From: Taiwanofungus camphoratus
Lineage: Eukaryota; Basidiomycota; Agaricomycetes; Polyporales; Taiwanofungaceae
Length of the DNA stretch: 64,000 bases
Assembly (NCBI GenBank): GCA_003999685.1
Contig: CP021220.1
Coordinates: forward strand, 2,356,001-2,420,000
Direction of reading: 5' to 3'
The translations under genes were made by a program, and so were the position numbers. Positions 1 through 64,000 of this stretch are shown here, one piece after another. The notes beneath the pieces are model-generated. The model searched no databases and was not told the DNA's origin. It saw nothing but the letters and a program-made list of their open reading frames with translations. The number at the start of each line of letters is the position of its first letter. Position 1 is the stretch's first letter.

Positions 1-1540
1 TGGCAATGTCCGCGCCAGAGAAACCAGGTGTGAGAACCGCGAGCTTGTGCGCGAACGCCTCGAGCTCGGGGAGCAGCTTTGAGAGTTTCAGAGGACCAAG
101 ATGGACCTTGAAAATGCCCTTGCGTCCTGAGACGTCGGGGCGGTCGATGGCGATGTGTCGGTCGAACCGCCCGGGACGCATCAACGCCGGGTCAAGGACG
201 TCCGGTCGGTTCGTGCCCGCAAGGACGACGACGTGTTCCTGTGTGCCGAAACCGTCCATCTCCACTAGCAGTTGGTTGAGAGTATTCTCCCGCTCATCGT
301 TACCGCCGAAGCCGCCCCGCTTGCCACGTGCCTTTCCAATAGCATCAATTTCGTCGATGAAGATGATGGACGGCGCGTTCTTTTTTGCAGAAGCAAACAG
401 ATCACGAACACGGGAAGATCCAACACCAACGAACATCTCGACGAACTCGGAACCGGAGACTGAGAGGAAGGGCACATTGGCCTCGCCTGCAGTTGCCTTC
501 GCAAGCAGGGTCTTACCCGTTCCAGGTGGACCAGAAAGAATAGCACCGCGAGGAATCTTCGCGCCTAGCTTCTCATATCGAGCTGGCTCCTTGAGGAAGG
601 AAACGAACTCCATGATCTCCTGCTTCGCCTCGTCCATACCGGCGACGTCCTGGAACTTGACCTTGACATCCGTGTCCTTGTTGAAAAGCTTAGCGCGGCT
701 CTTGCCAATGCTGAAGATACCTCCTGATGCATTGCCGGAGCCACCCGCTCTCCGCGAAAGATAGAACAAGACGCCGGCAAAAAGGAGGGTGGGACCGAAG
801 TTGAGAAGATAGCTGAAGGCAGAAACCTCCTCATGGTATGCGACTGGTATCCGCTCGTGCGAAGGGATGCCCAGCTCCCGCTGCGCTTCGTCAAGCTTCC
901 GTTCGAACGCCTCAACAGAACCTATTGAGAAGTAGTAGTCGCCGCCCCCTAGGGGCGCCGATGGGTACATAACACCAGTCGCATTTGAGTGCAGTTTGAC
1001 CCGGACTTTACTCCGATTGACTACCACGAGCTTATCGACTAAGCCCTTATCGAGGAAGGCGGTACGGAACTCTTGCCAGGTGATCTCGCGAGAGCCCGTC
1101 GAAGAGGAATTAGAGAGCGCATAAAATATCGCAGCGGTCGTGGCGAGCAGGGCCAGCTGGTTCGCATTGAATCCATTTCCGCCATCCGGTGGTGGAGGCG
1201 GTTGTTTATTGGACTGTTTCCTGTCTTCGTTGGGTTCGTCCTCCTTCTGTTCGGTCTTCTGCCGCTGCTGCTGCTGTTGGTGATATCTCTGAAAAAAGCC
1301 TTCCAGGCCCTTCAGCGGCTCCTGCTTCTGCTCTGCATCCTTCGGGGAGCCCTCCACAACCTTGCCCCTGTCCTCACCCTCGCTCTTTCCCTCCGTCTTC
1401 TTGTCATCGCTTGGCTTCTGTTCTGGGGTCGGAGGATTTGCGGACGGAGTAGCGAATGTACGTGTCCATCGTACTCTGCGAGGAAGAGGTGCAACCCGCC
1501 CCCGAGCGAGAGCAGAGGCACGGATGGAGCGACTGAGCAT
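1..1540 (-). CDS. YTA12: m-AAA protease subunit YTA12 (N-terminal part)
   Basis: Subunit of the ATP-dependent metalloprotease of the mitochondrial inner membrane, which degrades or extracts membrane proteins and matures some imported ones. One unbroken frame runs from the ATG at 1540 to the window edge (513 codons). Residues 1-25 are Arg/Ser/Ala-rich without acids, like a matrix-targeting presequence, followed by a charged Gln-rich linker. Two membrane segments lie near residues 123-140 and 238-258. The AAA module shows Walker A GPPGTGKT near residue 340, Walker B with FIDEIDAIG near 391, and the RPGRFDRHI arginine-finger region. The run [18 protein letters not shown] and the later [10 protein letters not shown] fit the Yta12/Afg3 branch rather than i-AAA. 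The HEXXH protease half is beyond the left edge. Yta12 rather than Afg3 is an inference from the RHI and AGTNRPD context. Confidence 0.93.
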
Positions 1541-2057
1541 TGAAGATGGGAGAGTAGGAGAGAGTTGGTGAGGGCGATGCCGACGCCGTCACGCACCGCG
1601 CCTCTTCCGACTCGCCGAAAATGTCGACCCAGCGCATGACTAACTGAAACCCCACTTTAGGGTTCTCCTTCACGTGCCGCGCGGCGTCGCGCCATCCCGG
1701 CTACAGCGCGGCGGTGCAGGCAATCACGGCAGACATGGCAATAGGTGAGGTAAAATATGTAAAAAGCTATGTCAAAGCACTCGTGACGATTACAGAATTT
1801 GCCTTATATACTCTAATCAGGCTTTGTGAGCCTTCCAGATTGATTTACACATTTTACAATTTTAGAAAAGCATGTCAAGACTCTGTCACCTCGTCGATTG
1901 CCCCGAGAGTTGAACGTCGAACAGTTTCAAACAATTGTGTGAGATTTCGAATAGAAATGTGTACGTAGGGTGCTAGAGGATGGCAATGATATCACACGAC
2001 AACCTCAAAGACTACGCTAAAGGTTTACTCTCATTTTCCCTTGCTCATATCTCCACT
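1541..2057. other. Intergenic: YTA12 upstream / phosphatase 3' flank
   Basis: Both neighbours read leftward, so this holds the YTA12 promoter and the phosphatase 3' UTR. I see no further gene, repeat or clear TATA box. Confidence 0.6.
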
Positions 2058-4087
2058 TTATTTCCACTCCCTCCCATCAATGATCGTGTCCGGCACAGGA
2101 GGTACCGGATAGTCTGCATAACAGTCATACGTAAAATTCACCTCCGCAATACGTTCTTTCATTCCCTGCACGAAGTTCGCAAGCGGGCACAGGCCGTCCG
2201 GATTCGGCGTCTCGCAGTGGGCAATGCCGGTGAGCGGTACCGCGCCGTCGTTCAACAAGAAGCGGATGAACGACTCTTTGGTCGAGTTCGTCGGCGAAGC
2301 AGGGCAAGAAAGCACCTGTCCGACGAGGTTTGAGGAGAAGGGCGCAATGTACTGGACGTGGTAGGTCTGCACAACAGATGAGAAGTGATCCCGCAGGAGT
2401 AAGGGATGGGCTATACCTGATCAGCCGGAATATGATCGACTGGCAGCGGGCCATTGGCGGCCATCGTCGTGAAGTTAAGCGCGGTGATAACTGTGCCGTC
2501 CGCTAGTTACTATCCTCGGCGAACTGTGATTTCGCGATGACTCACTATTCGCAATAACGGTGTCGTGCGTGGCATCAACATAGATCGGTTGGTTCAGCGG
2601 AAACGTGATATTGTTGCCATCAAGCGTGCCGTTCAAGCTCGTCGCAAATTCTGTGAGCGGCGTCTGCGTGAGGCGCGCGACAAGTTCCTGAACATAGCCG
2701 ATGCCCTGCGCAGCGGCGGCCGGGTTGCCGGGGCCGTCGCCATACCAGAATGAAAGGTCTTGAGAAAGTCGAATTTGAGTCTGCTCTTCCTCTGTGCGAG
2801 CTAGAACTCGATCTCACCGATGGAATATTCGAAGCCGAGCCACTCCTCCTCTGTAAAGAGGTTGCAGAAGTCCGAGTAGCCGAGGGCGACGGTCTCGTAC
2901 GCGCACAGCTGCTGCATGGCATACACTTGGCTGACGTCGAGAGTCACGCCCTTCAGATACTGCTGCAGCCTAGGCACAGTGTTCTTGAGATAGACCTGGG
3001 ACCAGTTTCCCGAGGCAACGCCGCCCAGGTTGCCGATGGCGTTGTTCGCGTTCGGGCATGCGTTCCAGGGCGCGAGCGTGTTATTGTACCCGGAAGATTC
3101 GATGATAATGGACTCGTAATAGGACGTGGTGTACTGTGGGACGCCGAAGAAACCCGCTGCAAAGTTCAAGCTGGAGGAGTGTCATTGCAAAGACTGAAGT
3201 GAGACACGGAATATTTCCTTACGCCGAGTCCACCATGCGAGCTGAAGGAGCGTCAGCACCGCGCGTTGCTTTGGACAACGGAGTCACGTACATTCAGAAG
3301 TCGTGCGGAACACCGGCAAACCAGTAAAGCCCTTGAGTAAGTCGCCATATTTTACCCTGAAGCCAATACCAAGGTCGAATCTGTGTAGGAGCGTCAGTAG
3401 CGTGAAACACACTCCATTGGCGCATGTCACTGACAGTTGCTCGCGGCCAAACGGTGTCAAGATTTCCGCACCCAGTTTATAGGTCCAAGTATTCAAGAAC
3501 TCCAAGGGCCCAGTAGCCGTGAGGCCGGTGCTGTCTGCGGCGGAATGCAACAGCGCAGCAAACGCACTCGGTGCAGAACCAGAGGTGGGGTACCTCGCAC
3601 CGTGGCGATGGAGAAGATGGACCTGTGTGAGCTCACAGCCTTGTGGGACCTGCGGGGACGTTTCAGGAAGTCCAAAGGCTCCGCCAACAGAAAACCAGGG
3701 GCCGAGGTTTCCCCAGTAGCGCAAGGGATTGAACGCCGGAAGCTGGCCGGTGTACTGGGATGAAGGGTTCACCAGAGGATAGGTGTCGTAGTTGAGCGCA
3801 GCAGCTGGAGCAGTTGCAATTGCCTCGGCTTCATCTCCAGCTGTACACGACGTGAATTAGACCAAAACGCTGGATGCAACTAGACAGTTCTGCAACGCAC
3901 TCGGAGTAGGACCAGCGAAGCCGACCTCTTCGGCATCTGGGAAGTAGGTCTCATAAGTCGTGACAGTTGCACCCGGAGGGGGATAGACTGCGGTTGAAGT
4001 AGCGCCGGCAAAGGTTGAGGCGGACTCGGCGGCGGGTGCGGCTGCTACCAAGGGCAGAGCACCGAGGAGAAGGGCGATGGCTACCAT
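2058..4087 (-). CDS. Secreted histidine acid phosphatase / phytase-like
   Basis: Member of the histidine acid phosphatase family (branch 2), which hydrolyses phosphomonoesters such as phytate through a phospho-histidine. Eight exons: 3901-4087, 3435-3840, 3292-3380, 3223-3241, 2818-3170, 2546-2758, 2417-2502, 2058-2366, giving 553 aa. The start chosen at 4087 opens a signal peptide (MVAIALLLGALPLVAAAP); an in-frame ATG 60 nt upstream would bury it. The catalytic motif LLHRHGARYPT is near residue 135 and the proton-donor ATHDT near residue 413, both intact. Many Cys and N-glycosylation sequons agree with secretion. Exon 4 is only 19 nt and encodes part of SRMVDSALNF, a conserved family stretch, so it is needed. 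Whether the natural substrate is phytate cannot be told from sequence. Confidence 0.9.
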
Positions 4088-4574
4088 GTCCGGGGCGTGA
4101 AGACCTGCAGCACAGGGAAGACAACCCTGGGACAGAGTGACATACTGCAAGGCTATTTATGCTGTCTGCGGAAAATGCGAACGGGAGACGATGTCCGAGT
4201 GTGCTCAGGTGGACCCTCAGGGAGCCAGGACGACCCTACATGATGGATGAGCGACAACATATTGATGGAACCGACCTGGACAGACGCACGGGTGTGCGCA
4301 GGGCCAATCATGGTTGCTGCAGACCGGACATATCGCTCGAGGGGGAATTGAGCCAACACGTTCCCTGCCACATTGCCGACTGAAACACTTATTTTAATTT
4401 TCTACGTTGATCTTATCTGATAATTGTCAGGCACCGCGCGGGGTAAGCCGGGGTCCCTGCCACGCGTCAACGTACCTCTCGTGCTGCAACTTGAGCTAGT
4501 ATCGAGTGCAGCGTCGATTTACTTTACTGTTGTTCAAGTTTTCGTGCCCATGTCGATGGCCATATACACATCGC
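4088..4574. other. Divergent promoter region, phosphatase / PP2C
   Basis: The acid phosphatase reads left and the PP2C gene reads right from this 487-bp gap, so it carries both upstream regions. No conserved ORF or obvious TATA element was found. Confidence 0.6.
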
Positions 4575-6281
4575 ATGGCTTTACGACTCTTACGATCCTC
4601 CCTGTCACTGTCGTCAAGAAACACCCCCGGCGTCTTCGAGTCGTGTTTGAATATCGCACGATATCATGATTATATCCGTTTCTCGACACCAGGTACGCCG
4701 CTCGATCGTGTCGCAGCCGGCTGGCACGTTCATTCCACCGCAGGAGGTTCAGCACGGATTCCTCTCAATGACCCCAAAGTCATAGGCGTAGCCACGTCTC
4801 GAGGAGAGAGAGAGTAAGTAATCCCCCCTCTTCGTCACGCACGAGACACCATTCCTTCCCGCTCACAGAAAGCAAGAAGACTTTTATGCCTACGCTGCGC
4901 TCTCCCTCGATCCTGAGGAGCTACGCCTCAGTCTAAGGAAGCACCACCATACGAATTGGGATCCATCCTCCCTCCCACCTGCATTAGCCCGCCAAGTCCT
5001 CTTCGTTGGTATCTATGACGGCCATGGGGGGTCCACCGTCTCTCAATTTCTCCGCCAGGAGCTGCATGGTCTTCTTGAGAATGTAGACAAATCTCACGTT
5101 CCAGATGTATACGAGTGGGCCAAAGAACTTGGCGGCTACTTCAAGCGCTTCAAGGGCGGTGTGCTTGCCCCTTGGGTCCGACGCGATTCGCCAGATTCAA
5201 ACGCAACTATGGATTTAGAGGCAAGGGCAACGCTGGCATTCTTTGAGGTCAATTTCTTTCTCTACTCTCGATTCAAAGGATCGTAACGCAGACTTATCAG
5301 CTTACAATACACATCTATCCCGCGGTCTTCGCGCCTTAGGTAGACAGAACCCTCTCTATAGAGAAAACAGCGAAGGAGTGTGGTGCAACTGCGTCAGTTG
5401 TCCTCCTCCACTCCCTCGATAATCCCGCTACACCCTTCTTCACCTCATCACAAATCGCGCTCACCGTCGCGCACGTGGGGTACGTCTAATCTCGTCCCCT
5501 AAAGATAGTCTCATTGATCGTGCGATCGGCGATGGCGCGCAGCGACACAAGGGTCCTCCTGTGCGCAACAGACGGCGCGAAGGTTACTCCCATGACGGAA
5601 AATCACCATGCTGATGCACGTGTTGAGGCCGTGCGGCTACGTAGGATGAGTACCGGGCCCACCATGGATTCGTTCGGTGAAATTCGGTAAGGCACCGTCT
5701 CGATGCTTTTTGCACGTATCGGTCGTTGACGGAAATGCTCTACGCGACTCCCTCGCCCAGATGGATGGGCGCCCTGGCCAACACCCGCAGGTGGGTCCTT
5801 GCATGAATCTGACTTTCGTCACCTGCATAGCTGACGTCTTAGACGACTTGCCACTCTCCGTCTTACGCAGTTTGGGTGACCTGAATTACAAGCGTTTCGG
5901 GGTGACGCCTGAGCCGCAAGTGCGCACCATGCTCCTGAAGGGTCGGCGTCCCCTCATTTTCCGTTCCACCGTGCCATACGATCTCACTATCTGACAGGGC
6001 CTGAGTACTCGCACCTGACGCTCGTCTCCGACGGGATCTCCTCCGTCGTCTCGGACGATGAGATGGCCGACCTTGCGCGCGGCGCGCCGACTCCACGACA
6101 CGCCGCACAACGGATCCTGGACTTCGCGGACCAGATGGGTAGCGACGATAACTTGACTGCGATCGTGGTCCCTCTCGCTGGATGGGGCAAGATGACCGGC
6201 GAAGACCGCACACGAGAACTAAGGAACTATAGGCTGCGCCAGATGAAGGGGAACGAGCGACGTAACCCGAGGTGGATGTGA
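4575..6281 (+). CDS. PTC6: PP2C-type protein phosphatase, PTC6-like
   Basis: Metal-dependent Ser/Thr phosphatase. Seven exons: 4575-4813, 4869-5247, 5340-5479, 5543-5686, 5761-5790, 5871-5941, 5998-6281; 428 aa. The ATG at 4575 opens MALRLLRSSLSLSSR, a typical mitochondrial presequence; an in-frame ATG at 4506 would add 23 residues. PP2C motifs in order: GVATSRGEREKQEDFYA, FVGIYDGHGGSTVSQFL (metal-binding Asp), VAHVGDTRVLL, ANTRSLGDLNYKRFG, LVSDGISS, and GSDDNLTAIVV (metal-binding Asp). Exon 5 is 30 nt and encodes the WMGALANTR stretch. Presequence and motif spacing recall yeast Ptc6, which acts in mitochondria; the subfamily is inferred. It converges on the GGT-like gene with 214 bp between stops. 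Confidence 0.87.
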
Positions 6282-6495
6282 GCTATCGGGCATGTTTTCG
6301 CGGAGTGTGCAGGCACGCTCTAGATTGGATTTTCATTTTGCATTATTGTATTTGACTTCTATTCTTCGTACTTGTTTATACCACAAGACTTTGCATAATC
6401 TCTTCACACCAATGCTGGATATCATCATGTCACGATACGCACCTATGGCTAGATGTGATCATTTTTCTATCAACCCTTCAATTAATACTCGGAAA

Positions 6496-9147
6496 CTAGA
6501 TCTGAGCCGCAGCATGTCCGTCGCTCCTAGGGTCGGATCCAGCCGCCCAGACGGTCTTTCCGGATTGGTCTACAATTCGCTGAATGATCTGTCCACGCCC
6601 GAACATGCCCCGCCCAAGGCCTGTCACAACGCGCGTGTCGTGCCCCATAGCTAAGACCGACCATCAGTATCATGACAGAGTCGCGACGAAAGATTTGTAC
6701 GCACAACGTAGCTTCTCTACCACTTCTTCTGAAATGCCCTCCTCGAAGTATACCTCGCTGTTGACGTCGCCCGCATCATCCGACTGTAGAGAGTCCGGGC
6801 TTCCGGCAGAAATGCAGAACCTTGGAGCGTCCAGTGAAGCCTGCGCAGTGAAGCCACGAAGCATGTTCAATAGGACCTGCACATGACCTTGTGGCTAAAG
6901 ACACACGGAGGTCAGTACAAACAGTGCAAGGTAGGCCAGGAAATCACCATGAATGTCATACCTGCATGAAGCCGCCCATAACGCCATAGCACAGGAAAAG
7001 CGCATCGCCCCGTAATGCCATAGCAGGAATGATTGTGTGATAAGGCCGCTTTCCGCCCTGAATGAAAACGACATCACTAATCTTGTCGAATTTTTGTGTT
7101 GCTTCTGAGGAAGATATACCTGGAGAGCGTTGGGATGACCTAATGTCAAGTTGAAATTGCTACCACGGTTTTGGAGAGTAAATCCACAGCCCTTTGGGAC
7201 CGCTAAGGCACATTCAAATCGGCTTTTGCTATAGTTCATGGCCAAAAATTCTAGCCTTACCTCCCGTCCCGAAACCTAGACGAGAGGGCGGGAAAAACTA
7301 AGAACATTATCATATCTATTGAATGCGTATGGTACAGACCTGCATAGTTACTTTGGATGTAGCTGCAAGCATTGCCCCACTGATCCGTTACTGCAAGGAC
7401 AATGTCGTCAGTCCAGGTGGGTCTGCATAAGACGACGACGTCTAACCAGAGAAGTAGACAGTATCTGAGGAGAATACAGGATTGCCCTGATGACATGCAA
7501 TTAACGGTGCATTGACTAAAGTCGTTCGAAAAGTCTTACATGAACAACTTTGGGGTTAGTTTTAGTCGGATCAAAGAGCTTAGCACGAGAAGCCAGATAT
7601 TCCTGGAATGGTGACAAAGTTGAGAACAAGTCGGGACACCACCCACTCTATCTCACCTTCTTCAGAAGCTCGGCAGTCGGGACGTGCACCACGTCCGGGT
7701 CAGAGACGTAGTATTGACTATCTGCAAAAGGTGATGTTACCTCCTTTCAAGAACATAATACTCGTCCAGCACGCAGAACGCACCAGCGAATGCAAGCCTG
7801 TCGATTGAACGTCTCAATCACCACATCAGGATTAAGGTATCAATAATCATACCGCAGAGCTTCGATAAGAGCATGGAGGTACTCGGCAGAGTTATGCTCC
7901 ATGTCCAACAAAGAGCGAATCTTTCCCTCCTTCTCCATGTTCTCCAGGATGCCGAGAGCGAGAAGAGCTGTGATACCTTGCCCGTTGGGTGGACACTTAG
8001 TAACTATGAGCCAAGCATTTCCCTTGCGGACAATATTGTTACCTCATATAAAGTGACCTCATCCTGGAAGGTATATTGGATAGGGTCCACAAACGCAGTC
8101 TCATGCTTGGAAAGATCTTCAAGCTCCATGACACCGCCCTTGCTCTGGATCAATTCTACGATGGCTTCAGCAATCCGCCCCTTGTAAAAGCCATCCTTTC
8201 CTTGCTCCGCTACTGCGCGGAACGTCTTGGCGAGGTTGGGCAGCTTGACAATCTGCCCTGGAAGCGGCGCCTTGCCGTTGAGAAGCATCTCATCGGCGCT
8301 GGGCGATGCATTTTTGATAAGGTTCTCGGATCGCTTCCACTGGGGTCGAAATGGAAACGTCAGGGTCGAACGCCCTTTAAATTGAACGTACGTACTGCAA
8401 ACGCATGGATCTCCGAAACTGGCACTCTGCAGGCAGGATGAGAAGGACAAAACTCAACGACAGCTGCAAAATTTACCCTTCTTCAGCAAGCCTGATGGCC
8501 GGTTCAAGGACCTCAGCGACACTCAGCTTGCCGCTTCCAAACTTCTCGACCGTGTCTACCCATGCAGCCGCAGCACCTGCATGTCATGAAATGCATCACT
8601 CGTCGGATCGTTCAGAACTTCCGATATTGAGTACGAACCTGGAACAGTGACACTGTTCAAGTTGGTGACTGGAATTTGGTTTCCCGTAACACCTCGTTGG
8701 CGGACATGGTCTATGGTCAACTTAGCTGGTGAGCGTCCGGAGCCATTTAGGGCTTTAACGGTCTTGGTTTTTGAATCATAGAAAAGGCAAAATGCATCCC
8801 TATGAGAGAGGGGCATTCGTCAATCGTTCAAGCTATGTGGATAGATGTATGGTAGCTATGCTCACCCACCGATCCCACAGCAACTTGGCTCGGTAACGTT
8901 CAATGCAGCAGAGGTTGCGACAGCGGCATCGGCTAGAATTGATTCCGAGTCAGTGATGTCCTAGATTCGCAACGATGGAGTTCTCACCAGCGTTACCGCC
9001 CTTCCTGAGGATCTCCAATCCTGCTTCTGTAGCTAAGGGCTGAGATGAAGATACTACGCCTTTCGTCCCGTACACTTGCGATCTCCGGCTGGGAAAGCGT
9101 TGGAATACAATATCAGGCTGTTCGACCTTGCTCCAATCGACTTTCAT
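6496..9147 (-). CDS. Gamma-glutamyltranspeptidase-like (YwrD-type Ntn hydrolase)
   Basis: Self-cleaving N-terminal-nucleophile hydrolase of the gamma-glutamyltransferase family. Seventeen exons: 8988-9147, 8866-8932, 8639-8799, 8477-8576, 8396-8426, 8043-8339, 7853-7995, 7784-7797, 7657-7721, 7540-7602, 7447-7486, 7340-7390, 7261-7275, 7120-7202, 6962-7057, 6705-6894, 6496-6650; 576 aa. Family marks: [26 protein letters not shown], then [16 protein letters not shown] where the Thr of DTV aligns with the nucleophile, [18 protein letters not shown], and [15 protein letters not shown]. There is no signal peptide, so it is probably cytosolic and closer to bacterial YwrD than to vacuolar glutathione-degrading GGT. 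Exons of 14 and 15 nt each restore the conserved LAFAD and GFGTG runs. Substrate is unknown. Confidence 0.9.
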
Positions 9148-9801
9148 GTTGGATGTACAAGATAAAGAGGGTTGACGGTAATGTATGTCGCTCCCTGAGT
9201 CGAGTGGCCCATTCTTTATCTTTGAGAACTGTTATCGATATTCATAGTCATTCGGGAGACGGCATGCCGCAGATCACGACCAAGACCCATATAAAGAGTG
9301 TCCACAAGAATAATATTCAGAGCCGCGACGGAGAGCTTGGCAGGGATCTTCCGATGCACTGGGCTTTGTCCCTGACCCCACTATTGAGAGCATTCTGAAC
9401 AGGTTCAATTGAGCGGTGCCTAATCTCTCAAGTAACAGTAGTAAGTAGTGTGCCTTGTTGTGTGTTCGGCTACTAAATAGTAGCTACTTGTGCCCACCCC
9501 GACCGCCGGCTATGGCCGACTGTCTGCAGCACTGCGCACGACGGGCTCACTGCACTGTGAGCGGTACCAAAGTTGTTGTAGTAAAGGAGCGCGCTGCTCT
9601 ATTTCTAGGGCGAGGATCCTGTAACATATGGCTTCGTGTCTAGACAGTCAGATGGTCTTGCGTCGGAGTCGGTACCGGCAAAGTGGAGTAGAGTGTTAGT
9701 AGCGCTCAAAGCCAGTATACTATCGCACATTCGCGGTTAACGCTGCTGCTAGCAACTTCGACTCTGGGTCTGGTCCGAGAACACAGTGATAGTATTCAGC
9801 G
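9148..9801. other. Divergent promoter region, GGT-like / Zn2Cys6 factor
   Basis: Both neighbours are transcribed outward from this 654-bp gap. A TATAAA reads on the + strand at 9290-9295 but is about 500 bp from the next start, so its use is doubtful. No coding sequence was recognised. Confidence 0.55.
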
Positions 9802-12800
9802 ATGCCCAAGGCACCGACAGTGTCTGTTACTCATGCCATTGGTCCAGTACCTTTCCACAACGCCCATGTCTTGCGAAGAAACCAAGTATGTTGCAAAGTC
9901 GTTTGCGCTCTGACATGGCTTGCCGAGTTTGCTGGCTTTCTAGGCGTGTCACCAGTGTCGGAGGCGAAAGCTGGTGAGACATATACTACTTGGCGTCCAC
10001 ACAGAGCCACTCATGCTTGTTCACAAAGAAATGGTTCGTACCCTCGGGCCTCGGCGGGTGACCGAAGGCCGAGGAATGTGTGCACTAAGAAGATATGAAT
10101 TCATGGCATTCTGACAGTGACGCAAAGAGGCCATGTTCAACATGTGTAAGATCACATACATATGCTGTTGCGCATGCCCCTGCAGGCACGGATTTGCCTC
10201 CCCACCCACAGTGCACTTTTGATGAAGGTGTGTCACCATATAGAGTCATGTCCATATTGAATTAGCACAGTCGTTTAACATATCTTACAGTTTCAGAGGC
10301 AGACGATGCAGAACAATATGAACATCCGAAGACCAGATTTGAAAGGCTGGAAAGCAGAATCAGCAAGTTTTCGCTCCATCTGGTCCTATTTTCACATTGT
10401 GAGACTCAGATCCGGCATCATTTACAGATGAACTCGAAGCGTTGTTGAGAGAGAAAGAGAAAGTATCGGTACAGAAACCCAGCGAAACGAACCTGGAAAT
10501 TCCATCTGGAAACCATAATGGACTCACCAACGGAGGCGGCATCGTGCCTTCGGCTCAGAGTGACTCTATACAGCTAGTTGACCCTTTTCATCTTGGGAGG
10601 GCCACAAATCCAGATGACAGCTTGGCACTTGCCCAGTTTCACATGGGGTCCGCGTTGGACAACCTTGCAGGTGTAGCCAGTCTCATCGGGACGTCTCCAG
10701 CATCTTCTCCTGTTTCCCATATCAGAACAGCATCAGCATCCCCGACCATAGTTAACGAGCCAGCCGGTCTCTCCTCCAGTTCAATGAACTTCGGCCATGG
10801 ACTCGATCTTCTTTACGTCTCCTGGCCTCGGAATCTGCCTAACCCCGGCTTTCTACGACATCTGTGGGTCCTTTGACGCACAGGCGCACATTAACTGACA
10901 CATACATTTCGTACAGTGTAGAAGCTTTCTTTTCCTTTCATCCGGATGCAACCCACCTTTTCCATCAAGCTACATTCATGTCAGCGCTTTCAATGCCACC
11001 TAATCATCCCAACTTTCCATCTACAGCTGTGCTACATGCTATCTGCGCTGTTGGGAGCATGTACACTGCCGCAGTACCTCAACCCCAAAATCCGATGTCG
11101 CCCGACTTTTCTCCATGTAAGCTTGGCTGAACTTCAGGCAACGCAGTAACCAAATTTTCTACAGATGATATTTATCCCGACAAGTACAAAGCACGAGAAG
11201 GCATTCTCGACTCCTTCTCGGATTTACAAGCAAAGTATGCGAAGGCTGCGCTGGAATCTTCCGTCGACATGGGAAGGGAACTTTTTCAGAATGTCCAAGG
11301 TGTAATTTCACTTCGTCCTCACGGTTGCGCAAGTATAGCTAATGTTTGTACTCACGGCAGCTCAGATTTTACTAGCCTGGTGGTATTGGTGCAACGCGAA
11401 GTAGTCCATACTTTCTCTTTGACTGACTAGATTATTGACTAGCTACTGCGTGTATTTTCAGATGGGCAGAGGTATGTCTGCACAACTTTTGTCATTCCGC
11501 TCTACTATTGAATAGATGTGCAGGCATTTTTGGCTTCGTCTCATGCTTTACGATACTGTTTGCCCTGCGGGTTGAACGTCTACCCGCCATTTCACACCCT
11601 GGCCGAGACACTGAGGCCACCGTCCTTACTACTTCCGCCTAAGAATGCTATAGAAGACGAGATGAGACGCAACGCATTCTGGATAGGTCTGCCCTGTGGC
11701 TTCTTCGTTCTTTCTGTTGCCGGAAACTGATGACCTTTCGCAGCTTACGCCATCGAGAGGACGCATGGCTCTGGAAACGGTTGGGCAATGGTGCTCGATG
11801 ACCAAGATGTATCCCAGTTACTTCCTATTCGCTATGATCAGTTCGAACGAGGCGTAAGAATGATCTTTGTTCACTCTATCGTACTGAATAGCGAATTTGT
11901 CATAGGTGCTTGTCCTTCCAAATGAGCGACAATGGTCGCACGATAAGGATGCTCTCTCAAGTCACCCTGACGGCCAAGTTGATCCCTTCATCCTGTATAT
12001 CAAATCCACAATGCTTCTCTCTCGTGTGAAGAATTTCAATTTGCGATTTCGTTCAAAGTACTATGCAGGAGACCCATCGATCGTCACGCAATATAATACT
12101 ACGAAAGGAGTAGATTGCTTGGACCCTGGCGATGCGCGACAAACGCCGGCTTTCATAGAGCTGGATGAGCTTGTGACCTCGTTCAAATCATCCTTCCCAC
12201 CACATCTCAGAAACCCGATTAAAGATAATGCGGTCAATCCGCATCTTTTTGCCGCTTGCACAGCTTCACATTTGTATGCAGCTGTACCTTCTGTACAAAT
12301 AATGTCCAACTGGCTAAACTATTGTTTAGCGTACAGATCCTTCTGCATGAGTCGCATGCAGTTGTTGGGAAGTCAACCTGTTCCTCGTCCTGCAAGATAC
12401 TAGATGCCGCCCGAGCCATACTGGATCTTCTGTATAACGTATGTGCTACGAGTTATGACTTATCGCTTTTGGGGTTATTTCCCATGGTACGCAAGTCCGA
12501 GAGTTTTGGCGTCCGGTACCGAATTGACGCGATCCATCTAGATATGTTGGTTCATGGCTGGAAGAGTATTAGTTCGCTTCTTGCGTGTTGCCATAGACGT
12601 CAACAGCGAGGAACTGTCAAGCACCTTACGCGTTGAAGTGGCCTTCATTCGGTGAGCCTAGTGAATTTAGCATTGGAGCAGGTACTTACCTCGGTCAACT
12701 GTACAATTGCAGTATGGTGATCTCAAAAGTGGGGGAACACATTCCTCTAGCACGTAAGTCCCTCTGATCCCAGTTGTGGATATCTGCTGACATTGTGATC

Positions 12801-12987
12801 AGATCGTTACGGTAAGATGTTGCATGATTTTACCATCCAGATGTGCGGAGAACAATTCGTCGATCCCCTACCGATGACTCTACCCCCGCGGTGCGACTTT
12901 TCAACTTCGTATGACGGAAACCTATATGATGCATCGCAATCGATCTTGAATTCGTCGCTGATACGGACTGGGCCACTGATATCTTGA
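9802..12987 (+). CDS. Zn2Cys6 fungal transcription factor
   Basis: DNA-binding regulator with an N-terminal zinc cluster, a short coiled coil and the fungal-specific transcription factor domain. Seventeen exons: 9802-9885, 9944-9973, 10029-10033, 10118-10227, 10291-10362, 10428-10863, 10917-11116, 11165-11299, 11361-11400, 11462-11471, 11524-11686, 11744-11853, 11906-12283, 12337-12486, 12542-12651, 12713-12753, 12803-12987; 752 aa. The cluster reads ACHQCRRRKLKC, then PCSTC, and a sixth Cys 24 residues on in PHPQCTFDE. Exon 3 is only 5 nt, completing Lys-Cys of the cluster. The intron after 10362 starts GC (GCAAGT) and is placed because it joins ERLESRI to NELEALLREK. HLVEAFFSFHPDATHLF starts the middle homology region. 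The donor after 12283 could instead lie nine bases later. Target genes are unknown. Confidence 0.88.
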
Positions 12988-13229
12988 GACGTGCGGATTT
13001 TGAGGTTTTACCCCTAACAATGGTTTTATACCATGATTATGTATTGCCAGTATTTATCGAGACAGACGTGTAGTATGTAGTCACGAGATCGGTTCTTATA
13101 CCGTTCGCTGTAAAAGGGTTTTGGTCTTGGTCGCTTAAGAATTCTAAGACCGCTGTCCACTGTGTTATCACAAACATTAATTCAAAGCGCAAGGGAAGTA
13201 AGACTAAGAGACAGTTTGGCCAACGATTG

Positions 13230-14199
13230 ATGGGTGGGAACCAATCAGTTCCGAAGATAACTGTGCAAGACCGCGCGATCCTCGAGTGAGTAATATTCTG
13301 CAAAGGTACCACTCAACGAGGACTCTGACTACCGCCTAGCCTGAAGTTACAAAGAGATAAAGTTAGGCAATATCAGAAGAAGGTTAGTAGTTATTTTCGC
13401 TAAAAGGCACTAGAATATCTAGTTCAATATGCTAACGAACAGGAAGATTCAAGCTGTCCTTGAACGCGAACATGAGATAGCCAAGCAGCAGTTAGCGGCA
13501 GGCAATAAAGACCGCGCAGTGTTTGCGCTGCGCAAACGCAAGTATCAAGAAGGCCTTTTGCTAAAGACCGACGGGCAATTGGAGAACCTAGAGAAGCTGG
13601 TACGTCTGAATATTATACAGCTGCATAACTATTTCTCACGTCTTCCAACGCTGTAAAGGTCTCTACAATAGAATTCTCCCTCATCGAGGCCTCCGTCCTT
13701 CATGGGTTGCAGCAGGGAAACGAAGTCTTGAAGAAGATACACGAGGAAATGAACATTGAAAGCGTGGAGAAGCTGTTAGAGGAAACTCAGGAAGCGAGAG
13801 AGTATCAAAGGGTGCGATTTTGACACTATTTCGGCGTAGTCAACGCCCGGCTTATCTCCATCATACCAAGGAAATTGACATGATGCTGGCAAGTACTCTG
13901 ACCGTTGAAGATGAAGAAGCAGTACAGGCCGAGTTAAAGGCCCTTCAAAGAGAGGTAGTACGTCGAAAGGTTTTCTCCTGTTTCTCCAAAGATCACATGC
14001 AAATAACTATCATGTACACAGGTGGCACCAGAAGAACCAGCACAGCACGTCGAACTTCCATCGGCACCTACAAACGAGCCCAGCACTGCAGCACCAGAAC
14101 GTAGGTTCTCTGTCTCTGCCTTTAGATTCAATGATACAAGATTCACCTTCAGAAGCATCTACAATTGAAGAACGAGGCCGCATACCCGTCGCTGCATAA
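13230..14199 (+). CDS. VPS20: ESCRT-III subunit Vps20 (CHMP6)
   Basis: Charged multivesicular body protein that links ESCRT-II to Snf7 polymerisation on endosomes. Seven exons: 13230-13285, 13340-13382, 13447-13599, 13659-13811, 13871-13954, 14022-14100, 14153-14199; 204 aa, the usual family length. It opens MGGN, so Gly2 is a candidate myristoylation site as in CHMP6. Helices alpha1-2 are basic and coiled (QRDKVRQYQKKIQAVLEREH, KDRAVFALRKRKYQEGLLL), followed by QQGNEVLKKIHEEMNIESVE and an acidic tail. The last exon was chosen so the tail ends EERGRIPVAA; reading through the donor at 14101 would instead give a Phe/Arg-rich end. It converges with the U-box cyclophilin, stops 131 bp apart. Confidence 0.93.
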
Positions 14200-14330
14200 T
14201 ATCCAGGACAGATCACAGTTGTCTACAGGATTTTCACTTCACAAAATTTGCATATTTAATCTATCTACGTATTACATGTGTACTATAACTAACATGTCTG
14301 AGTGCAACTCAGCAGCGGATGAAAATTAGA

Positions 14331-16428
14331 TCACCATCCCTCGAAGTTGCCAAACCCAATCTTCCTCTTCTTCTTACTGTCTTCTGCCAAACCAATATTA
14401 AGCTCTGATCTGTTAGAGTCATCCGGGGCTGGCCTCTTTGCGTTGAAGTTGAGGTATTTACCGACACCATCCACCACGCCGCGGCCAAGATTGCCAGTCT
14501 CCAAGCCCACCTTGACGCCAAACCAATTGATGTTATCGCTGTTCCTGGTCTCAGTAGCCTTGCGTGTACGCGCCGTTTCTTCAGCTTCCGCTTTTCGCGC
14601 CAACTTCTTCTGCTGACGGCTCTTATATTCTTCAAACGGATCCTGATAGCTGAGGAACACAAGACAGCAGTTTAGTAGGAGAAGATCACTACTATACCGC
14701 ACGTACATGATGATTTCTGTGATCCGGACAGGTTTCGAAGGCCGCTCGGTCCCTGGCTTGACGGGCAAAGCCTCTAAAGCGTCGAGAATGTCTTCTCCCC
14801 CTACCAATTTCCCAAAGACCGTATGTTTCTTGTCTAAATGGGGTGTCTCTTGGAATGTGACGTAGAATTGTGAACTTAAAAACAATGATCAGACAACTCC
14901 AAATTGAGAACTTAGGTTTACGTACCCGTTTGTACCTGGCCCTTTATTTGCCATTGCTACGACGCCGCGGGAGTCATGTTTGGCAGCATTCCGCATATCG
15001 TGCTCGTCTCTGAATGGTGTGCCCCAATATGACTCCCCACCTGCACCGGTGCCAGTGGGATCACCAGTTTGGACCTGATAACGGGCATTGGAAACTGGGA
15101 CAGGTGATAGAGAGTGAAAGCGTACCATAAATCCAGGTACTAAACGATGAAATAGGCAGTTATTGTATTTCCCTGCTCTTGCTAGTTGCAGGAAATTATA
15201 ACATGTCTTTGGAGCCTGAGAAGCGTGTCAGGGAAAGCTCAGTACGCTCCGCCCGACGTGCTATGCTCAAGTAAAAGTACCTTTTCGCAGAACAGTTCTA
15301 AATTCAGACTGCCACCTCCAAGACTTGTTACAACGCGCACATAAGCGCGGCGTTTACCCAGATCCTTCTCCTTTCCCTTTCCCTTCGGAGGATTCGCGAA
15401 GTCATCGAACATCAGCTCTTCCTATGCAGTTACATGAGAGTGTTGGAATAGGAGAGAAAACGGATAACGTAGACGTACTTCATCCCAGACCAATTGAGAA
15501 GATGATGTCTGAGGATCAACTGAAGTCGACGTCAATGATGCGCCCGGAAGTCCCGTCGAATAAGGTGATATATTCCCTAGAAGACAAAAGGAGTGTGAAT
15601 ACAGTACCTAAATAAGTGTTTCAGAGCTTACATGGCACATGGCCCTTACTCTTGGTCACGCCTGGTCCGGAAGTACTGGCACTCGCTTTCGTGACAGTTG
15701 TCTTAGCCTTCTCTAATTGAGTAGCTTTGACAACCTTTGTTGAGACCGATGCAGGAGGTAGCCCATGAGGATTTTGTAAGGTTATCACATCCTCCCTTTG
15801 ATAGGCAGACCGGTTACGACTGTCACATCAGCGGAGCGAAGACGACATACTTCTTGAACTTCACATCGGCAACTAAATCACGTCCACCCTTGATACTATC
15901 CGCAAGGAACACATTCCCGGTAGTTACAATTGCGACAATATGCGAGTGCTCACTGAACGGCTTAAACGAGATGGGATCGTGTATCTCTCCGGATGGCTTG
16001 CGCGAATAGTGTAAAGTTACTAAATCAGCAGGTGTCAAAGGCTCCTTTGTGATTGGATTGGTGTTATCGTGCTGCCTTAAAGTCAGAAATTGTCATCAAA
16101 AAATTATGGACTTCATGTCAGAAGGGGACGCACTTCAGCCACGGAATGATGTTGACTAAGTCAAATACAAACCCAGTACCATCGGCGTTTCGAGCGCATA
16201 CTGGGTGTGTGAACGGTTGAAATGAAAGTGCACAACAGTCAAACGGCGTCCTAGCGCCAGGAGGAGGGGGATCTTGTTTTCTATGTGAAGAATTGAATAA
16301 CAAATTTGAGGCTAAGGTAAGAGAATTGCTCACACTTTGTAGCCAGCTGAAGAAGCCGTATGCTGGCCAAACATCCCAGCGTGCTCAGCATGGGTGACAT
16401 AGAGTTTGTCCGAGTTACCATGCCCCAT
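14331..16428 (-). CDS. CYP8: U-box cyclophilin, PPIL2/Cyp8 family
   Basis: Nuclear, spliceosome-associated protein joining an N-terminal U-box (putative E3 ubiquitin ligase) to a C-terminal cyclophilin fold. Ten exons: 16334-16428, 16134-16280, 15851-16075, 15632-15795, 15479-15576, 15281-15421, 15126-15215, 14926-15074, 14707-14874, 14331-14649; 531 aa. It starts [17 protein letters not shown], the family hallmark. The U-box half shows [14 protein letters not shown] and [15 protein letters not shown], then [14 protein letters not shown]. Next come the [17 protein letters not shown] linker and the cyclophilin domain with [50 protein letters not shown] and [11 protein letters not shown]. The C-terminal tail is basic and ends in [14 protein letters not shown]. 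Prolyl isomerase activity of this subgroup is often weak; not judged here. Confidence 0.94.
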
Positions 16429-16705
16429 TTCTGTGAACGTACCGGCAGTAGATGGCTCTGAAGACGAGTGGGTCGCGGTCGATTGGGTAGTTTCACTAGA
16501 AGAGTCACGTGACAGAAGGCCTACCGTATTGCCAGAATACATTGAGTAGCCTCACATTGCACGCCTCTTCCTGCTTCTTGCATACTATAATCAGTTCACA
16601 AAGGTATGTGTACAAGAACTTCTACTCGTGCATTTTTTCGTCACACTCATACTACTGCCTAAACTATCTTAATAATAGGATCCTGGACGACTGCACTGAA
16701 ACCGC

Positions 16706-18997
16706 ATGCTTCGAAATGTCTGTCGCATAGTCGCTCCGCACACATTAATCAACCCCCTTGCTCCCGTTCTTGTATTTACGAGGGATGCAAGCCAAAGGAC
16801 CTCCTCAGGACGTGTCAAGTCGGGATCATCCCTTAGCGCCGAACACGTCTACGCTGTGCCTTCAGGACAGTCTACAACTTCCACGGTTCTCTCGATAGAT
16901 CCCGCGAAGCTGCTGCACAAGCTTGATCAGCAACTACAGGCGTTCCACGGTCAAGCAGCTGATGGGCTCTCCAACTCTCAAGCAGAAATCTTCAACAGAA
17001 CTATCCCGGAGTTACATTCGGCCGCACAAGACGCGGACCTCAATAAAGCTTGGTCTCTTTGGACCACCTTAAAGAAGAGAGATCTTCTCCGCTTCTTTGG
17101 GCCGTCGCATTACGGGGGTTATTCCAGATTTGTCACTGTAGTCTGCGATGGCAAACCCACGGACCATGTCTGGAGCCCATCTGAAGTCAGGGCATTGGAA
17201 GAGATGGCTCTGGTCACGGCTGCAGGAGGTGCCACAGATGGGTTAAAAGCCTACATGCTCTTACACATCAGGCGGAACGATGCCGATATGGTGCTACACC
17301 TGTATCAACGTTACCGGACGCTCTTGGATGACAAACAAGTTTGGAAGGATATCGAGGAAGTGAGGGATGCTCATGACGGCGATGGATCTGACCAAGAACC
17401 CGGAGCACGATCCCCTGCATTTTCCCTCGTCCGTGCGGAGATCTTGCTCGCTGCGATCGCCGCTCACACCATAAGAAACGCCTTCGCGGATGCCTTACAT
17501 CTGGTTTCCCAGACTTCTGTTCGGTTTTCTGGTGGTATTCTCCTAGAGTTCTTGACGCATCTGGATTACGATCAGGCACTACGCCAGAAAGTTAGAGATT
17601 ACGTACGACGTCTCGAGGTTGCGAGCTTGCTTTCTCGCCCGTCTTCTTTCTCGAAACAACTTTCGAATCTCTCGAAGAGCCGCGCAGATTCAGCTCTCCA
17701 CAAGCTGTATGGGACTATCATGGAAGGGCTTTCTGAGCCTAACGCGTGGTTGACTGCTCAAGCTTCTGCGGCATGTACGAGTAAACAAGTGCTGGTGCCT
17801 GAGTTCGGGTGGGCCATGTTCATCACTGGCTTTCTGCATTGCAGAAGGATGGACCTCGCGGAGAAAGTTTGGGATGATGTGCTTAGGCTCCGTATTCGTC
17901 CCAATATGGCCATGTGGACTGCTCTCATCGATGGTTATGCTGAATTGAAGGCGGTAAATGAGGCAGTCAATACATGGAATGTCATGCTTGCTCAAGGCTA
18001 CAGACCTGACGCCTTGACACATCGCGCCCTGATATACGCGCTCTACCACGCAGGCCAACCGAATGAAGCTTTCCGCAGGTTTCAGGATTTCCGAAAAGAG
18101 CTTCCGAAAATGACACCTCGGCCTCACGATGCAGTTATTCTAGTCGTGTACAACACCGTGCTCCACGGTCTTCTTTTCCACTTCCAAGAGGTGGAAGCCC
18201 GAGCCTTGCTCGAAGACATGCAGACCAAAGGACCAAAACCTGATATCGTAACTTTCAATACATTTCTCCGCTTCTACGGAAGAACGGGCCAACTGAAGTC
18301 GATGGCAGGTATTCTGCAGATGATCGAGCCTGCTGGACTGGTTGGAGATGTTTTCACCTTCTCGATCATCCTTTCGGCGCTGCTAAAGGTACGGGAAGAC
18401 GCACCACAGATCATGTTCAATTTGATGGAGAAGCAAGGAGTCAAGCCAAACGCTGCCACATTGACTGCAATCATTGACCACCAGATGAGAGCTCAAACGG
18501 AGGCCAACTTCAGAACTGCTTTGGAGCTTCTTGCAAAAATGGAGCAGAACCAGGTAGCGGACGCACAACCGAACGAAGTCACCTATACAAGTATATTGGC
18601 GGGCATCCACCGTGGAAATTGGCTCAGCCGCAAGGTCGTGGAGGAATACAGACAACTTCTTTGGGAAAGAATGCTGGCTCGCAATATAACACCTCACAGA
18701 GTTATGTTCAACATCCTCATTAAGTCGTGTCTAGAGAATCCAGAGCGTGAAGGTGTTCAAGATGCATTACATTACTACCGGGAGATGGTGAAGCGCAAAA
18801 TACTTGTCGCTAACGATACATGGTATATCATTCTGCACGCGTTGGTGTCTCGGAAGGAGTGGGCTCTAGCGAATGAGCTTGTAGAGGATATCAGGAGAAG
18901 CGGTTTCATGCCTGCGGGCGCCCTTTCAGATTTGATACGAAGAATTAGGAAACGGACAACCGAGAGAATAAAAGCTGGACCCGCTAGTTACATTTAA
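16706..18997 (+). CDS. Mitochondrial pentatricopeptide repeat protein
   Basis: Single-exon gene of 763 codons, unusual beside its intron-rich neighbours. PPR proteins bind organellar RNA to control processing, stability or translation. The first 30 residues (MLRNVCRIVAPHTLINP..) lack acidic residues and look like a matrix presequence. From about residue 365 onward there are tandem 35-residue helical hairpins such as MWTALIDGYAELKAVNEAVN, YNTVLHGLLFHFQEVEARAL, TFNTFLRFYGRTGQLKSM, TFSIILSALLKVRED and TYTSILAGIHRGN, at roughly 35- to 36-residue spacing. The N-terminal half is helical and less clearly repeated. The RNA target cannot be inferred. The stop lies 30 bp from the stop of the convergent Mim2-like gene. 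Confidence 0.9.
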   Translation: MLRNVCRIVAPHTLINPLAPVLVFTRDASQRTSSGRVKSGSSLSAEHVYAVPSGQSTTSTVLSIDPAKLLHKLDQQLQAFHGQAADGLSNSQAEIFNRTIPELHSAAQDADLNKAWSLWTTLKKRDLLRFFGPSHYGGYSRFVTVVCDGKPTDHVWSPSEVRALEEMALVTAAGGATDGLKAYMLLHIRRNDADMVLHLYQRYRTLLDDKQVWKDIEEVRDAHDGDGSDQEPGARSPAFSLVRAEILLAAIAAHTIRNAFADALHLVSQTSVRFSGGILLEFLTHLDYDQALRQKVRDYVRRLEVASLLSRPSSFSKQLSNLSKSRADSALHKLYGTIMEGLSEPNAWLTAQASAACTSKQVLVPEFGWAMFITGFLHCRRMDLAEKVWDDVLRLRIRPNMAMWTALIDGYAELKAVNEAVNTWNVMLAQGYRPDALTHRALIYALYHAGQPNEAFRRFQDFRKELPKMTPRPHDAVILVVYNTVLHGLLFHFQEVEARALLEDMQTKGPKPDIVTFNTFLRFYGRTGQLKSMAGILQMIEPAGLVGDVFTFSIILSALLKVREDAPQIMFNLMEKQGVKPNAATLTAIIDHQMRAQTEANFRTALELLAKMEQNQVADAQPNEVTYTSILAGIHRGNWLSRKVVEEYRQLLWERMLARNITPHRVMFNILIKSCLENPEREGVQDALHYYREMVKRKILVANDTWYIILHALVSRKEWALANELVEDIRRSGFMPAGALSDLIRRIRKRTTERIKAGPASYI

Positions 18998-19027
18998 TCC
19001 ATGGCTCGTATTGTGGTCACAGGTTCT

Positions 19028-19354
19028 TCAAGCTGAGGTAGGTGTCAGACCCTTCTCATCGAGGAAGAATGACATCCCAAGGCCGAGTCGTACGTAACGA
19101 GCGTATGCTGCCAAAAATACGCGAGGCATAATGACACTGTAAAGCCTCGAGCAGAACAATAACATACCCCAGTAGCTCCACTTTCTGCCTAGCCACTTCC
19201 CGAGATATGGCAGAAGCACGATGGAAAACAATTGCTGTAATTGCTCCAAGCTCTCCTTCCACTCTTGTTCCGCGATACGGTCTTCTTCGTCCGAATCATA
19301 GGAGTCTTGAGATGATATCGATACGCTGTCAAGAGAGGCAATGGACTCTGGCAT
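19028..19354 (-). CDS. Mim2-like mitochondrial outer-membrane import protein
   Basis: Two exons, 19168-19354 and 19028-19107, encode 88 aa. The ATG at 19354 is the first in frame. The N-terminus is acidic and Ser-rich (SYDSDEEDRIAEQEW), followed by ESLEQLQQLFSIVLLPYLGK, a single hydrophobic helix near residues 40-52, then a basic aromatic stretch (WLGRKWSYW|AYARYVRLGL) across the intron. This layout of acidic head, one helix and positive flank matches yeast Mim2, a MIM-complex subunit that inserts outer-membrane proteins and is also about 87 aa. Assignment rests on length, topology and the WxxSxEQL/LLPxLGK pattern, so it is tentative. It converges on the PPR gene. Confidence 0.58.
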   Translation of the reverse strand: MPESIASLDSVSISSQDSYDSDEEDRIAEQEWKESLEQLQQLFSIVLLPYLGKWLGRKWSYWGMLLFCSRLYSVIMPRVFLAAYARYVRLGLGMSFFLDEKGLTPTSA

Positions 19355-19628
19355 GGCAGAGAGCGGTCCCAACAAGAAATACTAACTAGAGAGAGAGTGG
19401 AAGATAGCCGTAATATGTGCTGAGTAGAGCGGCCAGCTGCCGCGTGCGTGATCACCCACGGCCGGGTCACGTAACTCCTTCAGACACGCGACTGTTGCAC
19501 GACCGGGTCGTTTACATACTTACAGCACCATTCATTACCTGCGGGGCCGATATACATATCCCTCGTTTAACTTGTTACGACCTTTCGCTACTGGCTTTTT
19601 ACCTCTGTCCGTGTATACCAGATGCAGC

Positions 19629-22250
19629 ATGGAGACAGCGGAGTACAGCCCACGACGCAAGCTGGTCGGCCAGCCACTACTTTACGCTATCTCAGTGTTT
19701 GCTAGTCTAGGCGTCTTTCTGGTGAGTCTCGACAAGCCTGTGATTTGATCCCACTCAACACCAGAGTGCGTCAGTTCGGATATGATCAAGGGTAAGCAGT
19801 TCGGTTGCTTATTGTAGGAACCGCGGCCTGAAATGTGTTATCAGGGTCATGTCTGGCGTCATCACCGGACCTCACTTTAGAAAATACTTCAATAATCCAG
19901 GCCCGATTCAGGTCGGTACCATGGTTGCAGTACTAGAAATTGGAGCATTCAGTGAGCTCCCATAACAATGTGATATTGTGTTCCTGTTGACTCTCTATCC
20001 CAAGTTACCTCTGTTGCAGCGGGTCGAGTGGGCGACATCATCGGCCGACGTGGGACCCTTTTCATCGGTGCGATTGTCTTCGCCGTTGGGGGTGCTGTGC
20101 AGACCTTCACTCCCGGGTTCTGGGTAATGGTCGTGGGACGTGTTATTGCCGGCTTTGGAGTAGGATTGCTGTCGTATGTCTGTTCCCGAATCCAACCCGT
20201 TTTGCAGTTTCTTATACTATGGCTTCAGAACGATCGTCCCTATTTACCAGAGTGAAATTTCTCCTCCAGATCATGTACGTCCTGTCGTTCTACCTAGAAA
20301 CACAGGTCACTGATGTGAACGTCACTATAGAGAGGTGCCCTCGCTTGCATGGAGTTTACTGGAAATATCTTTGGATACGCTTCCTCCGTGGTAACGTTAT
20401 TCACTTATTCGTAACGTGTAGCTGCTGAATGCCGATTGCAGTGGATCGATTATTCCTGCTCGTTCATAGACTCAGATCTAGCATGGAGGATACCTTTGTT
20501 CATACAGTGTATTATTGGGGCCATCCTGGCCGGTGGGTCGCTTTTAATGCCTGAGAGTCCGCGGTCAGTAGTAAATATACATCAAAGTCATGATCGTGGA
20601 ACCTCATCCCAGGGGATTTCGGTGTCCTAGGTGGCTCATCGATACAGACAAGGACACTGAAGGCATGCGGGTGTTGATCGACTTGCACGGAGGCGATCCC
20701 AATGATGTCGTAGCAAATGCCGAATACCAAGAGATAAAGGACAGAGTCATGTTTGAAGTACGAGATCTCTTTTTCGGCATAAACACCCAAGCTCACGGAC
20801 TGTGCAGCGCGAAAGCGGAGAAGGTCGCACGTATGCCATGATGTGGAGAAAATACAAGCGTCGTGTGCTACTTGCAATGTCCTCTCAGGCATTTGCACAA
20901 CTTGTAAGTATTTGAGGTCTACGTATGCCGTCTTGTGCTCAGATTCAGAACTCGGTCAGAACGGAATCAACGGTGACAAGGATGCCCTCATTTATTTGTT
21001 GTTGTGCCTGACCATTTGATCACTATAGTCATATCATATTACGCTCGTAAGATCCGCATAAAACTATTCGAGAATTTACTTATTCCATTTACTACCGTCT
21101 ATGTTCTTCACAGCTCGAGTTTTCGAAGGTGAGCTGGAGGATTCTTACGTGAGCTGCCTGTCAAGCTAAAGGTTTTCTGTAGAGGCTGGATGGCTGGGTC
21201 GTGATGCAATCCTGATGACCGGCATTAATGCGATAATCTATCTTTGTAGCACTCTACCCACGTGAATGGTTTTAACTGTATTGTTTTAACTGTTTGCTTA
21301 TGAATTTCATAGATGGTACCTGGTGGACCGTTGGGGTCGACGTTTTATTCTTCTGTCAGGGGCGGTCGTGGTTCGTTTTATTTGTTCTAGGTCCCTTCCC
21401 GTCGGGCGCTCAGTCATTTGTAGATGGCAATTGCGTTGGCCTTCACTGGTTGGTGGATGTCCATTGACGTCCCTGAAACTCCTCGTGCCGTCGTGGCCTG
21501 TGTGATTATCTTTAACGCCGCGTTTGGTTATAGGTGGATTATCCCTCATGCTTTAGCTCATTCATGCACTCATTAATCTCAAATAGCTGGGGGCCACTGC
21601 CTTGGCTTTACGTACATAAATTCAGTTGTATTTTGCAGTGGAAGCTGACATTTTTCTGCATTGACAGCCTCCCGAGATCATGCCGCTTACTGTTCGTGCA
21701 AAAGGTGTCTCCATTTCCACTGCCACAAATTGGGCTTTCAATTTCCTTGTTGGTGAAATTACACCATATCTACAAGAGCACATAGAGTGGCGTCTCTATC
21801 CTATGCATGGTTTCTTTTGCGTTTGTAGCTTCATCCTTGGTCAGCGATTTTGAGATATTGTCAGGTCATGTTGCTGATCTTTTTAACCTTATAGTTTACT
21901 TCCGTATGTCATCTGTAGCTCCGCGTACTCGATCACTACTCATGAAATATTCCAGTCTATCCGGAGACAAGAGGTGTCCCGTTGGAGGAGATGGACGCTG
22001 TGTTTGGGGAAGGTAAGAATATACTAGCACTGACGAAACTATACTAAATCTAGATCCAGAGGAGTTGGAAGAACGCTTGGAGGATGAATCAGAGAGAGCA
22101 TCCCTTGTTTCAAGGCGATCATCTCGTAGCCGACGATCGGGACATGTCAGAGCAAAATCGAACCCGCAAGACCGAGGTTTGCTCAGCCGTTTATTCGGCC
22201 GATCTGGTGCTCGCGCGAGCTATGAGCCTATCCACGACGGAGATGAATAG
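19629..22250 (+). CDS. MFS sugar/quinate-type transporter
   Basis: Twelve-helix major facilitator of the sugar porter family. Twenty exons: 19629-19721, 19775-19791, 19845-19951, 20005-20173, 20229-20274, 20331-20390, 20442-20563, 20631-20757, 20808-20903, 20960-20972, 21029-21046, 21114-21128, 21183-21261, 21313-21370, 21424-21533, 21587-21611, 21668-21839, 21895-21903, 21956-22012, 22054-22250; 529 aa. Hallmarks: FGYDQGVMSG in helix 1, GRVGDIIGRRGTL, VPIYQSEISPPDHRGAL, MPESPRWL, QLNGINVISYYAP, DRWGRR, PPEIMPLTVRAKG and YPETRGVPLEEMDAVFGE. The Arg/Ser-rich cytosolic tail (VSRRSSRSRRSGHVR) could be a phosphorylation target. Seven exons are 25 nt or shorter, the smallest 9 nt; each is needed to rebuild a conserved motif. 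Substrate is not predictable. Confidence 0.93.
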
Positions 22251-22720
22251 GAATTGCCGAGGATGGACGACAGGGAGGCTGAGGAACACCATGATGTCGC
22301 TTCTGACCCTCCATCAAATGCTGGCAACGAAGGCGAGAATGCTTCATGAACCTCTCGACAAGTCGTGATAGTGGTGGCTTCTTTAGCTCCTATTTACTCC
22401 ATCCTCAGTCTATACACTATCACCGACAGTTAGCTGCATTCTCTAATCATCGCTCATTTTAACTGAGGTATCGCACGTACATAGTACAGCGTGTATCATA
22501 GTATCATTACAACGGACAAAATCTTCCTCTGTGTTGATGATGCGTACACCCTGTGGTCTAGAACAAGGTGATAGGAGGCGGTTCGAAGAGGATAACTTAG
22601 GTTGTAGATAGGTCAAGGATAGCAGGCAAAATGACTGCCTGCCCCCTCCCGTCCATATTTATTTTGTTCGGAGGAACGTCTCCTGAAAAAGGAAATTGGC
22701 GGGTCCGTTCATGATCTTTC
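22251..22720. other. Intergenic, transporter to helicase
   Basis: Holds the transporter 3' UTR and the promoter of the helicase gene, both on the + strand. A second short open frame overlapping the transporter tail looks like a shadow. Nothing else recognised. Confidence 0.6.
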
Positions 22721-24622
22721 ATGAAATCTCACACATTGCCACTGCACTTGCTATCCATAATAAAATCTGGTCTTTCTCGTTCCCGACAGTTTAATCATCC
22801 ATGTCATCTTTTGTGTCCAAAGACATTGCATTGGTACAGCACCAGCCTCTCTGTATCCCGTGAATCACCACCAGCTTTGCGCGGAGGGACGGATAGCCAA
22901 ATAGCATTTGAGCATTTGGGCCTACCCAAGGCTGTCTTCACTGCCCTCCAAGAAGCTTTTCCATCTGTGAGGTACCCAACGAAGACTCAGCAACTGCTTA
23001 TTCCAGCTGTCTCAGGCGGCAAAGATGTCTTCTTACAAGATCATACAGGGACAGGAAAGTACGTGCGCATCTTGGCACAGTAACTTCAAGTGTTCACCAG
23101 ATTATGCCATACCAGGTCTTTTGGCCTCTTATTAGCACTCTTGAGCAAGCAACGCAGAACGACTTTCCAAGGCGAAGCAGGTCCCAAAGCTCCCAGGGCA
23201 GCTCCAATAACTTCGCTTGTGATTGTCCCGCACCGTGATTTGGCGTATCAATTTCTTCATTGGACCAAACGTATGCACGAACGTATGCCTCAGACAGATG
23301 ATCTCTCGTCGATTGTTCAGGTCCTGGTCCGAAATGCTCTCACACCGCTACACACGCAGGTGTCGACCCTTCGATCGCAGCCACCACATATACTCATCGG
23401 GACTCCGCAAGCTCTGACGGATGCGTTGAAAGAGGATGAATCAATTCTGCAGTTAGACAACCTGTCTACTGTTGTTGTAGACGAGGCCGATTATCTGCTC
23501 CCGTATATTCCACGGACTGCCGACAAGCATGCAAAACTCAAAGCCGAGAGAATGATGCGGAAGCACCCCGACCCGACGAGACTAATCCTGGACAAAATAT
23601 TCACACCTTCACGGCTCCCAAGCGATAATAAACAGCGGGTGAAAATTCTCGAACAAATCGGGACACAAAGTGGGGGTATACATCGCCCACAGCTCATCCT
23701 CTCTAGCGCCACATTCCGAGTGCATTTCAGGAATTGGCTCATGAGGGAAAGCGGCTGGCTTACAATGGATAAGAATAAATTGGTCAAGATCAAGGGCGAC
23801 TTACAAACAAGGGAAAATGCACTCAATGAAGCTGAAAACGAGGGGGGCTCAGTGCTCCGTACAGACAATATCCAGTACTATGCGCTCATTGTTTCTGCAG
23901 AGGGCAAAATTATCAATATCGAAGGTGCCACGGAACCTGCTACGACAAACGAGGTACTTATAGGGAACGTTGAAGATATCACTGACACTGTACAGTCAAC
24001 GTCGACGCCGGCATCGGACGCCTTGATCATGGGTTCGCGACATTGTACCGGTGCTATTCATGATGGATGTTGCTGACCCGTGTCCTGTGCAGAATCTCAG
24101 GTTGTTAAACCTCTTCCATTCAACTCTACGACATTAGAAGCGATCAGCGAAATATTCGCACTGGATGTACCTCGTCTTGCTCTCCTTGTTCTGCCTGCTT
24201 CAGCACCGTTGCGACAAGTCGTCGCAGAGCTATGCGACTATGGAGTGAATGCGCATAGCTTGGATGTCTTTCAAAAAGAGACAGGCGGCGCCTATCTGAA
24301 TCAAGGCTCGCCCGATCTTGCGGTAGATGACCCGACTTTGCTCGTGTCCACACTCGCTTCCATACGCGGATTGGACCTGCCCGAGTTGACGCACGTCTTC
24401 ATCCTGGGAGTGCCAGAGGACCGCCCAGTCGATTCTTACCTGCACGCTGCTGGTCGCGTGGGGCGATTCGGGCGCAACGGAAAAGTGATCAGCGTCCTGG
24501 AGGCACGACAAGAAATTGAGAAGGAGGGCGGCAAGAAGGTGTGGAAGGACGAGCCGGGGAAAATGCAAAAGATGTTTGCAAAAACGGGTATCAGACCGAC
24601 CAAAATGGATCACTTCGCGTGA
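22721..24622 (+). CDS. MRH4: Mitochondrial DEAD-box RNA helicase, MRH4-like
   Basis: ATP-dependent RNA helicase; yeast Mrh4 helps assemble the mitochondrial large ribosomal subunit. Three exons, 22721-23058, 23116-24050 and 24093-24622; 600 aa. A basic N-terminus (IIKSGLSRSRQFNHPCH) resembles a presequence. Motifs in order: Q-motif region PTKTQQLLIP; motif I HTGTGKS, with Ser in place of the usual Thr; Ia VIVPHRDLAYQ; GTPQAL; II VDEADYLLP; III LSSATFR; then IV-VI region with SLDVFQKETGG, STLASIRGLDLPELTHV and HAAGRVGRFGRNGK. Divergence in III-V and the long insert between III and IV are as expected for Mrh4 rather than canonical DEAD helicases. The second intron is 42 nt. Confidence 0.87.
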
Positions 24623-25039
24623 GGGGTCGTGGACGTGGTAACACCGGGTCGATGAGACGCGTGAGAGATGGCAGGACCTGATGGGAACGGTTTGGAGAGA
24701 GTAGTAGCGCTGTCGTTATTGGTTAGATGGCTGCACAACTTTCACTGCTTATCACGGCAGACATTTGGCTAATACAAACCCATTGGCTGTCTTGACGCTT
24801 CGAGGTCTTCTGAGACCCAGGAGTGGAAGCAGTCTGGTCTCTTGTGATCACCCGCTGCGCCTGATGAGAGCGCGCGCCCCGAGCGCTGCACGTGGAAAGC
24901 CTCCCAGCCGCCTTCCGTTCCCTTGGCTGGCACCTACTACGACCTGCAGCATGTACTAGTTCTCTTCCTACGACCCCCCGTAATACATTCTCGGCTCCTT
25001 CTCCTTGCTGTCCCGCACCTCAGTCGTGCAAGCTTCACG
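24623..25039. other. Intergenic, helicase to TMEM198-like gene
   Basis: 417 bp between two rightward genes. It carries 3' UTR and promoter; no separate gene recognised. An open frame extends upstream of the chosen start to 24923, but a signal peptide begins only at 25040. Confidence 0.55.
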
Positions 25040-27876
25040 ATGGCGGCTCACGCATGCGCTCGCTGCCCTTCGATCATCTGGCGGTGTCTGTCCGTGGCAC
25101 TCTGCCTGCTTTCTGTGGTATCTGCCCAGTCCTCAACGACCAATTCCTCTGCAACGTCAGCATCGGCATCAGCATCGTCGACCCCCACTCCCGCCCCAAG
25201 CACTTCTCTTTCTCTGACAACGAGCTATGTCACGATCGCGACGACCATTCACTCGGGAAACCAAAACTATTCGTTGGCTACCGTCGTACCTGTTTCGACC
25301 TACAACGTAACGGTCACTGCCACTTCGAGTGCATCCACCACCACGAATAGCAGCACAGCTTCACCGTCTGCAACGCCCATCACCCTCGACACCAGGATTG
25401 ATCCCGCGTTCGGCGTCTTGGGAGCCCTGCTAATCATTACTGGTCTGCCCAGCGCTTTCCTGGGACACAAGAACCGCTGGACATCCTTCTTTCTCATCGG
25501 ATGCTACACACTTGCGCTTGTTTGTTTCGTCCTCATCCTCAGATTTGGCATTTTGCAGGCAGTCAATCCTCCAACGAAAACTGTCCGCGGTTTGTTTGTG
25601 CTTGCCTGTGGGGTGGCTGGCATTGCCGGAGGCGGAATCGCCATATTCTTTTGGAGGGGCACCAAGTATTTTGTGGGAGCTTGGGGTGGCTTCGTGCTTG
25701 CCCTGTGGATACAGTCCTTCAGAGATGGTGGTCTTATAAGAACCATTGGGCTTAGGTGGATCATGTATATTTGTATGTGGTCACCTCCCATTATTGTAGC
25801 ACTGACAACTAGTAGTCAATATCCAGGTATTGGTGCAGCAGGCTTCATCATGTGCACTGTTCCCAAGATGCATTACCACATCCTCCTGGTTTCCACCGCG
25901 TTCGTGGGAGCGACGGCCTTCATATTGGGGATCGACTGCTACACCACAGGAGGACTGAAAGAGGTCAGTTTGATTTATTTCTTTCACCGAGCTATTGTGA
26001 ACATTGTAATTTTTGATAGTTCTACATTTGGAACCTTGGATTCATGACCCTCTTCCCGAAATTTACCAACAATGGCATTGAATTTCCCATCAGTCAGACC
26101 ATGGAAATTGAAATGGGCCTGATAGGTGCCGTTTCCCTCATGGGCATTGCTGTCCAGTTCCAGATCCTCAAGGTGCTTCAGCACAAGCTAAAAGAAATAA
26201 AGGTGGAATCAAAACGTCGGCATGACGAAGCCGAGGAACGGGCGGCGCAGGCGTTCATTGATCTGGAACGGGAGAAAGAAGAATGGGAGCGAGAGCATCC
26301 CACACTCCTCAAACACGGACGTAACGAGAGCGGGCTCTCTGCGTCGCCGTTGCTGAGAGAGAAGGATGATGCAGGAACGCCAGTAGACGAGCGCCGATCC
26401 TCTGGATTCACGTTTGTCGGCACCCCTCGTCAGCGTTATCAATCCGGGGTCTCTGACTTCATGGCTGCCGCCCCTCCCCTAGAGGAACTGAACAGGTCAG
26501 CCAGCAGGATTCTGCAGAGTCCAGGCGCCCTACCTGTCCTAGATCTTGGTGTCGATATCGAGAACGATGTACCGCAAGATTACATGGCGGACTCAGACGA
26601 ATTAAAAGGCTCTAGAAACGGCAAAGACAAAGCCGTGACTGTTGCTGAGTTGGAAGCCCTCAAACACAAAGAGGACTTACTAGCTGAGATACAGACGATA
26701 CGCAAGTCCATCGACATTCTGAAGGCCGAGACACCAGACCCTTCCAGTTCTTCCGAGTCTCGCCATCCTTCCTTTACATCACGCCGTACGCTAAGTTATG
26801 ATCTGAGTACACTCAGTCCCCCAGCCCCATCTCATCTCCGACCTCCAAGACAAGTTGATCCCCGTGCGCGGGTACAGTCCATGGAGCTATCAAATATCTC
26901 TCGCTCTTCCTTCCTCGGTGAAGGCCTTGGTAGACCAACAAGTGCGCCGTTGCAAGAAGAAGATTGGGATTCATATGTCCGTGACCGCAAGCTGCTGCAA
27001 CCTCCTTCAGGTGTCACGCCTCCGATTGCAACAACGCCTCTCAGTCCAATGCCGAGAGTTCCAGTATCTCCAGCGGTCGAAGAGGCCCTGCTTCTGCGCC
27101 AGCGGCGTGAGAGCGCGCTGTCATTCAACCAGCTCGATCGTACAACTCCAGAGCGAACATCGTCCCAACTGCTGGATTCGTTTGCAGTGCCGAAGGCGCC
27201 GTCTTCGGATGACGTCCCTGTTGCATTGCGGACACAGCGGCACGCTAAATCGGGTTCTCAAGGTAGCAATATCCCCGTCACCATCCTGCCCCCTCGGCGG
27301 CCCGTCGGATCACCGCCACCGCAGCAGCCTGATAAACCGCCTCGCACGCGGACGTTCGAAGAGCTTGCCGAGAGGCACCGCGAGAAGATTAGAGAGCTGC
27401 AGGAGCCACTGACACGTGCTGAGAAAGAACAGGTTGACATCCAGGAGGCGAAGAGGCGGTGGGAGAGGGCGAAGGCTTTGGAGAAGGAAGCTGTGGCAAA
27501 GAGGCAGGCGGAAAAGGCGGCCGCGTACTCGAAGGAGGCAGGGAAGCAACGCAAGTCAGGCGATAACGCAGATTCGTCTCGTAAAAAGTCGACGACGCTC
27601 AACGAAGCGAGCAGTAAACCTGGCCACTCGCGTTCCCTCAGCGCGGACATCCTTGCGGCTGTACCTGGAAATGGTTCCTCGTCGAAGCGCATGTCGACGA
27701 TGAAGGTCGAGGACTGGCAGAAGCACCAGCAGAGCGTCGAGTCCAGTGTGCGGCCCGAGCAGCAGCGCTCACCAAGACACAAACCTGCGGTACCCTTCCC
27801 CGAGGCGCAGGACCCGCCTGTAGATTCCAGACAGGGTCGTCGCATGTCGGGTCTGCCCCGAGACCCTCCTAATTAA
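25040..27876 (+). CDS. TMEM198-like multipass membrane protein with long cytosolic tail
   Basis: Three exons, 25040-25772, 25827-25963 and 26020-27876; 908 aa. The start at 25040 gives a signal peptide (WRCLSVALCLLSVVSAQ), followed by about 90 residues almost purely Ser/Thr/Ala, a likely O-glycosylated ectodomain with NxS/T sites. Then come about seven hydrophobic helices between residues 125 and 365 (GVLGALLIITGLPSAFLGHK, FFLIGCYTLALVCFVLI, GLFVLACGVAGIAGGGIAI and others), the Gly-rich pattern of the TM7S3/TM198-like (DUF4203) domain. The remaining 540 residues are a hydrophilic tail with coiled coils (KLKEIKVESKRRHDEAEERA, RWERAKALEKEAVAKRQAEK) and Ser/Pro-rich segments. Function is unknown; a role as a surface sensor or scaffold is speculation. 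Confidence 0.85.
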
Positions 27877-28522
27877 GTATTGCATCTACGCATAACACGC
27901 CTGCGCAAGATTGGCTCCTTCATTCCGACCACGGTCTGTATATTATGACTGTACATGGATTCTTCGCATTCGTGTACGAAATCCGGACACTTGCATGTGT
28001 CGTCGCATATTTCACTTCACCGCATGGATTAATGGACGTTTTTGCAGTCGGACTAGTATCATACACTTCCGCCCATCCGTCCTCCTCTTTTTTTATCGTC
28101 TGTCATGTCTGACTATTGTTGCAACATTTACGTCGTAGGTACTGGTTCCATATCCAGGGACAATGCTGATATTGATGCGGTTGATTGAACCCGAGTTGCA
28201 TTTCGCATTAGCCGGTTTCGCTGTCGAGTATGTATTGTCATAGCTCAGCCGCTCACGCTCAAGCTTCAAGCCTCATTTCTGTCTGTGGACTGCTTATCAC
28301 GCGCATGGGTCTAATCAGATGACTTCACACGATTCTTGGGTTTAGCATGCATCACTCAATTGCAAGATCGCAATTCAAATCATCATCGTCCCTACGTGTG
28401 CTCACTATGCACTGGACTTCGCTACGAACCTGTCCACTGGTCGACATTTGCCTCAACACCAGTTATAAATCGATAAGCTTTGCGGTCGAGGTACTACTAG
28501 AACCTCAACTATTCTCGCGTCC
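27877..28522. other. Intergenic with TATA-type promoter at its right end
   Basis: 646 bp. The right end carries a TATAAA at 28464-28469; the rest is 3' UTR and unassigned sequence. No conserved coding frame was found. Confidence 0.55.
28464..28469 (+). promoter_or_regulatory. TATA box for the 28523 gene
   Basis: TATAAA 54 bp before the ATG at 28523, in a plausible core-promoter position. It supports transcription of the otherwise unrecognised gene downstream. Confidence 0.5.
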
Positions 28523-29092
28523 ATGAAACGGTCGAGTTCCGTCTCGCCGCCCATTTGGCCTGTCAGTCCTCCCTATCAGACCACTCCCGCATACCGGTGG
28601 AGACCTAAATTAGCACGAAGCAGAAGCATCCTTCCGCTAAACACCACGTCGCAGTTTTATGTTCACCCGCGTACATTTGTAATGGTGGATGACCCGTTCA
28701 GTCTGTCCGACTTCTTTCCCTCACATCTCGGTATCGCGGATCGCTTAGTGGACCCGGCTTGGGACTGGCTACGGGACCGCGACGCCTATGACGACGAAGA
28801 GCCATCGCTCAACAACCGCTCGGGTTTTGCTCCTTTGACAATGAAAGAAGAGGGAAGCAATTCATTAGCATTGTACATGGAATCTGACGAAGGAGAGGCG
28901 GGATCAACCGTGGACCTCGTCGGAGGTGAAGATGAACGCAATCCCCTGTCGCTGAGTATGGTCACTCATGTGCCCGAAATAACACCCGGGCTAAATAGTG
29001 TGCTTTCAGACAAAGTCCTGACGTCTATGCATGATCATCGTCCCTTCCTGGATGATCGCCTTCTCTCGCCGTATTTGAAGAAGGCCCTGTAG
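28523..29092 (+). CDS. Hypothetical acidic protein (orphan)
   Basis: Single open frame of 189 codons that I do not recognise. The first 55 residues are basic and Ser/Pro-rich (MKRSSSVSPPIWPVSPP, RPKLARSRSILP). The rest is acidic with aromatic patches (DDPFSLSDFFPSHLGIADR, WDWLRDRDAYDDEEPS) and ends LLSPYLKKAL. No signal peptide or membrane helix. A TATA box sits 54 bp upstream of the ATG. A second in-frame ATG lies at 28682. Mixed composition and lack of stops favour a real gene, but a lineage-specific or misjudged frame is possible. Confidence 0.5.
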   Translation: MKRSSSVSPPIWPVSPPYQTTPAYRWRPKLARSRSILPLNTTSQFYVHPRTFVMVDDPFSLSDFFPSHLGIADRLVDPAWDWLRDRDAYDDEEPSLNNRSGFAPLTMKEEGSNSLALYMESDEGEAGSTVDLVGGEDERNPLSLSMVTHVPEITPGLNSVLSDKVLTSMHDHRPFLDDRLLSPYLKKAL

Positions 29093-29615
29093 ACGACGAA
29101 ATGCTTTGCAATGCGATATAAGCTCTGCGCCATGACCCTCCGCACGTGCTTGAAACGTCCAAGAAGACAATCACTCTTGATGAACTCTTCTATCTGCATC
29201 CTGTGGATGATGATGAGTGTTTGAAGTATGGCTACGGGACTCGCTAATATATCGCGGCATGTGCAGTGTGATTGATTTTTTAGATTCTCAGATTTGACTA
29301 CGGCGCTCTCTGCAACTTGATCCAGCTTGCAAGCAGTCGATGCACTGATGAATCTTTATCTACGAAGTATGTGGAAGACAATCAAGCATGCGCGACTAGG
29401 CGTGACGTGACTACTTCAAATTCCATTGTGGGGTAGGCAGATGGGAATTTTGGAAGCCGAGAAGCCGCAGGACCCCGTAGCCAGCACTTCCGGTTAAGTC
29501 CACGGGGTCGTCACGGTAGCTATATAATCAACGTGCGTGGGTAAAAGACAGTTTTCTTCCCACTCCCACACCTAACAATTCCCACAGCTCTAGCTGCAGG
29601 CTCTTCAGGCCCGCT
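29093..29615. other. Intergenic with TATA-type promoter before the CSL gene
   Basis: 523 bp. Contains TATATAA at 29521-29527; nothing else recognised. Confidence 0.55.
29521..29527 (+). promoter_or_regulatory. TATA box of the CSL gene
   Basis: TATATAA 89 bp before the ATG at 29616, followed by a pyrimidine-rich stretch that could hold the transcription start. Confidence 0.55.
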
Positions 29616-32045
29616 ATGCGGACCATTCTGCCTTTCGCCTCGAATCCCCTTCATCTTCAGATGGCTTCTGCAACAACAGACAGTCAAGAGCATCTCGCTC
29701 CTCCTGTCAATCCCCCGGATCTATCTCGTTCGGCGTCGCCTCAGCAGTCTAGTCTGAACTCACTCGTAATTCGTACTTCTCTTCGTTACGTTCCAACCCT
29801 GAACTCAGTCTAGGTGCCAAATCACAACACTGCGGAACAATCTCCTACCACGAATAACGCGCAGACTGTTGACACACCGAGTGCTGATCAGACCGCCTCG
29901 ACTATACAGTCTATATTGGAGACCACTACTCGGAAACCCCGTGTACCCCATACTGGCCCGCCGCCCACTTGGATGGATCAAAAACAACAGTATGAGGCCA
30001 TGAATGCTCAGGCAGGCCCTTCAACAGTGCCTTCGGTAAGCATACTCAATTACGACGTGTTATTTCCTGCCGTACGTATATCCTTGTATTAGCGGACCAG
30101 CACCAAGCGCAAACTGGACCCGACCGATGCCGAGGATCCTAATGGTAAAATACGGCGCGTCGTCCGCGATCATGTATTACAGGATCCTGCGCGTGTCATG
30201 CCAATGACGACAGTGCTATGTCTGCATGCTGCCGTTGCTCAGAAATCTTACGGAAGTGAAAAGCGCTTCTTGTGTCCTCCACCTGTTGTCCACATTGAAG
30301 GCCCCGTCTGGAATATGAAACAGCAGCAGCTGTCTGTGGCGGTAGTCTCTGAGGGCGGCGAGCGCGCGTACGAGCAAAAGGCGCCTCTAGATCACAATCT
30401 TACTGCTAGTTTCAAATTTCTACACGTAACGGGGTCCGCCAAAACTAAGAGCTTTCAACTTTCTCTTGATATCGCGGAACCTGCACCTCCTGCTACAGAT
30501 GGGTCTGACGTGACCACAAGTGGTCGAGTGTGGGCTTCATTCGACTCGGCCCCCGTCACGATTATATCAAAGCCCTCCAAAAAGACGGCCAAGACGCGGA
30601 ATATCACCTCGTGCATCCTTGCAGGTGGTCCTGTGTCCCTATTTAACCGCATCAATTCGCAAACTGTACGCACTAAATATATGACTGTTGAACGTAGTCA
30701 ACTCAGCGCCAGCAATGTCGCCTGGTCGGCTTTCAATGTGAATGTGACTAACCCACCGCAAGAGGAAGATTCTCCCCTCGGTATGTTGACACGTGACCCT
30801 GGAATCTGGTAGTGGCAAATACTCACGGAAGATGCTCAGGTACCCCGCAGCCGGTGACATACGGCAGTGAGATTGTTCTGGTGGACACTGTCTCTGGGAC
30901 GCAAACGGCGCCACTCATCATCCGCAAGGTTGACAAGGGTAGGATTGCTGCCGACGATGGTGGTCCTGTCAGCCAGATGCAGAAGATTGCGTTACAAAGG
31001 GTCAGCAATGATAGCACTAGACATTACCTATCCGCCGTGGGTCCAGTGCCCGGTACCCCCGGCCTCGTTATATCTACCACACCAGGCTTGTCAAATCAAA
31101 CTGGCACCCATCCACTTTTGTTTCAGATTCCTCGTGTGCGCGAAGAAACGAAGGATGGACTTCGCGTTATCACAGATGAAGTGGACGATTATCTCTGTTG
31201 GACGATTGTCGGAATCTGTACGTTTATGACTTTGCTGCGGTCCACGGAAATGTTGAGAACGTTGATGAAATTGTACAGCAAAGTTCCAGTATACGTTCTT
31301 CGACGCTTTCGGTCAAAATACTACTATTCCTGATCTGCCAATCACTCCGTTCCCAACACTGTTCACTGCACCGGTATATCGCCCCGGGACTGGTTGTATG
31401 GAGTTGACCGTGGCGAACTTTTTTTATGAAGATCCCTCAAATGGCAATAATCTCGTTCCCTTGGACGTATACGTTGGCACTATAGGTCCGTTGCGAGTGC
31501 GTGTGTATCAAGCTGCACCAATGGGAATGGCGATAAACCATTCCCCGTTTCTCCACGCAGCAACTCTTCCCGAAAATACGATTGCACATCCTGTACATTT
31601 TGTGCCAACTGCAGGCACCCTTCCCCGGGAATACCCCCCGGCTGCTGCACGGTATACGCCACATGGACCCGTCCACACGGTTGTTTTGGTCGAGTTGCCT
31701 CCGGTGATAGATCTCCTCAAAGCGCTACAGGACGATGCATTGCCTGCAAATGGAGAGGTCGCTGGCCAACAGTCTCCTGGCAATGGAGAGTCCCCCATGC
31801 CATTATCAAAGGTCGAAGAGATCATGAACCGCAGTCTTCCTCTGCTGTTCATCCGAACTTTCGACGGTGTTGGATACCACTCTGGTCGGGCGATTGCTCT
31901 TGACAATGTTTTCCAAAATATGGACCTTGGGAACGGCAACGCCAATGCTGACACAGACCCTTGGCTGGCGGCGGCACAGGCGGCGGCACGGGCGGCGGCA
32001 CAGGCGGAGGGTGACTTACATGGATGGGCGGTTAGGGTGATTTGA
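29616..32045 (+). CDS. CSL (CBF1/Su(H)/LAG-1) family transcription factor
   Basis: Fungal member of the CSL family, the DNA-binding effectors of Notch signalling in animals; fungi have CSL genes but no Notch. Five exons: 29616-29765, 29814-30035, 30093-30780, 30840-31217, 31279-32045; 734 aa. Order seen: a disordered N-terminus; the Rel-like N-domain with LHAAVAQKSYGSEKRFLCPP and VTGSAKTKSFQLSLDIA; ILAGGPVSLFNRINSQTVRT, the core DNA-contact motif; the beta-trefoil with YGSEIVLVDTVSGTQTAPLI, IRKVDKGRI and MQKIALQRV; and the C-terminal Ig-like part with YTFFDAFGQN and LTVANFFYEDPSNGN. The acceptor at 31278 gives ISKFQYTFF; one at 31283 would drop two residues. It ends in an Ala-rich run. Fission yeast homologues regulate cell-cycle, adhesion and lipid genes. 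Confidence 0.93.
31968..32003 (+). repeat. Three 12-bp tandem units encoding Ala-rich tail
   Basis: Three copies of GCGGCGGCACRG in tandem, two identical and the middle one with one change, inside the last CSL exon. They code for the Ala/Gln/Arg run near the C-terminus. Slippage at this site would change the tail by four residues per unit without breaking the frame. Confidence 0.85.
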
Positions 32046-32542
32046 CTGACGACGGACGGTCTCGATTGTCTTTTGTATTTGTGCGTCTGTCCTCGAGTTT
32101 GGATCCAATCTAGTTCCAGTTTTGCATCTGTCGACCAATGGATTGTTTAGCTTGATTTTGTCGTATACGTGTCTGTTGGGTTATATGGACTCTATCTCTA
32201 GTACACGGGGCCCGCATGAACCGCCGCGATCGTCGTACGCGAATCTAGAGACTGCGCGCGGTGATCGATGCCCATCGAGGCACGTCTGGCACGGGCGCAC
32301 GCGTGCAATCAGCGAACGCAAATAATAAGTAGATAAATTAGTGCAAAGGTTGAGAGAACCAGCCTGCACTCTGATCTTCCCTGTCCGCAACAAGTCGAAC
32401 AGGCACGTTCGACCTGGCGCCCCTCCCCATCATATCGTCTCACCCCATCCATCGTACCATCGCTACTCCCCTCTAGCTCCGCCCGACATCGGCGTCCCAT
32501 AAGTACTTTTTCGCTGAACCCCCCTTCCGTCTAGCCATCACC
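32046..32542. other. Intergenic: pyruvate kinase promoter
   Basis: 497 bp upstream of pyruvate kinase. A C/T-rich run ends about 10 bp before the ATG, as often seen in highly expressed fungal genes. No TATA box is obvious and no other gene was seen. Confidence 0.6.
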
Positions 32543-34878
32543 ATGTCCAAAGCTTCAATCAGTTCCCGAGTCGAATGGTTTTCCACCCTGAACACCACAC
32601 AAGCTCCCGTTCCCACAGAGGAGACCAAGTATCATCGTAAAGTAAGTCGTTTCCTGCGCAAGATAGGGTGCATGAGTTGACGTAGGCTGGCAGACCGCTA
32701 TCATTGCGACGATCGGTGCGTCCATACTCAATTGATGCGGTGCAGGTGTTGACAGACTCTTTACTGGCCCAGGTCCCAAGGTGAACAATGTCGAGAAGCT
32801 GGCTGAGCTGAGACGCGCCGGTGTGAACATTGGTGAGTGGTACTGTCTTTTGCTTCTCATGTTACTTCCTGACATCTTACCTAGTCCGCATGAACTTCTC
32901 GCACGGTGAATACGAATGGCACCAGAGCGTTATTGATAACACGAGAAAGATGGTTGCCGGTGAGGCCTCTTGTCGTCTTCCAGGTGTTGCTTCACTAGAC
33001 TGAGCTGCGTATCGTCTTAGCCGATCCTCAGGGTCGCCCGGTTGCCATCGCTCTTGACACAGTCAGTAGTTTCACTGTATCTGCAACCATTGATTCCTGA
33101 CTGCTTCTCCTGTCCTCAGAAAGGGCCTGAGATTCGTACTGGGTTGATGAAAGATGGCATGGATGTGATTGACACACGCTTCTAAACCGTGTTCGACATG
33201 ACTGAACGTAGAGAAACTTTTATTTTCAGATTGCCATCTCAGCCGGCCACGAGTTCATCATTTCCACGGAGCAAAAGTATAGTCGGGCCTGCGATGACAA
33301 AGTGGTGTTTGTTGACTACGTAAGTGCAACAACTCCTGTCCAGCACTGCAATCGTTTGAGCGACTTGGCCTGCAGCAAAACCTGCCCAAGGTTACCGCTC
33401 CTGGAAAGCTAATCTACGTTGATGACGGTGAGAAAGCAGTTGACGGCCCCATCTCAACGTTGGTCTGACGAGATCTCAGGCATCTTGTCGCTCCTCGTCC
33501 TTTCTGTCGACGGTACCAACGTGCGAGTCCGTTCGTTGAACAGTGGGACTCTCTCCTCTCGCAAGGGTGTCAACCTTCCCAAGACCGACGTTGATCTCCC
33601 CGCATTGTCGGAGAAGGACAAGGCTGATCTCAAGTTCGGTGTCAAGAACGGCGTTGACATGGTTTTCGCCTCGTTCATCCGCCGCGCACAGGACGTCAAG
33701 GACATCCGTGAGGTTCTTGGCCCCGATGGCGCTAACATCAAGATCATCGTCAAAATCGAGAACGAGCAGGGCGTGGCGAACTTCGACGAGATCCTGAAGG
33801 AGACCGACGGTGTAATGGTGGCTCGTGGCGATCTCGGTATTGAGATTCCGGCAAGCCAGGTGTTCCTGGCGCAGAAGATGATGATTGCGAAGTGCAACAT
33901 AGCTGGGAAGCCCGTTATTGTTGCTACTCAGATGTTGGAGGTGCGCTTACTGTCGATCCCGAAGCATCTTATCTGACGGAGGTCCTGTCCAGTCCATGAC
34001 AGTAAGCATTATGAATTGTGACATTCCATTCGTATTATCAATTTTGCCGTCCCTATGTAGTACAATCCGAGGCCGACTCGCGCGGAGGTCAGCGACGTAG
34101 CTAATGCTGTCCTTGACGGAGCCGACTGCGTCATGCTGTCCGGCGAAGTTGCCAAGGGCTCGTATCCGATTCAGTCAGGTATGTTTCTCACTCTCTGCCA
34201 CGATACCGAAGTAAACTTTGTCGCTAGTTCTCATGATGGCTGAAACTTGCCTGCTTGCGGAGACCGCCATTTGCTACCCTCCTCTATACGATGAGCTCAG
34301 GGCCACAGCTCCTCGTCCCACGGAGACTGCTGAGACCGCTGCCCTTGCTGCTGTCGCTGCGGCATACGAGCAGAACGCAAGCGCCATCATCGTGCTCTCC
34401 ACGAGCGGCAACACAGCCCGACTTGTCTCCAAATACCGTCCGAGCGTTCCCATCATCACAGGTATCTGATTCCTAACGGAACGCCGTAATGATTTACTCT
34501 TGTTTTGACTCATTATGGTTTATTGCAGTTACGAGGAATCAGCAAACTGCACGTCAGATCCATTTGCACAGGGGTTGCTATCCCTTCTGGTACCCAGAAC
34601 CTCGCGGCATTGAGAGCCACCAGTGGCAGACGGATGTCAGTGCATCTATGCCCTTTCTTAACACTGATGTAGACTTTGACGTTTGGTAAATTAAGGTGGA
34701 CAACCGCATCCGGTTTGGGCTGCGCAATGCGCTGCAGCTGAACATCATCAAGACTGGCACTACTATCATTGCTCTGCAGGGCTGGAAAGGTGGTCTAGGC
34801 CACACGAACACCCTGCGCATCTTGTCTGTGCCTACTGACCCCGCCGACCTGGAGTTGCAGCCATTGGGAGCGAACTAG
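32543..34878 (+). CDS. PYK1: Pyruvate kinase
   Basis: Last step of glycolysis, phosphoenolpyruvate plus ADP to pyruvate plus ATP, cytosolic. Fourteen exons: 32543-32641, 32694-32715, 32773-32832, 32885-32959, 33021-33061, 33120-33164, 33230-33319, 33376-33427, 33480-33940, 33993-34001, 34061-34178, 34228-34461, 34529-34635, 34696-34878; 531 aa. Seen: [35 protein letters not shown], the family signature [20 protein letters not shown] with the catalytic Lys, [11 protein letters not shown] with metal-binding residues, [20 protein letters not shown], and the C-terminal regulatory domain ending in LRILSVPT. Exon 10 is 9 nt and supplies Ser-Met-Thr of that conserved run. The intron at 33165 begins GTGATT, a weak donor. 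Confidence 0.97.
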
Positions 34879-34922
34879 AAGTGTCGTTGTACAAAGTCGT
34901 CGTCTGTTGTGTATTCTGTAGC

Positions 34923-34928
34923 AATAAA
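34923..34928 (+). terminator. Polyadenylation signal of pyruvate kinase
   Basis: AATAAA 45 bp after the pyruvate kinase stop codon, a plausible 3'-end processing signal. Confidence 0.45.
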
Positions 34929-35171
34929 GATCGGTCGCAGACTATGAAGAATATAGACGTTTTGCCTACACGATGGGATGCAATGCCTCTGATCGGGTCG
35001 CACGAGTCGCAGTCGCGTGTGCACGTGGCAGCAATTTGGCGTTGCAACCAAAGCCCCGTTGAGGAAGTGTAAGTACTGCTCAGTCTCTTAGCGTATATCC
35101 GTCATAGTAGCGATATCTCTCGCCGTAAAGGTCGCCGGTCTCTGCTGTGCCAAAGGACCCACGTCCCAAGC

Positions 35172-37636
35172 ATGGCATCGTCGATATACTTCCCTCAAAA
35201 CGGGAATGGCTATGCTGAAAAGACATTTCTTAATGGCCTCCCCACACACTCCTCCGCTGTTCGGGAAAAATGGCATAGACACCACCACACTTCGTCCTGG
35301 TTTATACCTATATCCCTACCTATACCAGGCGTGCGGACTCGTCGTCTCAGGCTAATGGCTCCTAATCCTTCTCGACTCCACCAGTTCAGCGTTACCCGCT
35401 TTGGGCGACGGAGAGGACCTCTCATCTTATGCGTCGGCTTCATCTTCGCCATCTTCACCGTTTTCGCGCTGCATAAACGGTTTGCGACGCAAGAAAAAAG
35501 CTGGCCCACCCTGTCGCCAGGCGACCCCTCCACCTTGGTCTTCAGGCGAGAAGATGTGCGGCGGATATGGGAGTGGGAAATTGCAGCAGGGCATTACCCA
35601 AGCAGTCGCAAGAGTACGTAGGTTTTTCACGTATACTGTGCTCTACTCACCCTTCATAGTTCCCAAGCAGATAGAGCTAACATCCCCCCCACTCAATCCA
35701 GCACTACCTCCGCGGCGATCAGCAACTCTGCCTGCACGGTACAGGTCACCTGGTGTGACTAACACGGTTGGTATTGGTTCGAAGCGTGTATACCTTGACA
35801 TCCAAGCTAGGCCTCCCAATGTCGCGTATCCACCCAGACCAATACCGGGCAGTGTTTCAGATATGGACGTAGTCATGGAGCATTGTGACTTCTCTGCAAA
35901 TAAGGTATACTTTCTGTGTCACGAAGTGATAATTAGTGCTAAACTGATATATCAGTATGTACGAGATTGTCTCGAAGTCCTCCGTTTAGGTGCCGGCTTA
36001 GACAATCAGGCAAGGTTAAGGAGGGGGAGGATGGACGATTGGAAATATATATTCGTGGAAGACGGGGGCGCAGAAAATATTACAGAATCTGATGCAATGC
36101 CACCTGCATTTGCTCTGAAGACGCAAGGAGAAGACTCTTCCATCGAGTTCCCTAAGAAACGTGGTGTTGAGTGGGAACCAACTGTGCATCTGGGTCCGCC
36201 TCCAAAGTATCGACCTTACAAGGACCAACCCGCTCCTTGTGATGACGAGAATCCTCGTATGTTCCATATGTTCTGGACTGGGCCGTTTACGGACAAGCCA
36301 TATCTCGCCTTGTTGTCTTTCCTGTTCACCCAAAACCTTGGATTACACCTCGGAGATGATCATCTCGACCCCAATGTCTGCAGGCCCCAATTTTGGTTAT
36401 GGATCAACCCTGGACCTGCTGCCGCTGTTCCTAATCCAACGGCGCATCGCGACATGTACAACGAGTTGAAATCTAATCCTTGGGCATCGCCTTTCTTACA
36501 TCCTCGATTCAAAGATGTCATCAAGTTCAAGCTGTGGAATACCACGGAACAATTGGACGGTGTCCCGGAGATCAGGAAGGAGTGGAGAGAGCTTCGTGAC
36601 AGTCTTTTCAACTCTGGTGGTTACATCGAGAAAGTTCAGATCAAAGAGTCAGCCAACCCCATAGAGGTTGAGACAGACCAAGAGGGGGGTGACGGATCTA
36701 CGATGGCTGCCGCACCCGGTGCTACCAGTGGCCCTAAGGCCAATAACGACGAAGATGACAAGGCAAATCGTGTCGGTTCCAAGTCTCCTTCATCATATGA
36801 CAGGCTGTCGGTCATTTTATCTGACATGGCACGATTTGTGTTGTGCCACCGATTCGGAGGGATTTATTTGGACGCTGACACCATCTTCCTTCGCGATTGG
36901 GAAGAGCTTTGGGGTTGGAGAGGTGCGTTTGCGTACAGATGGTCGCGGTTGGAGAAGTACAACACGGCCGTATTACGCATGAACAAGGGTTCAGCCTTGG
37001 GTACCTTTCTGTTCCGCACTGCGCTGAAGAACGGTTTGGATTTCCATCCAATGACGGTCTCGCGCTACTATAAGGATGCATATTTGGAAGACTTGCTGCT
37101 TCGTCTCCCTGACGCGCTCTTCGATTCAGCCTGGTTGAATACCGAGCACTACCAACGAGAACGGCCACCACAACCATATTTCACCGAGTACGCGTGGACA
37201 CTGTTTATCTCTGCGAATATATCTGACGCTGTCACAGGTTCCGCGATTTCTTTGAGACTCCTAAAGAAGCAAGTGCGGCTCCTCATGCTCTAGGGTTCGA
37301 TGGCTTCTTCAAAGGCGCTTATTCGTATCATTTCCACAACTTCTGGTACTTTCGATGCCTACTATCAGTTTGCATGTCTCTAATACTCCTTCGCTTAGGT
37401 GGGCACCGTTCGATTCTCAGCGGAATTGGCCTGATCTCGGGGACCGATTCATGAACGGCGAGCGGATAGCACGAGCCTCTGCAGCAGCGACCAGCGCAAT
37501 CGCCCTCGAGCAAGAAATCGAGCAAGTCAGCGATGACAAGCGAGATCTCGACTGGGCGACGGTGCTCAAGCGGACATTTGAAGCTTACGTTCGTGGAGAA
37601 AGACCTAATATGTATGGCGAGTGGTTGCGGTGGTGA
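35172..37636 (+). CDS. Golgi-type DXD glycosyltransferase (Gly_transf_sug / GT32-like)
   Basis: Type II membrane protein. Five exons: 35172-35613, 35660-35904, 35956-37187, 37238-37345, 37399-37636; 754 aa. A short basic cytosolic head precedes one helix near residues 86-103 (GPLILCVGFIFAIFTVFAL), then a stem. The catalytic part has RMFHMFWTGPFTDKPYLAL and the hallmark MARFVLCHRFGGIYLDADTI, where DAD binds metal and nucleotide sugar. FRDWEELWGW-type sequence follows, and YSYHFHNFWW closes the domain. An acidic/Ala/Gly insert of about 60 residues splits the domain before the DXD. The donor sugar is unknown. The 51-nt intron at 35905-35955 has no stop in frame, so retention would add 17 residues. 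Confidence 0.88.
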
Positions 37637-38146
37637 GACCTCTCGTATTTACGGACCTTCTCGGTCGAGAGCCTCTCAGCCCGCTTTGGCATTACCATGA
37701 TGATGTGCAGACATCTCAGTATAGGAGAAGCCTCCGTTGGTAATGCTGCTCGCCGCGCTGTATATATCATCTAATTCACGGGTGACTTTAGACACCCTAG
37801 TTCTCATGGATATTTTTTTCACACACATTTCGCGCTAGGCGCTGTTGCTCTACCGTTAACCCATTTTGTAATGTAACGGAATTATGACCTTTATTTCATG
37901 ACTCCCATATCGCATTTCCGGATTGCAGACACTTGGATCACTTCAGATTGTTCAACACATATACCTACGTATTGCATCTGGGAGGATTATGGAAATAGGA
38001 TATCTTCATCAGCGGATACATACACAAATGCAATGATTATGGCTTCATGAACGGAGATCGAAATACAGCTTGCTCTTCTACTTCTGCCTATCGAAACATG
38101 AATCGTTCTCAGGGACGAGCCCTAGTGTCCTTGTTAATTCGTAGAT
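37637..38146. other. Convergent 3' region, glycosyltransferase / epimerase
   Basis: 510 bp between two stop codons facing each other; A/T-rich, presumably both 3' UTRs. No gene or repeat recognised. Confidence 0.6.
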
Positions 38147-39224
38147 TCATTTCAAAGCAATTCTTGCTTGAGCGGTATCGACGGTCCTCTTGAGAAGGGC
38201 GATGACTTGCTCCGGCTCTGGGGCATTGAATATTGCCGTGCCCGCAACAATGACATTGCTCCCTAAGGCAAAAGTCATATCAGTGTTACGAAAAATCACA
38301 GTGCATCGCTCGTGGAAAAAAACCGACCCGCATCCGCACAAACGTCTATGGTCTTGGGCCCAACGCCGCCGTCGACCTCAATATCCTTGTTGGGGAAGCG
38401 AGTCCGCAGCTCGGACACTTTGGGGACACAGCGGTCCAGAAATTTCTGTCCCCCACGACCTTGATGGAGTGATCATAGCTATGAGCTTTCACGATGCAGA
38501 AGGACGGATGAGTGCGGCTAACGAACCGGGGTAGACCGTCATGACGAGTAGCATGTCTGCCGCTTCGCCTACCTCGTCGGTGATAGCAGTTGAAGGCGTG
38601 TCAGGCGAGATGGCGACGCCGGCCTTCATGTTGCGCTCGTGGATTGTGTTGATGAGGGAGATGGGATCCGCTGTGGCAGCGGTCACCTCATGACGAGGCA
38701 TCCATCCTGAGAGAAGAGCGTACCAGTCGCTTCAAGATGGAAGCAGTAAAGAGCGCCACCTGCATCTGCGATGTCGTTCACCCACTGTACGAATGATAAG
38801 GGACGGCATTGGGCAGCGATATATGCTTGCACACCTTCTCCGGTTGTGAAACCATCATGTGGCAATCCATGAATATGCCTGGTACCCCCTTCGACACACA
38901 AGACAGGATCGGGGCACCTGCATGCAAGTGAGAATCTCAACGCGAAGCTCTAGTGCTGTGACATACCCATGGTGATGTTAGGCACGAAATGGCTGATACA
39001 GACATGATCAGCACAGGGAATAGGGTCGTCTCATTGAGTATATTACCCATCCATAACGTCTACCATCCAAGGGGACCCTGTCTTGAGACTGTCTTCAGCA
39101 GCGGGGCAAAAGGCTCACCCATGTGCAGCCACTCGGCACCGCCCTTGATCATTCTCTTGCATTCTGCGGTGAGTTGTCCGAAATCCGACGCGAGGACGGA
39201 AGGGGAGATGATGGCGCGAGGCAT
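38147..39224 (-). CDS. RPE1: Ribulose-phosphate 3-epimerase
   Basis: Pentose phosphate enzyme interconverting ribulose-5-phosphate and xylulose-5-phosphate in the cytosol; TIM barrel. Eight exons: 39119-39224, 39047-39059, 38967-38992, 38835-38917, 38724-38784, 38527-38670, 38328-38459, 38147-38262; 226 aa, a normal length. Seen: PRAIISPSVLASDFGQL, HMDVMDGHFVPNITMGAP with metal/catalytic Asp and His, DCHMMVSQPE, CFHLEAT, VAISPDTP, VYPGRGGQKF and DIEVDGGV with the second catalytic Asp. The usual Phe of PGFGGQ is Arg here. Exon 2 is only 13 nt and carries the DVMDG active-site Asp, so it cannot be omitted. Confidence 0.95.
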
Positions 39225-39415
39225 TGCTGTGTACTTTGCGGTGGAACGGCTGTGACGGGCAGCTCACCGATCAAGGCGCAGCCGTAAAAGGAAGTACCGA
39301 GTCGCCGCCCATGTGCTGCCGCAGCTCCCGGAGCGTCACGGCTGCGGGCCCCACTCAAGGCGGTGCATGGAATTTCCGCAGGCTGTGTCCTCAAATCCGT
39401 TCAGCACGTTGTAGA

Positions 39416-39423
39416 TATATAAA
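39416..39423 (+). promoter_or_regulatory. TATA box of the wall-protein gene
   Basis: TATATAAA 84 bp before the ATG at 39507, in the 282-bp gap shared with the divergent RPE1 gene. Confidence 0.55.
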
Positions 39424-39506
39424 CCGTCTTCCAGCTTCAATTGCCAACACCGCTCACGTCTTTGCTTCATCGTCCTACACACTTTTAATCATCACCTCAC
39501 GCCGAA

Positions 39507-40303
39507 ATGTTCTCGAGAGCGAGTCTGTTCGTCTGTGCCCTGGTGTTCGCCATCGTGGCGGTCGTCAGCGCCAATCCAATCGAAGAAAAGCGACAAGGTA
39601 ACTGTTAATCTACATGCTGATGCCCGGTTACTGATGGTCGGTGATACTACAGCCAATAGCGTCTACAATTCCGTGACCTCGGACATCGGTTCGGTCGTAA
39701 CAGACGCAACGTCTTTCGCCGGATCGGTTTTCACTGATGCTACGTCCTTTGGAGGCAGCATTGCGACCATCGTCACTTGTAAGGGCTCCCATACTCAGCA
39801 GCTTCTTACCGTTGTTGACTGTTCCTTATAGCGGCTGCCGGTCACGGATATACCATTGTGACATCCGAGGGGGGTAATGCCTTTACTCTGGCCACGAGTG
39901 GCGCTGGAGTTGTCACCACTTTCGCTGGCTCAGTATATACCGCTGCTACTGATGCCGTTGGGTCTGCGATCTCGGGTGCTCCGAGGTAAGCGTCTTGTTA
40001 CTGACTTGGGCATGTTTCTGACAGCTTCACGTATTCAGCTCTTCGACTTCCCCCCCAAGGTAAGTGTCCTGTTGCTGACTTACGACATGTTTCTAACAAT
40101 CTTACGTATTCAGCTCCTCGACTTCCTCCCCCAGGTAACTGTCCTGTTGCTGACCTGAGACATGTTTCTGACAATCTCACGTATTCAGCTCTTCGACTTC
40201 TTCCAATGCGGCCATGAACTCCTTCACCGTGTCTCGTCCATTATTGACTAGCTTGGCTGCTGTATTTGGTGGCATTTGCATTGGTGCTTGGGTAACGCTT
40301 TGA
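39507..40303 (+). CDS. Predicted GPI-anchored Ser/Thr-rich cell-wall protein
   Basis: Six exons: 39507-39597, 39653-39778, 39832-39985, 40039-40059, 40114-40134, 40189-40303; 175 aa. A signal peptide (SLFVCALVFAIVAVVSA) is followed by EEKRQ, a possible Kex2-type site. The body is rich in Ser, Thr, Ala and Gly with an internal repeat (DATSFAGS, DATSFGGS). A stalk of three 7-residue repeats follows (SSSTSPP, SSSTSSP, SSSTSSN), then a hydrophobic C-terminus (LLTSLAAVFGGICIGAWVTL) fitting a GPI-attachment signal. Exons 4 and 5 are both 21 nt in the same phase and are flanked by near-identical introns. Function is unknown; a wall or adhesin-like role is inferred from composition. Confidence 0.8.
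39986..40209 (+). repeat. Tandem intron-plus-exon repeat (three copies)
   Basis: Three head-to-tail copies of a 74- to 75-bp unit made of one complete intron (53, 54 and 54 nt) and one 21-nt exon piece. Introns at 39986-40038, 40060-40113 and 40135-40188 share GTAAs/cGTCcTGTT, CTGACttg-like, CATGTTTCT and the acceptor CGTATTCAG; the last two differ at about 6 of 54 positions. Exon pieces start CTCTTCGACTTC or CTCCTCGACTTC. All junctions are AG|GT, so each copy is spliceable and keeps the frame. Confidence 0.92.
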
Positions 40304-40671
40304 GTATTATATCACGACTTTCTGATGACTTTCACATCTATATGGCATTTATGGGTGCTCCGTGGACGATATTCCCAGCATGTTATATATCACTTGACCG
40401 TCCTAGTTGAATATACTTTTGTTCGAGTTAGTTTATGCGATCCGAGGCTCCTCAAGAGTACCGTTCTTAGCCATCAAGAGTATCAATGAATATGCTCGCT
40501 CTGACGCAGGGTAGTTTCGATATGTGGGCTTTCTGATTTCATGGCAGAATCATCTAGACCAATCTAGGGAATCGATGTGATCATCCAGTCTGAGCCAGAC
40601 ACCTTGGCCCGGGCCAGTTCGAACAACATTTGCCAGCGAATCATGTTCGTAAATTATATTGAACGATAGAA
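40304..40671. other. Convergent 3' region, wall protein / COX13
   Basis: 368 bp between facing stop codons. Presumably both 3' UTRs; nothing else recognised. Confidence 0.6.
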
Positions 40672-41327
40672 TTAGGCCTGGCTCATGTCCTTGTTGACCT
40701 AGACACAAGCCTGTTGGATAATGCAGCATGTAAAAATTTACGCGGACGTACATGAGGGTTGAAGAAAAGGGAGTTCATTCCCCAAGGGAAGGGACCGCAT
40801 GCTAAGAGATAGTCAGTACAATGCCGTATGGATAACAGGGGAGGATGACATACGACGCCTATTCAAGTACTCATACTCAGGCAGCTCGGGCAGCTTACCG
40901 TCATGCTCGGCCTTGATGTGCTCCTGATGAGCAGCATGCTCGGCCTCGACGTTACGCACCCAAAGCGCAGTGACGGCAACTGGGAATAAGAGTTATGGCT
41001 AGCATCCGCCGAATGCGCTGGAACACGTACTGGCAGGAAGACAAACGTAGAAGCTGTGGTCAGGATAGAGATATTATGTACTATACTAGTTCTCTGAGTA
41101 GGCCAATCACCTACCTGACCCTGCGCCAGAGGTTAGCGGTCTCTGCCACCGTGTGTGTCAATTTCACTTCTAATGCGCGAAAACCGGGAAGTCTTACCAG
41201 CGGCATGCGCCTTCAGAGCGGCCTGCTTCTCCGCCCAGTCGGTCTTCATGAGCTCCCCCGTGGTGTTGGCATATCCACGAGTGCGAGGAAGCGCACGCAA
41301 AAGTGCACGACGAGCTAGCATCGACAT
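40672..41327 (-). CDS. COX13: Cytochrome c oxidase subunit VIa (Cox13)
   Basis: Nuclear-encoded regulatory subunit of respiratory complex IV. Six exons: 41198-41327, 41115-41142, 41031-41053, 40854-40979, 40752-40801, 40672-40698; 127 aa. The N-terminus (MSMLARRALLRALPRTRGYA) is a matrix presequence. Then come a charged segment, one membrane helix (VSFYVCLPAIAVTALWV), EAEHAAHQEHIKAEH, ELPEYEYLNRR and the family end PFPWGMNSLFFNPHVN. Splice phases were fixed by this last motif. A second in-frame ATG two codons in cannot be excluded as start. Its start lies 161 bp from the divergent RPN2 start. Confidence 0.94.
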
Positions 41328-41488
41328 CGAGATGGTGAATTTACTGGTAGAAGGACGAACACGGAAGAGAACGCGACTCTTGAGGCAGGCGGATGGGAAC
41401 GGCTTACGTCATACGCTGCACGTGGTGCACACGCACTGACGCGTCTCCCAAAAGTCGAAGAGGTTACAAGTCTACTACACCGTCAGAC

Positions 41489-44400
41489 ATGGTTGCGCGT
41501 CCTCAGTCCTCTGCCGCGGGTGTGCTCGCGCTGCTCTCAGAGCCCGAACCTCTACTCAAACAGCACGCGCTGAAGGCTCTGAACACGCTTGTTCCGCAGT
41601 TCTGGGCCGAAATCTCAGAACACATTACTCTCATGTGCGTACGCAAGTAAGTGCCTTTTCAAGTTGACTGTTCTGAATGTCGGTCCTATTCAGCGAAGCA
41701 CTCTATGAGAGCGACGAGCTGTCTAAGGAGGCGCATGATGCGGCTGCACTGCTTGTAAGCCAAGTCTACTATTACCTGGGAGAATATGAGGAAGCCCTGT
41801 CTTTCGCTCTCGGCGCGGGAAGTGCGTTCGAAGCGCACAGTCGCGCTTCAGGAGCGGGAGAATATGTAGAGACCATAGTTTGTAAGTCGGATGGATTGCT
41901 TTTCGCGTGTACAGATCTAACGGATTCTCTTGCGTCGTAGCGAAGGCCATTGACCGGTATATCCAAGCACGGTCTCCCGAGCAGCCAGGAATGGAACCGA
42001 AGATTGACCCCAAGTTACAAGGCATTATTGAGGGCATCTTCAGACACTGCATCGACGATGGGGAGTACAAACAGGTAACTGACAAGCTAATCCACACGAA
42101 ATATGTTGTTAACGTTTAACCCGCTCACAGGCAATGGGTATCGCCCTGGAATCTCGGCGCCTCGACGTGGTCTCGCACATATACGAACGCACGCGCGATA
42201 CTAGCTTGCTCTCTTACGCAATGGACGCCGTTCTAGACACTGCTTTTCCGCTCGCATACCGTGACCAGGTCCTCAAATTTCTCCTTCCCCTCTTTCCTCC
42301 ACCAACGAGTGACACGAAGTCACCTCATGTTTACTCTTTAACTCGGCTATTAGTCACGCTGAGTTCGCCTGAGCTGACCGTTCCGCTTTTGACTTCGCTG
42401 GTGCCGAAGGAGAACCTCCTTGCCTACCAGATCGCCTTTGACCTGGTCGAAGGTGGTGCCCAGGACTTTTTAGAAAGCGTTCGAAAGGAGTTGCCGGAAG
42501 GTGAAGGGGTGAGTTTTCCGTTTTGTCGAGTGGATAGGCTCGCATTGACTTTGAGCATCGTATAATAGGAAACCAAAGCAATTTACGACAAGCTACGGAG
42601 AATTCTACTTGGGCAAGAATCTATCAAATTGTACCTAGCATTCTTGAAGCGTAACAACAAAGTTGACATGCTGATCTTGAAAAATACGAAGGTAGGTTGA
42701 GAGTTCTCACATGCATCCAGCTACCGCTAACTCGCTCTGACTTTGTGTAGGATTGTTTGGAGCCTCGTTCGTCTATATATCACACCGCTCTCACGTTCCA
42801 GAACGCATTCATGCATGCTGGGACTACTTCCGACATCTTTCTTCGAGAAAATCTTGAGTGGCTTGGTCTTGCATCAAATTGGTCAAAGTTCTCTGCTACC
42901 GCAGCTCTTGGTGTCATTCACAAGGGACATTTCGAAGAGAGTATGAACATTCTTGGCCCATACCTCCCTACTCCCGGAAACGCAGACAGCGGTCTCCCCG
43001 GTGCGCAGTACTCAGAAGGAGGTGCGCTGTATGCTCTCGGTCTTGTCAATGCTGGGTGCGGAAGTGGTAGACACGTGGAAGAGTATCTGCGAAACACCTT
43101 GAAGTCATCGCAGAGCGAAGTCGTTCAGCACGGAGCGGCTCTGGGATTGGGTGTTGCTGGAATGGGAGGAAAGAATGCCGAGACATATGACGAGCTGAAG
43201 CAGGCATTGTTTAATTCAGATTCTGCGGTTGCCGGTGAGGCAGCGGGCTATGCTATGGGGTTAATTATGCTCGGCACTGCGGATGCATCTTGCGTTGAAG
43301 AAATGCTGCAATATACAAGGGAGACTCGTCATGAGAAGATCATCCGTGGTATCGCCATTGGCCTTGCCTTCATATTCTACGGAAGACAAGAACAGGCAGA
43401 TGAAATGGTAAAAATTCTCATGGACGAGAAAGTAGGAGAATTTGAGTTCCCCGTGTTTACCATTTACTCATACATTGTCTAGGATCCCATCTTACGATAC
43501 GGCGGTGTCTATACTCTTGCACTCGCGTACGCCGGCACATCAAATAATGACGCCATCCGTAAACTGCTGCATATTGCAGTTTCGGATACATCAGACGATG
43601 TCAGGAGAGCCGCCGTGACATCTCTCGCCTTCTTACTTTTCAAGAATCCTTCTCAAGTTCCCCGAATTGTACAGCTACTGAGTGAGAGTTACAATCCTCA
43701 TGTTCGGTGCGGTGCCACACTCGCTTTAGGTATCGCCTGTGCAGGCACTGGACTGCAGGTAAGTTGTTGCACGATACAGTTTATGATGCCTTTCTGATAT
43801 ATGTTGCAATACAGGATGCGGTTGAGATCTTGGAGCCAATGACCAAGGATAGTGTGGACTTCGTGCGCCAAGGTGCTTTCATAGCGCTTGGTATGGTTCT
43901 TGTTGAACAATCCGAAGCATCCACACCGTCGCTCGCGTCCACGCGCGCCTTGTATGCGAAGATCGTCGCGGACAAGCATGAGGATCCAATGGCTCGCTTC
44001 GGCGCGGCTTTGGGACAGGGCCTAATCGATGCAGGCGGTCGCAATGTCACCATCAGCTTGCAGAGCAGGGCTGGAAGCCGCAACACAAATGCCATAGTTG
44101 GCATGGTGTTGTTCTGCCAGTTCTGGTATTGGTATCCATTGGCCCATTGTGCATGCCTGGCCTTCGACCCCACTGCAATCATAGGTTTGGACGGGACTTT
44201 GCAGGTAATGATGTTGCACATCTTCTTTATGGGTTATGCTGAAAGGTTTACAAGGCGCCGAACTTCGAATTTATTTCTAATGCACGACCTAGTCTCTTCG
44301 CTTACCCTACTCCGACAAAGCCGCCGAAGAAGGAAACCGTGACAAAGGTCGCTACCGCTGTCCTCTCCACCACAGCAAAGGCCAAAGCGAGGGAGAAGAA

Positions 44401-45042
44401 AAGAGCGGCCGACCAGGGCGAAGCTATGGAGACGGTAAGTGTCGCACCTAGAGGACATCAGCTCCATGTAAGCTAAACTAGAAGCAGGACGAGAAGCAGG
44501 AGCCGAAGAAGGACGCCGATGTTGAAATGAAATCTGACGAACCATCATCTTCAACAGCAAAACCCAACCGTAGGGAACCTTCCTCCGAGAAATTAGCCAA
44601 CTTTTCTCGAGTGGTACCTACTCAGATGGCCTACGTCAGCTTCCCCCCTGATGGACGATACCAGCCAGTAAGGACTGTGTCAACTCGCAATGTATCAAGC
44701 ACAAAGGGGTCAGTTGGTAGCAAGTCTTCGATCACATCAGGCTTCACATCCGAAAGAAACGCCAGTGGCGGCGGAATACTAATACTAATCGATCAACGTC
44801 CTGACGTGGAACCAGATTATATAGAATTCGAGACACAAACCATCATTGCAGCGAATCAAGCTGTCCCCGTCACGGCCGACCGCTTGATACGTGTGCCTGA
44901 GGGACGTCACATCTCGCTGAACGAGAATGCCCCCGAAGCCGAACCCCCTGAGTCATTTGAAGTATGTCTCTGATTGCTGTTAATGAATGTAGTGGCTGAC
45001 GTTTGGCTCTGATCCCAGTATCCTTTCGATAATGATACATAA
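41489..45042 (+). CDS. RPN2: 26S proteasome regulatory subunit Rpn2
   Basis: Largest non-ATPase subunit of the 19S base, a scaffold for Rpn13 and the lid. Eleven exons: 41489-41634, 41694-41881, 41941-42074, 42131-42508, 42569-42691, 42751-43431, 43483-43758, 43815-44204, 44246-44434, 44488-44961, 45019-45042; 1000 aa. Helical N-terminal part, then proteasome/cyclosome repeats such as [86 protein letters not shown] and [17 protein letters not shown] Lys/Glu/Ala-rich segment precedes the C-terminal beta-sandwich. The tail ends in FEYPFDNDT; in other species the extreme C-terminus of Rpn2 is the Rpn13-binding site. The last coding exon is 24 nt. Confidence 0.97.
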
Positions 45043-45327
45043 TTGTGCTGTGTACGTATGCATGTTGACGGACTTGTTAGCAATGAGCATGGTGGCAATT
45101 CATTGTTTTCCCGGGTGGATGGCGAGTTGTCACCGAGCAGCGAGCTTAGAGTCACTCTCATAACTTCAAGAAGGAGTAAACTGTTACGCGTCATCTCTTT
45201 CTCAGTGAAATTGTATTGATGCCGCAATTCTCACAAATGTTGTCGTGATCGCACATTCTATTGATAGAGCAATCGCTAAATGTTCCAAGGTATGCTTTCA
45301 GGCGGTTGACCACTACTTGTCATCACC

Positions 45328-46419
45328 ATGCCACCCACTACTGCTGGTCTTACTCGGATTGCAATACTAGATGATTATCAAAATGTCGCCTTCACCAGCG
45401 CAGACTGGTCCCCAATTCAGGACCGCATTTTGATCAACTCGTTCTCCGACACCATTGCGGATGAGGATGCCCTTGTAAAACGGCTAGAACCCTACTCCAT
45501 TGTATGTGCTATGAGAGAACGAACGAAATTTTCAGCTTCTTTGCTGGACAAGTTACCCAACTTGAAACTGATAGCTACGACGGGGATGCGAAACGCTGGG
45601 ATTGATGTCGCGTATGCAAAAAGCAAGGGGATAGAGGTTTCGGGTACTTCCACGCAGGGAAACTCTACTTTGGAGCACATATGGGCCTTGATACTAGCCA
45701 CTGCTAGGTCCCTCGCCATCGAGGATGCTAATGTGAAGATGAGAAAGGTCCCTTGGCAGTCTACAATACCCATGGGGCTGGCCGGAAAGACCTTGGGTTT
45801 GGTTGGAGTTGGGAATTTGGGTTCCAAAACTGCGAAGGTAGGTCGTTCTTATAAAACACCCAGCCCGCTGCACTGTTGAGCATGCGGAGCAGGTTGCCAG
45901 GGTCTTTGACATGCAGATCATAGGCTGGTCGCCTAACCTCACTCCAGACCGCGCAGCCAAAGCAGGTGTCACTTTTGTAGCGTCCAAGGAAGAGCTCTTC
46001 AGACGCTCCGACATCATATCCGTTCATATGGTGTTGTCTAGTCGTACTCATCATATGATCACTGCTGAAGATCTCGCTCTGATGAAGCGCACTGCCTTCT
46101 TCATCAACACGTCTCGCGGTCCTCTTGTAGAGGAGACAGCACTTGTTGAGGTGTTGAAGCAAAGGAAGATCGCCGGCGCCGGGTTGGACGTATTCGAGAT
46201 CGAGCCGTTGCCTTTGGACCATCAGCTACGGAAACTGGACAATGTAACTTTGACTCCTCACATGGGCTACGTGAGCGATTCCAATTACGAGGTAAGCCCA
46301 GTGCTTTGTGACTAAACCAGAATGTGCTTACACGAAGACAGGTATTTTGGACGCAGACGGTCGACAATATCGCCAGTTTCCTTGACGGTAATCCACAGCG
46401 AGTGATACACACGCAATAG
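45328..46419 (+). CDS. D-2-hydroxyacid dehydrogenase (NAD-dependent)
   Basis: Member of the D-isomer-specific 2-hydroxyacid dehydrogenase superfamily. Three exons, 45328-45837, 45893-46291 and 46342-46419; 328 aa. The catalytic domain shows LKLIATTGMRNAGIDVAYAK and TSTQGNSTLEHIWALILA, the Rossmann fold has TLGLVGVGNLGSKTA, and the active site carries INTSRGPLVEETAL (Arg), AGLDVFEIEPLP (Glu) and LTPHMGYVS (His). No targeting peptide is apparent. The closest class is the generic fungal glyoxylate/hydroxypyruvate reductase-like group; the substrate is not resolved. AATAAA at 46577-46582 may be its poly(A) signal. Confidence 0.92.
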
Positions 46420-46825
46420 CCATACCACATACATCTACTAAGGGGGCCATCGACTCTGGCAGATAGTAGCTACATGCTTCGGCATTTCGACAATTTGGAA
46501 GCGTTCACCTTTAACAGACGAAGCTAGAGGCTTACGCTCAGATAAAATTCGCTGGGTATAACAGTACAGTGTGTAAAATAAATTGTGCGCCTTTTGAAAG
46601 AGACATTGAGAACATTTTTGGGTTGGCGGCTGTGTTCAGGCCTGCCTTGTGGTCTGCTCGTGTCCAAAGAATCTGGTCACAAATCACACTGTGATCGTGC
46701 CCATGTGACCGTGACTGGTGGCCACGCGCTAGGCTTTGTCGATGTCTGAGGGTGAGGGCTCCTGTTCTGCGCGTCTTTTCTCTTTTGCGATAGTACTTAG
46801 ACCATCTTCACTTATCTTTGCCATC
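46420..46825. other. Intergenic, dehydrogenase to importin alpha
   Basis: 406 bp holding the dehydrogenase 3' UTR (AATAAA at 46577-46582) and the importin alpha promoter. No other feature recognised. Confidence 0.55.
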
Positions 46826-48720
46826 ATGGACTCGTCTCGTTTGGCTCATCGCAAAAACGGTAAGTATACAGCACAACCTCATGGCTTATGTACAAATTCG
46901 CGTAGAGATAACTGACTGAGAAGCAACTCCACAGACTACAAAAACAAAGGCGGCCTCAAGCAAGAAGACTTGAGACGTAGACGCGAGGAACAACAGGTTG
47001 AAATTAGAAGGCAGAAAAGGGAGGAAAACATCACCAAGAGGAGAAACTTCCTTCCTTCCGCAACTGGTGATTCAGATGAAGAGGCCGGCGCGACCACTTG
47101 GGAGAGCCCGGCAAGCATTTTGCTCTTGATATCTCCTTCAGAGTCAGGGCTAACGGTGTCTTATAGTTGGCTGAGGATATGATTGCGGGTGTCTTCTCCG
47201 ATGTCCCCGATCGTCAATTGGACGCGACGACCAAATTCCGCAAACTCCTCTCAAAGGAAAAGAATCCTCCGATCGAACGCGTCATTGAATGCGGCGTTGT
47301 TCCTCGCTTCGTCCAATTTTTGCAAGGAGACAACCCTATGCTTCAGGTCCGCCGAACTGCTGTCCTTGTTCTCGTTTTGCGCCGTTACTGAATTATTGGC
47401 CTAGTTCGAAGCTGCCTGGGCGCTTACCAACATCGCCTCGGGAACTGCAGAGCACACTCAAGTTGTCATCAATGCCAATGCTGTCCCAGAGTTCATCAGG
47501 CTACTCTCTTCTCCAGTCCTTGATGTTCGAGAACAGGCTGTCTGGGCTCTAGGAAACATTGCGGGTGACAGTCCGGTGTGCCGGGATTACGTCTTGCAAC
47601 AAGGCGCTCTGAGGCCTCTGCTGACTTTGTTGAGCGAGAATCATAAATTGAGCATGCTTCGAAATGCTACATGGACCTTGAGCAACTTTTGCAGGGGCAA
47701 GTCACCGCAACCAGATTGGGATTTGGTAAAGTTTCAAGCCCGTCTTAGTACCAATTTTTTTTTAACTTCATGCTTGTCAAGATTTCGCCTGCCCTTACAG
47801 TCCTTACCAAGTTGATCTATTCCCTCGATGACGAGATCCTGATCGACGCCTGCTGGGCAATTTCGTATCTCTCCGATGGGTCCAATGACAAGATACAGGC
47901 TGTGATAGAATCGGGTGTTTGCAGACGACTCGTTGATCTCCTCATGCACCCGTCGACGTCTGTACAGACCCCGGCACTCCGCTCGGTTGGTAACATCGTT
48001 ACCGGTGATGACTTGCAGACTGAAATAGTAATCACTTCCGGAGCCCTTCCTGCCCTTTTATCCTTATTGTCTTCCCCCAAGGAAGGCATTCGCAAGGAGG
48101 CCTGCTGGACAATTTCTAACATCACTGCTGGGTCCCCTCCTCAGATTCAGTCCGTCGTCGATGCGAACATCATTCCCCCTTTGATTAACATTCTTCAGAA
48201 CGCCGATTTCAAGACAAGGAAGGAGGCTTGCTGGGCTATCTCGAATGCCACCTCTGGTGGTCTTCAGGAGCCCTCGCAAATCCGCTACCTCGTCTCGCAA
48301 GGGTGTATCAAGCCATTGTGCGATCTTTTGACGATGATGGACAACAAAATCATTCAAGTCGCCCTCGACGGTCTCGACAATATTCTGAAAGTTGGTGAGA
48401 TGGACAAGCAGGCGGCTGGACCTGGTGCTGTGAACCAATATGCCCTCTTTGTTGAGGAGGCTGGAGGAATGGTTACCATCCACAACCTTCAGCAGCATGA
48501 CAATTTGGAGATTTACAAGAAGGCCTTCAACATCATGGACAAGTACTTTCCTGATGAGGAGGAAGTGGACGCTGGGATCAGCGCAGCGAATGTCGATGCA
48601 TCAGGTGCCTTTGCGGTAAGTGTCTCCCAATCGTTAAAACTCAGAGGTATACTAAACCTTTTTTAGTTCAACCAGGAAGGCGCTGCTCCACCTCCTGGCG
48701 GGTTCAGCTTCGGGCAGTAG
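46826..48720 (+). CDS. SRP1: Importin subunit alpha (karyopherin alpha)
   Basis: Adaptor that carries classical NLS cargo to importin beta. Six exons: 46826-46859, 46935-47110, 47167-47346, 47405-47725, 47782-48615, 48667-48720; 532 aa. The basic importin-beta-binding segment is at residues 8-55 ([18 protein letters not shown]). Ten armadillo repeats follow with the NLS-groove Trp/Asn pairs, e.g. [64 protein letters not shown] and [13 protein letters not shown]. The acidic C-terminus ends [10 protein letters not shown]. The second intron (47111-47166) appears to start GC (GCAAGC), since no GT donor restores ESP|LAEDM. Close to yeast Srp1 in length and order. Confidence 0.97.
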
Positions 48721-49104
48721 TGATTCGGTGGAGGTTCATCAGTGCAGACTTTTATTTTTTCGCTGCTGTCACTATTTGTTACCCCCAATGTCTTGTAGTT
48801 TCCCGTAGCTTTCTTTACATTCAGAATATCCAATGTGACCTCATCCCCGCCGCATCAGTTCTATCGTTCAGGTTTTTCCGGTTTTCTGTTATGCTACACT
48901 GCCACAAACAAATCCTTCTATGTACCTCCTGTATGATAGCATCTACCACAGGAAAGAGTGTGATACATGTCTGCACAAATCATATTCTGAACTTGTTACA
49001 ATGGCGTGCCGAAAAGCGACATTTGAAACATGAACAGCAAAATAGGGCCTGGTTTGCAGTTCCGCGTCCTTGTCGATCACGGCCGCTCTTCGACGTAGAC
49101 TGTC
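48721..49104. other. Intergenic, importin alpha to LSM5
   Basis: 384 bp. A long open frame runs through it on the + strand but matches nothing and overlaps the LSM5 start in another frame; treated as 3' UTR plus promoter. Confidence 0.5.
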
Positions 49105-49600
49105 ATGGCCTCTCAGATACTCCCGCTAGGTATGTCATTACGAGATAATGCAATGCTTGATATTCTGTTTTGATTCGGACCTGTAGAACTGATTGATAGA
49201 TGCATTGGCTCACGAATTTGGGTGATCATGAAGGGCGATCGTGAGTTCACTGGCATGTTGCTCGGTTTCGACGACTTCGTCAGTAAGTGGCAACATATAT
49301 GTGCCTGTCATAGCGATTTACCAAGGCCATCCGAACGCAGATATGGTATTAGAGGATGTGACAGAATAGTGAGCTCGTCTATTTTCTGGCCTAAACTTGT
49401 CTCACTCTCGCTGAATTTTTAGCGAGACGACACCGCAAGGTAGGAAACAAACAAAATTGGCTCAGACGCTTTTGAACGGGAACAATATCTGCATGGTACG
49501 CCCCCTTGTGTAGGGTCATCATGGCGTAACCGAACCTGAGGCCTGACCGCTTGTCGACTACTAGCTCATCCCCGGCAGTTCTGGACCTGAGGATGCGTAA
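49105..49600 (+). CDS. LSM5: U6 snRNA-associated Sm-like protein LSm5
   Basis: Subunit of the Lsm1-7 (mRNA decay) and Lsm2-8 (U6 snRNP) rings. Five exons: 49105-49129, 49187-49282, 49341-49368, 49423-49495, 49565-49600; 85 aa. Sm1 motif: [40 protein letters not shown]; Sm2 motif: [12 protein letters not shown], where NGNN replaces the RG of canonical Sm proteins as expected for LSm5. It starts MASQILPL. Exon 3 (28 nt) supplies NMVLEDVTE. The family-typical length and ending GPEDA support the splice choices. Confidence 0.95.
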
Positions 49601-49950
49601 CAGATCTTTATACAGGAACTGCAAACCTCTAGCTGCCATTCCGGAGATATCTGCATCGATACCACTCTGCGAATCCTCCGCTGTTCACGCCAGACTAAGT
49701 GCTTTGACATAAAACGGTGGTGGAGGGAGATGTCCACTATGTATTAGATAGATAGTATTATCGCGTCTTTGCAGAGGCTGTATTTGTAGCATGATTTGGG
49801 CCTAAGGCCTCAAGTCCTATTCAACCCACGAGATCTTCTCTGCAAAATTGAATGACCAGCTCGCATCACAGTGACATGCGCGTTCTGTCACAGTGAGATG
49901 TCACGGTCTCCTTCAGCGCTCTTCATCCTGACCTTACAATTCTCTTCATC
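49601..49950. other. Intergenic, LSM5 to bS16m
   Basis: 350 bp between two rightward genes; 3' UTR and promoter, no recognised elements. Confidence 0.55.
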
Positions 49951-50340
49951 ATGGCTGTCCGACTACGGTTTGCCATGCACGGCCCACGCCATAACCGTAT
50001 ATTCCATATTGTTGCCATCGAACAGAGCATGCGACGCAACGCAAAGCCCATAGAGACGCTCGGCGTGTTCGACCCCCACCTCAGGCCTGGCGAGACCACG
50101 AAAAGGATCGAATGGAGCGTAGATAGAATCAAGTACTGGTTAGGCGTGGGGGCACAGCCGAGTAAGACATTGCAAAAGCTGTTTGACCTTGTAAGCAACG
50201 TCGCTCCCGCTTCTCAGAGCTGTAGCAGTTGAGCCAAATGACAGGGTAACATAACACCAAACCTCAAACATTCCAAACCGCACTTGTCTTCTACGGAACC
50301 AGACGTTGGCAGCTTGAAGGCCCCTCGTGGAGATTCATGA
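49951..50340 (+). CDS. MRPS16: Mitochondrial small ribosomal subunit protein bS16m
   Basis: Homologue of bacterial ribosomal protein S16. Two exons, 49951-50190 and 50245-50340; 111 aa. Conserved run: VRLRFAMHGPRHNRIFHIVA, then the family ETLGVFDPHLRPGETTKRIE, DRIKYWLGVGAQPSKTLQKL. The C-terminal 30 residues (after LFDL|GNITP) are variable. There is no long presequence; S16m often uses its own basic N-terminus for import. It converges on the ACBP-ankyrin gene, stops 237 bp apart. Confidence 0.94.
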
Positions 50341-50577
50341 CGAGATATTCTGATGGTATGCCACATCATGCACTGCGGACGCTACTATAGCAAGAGAAGG
50401 CAGTCGAGGAGGGTGCAAGAGGAGAATCAGGTTGAATGGCAGCTATTCGATATCACCACCGTTGCTTTGTGATGCATTCACAAACGGGTAGAGCAATGCT
50501 CAACATCTCACACGCCCATGCCAGGAGGCTAACATTTGTATATCTATTGATACATTAATTGGGTACGGTATTTTTGA

Positions 50578-51464
50578 TCAACCTGGTCTGAAACTCGTCG
50601 ATTCCAGCAACGCTACAATCTCATCATGTCCTGCGATCTGCGCCAATTCAAGCGCAGTAAAATCGTCCGAGTCCTTGAACATATGTGCCATCTTATATTT
50701 GAGCCCTCTCACCGGAAAGGATGGTTATATACCGACCTTGATGTCCTTATCACTGCCCCGACTAAGCAGCAGCTCTGCGACTTCAAGATTGCCTCGGTCG
50801 CATGCGAGATGCAGAGGAGTATATCCCTGCGCCACAGTCAATTTAGTACTTGGAGAACATAAGTTTCACTCACGTTTTCATCCGCCTCATTGAGGTTGAC
50901 ATCAACCTTAGCATCGAGGAACGACCTCATACCCTGGACATCACCAGAGATGGCGAGACGACTCATAGTGTTCTCTGCCTCCGCATGGCTCATGACGCTT
51001 ACCGAGTTACCCATCCCCTCTCCAACACCGCTTCCGTGCTCCTGCTTCACGGTATCCGAGTCGCTAATCCAGGTGTCCTCTTCCTCCTTTGGAGGAGCCT
51101 TGTCTCCTCTCCAGCTCAGACTCCGGGCAATTTCCAGATACCGACCTTCCGCGTCCGCACTGCGGTCGCCATAGGTCTGCGCTGTAGCATTCCAGGCATC
51201 CCATTTCGCACGCGCCGTCAGGTCGAAGATGGACGGGCGAGAGAGATTTGGGGCAGAAGAAACAGTGAGGTATTTGAAGAGCCCATATAGCTACTAAGAA
51301 AATGCCGGTACACGACACTGTTAGGAGTCCTCATTCAGGTAGTATAGCGGGACATGGACCTCTAGTTTCGTTGCGTTCGACACCTTGGACAGTGACGAGG
51401 CATTCGACAAGTACTGCGCCGCATCTTTGAAAGCCGCAGAGGGGACAATTGCCGCGGCCGACAT
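50578..51464 (-). CDS. Acyl-CoA-binding / ankyrin repeat protein (ACBD6-like)
   Basis: Four exons: 51360-51464, 50874-51290, 50737-50826, 50578-50673; 235 aa. The N-terminal acyl-CoA-binding domain includes KLELYGLFKYLTVSSAPN, SRPSIFDLTARAKWDAW and YLEIARSL, with the Tyr and Lys positions that contact acyl-CoA. An acidic linker leads to two or three ankyrin repeats (GYTPLHLACDRGNLEVAELL, FTALELAQIAGHDEIVALL). This domain pair is that of animal ACBD6, which binds long-chain acyl-CoA and supports N-myristoyltransferase. The start at 51464 is the first ATG before the domain; a longer upstream frame is hydrophobic and ignored. Confidence 0.92.
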
Positions 51465-51585
51465 AAACGAAGATACCGAATCGATAAACAACTCTAAGCA
51501 ACGTCTGAAGCTCTGGATTACGTAAATGGCATGGGACACTAGTAGTAAGAGGGCATAGGACACTAAGAGATAGCGACGCGCGTGT

Positions 51586-53012
51586 CTAAACAAGGCCGGC
51601 AGCTTGCAGAGCCTGACCAACAGTGTGAACATTTGGTCATACAGTTAGCAATTTCTGACATACCTTCAACATCTCAGAGCCAATCTTAGCTGGACTATCC
51701 GTTACGTGAACACCGGCTCGCTCAAGAGCGGCGACCTTGTCCGATGCGGCACCTGGACAAGAGCAATGATGAGAATGCAAAGTACTTACAGCATGAGAAA
51801 CACGCACCCTTTCCGCCAGAGATGATAGCGCCTGCATGTCCCATCCGTCTGCCGGGGGGCGCAGTGCGTCCAGCGATGAACGCAACGGCGGGCTTGGGTT
51901 TGCTGCGTGTCTTGTTGTACTTCTCCAGGTACTCCGCTGCCTCCTCTTCCATCGACCCACCGATTTCGCCAATGATAACAATACCTATTGCACGTTCGTA
52001 ATTAGCGCTCCGCTCACGCAGCGGAGATGATGCCCTTACCTTCAGTCTTGTCATCTTCAAGGAAGAGCTTGACAACATCGATGTGTTTCGTTCCAGGGAA
52101 AGGGTCGCCGCCAATGCCCACACAGAGTGACTGACCCAGTCCGACTCCCGTAGTCTGAGCAACAGCCTCGTAGGTCAGCGTGCCAGATCGAGAGACGATC
52201 CCTGAATTGTCACTGTAGGTGAGCACGACGGGAGATCGAGCGTACAATAGACACGTACCGATCTTGCCGGATTTGTGAATATGGCCTGGTTGGATCCCCA
52301 TCTTGCAACCCTCTGGATTGATGATGCCGGGACAATTGGGTCCCACTAACCGTGATTTTGACTGGCTCTTGAGCGCGTGCATGACCTGTGCGAGTAGCGA
52401 TCTGCAGCCGGGCGAGGAAGCTTTACACGCCATACTCACCTTGATCTCGTCTGCTTGCGGGATGCCTTCAGTAATACAGACGATTAGACCAACTTCGTTC
52501 TCAATGGCTTCAATGATGGCGTCCGCGGCGAATGGTGGTGGCACATAAAGCACCGTGGCGTCCGGATGCGTCTCGCGGACAGCCTGGGATGGACATGAGC
52601 TGGCGAAGTGGGCCTGACCACCATGCACACACCTCTTTGACAGTGCCGAAGACAGGGAGGCCAAGATGCGTCTGGCCGGCCTTATTGGGCGACACACCGC
52701 CCACCATCCGCGTCCCATATTCAATCGCCTCCTTCACATGGAAAGTGCCCTGCCCGGCGACACGTCAGCCGAGTGACGCTGGGGAGCAGGAAGCACATAC
52801 CGTCTTGCCGGTGAAACCCTGGCACAACACCTTGGTATCCTTATGAATGAGCAGGTTCTGAATGCTGGCCTCATAACTGCGTCGAGCAGCAGACTGCGAG
52901 AACGTTCGACGTCCGGCTGTAATGGACAAGACCAGGTCAACAAGAGGAACGGTGACGGACGCGTGGAATATGCACCGATGGACGCCAGAGACTGGCCGGC
53001 ACGAGGAAGCAT
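51586..53012 (-). CDS. LSC1: Succinate-CoA ligase alpha subunit, mitochondrial
   Basis: TCA-cycle enzyme making NTP from succinyl-CoA, with the beta subunit. Nine exons: 52976-53012, 52801-52916, 52633-52749, 52440-52583, 52259-52385, 52040-52201, 51808-51984, 51664-51752, 51586-51612; 331 aa. Presequence [20 protein letters not shown], CoA-binding [70 protein letters not shown], and the phospho-histidine loop [16 protein letters not shown]. The last exon (27 nt) gives ALQAAGLV; reading past its donor would instead end in VCQKLLTV, so the spliced end is preferred by family similarity. Confidence 0.96.
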
Positions 53013-53292
53013 GAAGTCGTAAGTCTGGCACAAGAATGGATCACTAGCGCCCGGCCTTGCTGGCAAGGGGATTTTTGTACGCAGTTTGGGATGGCATGAC
53101 CTCGCCTGACCTTGCAGATCACCTTAATTTCGCAGCATCTGGGGTTTCCCGGTCCCGCACCGTGTTCCATCCCCACGCCCATGGGCCATCACGCTGCCGC
53201 TCCAGGCACATATTTGTTCCGATTCGACCATAACGATACAGCAACAAGACAAACGACAATTGTTACAACTACGTCCGTAGATTCTTCCCCTT

Positions 53293-56200
53293 TTACATGT
53301 CCAGCGGACTGATGCGCCGCCTGTCGCGAGCCTTGCGCGAGGCGCGGTGGAGAGCCAGTACCGCACGTTTCACTCTGTCATACTCTCCCGACTGAACGGC
53401 GCTGCATACGCGAGTGTGAGATTGATGGTACATGTGATGCTGACAGCACTCACCTGCTCATATCCGCCATAAATTGTGTCTTCGCCTGATCGGGAGTACC
53501 CGTCGGAGGAAGCTGCTGCAGGACGGCAGGCAGCCAGGACACCAAATCCGTCGGCCAGAGGGCTACTAGCACTCGGAAAATGGTCACCACGATTGCCGTC
53601 GACTCCTCGGGAAAGTCTCCAACCAAACCAGAAAGGAGACAACCGGTCAGCTCCAATCCTTCCTTCTGTGCGACCGGCCGGATAGCAGCAGCATACACAG
53701 GGAACTTGGGCGGAACAGGGGTAGACGAGGGCGGGGCGAGACAATCATGCGTAAGAATGTTATGGATGAGATCTAATGCAGCAAAAACAATGTCAGAGTG
53801 CACAACAGTGAGCGCTGCCATTGCGGCGCGGAAAGCGATCGGGAAAGCAGGGGACGGGAAGAATACGTCGGGTGTGTACTCGAGCATTTGTAACAACATT
53901 TGCAGATAGTCTTCCATGACTGAAAACAAAGGCGGCTCACGTCAATAGCGGCGAACGACGGAAGTCAGAAATCGGTAAACACTTACCGTCAGGAATGTTT
54001 CCGGGTAAATTGTCTTGAAGTAACAGGACTAGCTTGCTTGACGATCTCTCAAGGGCTTCTTTGTACGCAGCACGCAATGTAGCATTTTCTTCGTTTCCGA
54101 AGCGACCTACTATTTTTCCAACTATCCAAAGATAGCTGGAGAACCCGGTTGCCTCAAACGCAACTGACATTCTCGACAATACAGAGGGCAATACAGGACG
54201 AACTGTAGTCCCGAAAAAGTTGAGCCCGAGTCGAAGAACTCGCGTAGTGCGCTCGCAAATATGATAGTCAGACCCGTATTTTGCAACGAATGGATCGAAA
54301 AACGCCCATGCTTCCTGGCAACCGGTTTGACAAGCAGCTGGCAATTCCTCGCCAAACGTATCGATCACACCTAGCATAACTTCGAGATTTTCAAGACCAT
54401 CTGCAACAAACGACAGCGTTAAACAGCCCTATTGACAGGAATGTGAGCCCACAAACTCACTGCTGACCGCTTGCAGTTCTTCTTTTGTAGCAACCGACGG
54501 CTTCGTTGCTATTGCATGCACTTGAGCCAAAATATCCAAGGAGAAGGTACGCAATGATTGCGCCGCTTGTTCCATTGGCATAGCGGAGATCACATATGCA
54601 ATGGCTTCGTATACCTGAACCTTGTCATCCTGAGCTAATTTAGAACCCATTGTTGCTAAAAATGTATGCAGCTGGGGTAGGAAGTCTACCAAATGCTAGA
54701 AGAAGCAATTTCAGTGCTTTGGAATTGTGCGTGAGGGGAGTCTTACCCGTCTGCAGTCCTGGCATAGGTACTTCAGTGCTTGGCCGGCGGCCGCGTTCAC
54801 TTCCGCATCGGCGTCCTCGAAGCCAGCAGAGATGTACTGGAGTTGGTAAGGTATATATTCCGGGTGCCTGTTGATCCACTCTGTGTATCGCGAGATGATC
54901 AGAAGGGCCGCGTATCGTACTCTGGGATGCCGAGGTAGAGATGGTATAAGGTCCATTATTTTGGGAACGGCTTTGTCATCAGTAGGATCAACTTCAGCGC
55001 CCATGGACCTCATGGAAAACAATGGTGCTTCGATCTCCTGCCAGGATACATCGGGTCCTCGAGCAAGGGCGGCGGTGATCAACTCGTACGTCGTCAACAG
55101 ACACGTATCTGTGCCCAGGACGTAGCAGCAATCCTTGAGGGTATCACCCATGACATGCCGAAAAGAACGGAAATTCTCCGCTTCCTGCCCAGTCAACGAA
55201 GTTAGGTCTTCTGGGAAGTGAAGGTGCTGGATGATGACGCCCATCAATGCCTTGTACGCATCGAGGAATATTGGTGATACGTATGGTTTCTTGCCAATGC
55301 TTTGAGCCAAGCGCATCCAGAAGTGGAAGGTAATGGGAACAATGTCCAGGTCTGGATAGGCTGAACATTCTCCAATAGCCTCAACGATAGGGAAAAACGT
55401 ATCAGGGTGGTGTAGTAGCAAGCTGCGATATGTCTCTCCGGCCTCTGCGAAGATGCGAGCAAAGCCTCTGATCTTCTCCGGATCGTCTTTGAACTGCGTC
55501 AATTTGGGTCTCAAACTGATGATCCTTGGTACAAGGAGCTCGATAACTTGCATGTTGTCTTCCACTTCTTGGGTTTCATGGATGAGATCACAAATAACAC
55601 CGACAGAGGCATCAAAAAGCTCGTCAGAGGCTAACGCCTCAAATGCATAGACTAAGAGGGGCGTTTGGGCAAGGGATGAAGCAACAACCTCGCCTGCTGC
55701 GAGCCAGCTGCTGAGACAGTGGAAAATCTGTGTCTGGACGGCAGCCGTTACGCCTAAGGGAATTTTGGAAATGGAACGGATTAATTCTGAACCTCAATAC
55801 AGTCAAGCATTAACAAGCTCGACACCTACCTGTCGCTTGCATGTACATGGAAAGCAAGTCCACTACTTTCGATGCATTCGCCGTCAGCAATTTACTCGCT
55901 CTCTCCTTGTACTCTTCGTCCTTCATATTGACATGAGGGCCAGCACAGAATGTGCGATACAAGCGTGATCGACAGACTCACCGTAACGGGAATTTTGGTA
56001 TTGCTGTTAAGCTCTTCCGGTAGAACAGTTAGGAACTCCAACAGAACAGGGACAGTAGCCGGGTTCCTCCCGAATTGATCGATCATGTTCTGTACAGGGT
56101 CTTCCCATGCAGGGAGTTGCAGCGCAAGGCCAGAGATCGCCAGACACAGCTGTATCATGATCGTACGAGGACCAGCGTGATAAGTTTCCAATGCTGTCAC

Positions 56201-56591
56201 GAGTGAGTCGCGAAATTGGAAAACGTCCACAGCATCCATTTCGTTGAGATCATAAGTGACCTGAAAGTGGCAAGACAATGTCAACCACTGCACAAAGCTG
56301 TGAGCAGGGTCAAACTCCACCTTTGTTCTGAATGTTTGCGCAGCGAATAGTTTGGCGGCTGTAGGGGTGTCAGGAGACAGCAGGAGGACATTGCAAGTCG
56401 ACCATGCATCACGCTGGAGGAGCAGCGGAAGACGGTAGGGTTAGAAGTGGTGACCAGAAGACCGCGGCGAAAGAGGTAATTACAGAGTGCTGAAAATCTT
56501 GTAGCCAGGTATTCGCCTGATCCAAGGATGCTTTATCGGGTGCACGACTGAATACATCGAGTGCAGAGATTACGGCCTGTACGCTAGCCAT
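53293..56591 (-). CDS. MTR10: Importin-beta family receptor Mtr10/transportin-3
   Basis: Nuclear import receptor; yeast Mtr10 imports the mRNA-binding protein Npl3 and affects tRNA trafficking, and transportin-3 imports SR proteins. Nine exons: 56484-56591, 56321-56413, 55982-56260, 55830-55920, 54747-55753, 54461-54695, 53987-54400, 53454-53919, 53293-53401; 933 aa. HEAT-repeat solenoid throughout. The start MASVQAVISALDVF and ANTWLQDFQHSRDAWSTC, LLLSPDTPTAAKLFAAQTFR, LSSWLAAGEV, FWMRLAQSIG, RYAALLIISRYTEWINRHPE and LKYLCQDCRRHLVDFLPQL are typical of this subfamily. The C-terminus is basic (LHRASRKARDRRRISPLDM). Confidence 0.94.
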
Positions 56592-57028
56592 CGGTGCAAG
56601 TTACAAGTATGTAGTACGAATCAGTGAACGAGATGTGCCGCCACTGTCATCAATTGGTGGCGGAATTTACTGATGTTGACGCGGTCACTTCAGTTCAAGG
56701 CATGGACCAATGTTTAGGGTATTGTATAAACTTTAAAGGGATCCACATCCACTACAACCCCAATAATAGCTTTGCATAGGGCAAAAGAGACGCATTACTA
56801 CTAGAGCGAACGACCGGGTAAAGAAGTGGTATCCGTGTAAACGAGTGTGGCTGAGTGTTCTGGAATGCACTACGCAAAGATTACGAAACAACAGAATGCA
56901 ATCGGGGAGCAGAGAAGGTAAGTTAACGACGCAGAGCGGTCGGAGCACAGACAAACAGCAGAGGGAAGGCTCATAAGTAAGAAGACGAGATGCGAGACAA
57001 TATCCATAAAGCCGCGTCAGATCGATGA
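56592..57028. other. Intergenic, MTR10 promoter / septin 3' flank
   Basis: 437 bp; both neighbours read leftward. No other feature recognised. Confidence 0.55.
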
Positions 57029-58769
57029 CTAAGTGCGAAGGAACCCTTTCTTCCTGCCAGTCTGCTCATGAAAAACCTGTGAGATGAGAAGGCAACCACA
57101 CATGCAACACTTGACTTACACTTATCTTCTCTGGAGTGAGCGGGCGTCCATTCTCGATACGCCTTTTCTTGTCCTCGAGGTCAAGCCGTTGCTTTTCGAG
57201 CGCTTCTTTCATCTCCCGATGCCTTGCATACAGCTCTTCTTCGGACTGTTTTAGCTTGGCTTCCTTCTCCTGCACCTTTTGTTGGAAAACCATCTTCATC
57301 TCGGCCTCCATCTTGGCAAGTTTAGCCTCGTGCATGATGCGCTCCTCCTGAATCCTGATAGCAGGACTAGGGTAACAAAAGTGAGCTAATACACATAGAA
57401 AAGGATTGTAATGACGTACTTGATTTCCTTGAAGACACTCGAATCTTGCACGACACCCATGCTGACCAGCTTCCCCGTTCGCCAGTTTTCGTATAATACA
57501 TCATTGGTATATTCTCGGAGCTCCTCCATGTATGTCCGCACAAGCATTTGCCGGAGTTTAACGAAGTCGCAGTGATCTTCGTTGTCTACTTCGACAACAC
57601 CCCATGGATACGCACGGCCACGCACTTTACGGCCGTCTGGAGTCGTCACCACCTTATCAGAGCCCACTACAGCGAAGGGAATTTTGCTCGCGATCTCTTC
57701 GGCCTCCGCAAGAGCCTCTTCATCCTCATTTTCGTAAGTGGGCGCTTGGAAGATGTGAATGTTGTGATAAGCAATATCAGCAAGTACCTATGGACGTATT
57801 CCCATAAGTCTGTGAATAGAGACATGAATATGCCACATACCCGGGCCTTGAAGTCGACGACTTCTTCATCAGTTAAGGTGTCCGCCTTGGCGATAATAGG
57901 GATCAAATTAACTTTCGTATGAAGCTGGCGCATAAACTCGACATCAATAGGCTTCAGGCTGATAGTACGTGAGTTCAAGGAAAGTCGTCAATATCATCAC
58001 TGCACGTACGAGTGACCTGTCGGTTGAATGAAGTATAGACAAGCATGGACACGATTGTCCACAATTTTTTGCCGGTTCACTCTGTTCTCCTGCTCCAGGT
58101 AGGAGTCAAACCGCTCTTCAATGTTGTCGACAATGGGCTTCCAGCTGCGCGAATTCCACACATGAGCCACGTGTTGCTGATGACAGCTCATAAGTTTTAA
58201 GTTACCTCTCATCGTTGTTCACAAAGTCACCGAAGCCAGGCGTGTCAACCACAGTAAGACGAAGACGAACGCCATTCTCCTCAATGTCTAAGCAGAACGA
58301 GGGATAAATGTGCTCGATAAGGCTGGAAGCAATATATGGGATTGCTCACCAGCGCTAATGCTCTCAATAGCAACTGTCTGTGGTCTTTCTGCGCTGGGGG
58401 GTAACGCTTCCTTCGGAGAATAGAAGGTTGTGTTGAACAGTGTATTGATGAGCGTGGATTTACCCAGTCCGGATTCCCCTGGAACGTAAATGAGCATGAC
58501 CTCGTCAAGCGCGTCACAGTCACAGTCCACGTACCGACAACCATGGCAGTGAACTGGAAGCCTTTACGCACGCTCTTCCTATGAACCTGGTTCGGCAGGT
58601 TGGCGAAGCCAACAAAACCCATAAGCTTTTTGCGGATGATGGCTGAAGTGCTCATGTCATTGGACGCCGCAAGTAAAGACGGGCTGGAACCATTCATCTT
58701 AGTCGACCCGTTGGGTGTGAGTGAGACGTCGCCATTGCCGGTGGAAGTGTACGAGTCCGACATCTTCAT
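57029..58769 (-). CDS. CDC3: Septin, Cdc3 type
   Basis: GTP-binding filament protein of the septin ring at septa and hyphal branch sites. Eight exons: 58535-58769, 58350-58478, 58206-58287, 58010-58144, 57841-57958, 57420-57787, 57120-57366, 57029-57076; 453 aa. Polybasic membrane-binding region before [21 protein letters not shown]-loop [20 protein letters not shown]3 [16 protein letters not shown]4 [12 protein letters not shown], septin unique element [17 protein letters not shown], then a C-terminal coiled coil ([20 protein letters not shown]). A possible 5'-UTR intron has its donor (GTAAAG) at 58822 and an acceptor just before 58763, which would move the start to the second ATG (MSDSYTST). 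Confidence 0.95.
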
Positions 58770-59495
58770 AAGGAGTAAGGATGAGTATGCAAGGGTTTGA
58801 ATGAAAGATAGACGTGCTTTACCTTGATAGCGGCAAGGAATGGAACGGGGGGAAGAAATGCCTGTGGTCGCGAACGGTGTTGTTGTTTACTATTGATTGA
58901 ACCTGTGGCGTCTATTCGCACATTAGGCTTGGGCAATAGCAACGTCTGTCCGAATTATCTACAAGGTTCCGATTTTCGATGAAACTGGGGGCTCACCCAA
59001 GAAAAGGGATGATTGTTATGCGATTTATTCCTTTCAGGTATGGAAGACATCGCTGTTCAAGCGCAACTTGCACCGTAGCATCACCAGCAGCTGAGCTCTC
59101 AACACGTTTGAGCTGTGTGCATGTGGATCACAGTCTATCGTATGAACTTCGAGAAGATAGGCTCGAAGGCCCTAGATCTCAATCTCCAGACCCCCTTTGC
59201 AGATTATCACAGAGGTACGTTTTGCATCCGTGCGGTCAATTGTAATAGTATGTCCAGGTTTACCCGAGGGTGTCATAACGCTTTCCGACTAGACGCGCTG
59301 TCTCAATGGGTACCAAAACGTAGAAGTATGTCATGTTACTGGTATGGTACGATACGGCCGCTAACAATAGGATGCCCACGACCTTTTTAATCTGTCCCAG
59401 AGCACCCCTACCATTACAGTGAGTTAGTTATGATACTGTGCGTATGTTGAGATCGCAATGAATGCACCATGCGTTGGGTTTTTTAGACATCGCAG
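58770..59495. other. Intergenic upstream of the septin gene
   Basis: 726 bp. The left end holds the septin 5' region with a candidate 5'-UTR intron donor at 58822. The rest shows no conserved frame or repeat. Confidence 0.5.
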
Positions 59496-60011
59496 TCAAG
59501 ACCATGACCCACATTGATCTGCATGAATATAAGCGTTGAATAGCTCGTCAACATCCACGCGTTCTTTTGAATTGTCCTTGAACGACATCGAAAGCGCCTG
59601 CAGCCCCGGCCCTGGCGTTGCAACGGGCGAAGGCGAGGGGGACGATGTACTGTAAGTTGTCATCCCATGGTCATCGCAGTTAATAATGCGTGGGCCCTCT
59701 CTCCGGGCAAGGTGCATAGGGTATGATTCGTGTCTTATCGTACCGGTCCTGCCGGTTCGGTGTATGCCCGGGTGTTCTTCGAGTTGCTCACCGATGTTCT
59801 CTTCTGCGATCCTGAACTTCCGATCGCCGACCTTTATGAGTACCACGTCTAGCAAGAATGCCCCTCTCCCCAGGCTCACTCCGCCTGATAGTGACTCGGT
59901 GCTGTCGTCAATATTGTCATCAATGTCGGTATCGCGTCCACGAAATGAGTTCAGATAGCGGTCGAGTAGACCGGTGGTAGAGCGACGGTTTCTTTGAGAG
60001 GATGTGTCCAT
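59496..60011 (-). CDS. Hypothetical protein (orphan)
   Basis: Open frame of 171 codons from the ATG at 60011; I do not recognise it. A Ser/Arg/Asp-rich start (MDTSSQRNRRSTTGLLDRYL, then DTDIDDNIDDSTES) leads to a more ordered stretch (RGAFLLDVVLIKVGDRKFRI, AEENIGEQLEEHPGI) and a Ser/Pro-rich tail ending in a Asp/Glu-rich segment (ERVDVDELFNAYIHADQ). No signal peptide or membrane helix. The antisense strand is also open for 90 codons here. A further upstream exon is possible. Confidence 0.45.
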   Translation of the reverse strand: MDTSSQRNRRSTTGLLDRYLNSFRGRDTDIDDNIDDSTESLSGGVSLGRGAFLLDVVLIKVGDRKFRIAEENIGEQLEEHPGIHRTGRTGTIRHESYPMHLARREGPRIINCDDHGMTTYSTSSPSPSPVATPGPGLQALSMSFKDNSKERVDVDELFNAYIHADQCGSWS

Positions 60012-60711
60012 TGGGTACGCGCTAGAACTAGACAGCAAGGAGCAAAGAGCAATTGAAGCACTAGGGGAGGAATCTTGGCCGAGGTTGTTCGTGATTTCAT
60101 GAAGGGCACCGTAGGTCGCTATAAATATGTATGCCTTAACGATGCTTTGACAATTTGATGCATAGGTGATTTAAAATCTCCGATTGCAGTAACACGGCCT
60201 GATAGCCAAAGGAAGATGTGGAGCAAGCCACGAATATAAGTGGGCGATCAATCGCTTGTAGACTGTGGCCAAAGGCAATTGCGACTTTGTGACAGTTTAC
60301 ATATATTGCAAGTGGCCTTGTACCCAGACTCTCAGGTGGAAAACCTGCATCTTTGAAAGTATTTGTATATCAATAGCGACAATGGGCTTTGACATGATTG
60401 TACCCGATGCACGATGGCAGAATATAAAACGTGTTGTTGTGGCCCACAAAACTGGTCTTCGAGGTGAAGCCTCAGTGCCTGGGCCACCAGTGTTGCCGAA
60501 CTTTTATGGACCCACTTGTTATAACAGTATGTAGTCCGGCAACAAGTGGCAGATATACATGTCGGAAGGGCAAGTCCTATTCAAACCTCTGGTTGGGCTG
60601 TCTATGCGAGGGATACCTTACATTCAAGTATTTTCAATTCGATGGTTGCAAAAGCAGACGCTGCTAAACAAATGGGCGACGTCTTCCGGGGCATACACTC
60701 TATTGTATATT
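60012..60711. other. Intergenic, orphan gene upstream / mS35 3' flank
   Basis: 700 bp, both neighbours leftward. Short open frames on both strands match nothing; no structure recognised. Confidence 0.5.
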
Positions 60712-61656
60712 CTATGAGCTAGCACGATGCGCGATTTTCGACGGGTCTGGCAACCACTCTTTCGGAAAGTCTTTGATAGATGGCCGAATGCCTCTACGTC
60801 CATAGACATGATCTCCCTTTTTCGCCTTCCGCACTCTTGATTCAATATGTCGTGTGTCAAGAGGTACATCTCTGAATGTGTCTTGCGAATTCTAATCGCC
60901 TCAGATGAGGTTAGGTATGTTCAACAGTACTCGGACAACCAGCTGGACTTACGTTAGCTTCTGTTAGCAGCCTGTCCAACGCATCACTGGCCCACTTTAG
61001 GTTCATAGCAGCTTTAGGGAAATCCTCGCACGAAATCTTGAAGTATCCGTTCTCTCGACTGTCCTCATCAATCCCAACACCCGAGTCACTTGGCGGCTCT
61101 GGTGTCCATCGTGAGCCGGCGAGCAGCTTGAATTTATGTACTGCTGCTGCATCCTTGAGTGGCAGACGAGAGACGGGAACGACAATTGTGCGTTTCACAT
61201 CCGCAGGATGCTTCTCACCGCCGTAAGATATTGAGCGGATAATTAGGGGCATTGAAGGGTGTGGAGGAACGAAGGGTTTCCGATATGCTTACATAGTCGA
61301 ATTTCCCAATAAACGACGAGTAGCACATTGTGAGAGATCAGAGCGAACTCACCAACCAACTTCGGCATCTCGTGCTCGATGAGACGCAAGTAATACAACA
61401 GCTGACGCTGTTGCTGGAGAAGTAGATGGCCTGCAGAGGTGGCATCGTCCATATTCATGTCCTTCTCACCAAAGTTGTCCTCTTCGAGTGGCGGGAGACC
61501 TACAACGCGTTGCTCCCCGCTCGAAGTCGAGATGATGTTAGGACTTTTGCGTGGCAGATGCGCGGCAGATGACGAATGAAAGTGTCCAGCGCGAAGCAGA
61601 CAGGAGGAACCAAGTCTGCATGATCTTGCTACAGCGAGGGAAGAGCCAAAAACCAT
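60712..61656 (-). CDS. RSM24: Mitochondrial small ribosomal subunit protein mS35 (Rsm24)
   Basis: Component of the mitochondrial small ribosomal subunit. Three exons, 61353-61656, 60953-61287 and 60712-60891; 272 aa. Presequence MVFGSSLAVARSCRLGSSC. The conserved domain (MRP-S28/S35) shows YRKPFVPPHPSMPLIIRSIS, VPVSRLPLKDAAAVHKFKLL, AGSRWTPEPPSDSGVG, GYFKISCEDFPKAAMNLKWA and DVPLDTRHIESRVRKAKKGD, ending in IRPSIKDFPKEWLPDP. Splice sites were set by this continuity. Its start is 180 bp from the divergent CZIB-type gene. Confidence 0.93.
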
Positions 61657-61836
61657 GTTCTCCGGGGAGATATAACAAGTCGGATTATTTAGAAAGTCTA
61701 GTCTAGCAATCTGGTGTAACCAAACAACACGCAAACAACGCCTCGTAGAATTCAGATCTCGATCAACTCATCCCACCTCACCCCCGCGCATTGGGAATAT
61801 AGACAGAGTAGACAGACCGTACTTTAAGTGAACAAT

Positions 61837-62598
61837 ATGGTCGTGAGTGAATATGCATCGTATACCGAAGTCTTCATTCACGATGCACAGCGCTTGCTTC
61901 TCTCCATCAAAGCCGAACTCGAAAATGTCACCGACCTTGTTCCCGCCACCGACTCATACGAGTATTTCTTTCAGGTTTGTGCTATTAGTCCGATGCGATA
62001 TTCAGTAAATATACACTGCTCATACGCCTGCCGTTATGTAGGTGAAATGCACGAGCTGTAATGAGGTCCACCCCAAGTTTGTGTCTCTTAACCGTCTAGT
62101 AGGTATGCAAGGATGCTCGGCGTCAGACATCGCTGAAGTATGATTCACAGGAAGAGCGCGAAGTATCCACAGGAAAAGGAAACACAGCTCATTTTGTCTG
62201 GCGCTGTGGGCTGTGCAAGCGCGAGTCTTCTGCAAAGTTTGACTCCGGGTCAATTACTCAACCATATTCTGCCGATGCGAATGGACAATTCGCTCCTTTA
62301 TTAACGATCGATTGTCGAGGTTTGGAATTCGTGGGATTTGACCCGAGAGTAAGTGGTAACCGAGCATGAACTCTCTATCTGATATCCACGACTACACTGT
62401 CAGGGAACCTGGAAATGTGTCGGCATCGGTTCAGGTACCGTCTTTGATGAGGTTGACCTAGAGGAGGGTGAGTGGGTCGATTATGATGAAAAGGTTAATG
62501 GAAAGCCCTCATGATTCTTATCATGCCCTAACGTCGGTCTCCAGGCTGCCCTTCCGGTTGGACTGTCGAATATAGAAAGCAAGTGGACCAGAGCTTGA
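61837..62598 (+). CDS. CXXC zinc-binding protein, UPF0587/CZIB family
   Basis: Small conserved eukaryotic protein (human CZIB, formerly C1orf123) with a zinc site from two CXXC motifs; precise role unclear. Six exons: 61837-61842, 61891-61974, 62042-62098, 62151-62348, 62404-62493, 62545-62598; 162 aa, family length. Seen: MVRLLLSIKAELENVTDL, FFQVKCTSCNEVHPKFVSLN, FVWRCGLCKRESSAKF, LLTIDCRGLEFVGFDP, WVDYDEK. The first exon is only 6 nt (Met-Val); the 48-nt intron after it is itself in frame without a stop, so an unspliced form would carry 16 extra residues. The spliced start matches the human MVKIALQLKAELENV. Confidence 0.92.
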
Positions 62599-63627
62599 AA
62601 GGTTTCTTGCCCTGGAACTTCCAAAGTTACATGCAGTGCTGTAAGGTATATGAACGTCGAAATGCGTCCCTTGTAAGAATACTTGACTATGAACCTGCTA
62701 TTCTCTGTCTAGTGGTTTGTAAGTACCGAATGAAGTGTTATTACTTAGAGGTGTCACTAAAGTGACATGCACGCTTGCTTAGTTCTGCAGGGGTATACTA
62801 CTCAGGAACCTGAACTAGCAGAACCAGTTTACAAATTGCGCAGGACATTCATCGGCACCAGTACCTGTTACCTCGTCATTGCGTTCCACCCTAAACATAT
62901 TGATTCTATGCCCCACGGCCGGCGGTTTCCGCACCCAACTCATGATTCTGACATTGCTGCGTCTCGCCGACCCCCTTTCGCCTTGCAAGCTTCTCACATC
63001 GTTCCGAGACGTCTGCTTTGTGTTTTATTGTCTTTCTCCGGTCTCCGTAAGACAGTCTTTTGGCTGCGTGCATCGTGCGCCGGATTTTGTCTCTGCACGA
63101 CCTGAACATGATTGATTGCTTCTTTTTGAATTTTGCCAGATGTTCAATGCTAGGGGACCGAAATATGTCATTTGTAGTGAATCTAAGCCGGGCTGTTTCA
63201 CTAACCCCCAGAGGGCCAACTCGGCTTTGCTTATTTCTACTTTGTGCATGTCCACTCCGCGTTCTTGAAGGACAGATACGAATTGCCTGAAATGCTGGAT
63301 CGGCTCCCATATCAGTTGTCTTTTCTCACATTCACAAAATGTGGTGACACACATGAATTGAAGTCCTGCATGATATACACCGTCATTGTCAAGAAGTCAA
63401 TCAAAAGGGATTTTGATTCACCTGTAATGACCGGACAAGGGCGAAAGAGTATGTATAACACCTTCTTTTACAGAGATCAAGCCTGCTGATGTTACAAGTC
63501 CACCAGCAAGGAACGAGGAATGCTGGAATGATCCTGGATCTATGACGAAGTATGTTTGGGGGGGCATCTTCCAAGTGTTTCATTCTTACCTTTGACTCCG
63601 ATGAATATATTGACTACGAATAACATT
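62599..63627. other. Gene-poor stretch
   Basis: About 1 kb with only short open frames, on both strands and overlapping each other, none matching a family I know. Part must be the CZIB-type 3' UTR and the 3' UTR of the gene at the right edge. No repeats, terminal inverted repeats or element remnants were recognised. Confidence 0.5.
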
Positions 63628-64000
63628 TTAGAGTTCTCGAGAAAGAGAAATAGCAAGGTACAAACACTGCTTATCCTGGATAATCGTGAGATACGGGTTT
63701 GAGCAAACTGCCTCAAGACTCACCGAGACATATATCCAAGTATTACGCATTACTGTCTTTCTTAAGAGCCCTTCAAGCAGGCCGTGGAACGTGAAATACT
63801 TCCTGAAGGCTCTCTTGATGGGGTTTGAAGTCTGGGAAAGTCCGGCGTAATGCATAGCTGTGGCTTCACCAGAAATGGTAAGTGTTGAACTTGAAGGTGA
63901 CGAGAGTTGACCAAAGCTATTTCGTGGGGCAAGGGAGCCTCTTCCTGGATGATCAAAAGGTACAATACCTCCCCCTCCTCCAACATCTTTCCAACGGCCC
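63628..64000 (-). CDS. Unknown protein, 3' part only (cut by right edge)
   Basis: An open frame enters from the right edge without a start and reads leftward: a Gly-rich piece (GRWKDVGGGGGIVPFDHPGR), a Ser/Thr stretch (SSPSSSTLTISGEATA) and then MHYAGLSQTSNPIKRAFRKY, FTFHGLLEGLLRKTVMRNTW. After WIYVS there is a GTGAGT at about 63721; splicing there to an acceptor near 63675 would give DKQCLYLAISLSREL and a stop at 63628-63630, the same stop as the unspliced frame. I recognise no family. Confidence 0.4.
   Translation of the reverse strand, partial: GRWKDVGGGGGIVPFDHPGRGSLAPRNSFGQLSSPSSSTLTISGEATAMHYAGLSQTSNPIKRAFRKYFTFHGLLEGLLRKTVMRNTWIYVSVSLEAVCSNPYLTIIQDKQCLYLAISLSREL

Follow-up and report, generated by a model that had tools for sequence, protein, structure and literature searches.

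A gene predicted to encode a Ser/Thr-rich surface protein has probably gained two introns through tandem duplication, at the DNA level, of a unit made up of one whole intron and adjoining exon sequence. The gene lies in the window, that is, the whole 64,000-nt stretch of DNA that was analysed (G000:C1:2356001-2420000, from a genome of 33.2 Mb in 15 contigs, by its gene and intron style probably that of a filamentous basidiomycete), and positions below are those of the window unless a contig is named. The repeat was confirmed, and its interpretation as a duplication has good support. An earlier note on this DNA had put forward an in-frame tandem duplication of a whole intron together with exon sequence, and this held up on the array itself, the identities between its copies, and the existence of relatives with one intron.

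The whole coding region (39507..40303, forward strand, as for all features of the gene given here) consists of six exons whose spliced translation is open from ATG to TGA and yields a 175-aa Ser/Thr-rich protein with the repeats SSSTSPP, SSSTSSP, and SSSTSSN. The gene model places intron 1 at 39598..39652 (55 nt, phase 1, donor GTAACT) and intron 2 at 39779..39831 (53 nt, phase 1), followed by three phase-2 introns that constitute the repeat copies: intron 3 at 39986..40038 (copy 1, 53 nt, the most diverged), intron 4 at 40060..40113 (copy 2, 54 nt), and intron 5 at 40135..40188 (copy 3, 54 nt, donor GTAACT). Two mini-exons of 21 nt are interposed, exon A (40039..40059) contributing SSSTSPP and exon B (40114..40134) contributing SSSTSSP, and the last coding exon occupies 40189..40303. 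Judged by eye, the protein comprises an N-terminal signal-like segment, a Ser/Thr/Ala/Val-rich body, a Ser/Thr linker, and a hydrophobic, GPI-signal-like C-terminus, and a wall (surface) protein is a reasonable guess for the product. A Pfam search of the 175-aa protein recovered no family above the cut-off (best E 0.1), and the best PDB match (potassium channels, E 0.13) was not meaningful.

The start of a ribulose-phosphate 3-epimerase-like gene (39060-39224, reverse strand; Pfam E 0.0005, 20 bits, just below the cut-off of 21.1) is oriented divergently to the array gene, the two starts lying ~280 bp apart. On the other side are a small reverse-strand gene (~40860-41330), which by eye could be guessed to encode a COX6A-type mitochondrial respiratory-chain subunit and whose N-terminal piece had no Pfam match, and the forward-strand start of a gene for the 26S proteasome subunit RPN2 (~41490-41881; Pfam E 2e-15 and 1e-18 for two pieces, PDB E 3e-22).

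The array was detected independently by TRF as a period-75 repeat at 39984..40200 on the forward strand (2.9 copies, 86% matches, score 309). Introns 4 and 5 are identical at 48/54 sites and different at 6/54, whereas intron 3 aligns to intron 4 with 43 identities, 10 mismatches, and 1 gap, and to intron 5 with 44 identities, 9 mismatches, and 1 gap. The corresponding JC distances are 0.12 (4-5), 0.22 (3-4), and 0.19 (3-5) substitutions per site. For each of the three intron pairs, the observed alignment score was reached in none of 500 shuffles in which the first four and last three bases of one partner were kept constant. Mini-exons A and B differ at 3/21 sites, about the same rate as the introns, and two of these three changes are silent (scored by hand), too few to show constraint. 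These results agree with the earlier description of three consecutive near-copy introns (53, 54, and 54 nt, the first shorter and more diverged) in a unit of about 75 bp with AG|GT borders, as AG precedes the donor of all three introns, and the spliced translation likewise returned the 7-residue Ser/Thr repeats that had been predicted to be in frame. The same note had described a 21-nt exon piece after each intron; this is true of the two mini-exons, but the third piece consists of the first 16 nt of the last exon (CTCTTCGACTTCTTCC), hence 2.9 units rather than three. An assembly artefact was also considered; the copies are 11-19% apart and an assembly duplicate is therefore unlikely.

Among the 13 variable intron columns, intron 3 stands apart in seven, intron 4 in two, and intron 5 in two, and all three differ in the remaining two, a pattern that fits either a two-step duplication or homogenisation that did not reach an edge copy. 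The two inner junctions, CTTCCCCCCCAAG and CTTCCTCCCCCAG, have the length of a join between the right flank CTTCTTCC and the left flank CCGAG, from which they differ at three letters and two letters, respectively. Because the inner junctions resemble such flank joins, CCGAG + intron + CTCTTCGACTTCTTCC (75 bp) is the probable unit of duplication. The array shows a feature expected of intron multiplication, namely neighbouring copies of one intron plus flanking exon sequence.

We searched the genome for relatives of the array gene (P1) that might display the state of this stretch before the additional introns. A protein search with the P1 product returned 11 places, four of which are the gene itself. 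Two belong to a paralog, P2 (C1:3901942-3902879, reverse strand; E 0.0028 and 0.0029), one is the tail only of a third gene, P3 (C1:3916464, forward strand), a weak match at E 0.19, and the remaining four had E values of 0.34 or worse. Searching in turn with the body of P2 yielded five places, four in P2 and one in the window gene at E 0.014. Outside the linker, P1 and P2 aligned with a score of 157, where 2000 shuffles reached at most 85 (144 and 85, respectively, with the signal-like segment removed), and tail scores exceeded their shuffle maxima for P1-P2 (69 versus 39), P1-P3 (62 versus 38), and P2-P3 (76 versus 44). Identity between P1 and P2 is 47% (MAFFT), where P2 is known from a gene model made in this analysis. 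A search for relatives in viral contigs confirmed none out of 108 pattern matches.

The P2 model has seven exons, with the acceptor of its intron 5 set by hand to TTCCAG (55 nt, phase unchanged), as the intron was an implausible 34 nt before. With this hand-set acceptor, P2 intron 5 coincides with array-gene intron 2 in alignment column and phase. P2 intron 1 and array-gene intron 1 share a phase and a like motif (KRG| versus KRQ|), placed four columns apart by MAFFT. Three introns of the P2 model are absent from the array gene, and the model includes exons of only 27 and 33 nt. Where the array gene has three introns, P2 has a single phase-2 intron of 65 nt in the interval from the TLATS..FAG block to the tail. 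The exon preceding this single intron terminates in CCGAG|GT, as does the exon before array-gene intron 3, and the two introns fall eight columns apart in the MAFFT alignment, in low-complexity sequence. On phase, junction letters, and order, we infer that the P2 intron occupies the intron 3 position. P3 has one phase-2 intron ahead of its matching tail (determined by hand). Relatives with fewer introns at the site were thus found within the genome itself, and because P2 and P3 each have a single phase-2 intron there, one intron would be the simplest ancestral state of the stretch, as judged from distant paralogs.

We assessed whether the splice signals within the copies are intact and what their use or disuse would mean for the mRNA. 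With all introns spliced out, the linker reads APSSSTSPPSSSTSSPSSSTSSNAA. Skipping of exon A, exon B, or both keeps the frame, while retention of intron 3, 4, or 5 leads to an instant stop after 124, 131, or 138 residues. All three copies contain the branch-like motifs CTGAC (bases 16-20) and CT[AG]AC (starting at base 33 or 34); in the latter, the A is 17 nt from the intron 3' end. In a weak test, the 13 variable columns all lay outside the 11 core splice columns (GTAA, CT-AC, and CAG; chance 0.033) and outside a narrower set of seven (chance 0.127); the copies do differ at donor positions +5 and +6. Because variable columns avoid the core splice columns, there is mild support for the array splice sites being in use. 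The intron 5 donor, GTAACT, is uncommon (1/90 in a noisy collection of inferred introns, where GTAAGT itself accounted for 5/90), though it is also found at intron 1 of the same gene. An ORF-based set of 834 intron candidates, too noisy for a splice-site model, showed a bump at 50-59 nt (61 versus 25-49 in other full bins). The nine other introns modelled in the array gene, P2, and P3 measure 52-65 nt, similar to the 53-54 nt of the array copies.

A search of the genome for similar units elsewhere, as the earlier note had advised, found the unit only at the array, which is not introner-like behaviour. A 321-bp region covering it matched one place only in the 33.2-Mb genome, and the 75-bp unit (E up to 10) matched only its three copies, by a DNA search that skips very common words. 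A 20-mer from the 5' half, allowed up to three mismatches, matched the three copies and one further site with three mismatches (two matches for the control). A 19-mer from the 3' half had 15 matching sites, of which two fall within the array (five for the control); no related intron was seen at the other 13 sites, inspected by eye over 70 bases on each side. Of 66 pairs among the 12 introns of the three genes, only the three pairs formed by introns 3-5 beat all 500 shuffles, and for two further pairs 3 and 10 shuffles equalled or exceeded the observed score, which is within chance expectation. We also screened a 264-kb sample, composed of the window plus twenty 10-kb stretches (one picked for P2), which represents 0.8% of the genome and does not provide a genome-wide rate. 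There, TRF reported two arrays with a period of at least 40, this array and a GGA-rich repeat (L038:8196-8329, 51-bp unit, 2.6 copies, possibly coding). Of 1803 consensus intron candidates in the same sample, many of them surely false, only those in the array had a look-alike neighbour within 300 bp, and of the seven candidate pairs that passed the filter, five came from the array and two were without real similarity. In a separate search of the assembly for 5.8S rRNA, no match was found among the 39 of 978 first-look candidates that were scored, and rDNA may be missing from the assembly or may have been missed.

Other explanations for the array differ chiefly in whether the introns are used and whether they were copied here. 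Tandem copies of splice signals may be little more than a mirage, in which the inner sites are little used and the transcript is spliced from 39985 to 40189, removing 203 nt as one intron and leaving a single SSSTSSN. Such a product, skipping both mini-exons, would be in frame, the mini-exons show no visible constraint, and in amphioxus comparable mirages seem not to disturb normal mRNA splicing (PMC3087553). The amphioxus units, however, copy one boundary, whereas the repeat here extends beyond a single exon-intron boundary and each copy is a complete intron of 53-54 nt with donor, branch-like site, and acceptor, its core signals intact. Copy length also resembles that of the nine other modelled introns, the P2 model likewise has very short exons, and a Cryptococcus gene of like construction has EST-supported introns (PMC2395259). 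We regard little use of the inner sites as unlikely, though worth weighing; the inner mini-exons are likely used in the mRNA, and the signals mildly favour splicing of all three introns. The array might instead be ancient in the lineage, with three old introns homogenised by gene conversion. The 11-19% divergence of the copies would suit this, as would the greater likeness of the inner pair relative to the edge copy, as if array edges escape homogenisation, but the matching stretch of P2 contains one intron, one lies ahead of the P3 tail, and the flanking exon pieces were copied too. We consider this quite improbable; it partly overlaps the duplication reading, such that the likelihoods of the two are not additive, and conversion after duplication, which may have occurred, would leave the origin unchanged.

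Insertion of intron copies beside the original, by an introner-like element or a reverse-spliced intron, would also derive the copies from one intron, and fungi are known to carry introner-like elements (PMC4457414). Against it, exon bases were copied with the intron, the copies are tandem and in register, and the genome searches recovered no copy elsewhere and no near-identical introns in unrelated genes; with no further genome copies, the unit is therefore not an introner, and we judge this origin very improbable. Transposition of an intron on its own was rejected because exon bases were copied along with it. Creation of introns as in the model of Rogers, in which an exonic AGGT segment is duplicated and one copy turns into an intron, would account for AG|GT at all three donors. 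The unit already holds a full intron, branch site and acceptor included, relatives carry an intron in the same stretch, and no intron arising from duplicated exonic sequence was found, which leaves this possibility with almost no weight.

Tandem duplication of an existing intron with its exon borders has published counterparts. Sharpton et al. (2008) described Cryptococcus introns multiplied by repeats that carry a full intron (PMC2395259). In CNN00420, which has six introns, introns 3-5 are identical and lie in repeats of ~107 nt composed of exon ends and a full intron; splicing is EST-supported, copy number differs among strains, and orthologs lack two of the introns (PMC2395259). The array gene is similar in being a single-copy basidiomycete gene with a unit of exon ends plus one full intron, neighbouring introns that are copies, and two extra introns, and differs in its 75-nt unit, its 11-19% divergence, and in being known from genome sequence alone. 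In Arabidopsis TOUCH3, an entire intron was duplicated internally (Knowles and McLysaght 2006, cited in PMC4974935 and PMC2395259), an event termed multiplication of a preexisting intron and not creation (PMC4974935); duplicated entire introns are also credited to Gao and Lynch (2009) in PMC4974935, and the distinction between multiplication and creation recurs in the note to Table 1 of PMC3443670. As in TOUCH3, an entire intron was copied with exon sequence on both sides, as inferred against a paralog; unlike the plant gene, with its two internal gene duplications, the array gene carries 21-nt mini-exons. The amphioxus mirages, minisatellite-like copies of exon-intron boundaries (PMC3087553), share minisatellite-like tandem copies with splice signals inside a gene, but involve one boundary with splicing seemingly unaltered, where whole introns are copied here. 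Cases under the Rogers model, tandem genomic duplication creating introns, come from fission yeast (PMC3629103) and potato (PMC4974935), and while intron number is raised by tandem duplication in both settings, those new introns stem from exonic or mixed sequence and here a ready-made intron was multiplied. For Zymoseptoria, intron duplications of other types, same-gene tandem ones included, are put at <1% of single gains (PMC4457414), and microexons have been called new to filamentous fungi (PMC11121469).

Set against this literature, parts of the earlier note were overstated. It spoke of intron gain, which is correct in that intron number rose, but a pre-existing intron was multiplied and none was created de novo. 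The two new introns that it called spliceable are better described as probably spliced. Its wording of a recent event caught in the act does not suit copies separated by 0.12-0.22 substitutions per site, compared with the identical, strain-polymorphic copies in Cryptococcus (PMC2395259), and its claim of rarity was too strong for a process already published, including in that basidiomycete (PMC2395259).

For the favoured origin by duplication, the starting segment would have been 75 bp long, comprising the last few bases of an exon, a whole phase-2 intron, and 16 bases from the start of the following exon. Its tandem duplication at the DNA level, most simply twice, would have turned one intron into three, with donor, branch site, and acceptor carried along in each copy. 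Slippage or unequal exchange, acting in two steps, would be a plausible route, with end joining as a further candidate mechanism. With a mini-exon length divisible by three and every intron of the array in phase 2, each extra unit would lengthen the Ser/Thr linker, presumably a glycosylated stalk, by seven residues with the frame unshifted. Mini-exon skipping would likewise stay in frame, while intron retention would be harmful through its immediate stop. The duplication likely survived because added or skipped units remain in frame. More speculatively, the locus could be a living intron-exon minisatellite, in which the number of 75-bp units varies by strain and any donor joins any later acceptor, always in frame, so that a stalk would carry one, two, or three of the SSSTxxx repeats; we consider this unlikely.

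The array is one further case of a published mechanism, not the first of a new one. Intron multiplications whose source is still readable appear uncommon in the intron-gain literature as represented in the reports cited here, and the array gene has relatives within its own genome that display the one-intron state. In P2, the long Ser run lies within one exon, after the single phase-2 intron of this stretch. Since the long Ser linker of P2 is thus encoded by a single exon, as opposed to the repeated intron-exon units of the array gene, the comparison suggests one protein change reached by two routes at the DNA level.
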